Source: Spirochaetaceae bacterium
GTDB taxonomy: Bacteria; Spirochaetota; Spirochaetia; Spirochaetales_E; Spirochaetaceae_B
DNA: 12,157 nt
NCBI GenBank assembly: GCA_003249275.1
Contig: QKJO01000036.1
Location: 1 to 12,157 of the forward strand
Direction: 5' to 3'
The translations under genes and the position numbers were made by a program. The notes beneath the pieces were generated by a model. That model made no database searches, had not been told where the DNA came from, and saw nothing but the letters and a program-made list of their open reading frames with translations. Shown here in pieces: positions 1-12,157 of the stretch. Position 1 is the first letter of the stretch, and every line of letters starts with the position of its first letter.

Positions 1-257
1 AGATGTTCACCGCCGATGGACAGAGAACTTCCGCTCATCTGTACCCTGAAACTGGTGTAGATTTCCGATTTGTAGCCACTCTCCAGATAGGTCTGAATCA
101 GTTCTTCCGGAACTCTCTCCGGCCGGGAGATCAGGACGAGTAAACCGTCATCGGTTATGGCAAATCTGTCCGTATAGCTGTCCGCCGGAAAAAGAGCTGA
201 TGTTGTGAGAACAAGGAAAATTCCCCGGATGATTATCCCGGATCTAATCCTCTTCAA
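1..257 (-). CDS. Exported protein of unknown function, partial (C-terminus outside window)
   Basis: An open frame runs off the left edge of the window. A TTG at 257-255, just inside the end of ptsH in another frame, gives a peptide beginning MKRIRSGIIIRGIFLVL and ending in a cleavage-like ALFPAD, so it looks like a secretory signal peptide of about 23 residues. A second in-frame TTG lies 12 bases further upstream. Neither has a well-spaced Shine-Dalgarno sequence, so translation may be coupled to ptsH. The mature part (RFAITDDGLLVLISRPERVP, then a segment rich in Tyr and Ser) looks like alternating beta strands. It weakly recalls DUF4390-type exported proteins, but I do not recognise it firmly. 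Its overlap with ptsH suggests it is the next gene in the hprK-ptsH transcript. Confidence 0.6.
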   Translation of the reverse strand, partial: MKRIRSGIIIRGIFLVLTTSALFPADSYTDRFAITDDGLLVLISRPERVPEELIQTYLESGYKSEIYTSFRVQMSGSSLSIGGEH

Positions 258-510
258 ACCTGCTTTCAAAGAGAGAAAACATTGCATCCAGGGCTCCCTC
301 TTCGTCCGGTCCCTCCGCAGAAATAATCACTTCCGTATTATATCCGGCTCCCATTGTCAGGATACCCATGATGGACTTCGCATTGATCTTTTCAGTCCCT
401 TTTTCAAGATATATGATGGATTCGAACTGAGATGCAGTCTGAACAATCAAGGCAGCCGGTCGTGCATGAAGGCCGGCCCGATTCTTTACCATTATATTTT
501 TCTGTACCAT
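244..510 (-). CDS. ptsH: Phosphocarrier protein HPr
   Basis: HPr is the small cytoplasmic phosphocarrier of the sugar phosphotransferase system (PTS). It takes phosphate from PEP via enzyme I on a histidine and can be regulated by phosphorylation on a serine. This 88-residue protein has the usual HPr length. The active-site motif RAGLHARPAA places His15 and Arg17 at the canonical positions. Ser46 lies in NAKSIMGILTM, the classic HPr-kinase target site. An AGGA ribosome site about 8 bases before the ATG overlaps the hprK stop codon, and only 3 bases separate the two genes, so they are clearly co-transcribed. Both phosphorylation sites are intact and its kinase is encoded just upstream. The protein could serve sugar uptake, or be purely regulatory if the organism lacks PTS permeases, which the window cannot show. 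Confidence 0.95.
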   Translation of the reverse strand: MVQKNIMVKNRAGLHARPAALIVQTASQFESIIYLEKGTEKINAKSIMGILTMGAGYNTEVIISAEGPDEEGALDAMFSLFESRFEED

Positions 511-513
511 ACT

Positions 514-1503
514 CTAATCCTGCTTAGTTAAATAATTATCCTGATACATTTTTCTGGCATTTTCACTTTCCAGCATCTGGATCAGATTTTTATTAAATTC
601 TTTGGCGGCATAATGGCCTTTGTGTTTCAAACGCTCATTCAGAGCCGCCGTTTCAATAATGACCGGAATATTCCTTCCCGGTTTAACCGGGATGTTGAAA
701 GCCGGGATTTTCACTCCCAGTATTTCAGCCGTAACATCCACCGTCCCGAGCCGGTCATAATTTTTGGAAGAGTCCCACTCTTCAAGGTTGATGACCAGCT
801 GAACCTGTTTCTTGTCCCGGATTCCCCGAACCCCGAAGATCTGGGAGACATTAATGATTCCCAACCCCCGGATCTCCATATGATGACCAAGTATCCGGTC
901 ATCGCTGAACCCCATGATAATCTTCCCGCTGAAACATTTCAGGAGCACCGAATCATCAGAGATGAGACGATGACCCCGTTCCAGAAGCTCCAGTGCGGTC
1001 TCGCTTTTTCCGACACCGCTGTCGCCCTTGATCAGGACCCCCATTCCGAACACTTCCACAAGAACGGCATGCTGCTTCTCCTGTGGAGCCAGAATATCAC
1101 CCAGAGTCCGAATAATTCTGACCGAGAACTCGCTGGAGGGAAGAGGAGTCTGAAGGATAGGCACTTCGGCCTTCTCCGCCAACTCTACAAACCAGTCCGC
1201 CGGTTTGGTATCCCGGCAGAAAACACAGAAGGGAATGGGATAGGTGAAGAGCTCTTCTACAGACGAGAAATCTCCCTTCAGCTCCATTTCCTTCAGATAT
1301 TCGTGCTCGGCAGCACTGAAAACCTGCACCCTGTGGGAAGCAAAGGTCTTGAAGAAACCGGTCAGAGCCAGACCCGGACGGTTCAGCTCCATATGGTTGA
1401 TGGGCCGGGCCAGTCCCTTTCGCCCGGCGAGACACTTCAGTTTTAAAGTGTTATAATCATGCAGATCCAGATCAAGCAGATCCAGAACTGTGAATTGTTC
1501 CAT
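514..1503 (-). CDS. hprK: HPr kinase/phosphorylase
   Basis: This bifunctional enzyme uses ATP or pyrophosphate to phosphorylate Ser46 of HPr and removes the phosphate by phosphorolysis, linking carbon status to regulation. Counting from the ATG at 1503 it has 329 residues. The N-terminal HprK domain covers roughly 1-125 and the catalytic domain roughly 130-315. The catalytic domain has a conserved His at about 145 (EKQHAVLVEV), the P-loop GDSGVGKS at about 160-167, a Ser-Asp-Asp at about 182-184, the family signature MEIRGLGIINV at about 209-219, and VKPGRN at about 274-279. An in-frame TTG lies 12 bases further upstream (1515). I prefer the ATG because GAGGA sits 5 bases before it, while the TTG would overlap that ribosome site. 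The gene follows the terminator at 1598-1635. I see no strong promoter in the AT-rich gap, so some read-through is possible. Confidence 0.95.
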   Translation of the reverse strand: MEQFTVLDLLDLDLHDYNTLKLKCLAGRKGLARPINHMELNRPGLALTGFFKTFASHRVQVFSAAEHEYLKEMELKGDFSSVEELFTYPIPFCVFCRDTKPADWFVELAEKAEVPILQTPLPSSEFSVRIIRTLGDILAPQEKQHAVLVEVFGMGVLIKGDSGVGKSETALELLERGHRLISDDSVLLKCFSGKIIMGFSDDRILGHHMEIRGLGIINVSQIFGVRGIRDKKQVQLVINLEEWDSSKNYDRLGTVDVTAEILGVKIPAFNIPVKPGRNIPVIIETAALNERLKHKGHYAAKEFNKNLIQMLESENARKMYQDNYLTKQD

Positions 1504-1597
1504 CCGGTTCCTCAACTTTCACAGATCTACTCTGGAACCTTGATTTTATCTTCTATTTCCTGAAATTTCTACTCTTTTTTAATCCTTCCGCAAAATG

Positions 1598-1635
1598 AAA
1601 AAAAACAGGGCCCTCCCCTGACGGGAAGGACCCTG
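1598..1635 (-). terminator. Rho-independent terminator downstream of hpf
   Basis: On the minus strand a 30-base hairpin (1635 to 1606) is followed directly by eight T residues (1605-1598). The stem runs CAGGG/CCCTG, one mismatch, a 3-bp block, one mismatch, then a 3-bp GC block around a 4-base loop. It lies just after the hpf stop codon and before hprK, so it splits the rpoN-hpf part of the cluster from hprK-ptsH, or lowers expression of the latter. Confidence 0.85.
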
Positions 1636-1657
1636 ATATCATTTCATATTGAAAAAC

Positions 1658-1954
1658 TCAGCTATGGCTCTGAATTTTCTCTTTTTCCTTCGTTGTTTTA
1701 TGCTCAATTTTATCGAACATTACGTCTATTGCCTTATACAGATCTCTATCCTCCACCTTGACATGGCTGTTCTGCCCCCATCGAAAATGGGCATCTGACG
1801 TAGCGACATACTGGCCTTTCGGCTCTCTGGATAACGTCATATGGAAATCGACAATAAGCTCTTCCACATGTTTCAGCCTTTTCAGCTTTTTATCCACATA
1901 CTCGCGGGTCCTGTCAGATACATCATAATGAACACCTTTAAGCTCTATAGTCAT
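1658..1954 (-). CDS. hpf: Ribosome hibernation promoting factor, short form (HPF/YfiA family)
   Basis: Members of this family bind the 30S decoding region in starved cells and drive or stabilise inactive ribosomes. At 98 residues this is the short form. It begins MTIELKGVHYDVSDRTREYV and ends with the basic helix DLYKAIDVMFDKIEHKTTKE, both typical of the family's beta-alpha-beta fold. It lacks the C-terminal dimerisation domain of long HPF proteins. The ATG has a strong AGGAGG site five bases upstream. A 65-base gap separates it from rpoN, matching the rpoN-hpf order common in Proteobacteria, and a terminator follows it. The paralogue names (hpf, raiA, yfiA) cannot be separated safely by sequence alone. 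I use hpf because of the neighbourhood and short length. Confidence 0.9.
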   Translation of the reverse strand: MTIELKGVHYDVSDRTREYVDKKLKRLKHVEELIVDFHMTLSREPKGQYVATSDAHFRWGQNSHVKVEDRDLYKAIDVMFDKIEHKTTKEKEKIQSHS

Positions 1955-2019
1955 AGAAGCCTCCTATCAAGTGGTGCATTTTAGCGAACTAAAGACACCA
2001 AGATAAAAAATATAAATTA

Positions 2020-3390
2020 TTACCGCTTGAATGATGATCCCAGTGACAGCTCTTTTCTGTACTTGGCAACAGTCCTCCTGGCGATATTAATTCCTTTCTT
2101 ACTCAGAAGATCCGAGATTTTCTGATCAGACAGTTTTCTTTCATCACCTGACTCTTCGATGATCTCCCGGATGATCTCCTTGACTCCTTCTTTGGAGAAT
2201 TTGGAACCACCCGAACCGGCTCCGGATATGGAATTGGTAAAAAAGTGCTTCAGCTCATAGATGCCCCATTCTGTCTGAACGTATTTATTGGTTGTGATTC
2301 GTGAAACGGTAGCCTCGTGAACCCCGATCTCCACTGCCACATCCTTCAGTGTCAGCGGATTGAGATACTTGGGACCCTTTCTGAAAAAATCTCTCTGAAA
2401 CTCGAGAATTGCCGTTGCCGTCTTCAGCAGAGTGGCATTCCTCTGATTGATACTTCCAATAAACCAGCGTGCATCCTTTACACGGCCGCTTACGAACTGT
2501 TTTACCTTTTTGTCTTCGGCTGCAGCTCCCCCTTCCTGGATATCCTCAAAAAAGGAGTTGATTCTGAGAACCGGAATCTCCTCATCATTGAGGATAATCA
2601 CAAATTCTCCCTCTTTCTTTCGGACAATCAAATCCGGAATCACATAATTATAAGAACTCTGGGAATAGATGCTTCCAGGATAGGGATCCAGCGATTTCAG
2701 GAAGTCCATGATCTGGTCCCATCTTTCCCTGCTGATCTTCAGCTGCCTTATAATTTCATTATATTTCTCTTTCTCCAGCAATTCCATAAATTCTGTCAGA
2801 ACTTGATCAACCTCGGGAGGCATATCCTCACGAAGATGGGACTGAATCAGAAGAGACTCCCGGTGATCGGCTGCGCAGACACCGAGGGGATCGAATTCCT
2901 GTATAAGAAGGATCATCTTATCAAGTATTTCATACTCCTCTTTTTTAACAAGAGACCGGGGAGGTTCCATATGAAATCCGTTGCCGTCCAGGTTGCTGAT
3001 GAGCAGTTCGCCCACACGGGTTTCTTCTTCCGTCAGTATGGACATATGAAGCTGCCAGAGCAGATGATCCTGCAGAGACTCTCCCCTGGAAACGGCGCCT
3101 TCCAGGAATTTCCTTTTCGTATCTTCTCCCGTGTCGGCGGCCCGTTCATAGCCGGGATCTGAGGAATTCTCAAAGGGGTCATAGTCTTCTGTTTTTTTGG
3201 GAGGAATGTCATCCAGGCTGGCAGTTTTAAGCGATTCGACCTCTTCAAGGGCTGGATTCCTCTCCACTTCCTCTGCAATTTTCTGCTTGAGATCCTGTAT
3301 GGGCAGCGCCATCAGCTGTATGGACTGGTACATCTGAGGGCTCATCTTAAGACGCTGTTCCTGTGAAATGACGGTTCTTTGAACCTGCAA
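2020..3390 (-). CDS. rpoN: RNA polymerase sigma-54 factor RpoN
   Basis: Sigma-54 directs RNA polymerase to -24/-12 promoters and needs an AAA+ activator. The 456-residue protein has all three regions. Region I is a Gln-rich activator-interacting segment at about 1-48 (SQEQRLKMSPQMYQSIQLM, then NPALE). A short acidic linker follows at about 49-95, then the core-binding domain at about 100-300. The DNA-binding part has a helix-turn-helix at about 348-370 (LKDVAVEIGVHEATVSRIT) and the RpoN box ARRTVAKYR at 437-445. The start codon is TTG, supported by GGAGG five bases upstream; the protein begins at once with the conserved QRTVISQEQRLKMSP and the next Met (residue 16) would remove part of region I. 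A sigma-70-like promoter lies in the 90-base gap after lptB. No sigma-54 activator gene or convincing -24/-12 site is visible in the window. Confidence 0.96.
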   Translation of the reverse strand: MQVQRTVISQEQRLKMSPQMYQSIQLMALPIQDLKQKIAEEVERNPALEEVESLKTASLDDIPPKKTEDYDPFENSSDPGYERAADTGEDTKRKFLEGAVSRGESLQDHLLWQLHMSILTEEETRVGELLISNLDGNGFHMEPPRSLVKKEEYEILDKMILLIQEFDPLGVCAADHRESLLIQSHLREDMPPEVDQVLTEFMELLEKEKYNEIIRQLKISRERWDQIMDFLKSLDPYPGSIYSQSSYNYVIPDLIVRKKEGEFVIILNDEEIPVLRINSFFEDIQEGGAAAEDKKVKQFVSGRVKDARWFIGSINQRNATLLKTATAILEFQRDFFRKGPKYLNPLTLKDVAVEIGVHEATVSRITTNKYVQTEWGIYELKHFFTNSISGAGSGGSKFSKEGVKEIIREIIEESGDERKLSDQKISDLLSKKGINIARRTVAKYRKELSLGSSFKR

Positions 3391-3424
3391 GACGTCCTCC
3401 GTTTTTTAACTGATAGTCAATTGA

Positions 3425-3452
3425 ATTGTATCATTATTATGCGTTTTAGCAA
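3425..3452 (-). promoter_or_regulatory. Predicted sigma-70-type promoter for rpoN
   Basis: On the minus strand TTGCTA (3452-3447) and TACAAT (3430-3425) are separated by 16 bases. This is a good -10 with a partial -35, placed between the lptB stop and the rpoN ribosome site. It would give a leader of about 28 bases and let rpoN-hpf be expressed apart from the lpt genes. Confidence 0.5.
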
Positions 3453-3479
3453 GCGGTCAGCAGTGCTCTTCAACCCTGT

Positions 3480-4229
3480 CTACATTGAAAAATCTTTTCC
3501 AAGATAGATAGTTCTGGCCAGCTCGCTTTCGAGCAGCTCTTCCTTGCTGCCGCTGACGATGATCTCCCCCAGATTGGTAATATAGGATCTGTGGGTGATC
3601 GTAAAGGTATCTCTTACATTATGATCTGTTATGAGGATTCCGATCCCCCGTTCCGACAGCTGTCCTATAATATTCTTTATTTCGTGAACGGCAATAGGGT
3701 CAATGCCTGCAAAGGGTTCATCAAGGAGCAGATACCGTGGATCTGTTGCCAGGGAACGGGCAATTTCCGTCCTGCGCCGCTCTCCTCCTGAGAGAGTAAA
3801 CGCCTTCTGGGTTCTGACCTTCTGGATTCCCAGGTCATCGATAAGCTGCTCCATCTTCTCCTGTTTTTCATGCTTTGACAGATCATGCCGGGTCTCAAGG
3901 ATTGCCCAGATGTTATCCTCCACCGTCAGTTTCCGGAAAACCGAGGGTTCCTGAGGAAGATAGGAGATCCCCAGTCTTGACCGCCGATACATGGGCTCAC
4001 GGGTGATATCTATGTCATCCAGCAGGATACGGCCGGAGGTGGCATTGATAAACCCGGCAATCATATAGAAACAGGTCGTTTTTCCCGCACCGTTAGGTCC
4101 GAGAAGTCCCACGATCTCTCCCTGATGCATTGTGAAACTCATCGTTTTGACGGCGATTTTTTTACCATAGGTTTTTCTGACATTCTCAACCTGCAGAGAT
4201 TTACTGTCATATCCGGGCTCTTTACTCAT
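3480..4229 (-). CDS. lptB: LPS export ABC transporter ATP-binding protein LptB
   Basis: LptB is the cytoplasmic ATPase of the LptB2FGC complex that extracts lipopolysaccharide from the inner membrane. The 249-residue protein carries a full ABC ATPase set: Walker A GPNGAGKT at 44-51, Q-loop Gln93 in YLPQEPSVFRKL, signature LSGGE at 146-150, Walker B RYLLLDEP at 165-172 and the switch His203 in ITDHNVRDT. YLPQEPSVFRKLTVEDN and the ending YLGKDF are typical of LptB rather than other ABC ATPases. It overlaps the LptA-like gene by 8 bp and has a GGAG ribosome site inside that gene. No lptF/G permease gene is in the window, as is common, since those lie elsewhere in many genomes. Confidence 0.93.
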   Translation of the reverse strand: MSKEPGYDSKSLQVENVRKTYGKKIAVKTMSFTMHQGEIVGLLGPNGAGKTTCFYMIAGFINATSGRILLDDIDITREPMYRRSRLGISYLPQEPSVFRKLTVEDNIWAILETRHDLSKHEKQEKMEQLIDDLGIQKVRTQKAFTLSGGERRRTEIARSLATDPRYLLLDEPFAGIDPIAVHEIKNIIGQLSERGIGILITDHNVRDTFTITHRSYITNLGEIIVSGSKEELLESELARTIYLGKDFSM

Positions 4230-4941
4230 TCCGGTTCTCCAAAGGTTGAGCTGATTCTTCAGGAGGGATCAGATCGGTGCTGACGGGCGGTGCATCCTTG
4301 TCATCCTGCTGACCTTCCTCGTCATCCCGGCTTTTGGAAAGAAGAGATCCCTGAACAACACCCTCCATGCTGATCTCATCTGTATCGAGGTCGACTGTTA
4401 TGCGGGAAGCCCGGAATACATCATCCTTTCTGTAGACGATGGGAAGCCCTGTCAGTTCAAGCACATTCCTGTCCCTGTAGTAGACGGCAAATTCGCTTCT
4501 GCAGGAAAGATCTTCTTTCAGAATTCTTACACCGATCTGAAGGATGATCAAATCGTCATTCTCCCGATTCTCCAGATAACTGCATTTGATGATCAGTTTA
4601 TTGCCCCGGTCCTCCATGACCGAGGGGCCGGGAATCCTGATGATCCTTTTGTCATTGTCATACTGAAAGACCTCCGATGTGATTGTGAAGTCTTTTTCCA
4701 GATCCTGAACGGAGACATCTCCCTCGCAGATGAAGTATTGAAAATCCTTTCCCAGAATTTCAACCTTGTCGGCTTTTATCCTCTTTTTTTCAGACTGAAC
4801 AAGAACATTTCCCTCCAGCAGGGTTCTCTCTTTTCCCTCGGCCATGACCGACTTCAGATAATCACTTGAAAAGCTGTACTGTTCAGAAAAAACCGGTATC
4901 GTCACAAGGAGAATGTACAGCAGGGCTGGTACTCTATTCAT
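4222..4941 (-). CDS. lptA: LptA/OstA-like periplasmic lipid-transport protein
   Basis: LptA forms the periplasmic bridge that passes LPS from LptC to LptD. The 239-residue product starts with a signal peptide of about 19 residues (MNRVPALLYILLVTIPVFS). An OstA-type beta-jellyroll region follows over about 28-180, with the repeated pattern LEGNVLVQSEKKRIKADKVE and CEGDVSVQ. The last 35 or so residues are charged and proline-rich (DDEEGQQDDKDAPPVSTDL) and probably disordered. That makes the protein longer than the roughly 185-residue E. coli LptA. The gene sits between the LptC-like gene and lptB, overlapping each by 8 bp, so translational coupling is likely. The family assignment rests on the OstA pattern plus position. 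Whether the cargo is LPS or another lipid depends on the organism. Confidence 0.82.
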   Translation of the reverse strand: MNRVPALLYILLVTIPVFSEQYSFSSDYLKSVMAEGKERTLLEGNVLVQSEKKRIKADKVEILGKDFQYFICEGDVSVQDLEKDFTITSEVFQYDNDKRIIRIPGPSVMEDRGNKLIIKCSYLENRENDDLIILQIGVRILKEDLSCRSEFAVYYRDRNVLELTGLPIVYRKDDVFRASRITVDLDTDEISMEGVVQGSLLSKSRDDEEGQQDDKDAPPVSTDLIPPEESAQPLENRNE

Positions 4942-5482
4942 CCGAACTCCTCGACTCTATGCGGCCGCCTATTCCTGAGGAAAAAGTCGTGGTATTTGTA
5001 TAAAGATCGGCGGTGAATCCGCGTCCGCTCAACAGAGATCCGTTATCCATGGAAATGATCACCGGCGACTCTCTGTCGCTGGACAGCTCCCTCTTTTCAT
5101 CCGTCCAGGTCAGATTGTCGGCCTCAATGGAAGCCTCATTATTCAGGGAATAACCGTATATATTTCCAGAAATCTCGGCGTCATGACTGTCGGATATGAG
5201 CAGATATTCCGCTTCTCCGGATGTGATGACCTCACCATTTCGATTATACTCCCTGAAAACAAAGTTTCGGAGTTCAGTCTCCTCCCGTTCCTCCCAGATC
5301 ACCGCTTCATCAGCCTCGAATGAGACCTTTTCGACACCGCCCTGAATCTGGATATGTTTTACATTATAAAGCCTGGATGTGGGTATGGACTCGTCCAGGC
5401 TTTCGCTGACCGATGAGTCATACTCCAGAGAACAGGAGATGATCAGAAATAATGATAAAAACAGGGGAATGAGCGTTTTCAT
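4934..5482 (-). CDS. lptC: LptC-like lipoprotein, LPS export
   Basis: LptC links the inner-membrane LptBFG transporter to LptA. The 182-residue protein starts MKTLIPLFLSLFLIISC, a lipoprotein signal peptide with lipobox IIS-C and Cys17 as the lipidated residue. Classical LptC uses a transmembrane anchor, so this one is anchored differently. The mature region (YNVKHIQIQGGVEKVSFEAD, later SGEAEYLLIS and ISGNIYGYS, then LSGRGFTADLYTNTT) has the repeated beta-strand pattern of the LptC/YrbK family. LptA and LptB directly downstream support the call. No Shine-Dalgarno sequence precedes the ATG, and a consensus promoter ends so close to it that the mRNA may be leaderless. The AGGAGG 27 bases upstream is too far to serve this start, and an in-frame stop rules out much extension. 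Confidence 0.78.
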   Translation of the reverse strand: MKTLIPLFLSLFLIISCSLEYDSSVSESLDESIPTSRLYNVKHIQIQGGVEKVSFEADEAVIWEEREETELRNFVFREYNRNGEVITSGEAEYLLISDSHDAEISGNIYGYSLNNEASIEADNLTWTDEKRELSSDRESPVIISMDNGSLLSGRGFTADLYTNTTTFSSGIGGRIESRSSDE

Positions 5483-5491
5483 TTTCAGGAA

Positions 5492-5520
5492 ATTATGGTT
5501 TTATATGGACCTCCTGTCAA
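5492..5520 (-). promoter_or_regulatory. Predicted promoter of the lptC-lptA-lptB operon (leaderless start)
   Basis: On the minus strand a perfect TTGACA (5520-5515) is followed after exactly 17 bases by CATAAT (5497-5492), five of six matches to the -10 consensus. The expected transcription start is near 5485, only about three bases before the lptC ATG at 5482. That explains why lptC has no ribosome site. The -35 box lies inside the inverted repeat at 5510-5531. Confidence 0.7.
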
Positions 5521-5531
5521 TGAACAGGAGG
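5510..5531. promoter_or_regulatory. Inverted repeat over the lptC -35 box, candidate operator
   Basis: CCTCCTGT (5510-5517) and ACAGGAGG (5524-5531) form a perfect 8-bp inverted repeat with a 6-base spacer, 22 bp in all. It overlaps the lptC -35 hexamer and lies about 60 bp upstream of the cheR promoter. The size and spacing fit a site for a dimeric repressor. As RNA it could form a short hairpin, but there is no T-run, so it is not a terminator. Each strand also happens to contain AGGAGG with no start codon at a useful distance. Confidence 0.5.
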
Positions 5532-5589
5532 GCAAAGAAATCCTTTATCCTGACGGATATAGGAAAAAGATCCAAATCCCTATATTATA

Positions 5590-5619
5590 TTGACAGTACC
5601 GAATACTGGGAATTAGACT
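5590..5619 (+). promoter_or_regulatory. Predicted promoter of cheR-cheB
   Basis: A perfect TTGACA (5590-5595) is followed after 18 bases by TAGACT (5614-5619), four of six matches to the -10. The expected start near 5626 gives a leader of about 23 bases to the ATG at 5649. The -35 is strong, but the -10 is weak. Confidence 0.45.
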
Positions 5620-5648
5620 CATTAGTACACGGAAGGATGGTACAGCAA

Positions 5649-6467
5649 ATGGCAGATTTCCTGAATGACTCCGATTTCCAGAAAATCAGAGATCTTATCT
5701 ATAATGAAAGCGGAATTCATTTCTCTGATTCCAACCGGACCATCCTCGAAAGCCGTCTGAAAGAGCGGCTCAAACTTCTGAGCCTGAACAGTATCAGCGA
5801 GTACTATTCCGCCCTGAAAAGCAGCGATGTGGAACTGAAGGATTTTCTGGATTCGGTAACCACAAATCTGACCAGATTTTTCAGAAATCAGGCGCATTAT
5901 GATACCTTCATCAACTTCGTCATTCCCGATCTTGTGGAAAGGAAGAAGAAAAGCGGCGACAAAAAGATCTCCATCTGGAGCGCCGGATGTTCTACCGGTG
6001 AAGAGCCCTATACGAATGCCATGGTGCTGAAGGAGTATCTGCCTCCTGATTTTAAAATAGAAGTCATTGCATCGGATCTAAGCCTGAAATCGCTTATGAA
6101 GGCGAAAGAAGGTCTGTACATCAAAAGCAGAATTGCGGGTGTACCTGATTCCTATCTGAAGAAATACTTCATAGAAGAAGAAACCGGATACAGAATCAAG
6201 CCGGAAATAGGAAGTCTTGTCAAATTCGATTATCACAACTTGAAATTCGGAAGCAATCTCAGAAACCTGGATATCGTATTCTGCAGGAACGTACTGATCT
6301 ACTTTGACGAACCTGCACAGAAGAACGTTATAGACCATTTCTGGAACGCCATGGCTCCCCATTCCTATCTTTTTATCGGTCACTCGGAATCCCTGTTCGG
6401 AATGGATACCCAGTTCAAGTTCATTAAAACCGACTGGGCCTGTATTTACGGAAAATCTCAGAAATAG
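5649..6467 (+). CDS. cheR: Chemotaxis protein methyltransferase CheR
   Basis: CheR transfers methyl groups from S-adenosylmethionine to glutamates of chemoreceptors for adaptation. The frame is open from 5379, but that stretch overlaps lptC and the promoter region. I place the start at the ATG of MADFLNDSDFQKIRDLIYNE (5649), which gives 272 residues, the normal CheR length. GGAAGGATGG lies about 8-11 bases upstream. An ATG at 5637 sits on that ribosome site and is less likely. The N-terminal helical domain (about 1-75) includes ESRLKERL and TTNLTRFFRN. The SAM-binding domain has ISIWSAGCSTGEEPYTNAMVL and IASDLS, and the conserved NLRNLDIVFCRNVLIYFD lies near the end. No pentapeptide-binding tail or extra domain is seen. 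cheB follows after 16 bases. Confidence 0.94.
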   Translation: MADFLNDSDFQKIRDLIYNESGIHFSDSNRTILESRLKERLKLLSLNSISEYYSALKSSDVELKDFLDSVTTNLTRFFRNQAHYDTFINFVIPDLVERKKKSGDKKISIWSAGCSTGEEPYTNAMVLKEYLPPDFKIEVIASDLSLKSLMKAKEGLYIKSRIAGVPDSYLKKYFIEEETGYRIKPEIGSLVKFDYHNLKFGSNLRNLDIVFCRNVLIYFDEPAQKNVIDHFWNAMAPHSYLFIGHSESLFGMDTQFKFIKTDWACIYGKSQK

Positions 6468-6483
6468 AATAAGAGGCAAACTC

Positions 6484-7623
6484 GTGTCAGACAAGAAGAT
6501 TTCAGTCCTGGTGATAGACGACTCGGCACTGATGAGAAATATCATATCCAGGTTGATTGAAAAAGACGGCAGTCTTGAAGTGGCGGGAACCGCCATGAAC
6601 GGCCGTTTCGGCCTGAATAAAATCCCCAGACTCAATCCTGATGTGATCGTCCTCGATCTTGAAATGCCGGAAATGAACGGCATCGATTTTTTGAAAGAGA
6701 TGCACAGCATGAACATCGAAATTCCCGTTGTCATCCTGTCTTCCATTGCCAAAAAAGGCGCCCGGGTCACCATGGAGGCCCTTGCTCTGGGAGCTTCTGA
6801 TTTTATAACCAAACCCAGCGGTTCATCCCCTGACGAACTTGAAAAAGTCGGTCAGCAGCTTGTCTCGGTACTCAAGGCCTACGGCAGCGATTTCCGGAGG
6901 AAAAAAGGCGAATATCTCCCCCCGATGGAGGAGAATCACATGCCGGCCCCCGTTGCCGAACCGGCATTTATCCGTCAGTCGGCCGTGGTCAGCGAGCGCG
7001 CCTCAAAATTAAAACCCGACTGGGAGAGCATCAAACCCGTCAGAGAACCGGAAAAGCCCGAGATCATCGCCATAGGAATCTCCACGGGCGGTCCCAATGC
7101 CCTCAGAAAAGTATTTGCGGAAATCGACCCGCGACTTGCCGTACCCATTCTGGTTGTTCAGCATATGCCCGCCGGTTTTACAAAGGAGTTTGCCGCCAGT
7201 CTCGACAGAATCTGCCCGCTTGAGGTTAAAGAAGCGGCAGAGGGAGATATCATTAAAAGCGGCCGGATACTGATCGCTCCGGGGGATGCTCATATTTCCA
7301 TAGAGAAAAAGTCACTGGCGTCAATCATTCACCTGGAAGACACGGAACTTGTAAACGGCCACAAACCTTCCGCCGGAGTTCTGTTCGACTCGATTGCAAA
7401 AAACTACGGGAACAGATCCATTGCGGTCATTATGACGGGAATGGGCAAGGACGGAGCCAGAGAGATCGGAGAGGTTTACAGGGAAGGAGGCATGACTATC
7501 GCCCAGGATGCAACATCCTGCATCGTATACGGCATGCCCAGAGTCGCCGTTGAACACAATTACATCAGAAAAATTGTATCTCTCGACGACATGGCCAAAA
7601 CTATCTGTTCACTGGCAGGCTGA
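6484..7623 (+). CDS. cheB: Chemotaxis response regulator protein-glutamate methylesterase CheB
   Basis: CheB removes methyl groups from chemoreceptors and can deamidate glutamines. Its activity rises when CheA phosphorylates the receiver domain. The start is GTG, with AGAGG seven bases upstream. The 379-residue protein has an N-terminal receiver domain (about 5-125) with the acidic pair Asp12-Asp13, phospho-acceptor Asp58 (VIVLDLEMPEMNG) and Lys110 (ITKPSG). A variable linker follows at about 130-190, then the methylesterase domain (about 193-378). The catalytic triad is Ser200 (GISTGGP), His227 (VQHMPAGF) and Asp323 (MTGMGKDGA). Its linker and domain sizes are ordinary. It is translated just after cheR, the usual adaptation pair. 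It converges on the RseC-like gene with 5 bases between the stop codons. Confidence 0.96.
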   Translation: MSDKKISVLVIDDSALMRNIISRLIEKDGSLEVAGTAMNGRFGLNKIPRLNPDVIVLDLEMPEMNGIDFLKEMHSMNIEIPVVILSSIAKKGARVTMEALALGASDFITKPSGSSPDELEKVGQQLVSVLKAYGSDFRRKKGEYLPPMEENHMPAPVAEPAFIRQSAVVSERASKLKPDWESIKPVREPEKPEIIAIGISTGGPNALRKVFAEIDPRLAVPILVVQHMPAGFTKEFAASLDRICPLEVKEAAEGDIIKSGRILIAPGDAHISIEKKSLASIIHLEDTELVNGHKPSAGVLFDSIAKNYGNRSIAVIMTGMGKDGAREIGEVYREGGMTIAQDATSCIVYGMPRVAVEHNYIRKIVSLDDMAKTICSLAG

Positions 7624-7634
7624 AGAGATCAGCC
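7618..7634. other. Small hairpin spanning both convergent stop codons
   Basis: GGCTGA and TCAGCC form a perfect 6-bp stem around AGAGA. The stem contains the cheB TGA stop on the plus strand and the TGA stop of the opposing gene on the minus strand. There is no T-run on either side, so it is not an intrinsic terminator. It may simply reflect two TGA codons facing each other. Confidence 0.35.
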
Positions 7635-8096
7635 GCATCCCTTGCAGGATTTGCAGGCGTCATGGCAGTTCATGAACTCTTTCATATCCTCAAGACTCAT
7701 CTTTCTGTGAATCACAGGCAGCTTTCCCGGCCCTTTGATTTTTCTTACAAGGACATTGACTCCCATTCCTCCGGCCAATCCGGTTACTCCTGCCAGAAAG
7801 AGGAGAACCTCATTCCCGCTTATAAGTGAGAAGATACCGTAAGCCAGCAGAAATCCGATGAGAGGAAGGATGAAGACCATAAAGGCCGCCTTGATCGAAT
7901 CGGCAGGATTGATCAGGATTTCCACCATTTCCCCCTTCGACAGGGAAAGGGACTGGGGATTTTCTGCAGGAAAACTGCGTTCCTTCACCTTCCAGAAGGA
8001 ACGGGATGTCTGTGATTTCTCCGCTTTGGGATTGGGATAACGTACCAGGACTGTGTTGTCCTGTAATTTTTCTTCAACGATTGTCGGCTGTATCAT
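7629..8096 (-). CDS. RseC/MucC-like membrane protein with C-terminal Cys cluster
   Basis: This 155-residue protein has a soluble N-terminal part (about 1-68), two predicted transmembrane helices (about 70-92, AAFMVFILPLIGFLLAYGIF, and about 97-117, rich in Leu and Gly) and a short cytoplasmic-type tail. This layout fits the RseC/MucC (SoxR-reducing system) family, whose members act beside Rnf electron-transport complexes or anti-sigma factors. The N-terminal Cys-x2-Cys type cluster usual for that family is absent. Instead four cysteines (144, 148, 151, 154) sit in the last dozen residues, CHDACKSCKGCG, and could bind a metal or iron-sulfur cluster. A ribosome site GGAGAGG lies four bases before the ATG. 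The gene overlaps the end of the YmdB-like gene by 23 bp, so the two are coupled. The family call is moderate and the function unknown. Confidence 0.65.
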   Translation of the reverse strand: MIQPTIVEEKLQDNTVLVRYPNPKAEKSQTSRSFWKVKERSFPAENPQSLSLSKGEMVEILINPADSIKAAFMVFILPLIGFLLAYGIFSLISGNEVLLFLAGVTGLAGGMGVNVLVRKIKGPGKLPVIHRKMSLEDMKEFMNCHDACKSCKGCG

Positions 8097-8886
8097 CTGG
8101 CCTCTCCGTACAAGGTATTCTCAGGGTTTCGATACTCAGGGCCTTACCCTGATCATCGATGTCTATGCATACACCCTGGAGTTCCAGCTGTTCCCAGGTA
8201 TCCAGGGATCTCTCGGGAATCTGGGTCAGGAATTTTTTGATTTCCACTTCCGGATTCAAACCGCCCACCGAATTCAGACTGCCCGTTCGTCCGGCATCGG
8301 TGATCATAGCCGATCCTTTGTTCATAAGGCATCCGTCCGCCGTCAGCGCTTTGGTTCCGGTTCCTACAAAGGCACTGACCTGACCGTCAGTGATATAGGA
8401 CAGGGTTTGTTTTTCGGCTGTTGTCGTGGCATGTAGATTGACTATGATGTGGGGGGTCAGTTCTCTGACACGGCCGATCAGTTCGGTAACATAGGAGAAG
8501 GGATTGGAAAGATGGACCCGCTGATATCCCGACTGTCCCAGAAGATTGATAACGCCTATCTTCTGATCGCCGACATTGTAAACACACCAGCCCCTTCCCG
8601 GACTTCCGGGCGGATAGTTTGCCGGTCTCAACAGAAAAGATGCCTTGGGTATGAATTCAACCATATCTTTTTTGTAAAAGACACACTCTCCTGAGGTCAG
8701 TACATCCACCCCGAGTTTTTTCAGATAGAGGGAGTGATTCTTCCCCATTCCGAAACCACCGGTGACACCGTTGCCGTTGGCAACAACAAAATCGATGCCC
8801 TTCTCTTCTTTCAGCTCGGGGAGAATCTTTTTGACAGTAAAAACTCCGGCTTTTCCTACAATTTCCCCGATAAACAGAACTTTCAT
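8074..8886 (-). CDS. YmdB-family metallophosphoesterase-like protein with altered active site
   Basis: YmdB proteins hydrolyse 2',3'-cyclic nucleotides using two metal ions. The 270-residue product aligns with the family along its length: MKVLFIGEIVGKAGVFTVKK, then LLRPANYPPGSPGRGW, NLHATTTAEKQ, SAFVGTGTKALTAD and MITDAGRTGSLNSVGG. As recalled, the typical motifs GDIVG, ANGEN, GNH, GTHTH each carry metal ligands. Here they read GEIVG (Glu8), ANGNG (Asn39), GEC (Glu67, Cys68) and GTGTK (Gly177, Lys179). Only His152 is plainly kept. The protein may be inactive, bind a different metal, or have a lineage-specific chemistry. I use the ATG at 8886 because the family starts at MKVLFIG. The frame extends 12 residues upstream to 8922, but those look unrelated. 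The ribosome site is weak (AGTGGT). The RseC-like gene overlaps its 3' end. Confidence 0.8.
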   Translation of the reverse strand: MKVLFIGEIVGKAGVFTVKKILPELKEEKGIDFVVANGNGVTGGFGMGKNHSLYLKKLGVDVLTSGECVFYKKDMVEFIPKASFLLRPANYPPGSPGRGWCVYNVGDQKIGVINLLGQSGYQRVHLSNPFSYVTELIGRVRELTPHIIVNLHATTTAEKQTLSYITDGQVSAFVGTGTKALTADGCLMNKGSAMITDAGRTGSLNSVGGLNPEVEIKKFLTQIPERSLDTWEQLELQGVCIDIDDQGKALSIETLRIPCTERPDDTADNR

Positions 8887-8972
8887 TACCACTAAAATAC
8901 TCAATAATGCTAAGGAAAACAATGGACGGTCCGGGTGTTTCAGGAGATTGTTTTGCCCGTTTCACAGGGTTG

Positions 8973-9001
8973 TTGACAAAAAAAACAAGCCTATCTATAC
9001 T
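8973..9001 (+). promoter_or_regulatory. Promoter of tRNA-Leu
   Basis: TTGACA (8973-8978) and TATACT (8996-9001) are separated by exactly 17 bases. The -35 is perfect and the -10 matches five of six. The expected start near 9008 is about 6 bases before the mature tRNA 5' end, so the leader is very short. Confidence 0.85.
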
Positions 9002-9013
9002 GGTGCCACGTCT

Positions 9014-9097
9014 GCCTGGATGGTGAAATTGGTAGACACGCTAGTTTCAGGGACTAGTGCTCGCAAGGGCGTGGAGGTTCGAGTCCTCTTCCAGGCA
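9014..9097 (+). tRNA. tRNA-Leu (anticodon CAG)
   Basis: The 84-base sequence folds as a type II tRNA. The acceptor stem GCCTGGA pairs with TCCAGGC (9090-9096) and A is the discriminator base. The D-arm has the leucine pattern TGGTGAAATTGGTAGACACGC. The anticodon stem CTAGT/ACTAG closes the loop TTCAGGG with anticodon CAG at 9048-9050, which reads CTG codons. The long variable arm (TGCTCGCAAGGGCG) and the T-arm with loop TTCGAGT complete it. CCA is not encoded. It has its own promoter and terminator as a single-gene unit. Its last 18 bases recur downstream at 9273-9290. Confidence 0.95.
9080..9097 (+). repeat. 18-bp direct repeat, copy 1 (tRNA-Leu 3' end)
   Basis: CGAGTCCTCTTCCAGGCA, from the T-loop to the discriminator base of the tRNA, is repeated perfectly at 9273-9290, 193 bases downstream. 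The identity ends exactly at base 9097, the end of the tRNA. Integrative elements that enter at tRNA 3' ends leave this kind of duplication. Confidence 0.85.
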
Positions 9098-9098
9098 T

Positions 9099-9141
9099 AA
9101 AAAAAGCTTCAATGACCGGATGGTCGTTGGAGCTTTTTTTT
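9099..9141 (+). terminator. Terminator of tRNA-Leu (works on both strands)
   Basis: AGCTTCAATGACC (9105-9117) pairs with GGTCGTTGGAGCT (9122-9134) around a GGAT loop, with two G-T wobbles, followed by eight T (9134-9141). Seven A residues (9099-9105) precede the stem, so the same hairpin has a T-run on the minus strand too and could stop transcription entering from the right. Confidence 0.9.
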
Positions 9142-9151
9142 ATTTCCGGTT

Positions 9152-9288
9152 CCTGGAGGAGGACTCGAACCTGAAGAGCGGCCTGAATACCTGGAAGGCA
9201 AACAGGCAGGATGCCTGTTTAGCTCTGAGGGAGGACTTGGAATGGACCGGGATGATCCCGGGACATGGAAAGCGAGTCCTCTTCCAGG
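9152..9288. repeat. Structured module A with tRNA-like arms, candidate ncRNA or small palindromic element
   Basis: The outer arms CCTGGAGGAGGACTCG (9152-9167) and CGAGTCCTCTTCCAGG (9273-9288) can pair over 16 bp with one G-T wobble. Inside lie a 4-bp stem GCCT/AGGC (9181-9184 with 9196-9199) with loop GAATACCTGGA, an 8-bp hairpin AAACAGGC/GCCTGTTT (9200-9207 with 9213-9220) with loop AGGAT, and CCGGGA/TCCCGG (9247-9252 with 9256-9261) with loop TGA. The core 9159-9279 is homologous to module B, with compensatory changes in the stems. I see no promoter just upstream on the plus strand, so transcription is unproven. Frames through it are not credible genes. Confidence 0.7.
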
Positions 9289-9290
9289 CA
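9273..9290 (+). repeat. 18-bp direct repeat, copy 2
   Basis: This exact copy of the tRNA-Leu 3' terminal 18 bases forms the right arm of module A. The flanking bases differ from those at copy 1 on both sides, so the identity is limited to the tRNA 3' end. Confidence 0.85.
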
Positions 9291-9317
9291 CCCTCAGGCC
9301 CTACCTCTGAATACTCA

Positions 9318-9340
9318 TGAGAATGCTTAATGCATTCTCA
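9318..9340. repeat. Perfect 9-bp hairpin between the two modules
   Basis: TGAGAATGC and GCATTCTCA form a perfect stem around the loop TTAAT. No T-run follows. It lies 27 bases after the second 18-bp repeat and 17 bases before the next terminator stem. If the region is transcribed rightward, it would be a separate stem-loop near the 3' end of that RNA. Confidence 0.6.
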
Positions 9341-9357
9341 GCCAACGGTAAAAGAAT

Positions 9358-9394
9358 GACCCGGTAGCCGATAAGGCTGCTGGGTCTTTTTTTT
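9358..9394 (+). terminator. Strong rho-independent terminator after module A
   Basis: GACCCGGTAGCC (9358-9369) pairs with GGCTGCTGGGTC (9375-9386) over 12 bp, including two G-T wobbles. The loop is GATAA and eight T follow (9387-9394). No protein gene ends here, and the tRNA already has its own terminator at 9099-9141. A transcript therefore seems to be expected from the module A region, or this is a backup stop. Confidence 0.88.
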
Positions 9395-9399
9395 CATTC

Positions 9400-9521
9400 G
9401 AGGACTCGAACTGCAGCGACGGCGCGAATACATGGAGCGCAAACCGGCAGGGAGGCCGGTTTAGGAGCAGAAGAGGGGTCGCAACGAGCCTGCAGGATGC
9501 AGGCGAATGAAGACCGAGTCC
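9400..9521. repeat. Structured module B, homologue of module A
   Basis: Module B runs from GAGGACTCG (9400-9408) to CGAGTCC (9515-9521), which pair over 7 bp. It contains GCGC/GCGC (9422-9425 with 9437-9440) with loop GAATACATGGA, AAACCGGC/GCCGGTTT (9441-9448 with 9455-9462) with loop AGGGAG, and GCCTGC/GCAGGC (9488-9493 with 9499-9504) with loop AGGAT. It is co-linear with module A, and the only net length difference is one base in a hairpin loop. CATTCG (9395-9400) and CGAATG (9503-9508) could also pair in a crossing, pseudoknot-like order. No terminator follows before the gpx promoter. Confidence 0.68.
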
Positions 9522-9562
9522 AATTCAGAAAGCATTATAATCCATATTTTCTGATCCTCTGG

Positions 9563-9591
9563 TTGACATTATATGTCGTGCACGATATATT
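9563..9591 (+). promoter_or_regulatory. Promoter of gpx-ohrR
   Basis: A perfect TTGACA (9563-9568) and TATATT (9586-9591) are separated by exactly 17 bases. Transcription should start near 9598, giving a leader of about 24 bases to the gpx ATG at 9622, with AGGAG at 9612-9616. A palindrome fills most of the spacer and overlaps the -10. Confidence 0.8.
9571..9590. promoter_or_regulatory. 20-bp palindrome in the gpx promoter, likely OhrR operator
   Basis: The sequence ATATGTCGTGCACGATATAT is symmetric around 9580/9581 with one mismatched pair (9575 with 9586). A bound dimer would cover the spacer and -10 and block polymerase. A MarR-family peroxide sensor is encoded two genes into the same unit, and OhrR proteins are known to bind near-palindromes over -10 regions. 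The match to OhrR is an inference from position and shape. Confidence 0.65.
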
Positions 9592-9621
9592 CACACACGA
9601 CACTACAAACCAGGAGTCGTT

Positions 9622-10116
9622 ATGTCGGAAAATTTTTATGATTTCGAAGCTCAGGATATCAAAGGGAACACTGTCAAAATGGACAAATACCGGGGAAAGG
9701 TTGTTCTGGTAGTCAATACAGCCAGCAAATGCGGCTTCACTCCCCAGTACGAAGGTCTTCAGAAGCTATACAAGGAGTTTGCAGACAGCGGACTGGAAAT
9801 ACTGGGATTTCCCTGTGATCAGTTCGGCCACCAGGAACCGGGCAACAGCGATGAGATATCAAAGTTCTGCTCTCTCAATTTCGGAGTCACCTTTCCCTTG
9901 TTTAAAAAAGTGGAAGTGAACGGACCCGAAGCTCATCCCCTTTATCAATATCTCACAAAAAAGAAACCCGGGCTGATCGGCAGTTCCATAAAATGGAATT
10001 TCACAAAATTCCTCATCGGACCGGACGGAACGCCTCTCAAAAGATTTGCACCGACCCTTGAACCGGAGAAACTGATTCCCCAGATCAAAGAACTGCTGCC
10101 CAAGGCAACCGCGTAA
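9622..10116 (+). CDS. gpx: Glutathione peroxidase family, probable thioredoxin-type peroxidase
   Basis: This enzyme reduces hydrogen peroxide and organic or lipid hydroperoxides. The 164-residue protein has a standard thioredoxin-fold Gpx layout without a signal peptide, so it is cytoplasmic. The peroxidatic Cys37 lies in NTASKCGFTPQY (Cys, not selenocysteine). Gln71 lies in FPCDQFGHQEPG, and Trp125-Asn126 lie in KWNFTKFLI, completing the catalytic tetrad. Cys83 in FCSLNFGVTFPLF occupies the position of the resolving Cys in thioredoxin-dependent family members such as yeast Gpx3 (Cys82). It is therefore likely an atypical 2-Cys, thioredoxin-dependent peroxidase rather than a glutathione user. 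The ATG has AGGAG five bases upstream. ohrR follows after 15 bases, which ties the enzyme to organic-peroxide sensing. Confidence 0.93.
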   Translation: MSENFYDFEAQDIKGNTVKMDKYRGKVVLVVNTASKCGFTPQYEGLQKLYKEFADSGLEILGFPCDQFGHQEPGNSDEISKFCSLNFGVTFPLFKKVEVNGPEAHPLYQYLTKKKPGLIGSSIKWNFTKFLIGPDGTPLKRFAPTLEPEKLIPQIKELLPKATA

Positions 10117-10119
10117 CAG

Positions 10120-10125
10120 TATAAT
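10120..10125 (+). promoter_or_regulatory. TATAAT just before ohrR, possible leaderless internal promoter
   Basis: A perfect -10 hexamer ends six bases before the ohrR ATG, in the 15-base gap after gpx, where no ribosome site is visible. Transcription from it would begin at or next to the ATG. The -35 region at 17 bases (TGCCCA) is poor and there is no extended -10, so this may be chance. Confidence 0.3.
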
Positions 10126-10131
10126 AGACGC

Positions 10132-10602
10132 ATGACAACCTATGATGAATTGAGACTGGATAATCAGCTCTGCTTTCCTCTGTATGCGGCTTCCAGAATG
10201 GTCACCCGTATGTACCAGCCTCTGCTCAAGGAGATCGGGGTGACTTATCCCCAGTACCTGATCCTGATGGTCCTCTGGGAAGCAGGAGAGCTCTCCGTTA
10301 CGGAGATCGGGGCAAGGCTTCATTTAAGCTCAAACACCCTGACCCCCCTTCTGAAGAGGATGGAAGCCAGAGCACTGGTCCGGAGAGAAAGATCCGCCGA
10401 GGATGAACGGGTTGTCAGGGTCATTCTGACCCCCGACGGCATCAATCTGAAAGAAAAAGCCGTAAAAATTCCCAGGCAGCTGGGCTCCAGACTCCTTGAA
10501 TCTGCGGAACTGGAAGAGCTCATAACAGTCGTATCGGTATTAAAGAAAATCCTTGCCTCAGATACGGAGGCGGGAGTCTCATCAGAAGGAGATGATCTTT
10601 AA
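10132..10602 (+). CDS. ohrR: OhrR-type MarR-family organic peroxide sensor/repressor
   Basis: OhrR represses peroxidase genes until organic hydroperoxides oxidise its sensing Cys. The 156-residue protein begins with the OhrR hallmark LDNQLCFPLYAASR. The reactive residue is Cys14, with Tyr28 and Tyr39 (VTYPQYLILMVLWE) at the positions matching Cys15, Tyr29 and Tyr40 of Bacillus OhrR. The winged helix-turn-helix spans about 52-105 (LSVTEIGARLHLSSNTLTPL, then ERVVRVILT). There is no other Cys, so it is a one-Cys type that would need a small thiol or over-oxidation for derepression. It shares the transcript with gpx rather than with ohr, the usual partner. No Shine-Dalgarno sequence precedes its ATG. 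A palindrome in the gpx promoter is the natural operator, implying autoregulation. It converges with the GGDEF-EAL gene, 5 bases apart. Confidence 0.92.
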   Translation: MTTYDELRLDNQLCFPLYAASRMVTRMYQPLLKEIGVTYPQYLILMVLWEAGELSVTEIGARLHLSSNTLTPLLKRMEARALVRRERSAEDERVVRVILTPDGINLKEKAVKIPRQLGSRLLESAELEELITVVSVLKKILASDTEAGVSSEGDDL

Positions 10603-10607
10603 TCCTA

Positions 10608-12157
10608 CTAATGGCCGGATTTATTCCCCAGTAAATACAGGTAGGCATCCTCCTCCGGAAGAGGTCTGCTGAAGTAATAGCCCTGGTATATCCGACAGTC
10701 CAGTTTTTTAAGAACATCAAGCTGTTCGACAGTTTCAACTCCTTCGGCAATAACAATGAGCGAAAACACTTCAGCCAGGGAGATTATAAGTTTGACGACC
10801 TGGTGCTGCCGCCGTTCTATGTGAATATTATCGATGAAGGTCTTGTCGATTTTCAGAACATCAATGGGAAGCAGGGTAAGGTAATTCAGAGAGGAGTATC
10901 CTGTACCGAAGTCATCCAGATAGACCCTGACGCCTTTGGCTCTGAACTGGTCCAGCTGATGGCAGACATACTCCATGTTCTCCATGACAGCCGTTTCGGT
11001 CACTTCCAGACCGATCAGATAGGGGGGAACGTCGATCTCTTCCAGTATATCGAAAAACGTCCTGTAAAACCCCGAATTCAGAAGCTGCACCGCCGAGACG
11101 TTGACCGAGATTCTGAAATCCTCATCCTCGCCTATGTACTCGCTGATTCTTTTCAGAAACCTGCACGACTCCCTGAGAACAAATTCTCCCAGCAGATGGA
11201 TCAGACCGGACTGTTCGGCAAGAGGGATAAACTCATCAGGCGGAATGATGCCGAGCCGGGGAGACTCCCAGCGGATCAGGGATTCAAATCCGATGAGACG
11301 ATTCGTTGTCGAGTCGATCTTGGGCTGGTAATTCAGCCTGAACTCTCTTGACGCAATCGCATCTTCCAGCTCATTCATAATATCCATGTGTCTGTTGATC
11401 TCATCATTCAGATCATCCGAGAAGACACAGATGCCTTTCTTGCCTCTCTCTTTGGCCTTGTACATGGCGATTTCGGCTTTTTTAATGACACCGTCGGCAC
11501 TGGAATCCGAATCCGAGAAATAGGCAAGTCCGGCACTGTAATTCAGCTTGATGTCGATATCATCCAGGGAGTACTGGCCGTAATCCCTCTGAATGTTGTT
11601 GAAGAGGGTCATTTCATCGACTCTGGAATTCAGAAAAACGGCAAAGTCATTGCTGCTCAGTCGGGCAACGGCTTTCATATACCCGTACTTGTCAGCCTGA
11701 AGAGACCTGCCGATAGCCTTGAGAAGCCTGTCTCCGATCTGATATCCGAAGGAGTCATTTATGAATCTGAAATTGTCTATATCCAGAATGAGAATGCCTG
11801 CCTCGTCATAACTGCCGCTGTAATCTTCCGCATATTTTACAAGGGCAAGACGGTTCATGAGACCCGTCAGAGAGTCTTTATAGGCTGTCTTATAAATCCT
11901 GTCGGCCTGTTCGAATTCTTTTGTGACATCTTTGATAACCAGAAGAATGTGCCGGGACTCATCCACTGTGGATGTATAGGCCAGAAAATTGAACTTCTGC
12001 CGGATTCTCTTGTCCGTAAGGTTGTAGTAGCACTCCTGTGTAAAACTTCTGTTGCCTGATTTTTTTATTTCAAACCACTCATTGAAAAAAACGGAGCGTT
12101 TTGAATCATCAAAATGGTCTGAAAGAGCAGTTTCCAGAGTATCCAGATCACGGCATT
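10608..12157 (-). CDS. PAS-GGDEF-EAL c-di-GMP signalling protein, N-terminus cut off
   Basis: The frame is open through the right edge, giving 515 residues and no certain start. A GTG at 11966 is internal, because a PAS-like segment (FFNEWFEIKKSGNRSFTQE, then a strand ending LLVIKDVTKEFEQ) lies partly before it. The linker YKDSLTGLMNRLAL leads into a GGDEF domain whose signature is degenerate: ARLSSNDFAVFL at about 11657-11643 reads SSNDF, so cyclase activity is unlikely. The EAL domain has ESL (GFESLIRW, about 11285), Asn in ISVNVSAVQL, Glu in LEVTETAV, the Asp pair in YLDDFGTGYSSL (about 10916), Lys in LKIDKTFI, Glu in VIAEGVET and YQGYYFSRPLP near the end. All the usual metal-binding and catalytic residues seem present, so it probably degrades c-di-GMP. 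The start and any sensory domains lie outside the window. Confidence 0.93.
   Translation of the reverse strand, partial: CRDLDTLETALSDHFDDSKRSVFFNEWFEIKKSGNRSFTQECYYNLTDKRIRQKFNFLAYTSTVDESRHILLVIKDVTKEFEQADRIYKTAYKDSLTGLMNRLALVKYAEDYSGSYDEAGILILDIDNFRFINDSFGYQIGDRLLKAIGRSLQADKYGYMKAVARLSSNDFAVFLNSRVDEMTLFNNIQRDYGQYSLDDIDIKLNYSAGLAYFSDSDSSADGVIKKAEIAMYKAKERGKKGICVFSDDLNDEINRHMDIMNELEDAIASREFRLNYQPKIDSTTNRLIGFESLIRWESPRLGIIPPDEFIPLAEQSGLIHLLGEFVLRESCRFLKRISEYIGEDEDFRISVNVSAVQLLNSGFYRTFFDILEEIDVPPYLIGLEVTETAVMENMEYVCHQLDQFRAKGVRVYLDDFGTGYSSLNYLTLLPIDVLKIDKTFIDNIHIERRQHQVVKLIISLAEVFSLIVIAEGVETVEQLDVLKKLDCRIYQGYYFSRPLPEEDAYLYLLGNKSGH

Follow-up and report, generated by a model that had tools for sequence, protein, structure and literature searches.

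The stretch of DNA analysed here (the window, 12,157 nt of a Spirochaetaceae bacterium) carries a tRNA-Leu(CAG) gene (9013..9098, + strand; ARAGORN; Rfam tRNA at 9014-9097, 50.7 bits) that is followed on the same strand by two structured modules, both tailored to the end of this gene. Directly behind the tRNA lies a terminator-like hairpin (9099..9140, +; inverted repeat I4, arms 9099-9117 and 9122-9140) with a T run, and then an inverted copy of the tRNA 3' end (9152..9172, +; inverted repeat I1), 21 nt long and 95% complementary to 9075-9095, which provides the 5' strand of an outer stem, P1, together with an extension into the acceptor part. The last 18 nt of the tRNA, starting from T-loop position C56 (9080..9097, +; copy 1 of repeat family D3), are repeated with 100% identity at 9273..9290 (+; direct repeat), where they form the 3' strand of P1 and its tail. 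The inverted and the direct copies thus enclose module 1 and pair as P1. The folded core of module 1 extends over 9159..9281 (+; model R1, 128 bits, the copy being part of the R1 training set) and is composed of helices P1 (9159-9167/9273-9281), P5 (9175-9179/9222-9226), P2 (9181-9184/9196-9199, loop 9185-9195), P3 (9200-9207/9213-9220) and P4 (9236-9272). The second unit begins with a terminator-like hairpin and T run resembling those of the first (9355..9394, +; sequence, direct repeats D4 and D6) and continues with the core of module 2 (9400..9523, +; R1, 125.5 bits, again a training copy). Its P1 is formed by 9400-9408 with 9515-9523, the last two positions (AA) being unpaired, and the tRNA end is found as a shortened copy, CGAGTCC (9515..9521, +; sequence and repeat analysis), the tail beyond having been lost.

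Both segments fold far better than their shuffled counterparts, with z values of -8.06 for 9152-9290 and -4.12 for 9395-9530 and none of 200 dinucleotide shuffles as good in either case. A first-pass annotation of the window had reported two cores aligning end to end; 90 of 130 alignment columns are indeed identical (75% identity over the first 52 nt), although the core ends it gave, 9279 and 9521, are placed by the model at 9281 and 9523. The pair swaps it had listed as keeping the helices are present, as is the 11-nt loop GAATAC(C/A)TGGA. The terminator ending at 9394, which it had read as a possible transcript end, opens the second unit and does not close a transcript limited to module 1. 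Beyond that description, the modules are parts of tandem units associated with tRNA genes, and their outer stem derives from the end of the neighbouring tRNA. A protein-coding reading of the modules was rejected, since the reading frame is not conserved among copies (by eye).

The comparison with Rfam 15 called for at the first pass gave no match reaching the gathering score at the window modules: at E<=1, the matches are the tRNA and two sub-threshold ones on the terminator hairpin before module 1 (9082-9146), mir-247 (28.4 bits, cut-off 70) and ctRNA_p42d (25.3 bits, cut-off 50), which look spurious. At 10 further loci, Rfam families at E<=0.1 were restricted to tRNA and a sub-threshold RsmZ match. 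A BLAST comparison of the window modules with plasmids returned a single 31-bp match (E 0.3). The YmdB-like protein encoded in the window has its closest database relatives at 80-89% identity over the full length, one of which (81%) is named Oceanispirochaeta; a single-sequence protein scan of genome contigs found no relative, and an alignment did.

Two copies alone cannot prove covariation. Copies from three relatives (L030, L031 and L032) and from a more distant genome (L043), all located behind tRNA-Leu(CAG), conform to one structure in which P1 encloses P5, itself containing hairpins P2 and P3, and the long hairpin P4. In an alignment of eight copies made with MAFFT, blind to structure, and from which the structure was then drawn, 92.6% of 284 cells pair and both sides change in 25 of 37 pairs; neither value was reached in 500 shuffles, and just 25-39% of cells pair when partners are slid by 1-3 columns as a control. 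In a larger alignment of 38 copies, which was made to the model and thus leans toward the structure, the corresponding values are 92.5% of 1393 cells and 31 of 37 pairs (0/500 shuffles), with a covariation score of 0.664 versus 0.194 after shuffling. Covariation, as measured by these counts and shuffles rather than by R-scape, is strong, and pairing is maintained across the family as the proposed selection on a folded structure had implied.

Unpaired parts are also conserved. The P2 loop mostly reads GAATACNTGGA and is bordered by GA..GA in 35 of the 38 copies, GGA occurs in the P3 loop of 37 and in the P4 loop of 19, and GA/GA is found next to the P4 stem in 26. At five loci (L095, L099, L102 and the second copies of L043 and L091) the P2 loop has 10 nt in place of 11, with a near-self-complementary core such as ACCGGT, ATCGAT or GCCGGC. 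One module (L098:1501-1685) is longer by ca. 60 bases around P3, which may reflect a small insertion. Among 129 pooled copies, four from three genomes (L086, L102, L115 and L158) display a perfect P4 of 17-18 bp, while all others have at most 10 bp; this looks like a one-step quasipalindrome, or hairpin-templated, correction in DNA.

Covariance model searches recovered many further copies in related genomes. Model R1 has matches in 5 of 10 genomes, with 25 in one of them, and detects at 62 bits a locus outside its training set (L058). Model R2 has matches in 22 of 26 genomes at the order level (E<=1e-3), in 15 of 39 genomes reached via named loci and in 28 of 247 genomes of a phylum-wide sample, including G401, G427 and G446. 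At the class level (E<=1e-5) it matches at least 141 of 394 genomes, which is probably a lower bound because filters were strict and few candidates were scored per genome. Two of the loci, L254 and L256, have a copy right after a tRNA-Leu; in a third, L255, the stronger match lies near the contig end and upstream of the sole tRNA seen, behind which there is only a weak match (23.7 bits). An exact-pattern scan for the loop motif hit 29 stretches on viral contigs, none with module context, and these were judged to be chance matches. Altogether, the modules form a widespread, structurally conserved spirochaete family with no above-cut-off Rfam match, and no description of it was found in the literature searched, a body to which most subscription journals do not belong. 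The covariance models allow this feature, absent from Rfam 15, to be annotated.

The association with tRNA genes was assessed on the pooled set, which comprises copies from 51 genomes or records, mostly the best-scoring matches of a larger number, and in which one misplaced copy (L105, its 5' end inside a second tRNA-Val gene) was kept. For 116 of the 129, a tRNA or tmRNA occurs at most 1.7 kb upstream on the same strand, the only one searched. Eighty-one of these are first units located 24-98 nt behind the gene (limit 120 nt), which is a tRNA of one of 12 types (Leu, Met, Pro, Gly, Arg, Val, Glu, Cys, Asp, Ala, Asn and Gln) or, in two cases, a tmRNA. The 35 copies found farther away correspond to 32 later array units and three that stand alone. 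The largest arrays contain six (L198), five (L196) and four modules (L199 and L206), and spacings between neighbours (n=36) range from 158 to 265 bp, bar one of 495 bp with tRNA genes between. About 1.1 kb past the array of L032, the 3' half of a module, ending like a tRNA, is located on the reverse strand (~8245-8280), behind an apparent small helix-turn-helix regulator gene.

The 13 copies having no intact upstream tRNA were inspected by eye. Two follow a fragment running from the T-loop to the tRNA end at a contig end, two occur in an array preceded by a fragment that starts in the T-loop, two are at most 130 nt from a contig edge and one has no visible tRNA remnant. The remaining six are preceded by 3' half-tRNAs whose start lies close to the anticodon loop (seen at L104, L208, L177, L179, L170 and L174), an arrangement reminiscent of islands that inserted at this loop and pushed the former tRNA end aside along with the modules behind it. 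Resemblance to displaced island ends, and the fact that tRNA genes are the usual integration targets (Islander, PMC4383910), would fit modules that are remnants of the attachment sites of ordinary genomic islands or prophages. This origin is nonetheless highly improbable: the break in these six copies lies in the anticodon loop and not at a unit boundary, units are short, uniform and repeated up to six times in tandem, the inverted copy of the tRNA end is retained, and no integrase was found in the loci examined.

The rule observed in the window, whereby the outer stem is built from the neighbouring tRNA, applies across the family. The 3' strand of P1 is a direct repeat of the unit's own tRNA, from about T-loop position 57/58 to the 3' end, and the 5' strand is its reverse complement. 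The exact reverse complement of the RANYCC of the own tRNA is found within the first 14 nt of 67 of the 81 first units, versus a mean of 18.2 and a maximum of 32 when tRNAs are exchanged among loci (1000 permutations). Behind the module, the 17-nt tRNA end is perfectly repeated in 56 of 81 units, with a mean identity of 0.93 compared to 0.57 after permutation (maximum 0.62). The inverted copy even extends into the acceptor strand: in 75 units with at least 9/11 matches, 2.57 of the next 6 bases match, versus 1.72 when permuted (maximum 2.11, 2000 permutations). The direct repeat starts at C56, R57 or A58 in most first units and earlier, TTC included, in a subgroup that includes L058, L096 and L165 (both by eye). 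In the pair formed by G093 and G300, the internal parts are 90% alike and P1 and the tail each match the own tRNA, Met and Pro respectively. It is thus nearly certain that a unit consists of the tRNA 3' end, a short spacer that usually contains a terminator-like site, and a module of ca. 120 nt with an outer stem copied from the tRNA.

The closest known design is that of the tandem repeats located behind tRNA-Tyr in the tyrT operon of Escherichia coli (RtT or rttR, RF00391); to our knowledge, their role is still unclear. The Rfam RtT model matches three E. coli units with 134-138 bits. Units start at A58 of tRNA-Tyr (AATCCTTCCCCCACCACCA), with a spacing of 178 in MG1655, and the module opens with GGGGAAGGAT, which is reverse-complementary to the tRNA stretch, and closes with the direct copy of that stretch. 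A set of 13 distinct modules was compiled from five records, of which three are from E. coli and one each is from Klebsiella and Salmonella, the search pattern having missed the modules of two further records. In this set, P1, P2, P3 and P4 pair in 98.6% of 360 cells; two-sided changes are limited to three pairs, a number that 62 of 500 shuffles attain, and no shuffle out of 500 attains the covariation score. E. coli strains differ by whole RtT units, with empty and filled alleles and a direct repeat from A58. No match was found between RtT and phages. Records labelled as plasmids were matched in 24 cases, and of four that were examined three adjoin chromosomal genes and one is devoid of annotated features.

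RtT and spirochaete units share their overall design. Both occur in tandem behind a tRNA and start at about A58 with the tRNA's own end, both have an outer stem made of inverted and direct copies of that end, and both combine P2 and P4, each with tandem G·A (13/13 and 12/13 RtT modules, respectively; 35/38 and 26/38 in spirochaetes), around a plain P3. They differ in that RtT is known here solely behind enterobacterial tRNA-Tyr, whereas none of the 81 spirochaete first units follows a tRNA-Tyr, and in that no terminator precedes the RtT module in the sequence examined whereas spirochaete units usually have one. In computed folds, RtT has an extra hairpin instead of P5: this arrangement, with P1, P2, P3 and P4, is at most 0.4 kcal/mol from the computed minimum, and the fold that includes P5-like pairs exceeds this minimum by 4.8 kcal/mol (one unit). 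Furthermore, RtT is annotated as an sRNA and the spirochaete modules are known here from sequence. RF00391 has no match in the window or in any of 12 spirochaete genomes at E<=1 and matches one of 14 control genomes (E. coli), and model R2 gives 3-4 bits only on RtT units. Since neither covariance model recognises the other, the spirochaete modules are not members of RF00391; the design is common, and common descent goes beyond what mutually blind models support. Of the findings that would have refuted the first-pass suggestion, two are contradicted, as further copies do occur and covariation is strong; as to the third, a known element, RtT, has the same design, but its Rfam model is silent in the spirochaete genomes scanned. 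One design with a strict rule, the copying by the stem of its own tRNA from about T-loop 57/58, unites the window feature, dozens of spirochaete tRNA loci and RtT, and because this rule is shared, both DNA and RNA hypotheses become directly testable in E. coli.

The same annotation had proposed that selection acts on a folded RNA or on single-stranded DNA. That pairing is selected is borne out by the alignments; whether the product is an RNA is more doubtful. If it were, the module would be transcribed with the tRNA, directly or by read-through, fold, be trimmed via its tRNA-like 3' end and act as an sRNA, for instance by binding a protein through its conserved loops. Consistent with this, the module lies on the tRNA strand in 116 of 116 copies with a tRNA found (same strand only searched), a terminator-like site occurs at most 100 nt after the module for 78 of 128 copies compared to 532 of 4960 random windows, and the annotation of RtT describes an ncRNA 'processed from tyrT transcript'. 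The near-constant P2 loop and the GGA of P3 also point in this direction, CsrB/RsmZ sponge RNAs likewise having GGA in a hairpin loop; membership in that group is not indicated, since PrrB_RsmZ scores 27.9-28.8 bits (cut-off 44) and does so at one of 10 loci scanned. A precedent for read-through sRNAs is provided by RrA, RrB and RrF, located between two terminators of E. coli rRNA operons and shown to be transcribed (PMC8144298). These resemble the modules as structured sequences behind a stable-RNA gene and between terminators, but they are not made from the end of the upstream RNA.

Several features do not fit a functional RNA. In 69 of the 81 first units, a terminator-like site separates the module from its tRNA (12 have none by the rule used), and the T run and the module are a median of 12 nt apart, which is all that is left for a promoter. 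G·T pairs are rare, with 29 of 984 standard pairs in the inner helices versus 226 of 2531 in 112 tRNAs from the same loci, a comparison that cannot be extended to mismatches because ARAGORN displays standard pairs only. The GGA motif is present in just half of the P4 loops and in none of the 13 RtT P3 loops, and an RNA function does not alone account for the copying of the tRNA by the two P1 strands. Such a function therefore appears possible but somewhat doubtful, and the evidence leans slightly to a folded-DNA exchange site, ahead of a read-through RNA, as the selected form.

The overall mechanism that we favour, with a probability of about 40%, is exchange of folded DNA at the tRNA T-loop. 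Selection would act on the folded sense strand of DNA, and recombination at the start of the direct repeat, in the T-loop, would cause units to be gained, lost and multiplied. The folded module, with a P1 duplex homologous to the tRNA, may be the site recognised or copied during the exchange, comparable to the folded attC of integrons. Upon a change in the tRNA-derived 3' strand, hairpin-templated repair may rewrite the other strand to match, and the terminator carried by most units would ensure that the tRNA transcript is still ended after each gain. A Xer-type or other integrase acting in trans could be the enzyme involved, or ordinary replication and recombination could suffice. The usual start of the repeat (C56/R57/A58 in most first units) and the whole-unit differences between E. 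coli alleles support exchange at this boundary; the tailoring of P1 to its own tRNA, with the extension into the acceptor strand, also speaks for the mechanism, and the upstream terminators, the scarcity of G·T pairs and the four perfect P4 hairpins were counted for DNA over RNA. Against this mechanism, the units without a terminator and the annotation of the E. coli counterpart as an sRNA have to be considered, and unit gain and loss in E. coli could result from plain deletion and unequal crossing between direct repeats.

The latter processes, with slippage, could more generally make the modules passive and functionless tandem repeats at tRNA ends, with perfect stems arising from hairpin-templated correction alone. 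Array neighbours are often 97-100% identical, unit number varies among E. coli strains and perfect P4 hairpins do occur, as would be expected in such a case. The recurrence of the design in E. coli and the matches in at least 141 of 394 genomes of the class are not what neutral repeats would keep, and unpaired parts (the GA..GA of P2, the GGA of P3 and the GA/GA beside P4) are conserved family-wide, which makes this explanation distinctly unlikely.

For folded-DNA exchange, the extent to which modules move is also relevant. In the window and three genomes (G001-G003), the best-sampled sources with 40 copies, two orphan arrays were manually reassigned to Arg. For 14 of the 40, the most similar copy from another genome lies behind the same tRNA (mean 3.7, maximum 12 when labels are shuffled within genomes), and copies behind different tRNAs of a single genome (G001-G003) are at most 83% alike, while array neighbours reach 100%. 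The first two observations indicate that movement between tRNAs is slow at best. In the pooled set, after 6 of 129 copies of abnormal length were dropped, the nearest copy outside the locus lies behind another or an unassigned tRNA for 97 of 123, a figure that says little either way because most genomes gave one locus. No empty-site pair was found in spirochaetes. The spirochaete copies thus look mostly resident, locally amplified and rarely moving, which weighs against the favoured mechanism.

The search for a recombinase likewise speaks against it. Among the modules listed in 22 genomes, none adjoins a tyrosine recombinase match (PF00589), the nearest being a 117-aa fragment ca. 3.3 kb away in G002. 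In G004, which has two modules, only two PF00589 matches occur, 2.6 kb apart, a spacing seen in several other genomes; judging from this, the two are probably XerC and XerD. The 7.7 kb separating the copies of the G002 Arg arrays consists of ordinary-looking genes in which no recombinase was recognised by eye, and no cargo was seen within units.

Integron attC sites are folded imperfect palindromes of similar length, conserved in structure over sequence, that occur as tandem units with one strand end coming from the docking site and with core boxes RYYYAAC and GTTRRRY at their two ends. The spirochaete modules are also folded, tandem and more conserved in structure than in sequence. They are unlike attC in having a branched fold, no cassette genes seen and docking at the T-loops of many tRNAs, and neither core box was found in the end stretches of any of the 129 copies, a further point against the mechanism; among the modules listed in the 22 genomes, no adjoining integrase was seen. 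tRNA ends are favoured landing sites of mobile DNA. The modules might represent a miniature-integron-like class present across phyla, in which the T-loop of almost any tRNA or tmRNA would serve for docking, a single strand of DNA would be the substrate in its folded form, and the target would be set by a programmable outer stem that is complementary to the tRNA chosen, with RtT as its long-known but unrecognised representative; this generalisation is rather unlikely.

Finally, one genome (G022) has two module-bearing tRNA-Met genes separated by 16 kb, and inspection by eye of the ORFs of at least 120 aa between them revealed no recombinase. Five near-identical tandem genes (L195, 5579-13413), named by eye as AAA-ATPase/nuclease-like, are located between the two tRNA genes, with an adjoining transposase-like gene.
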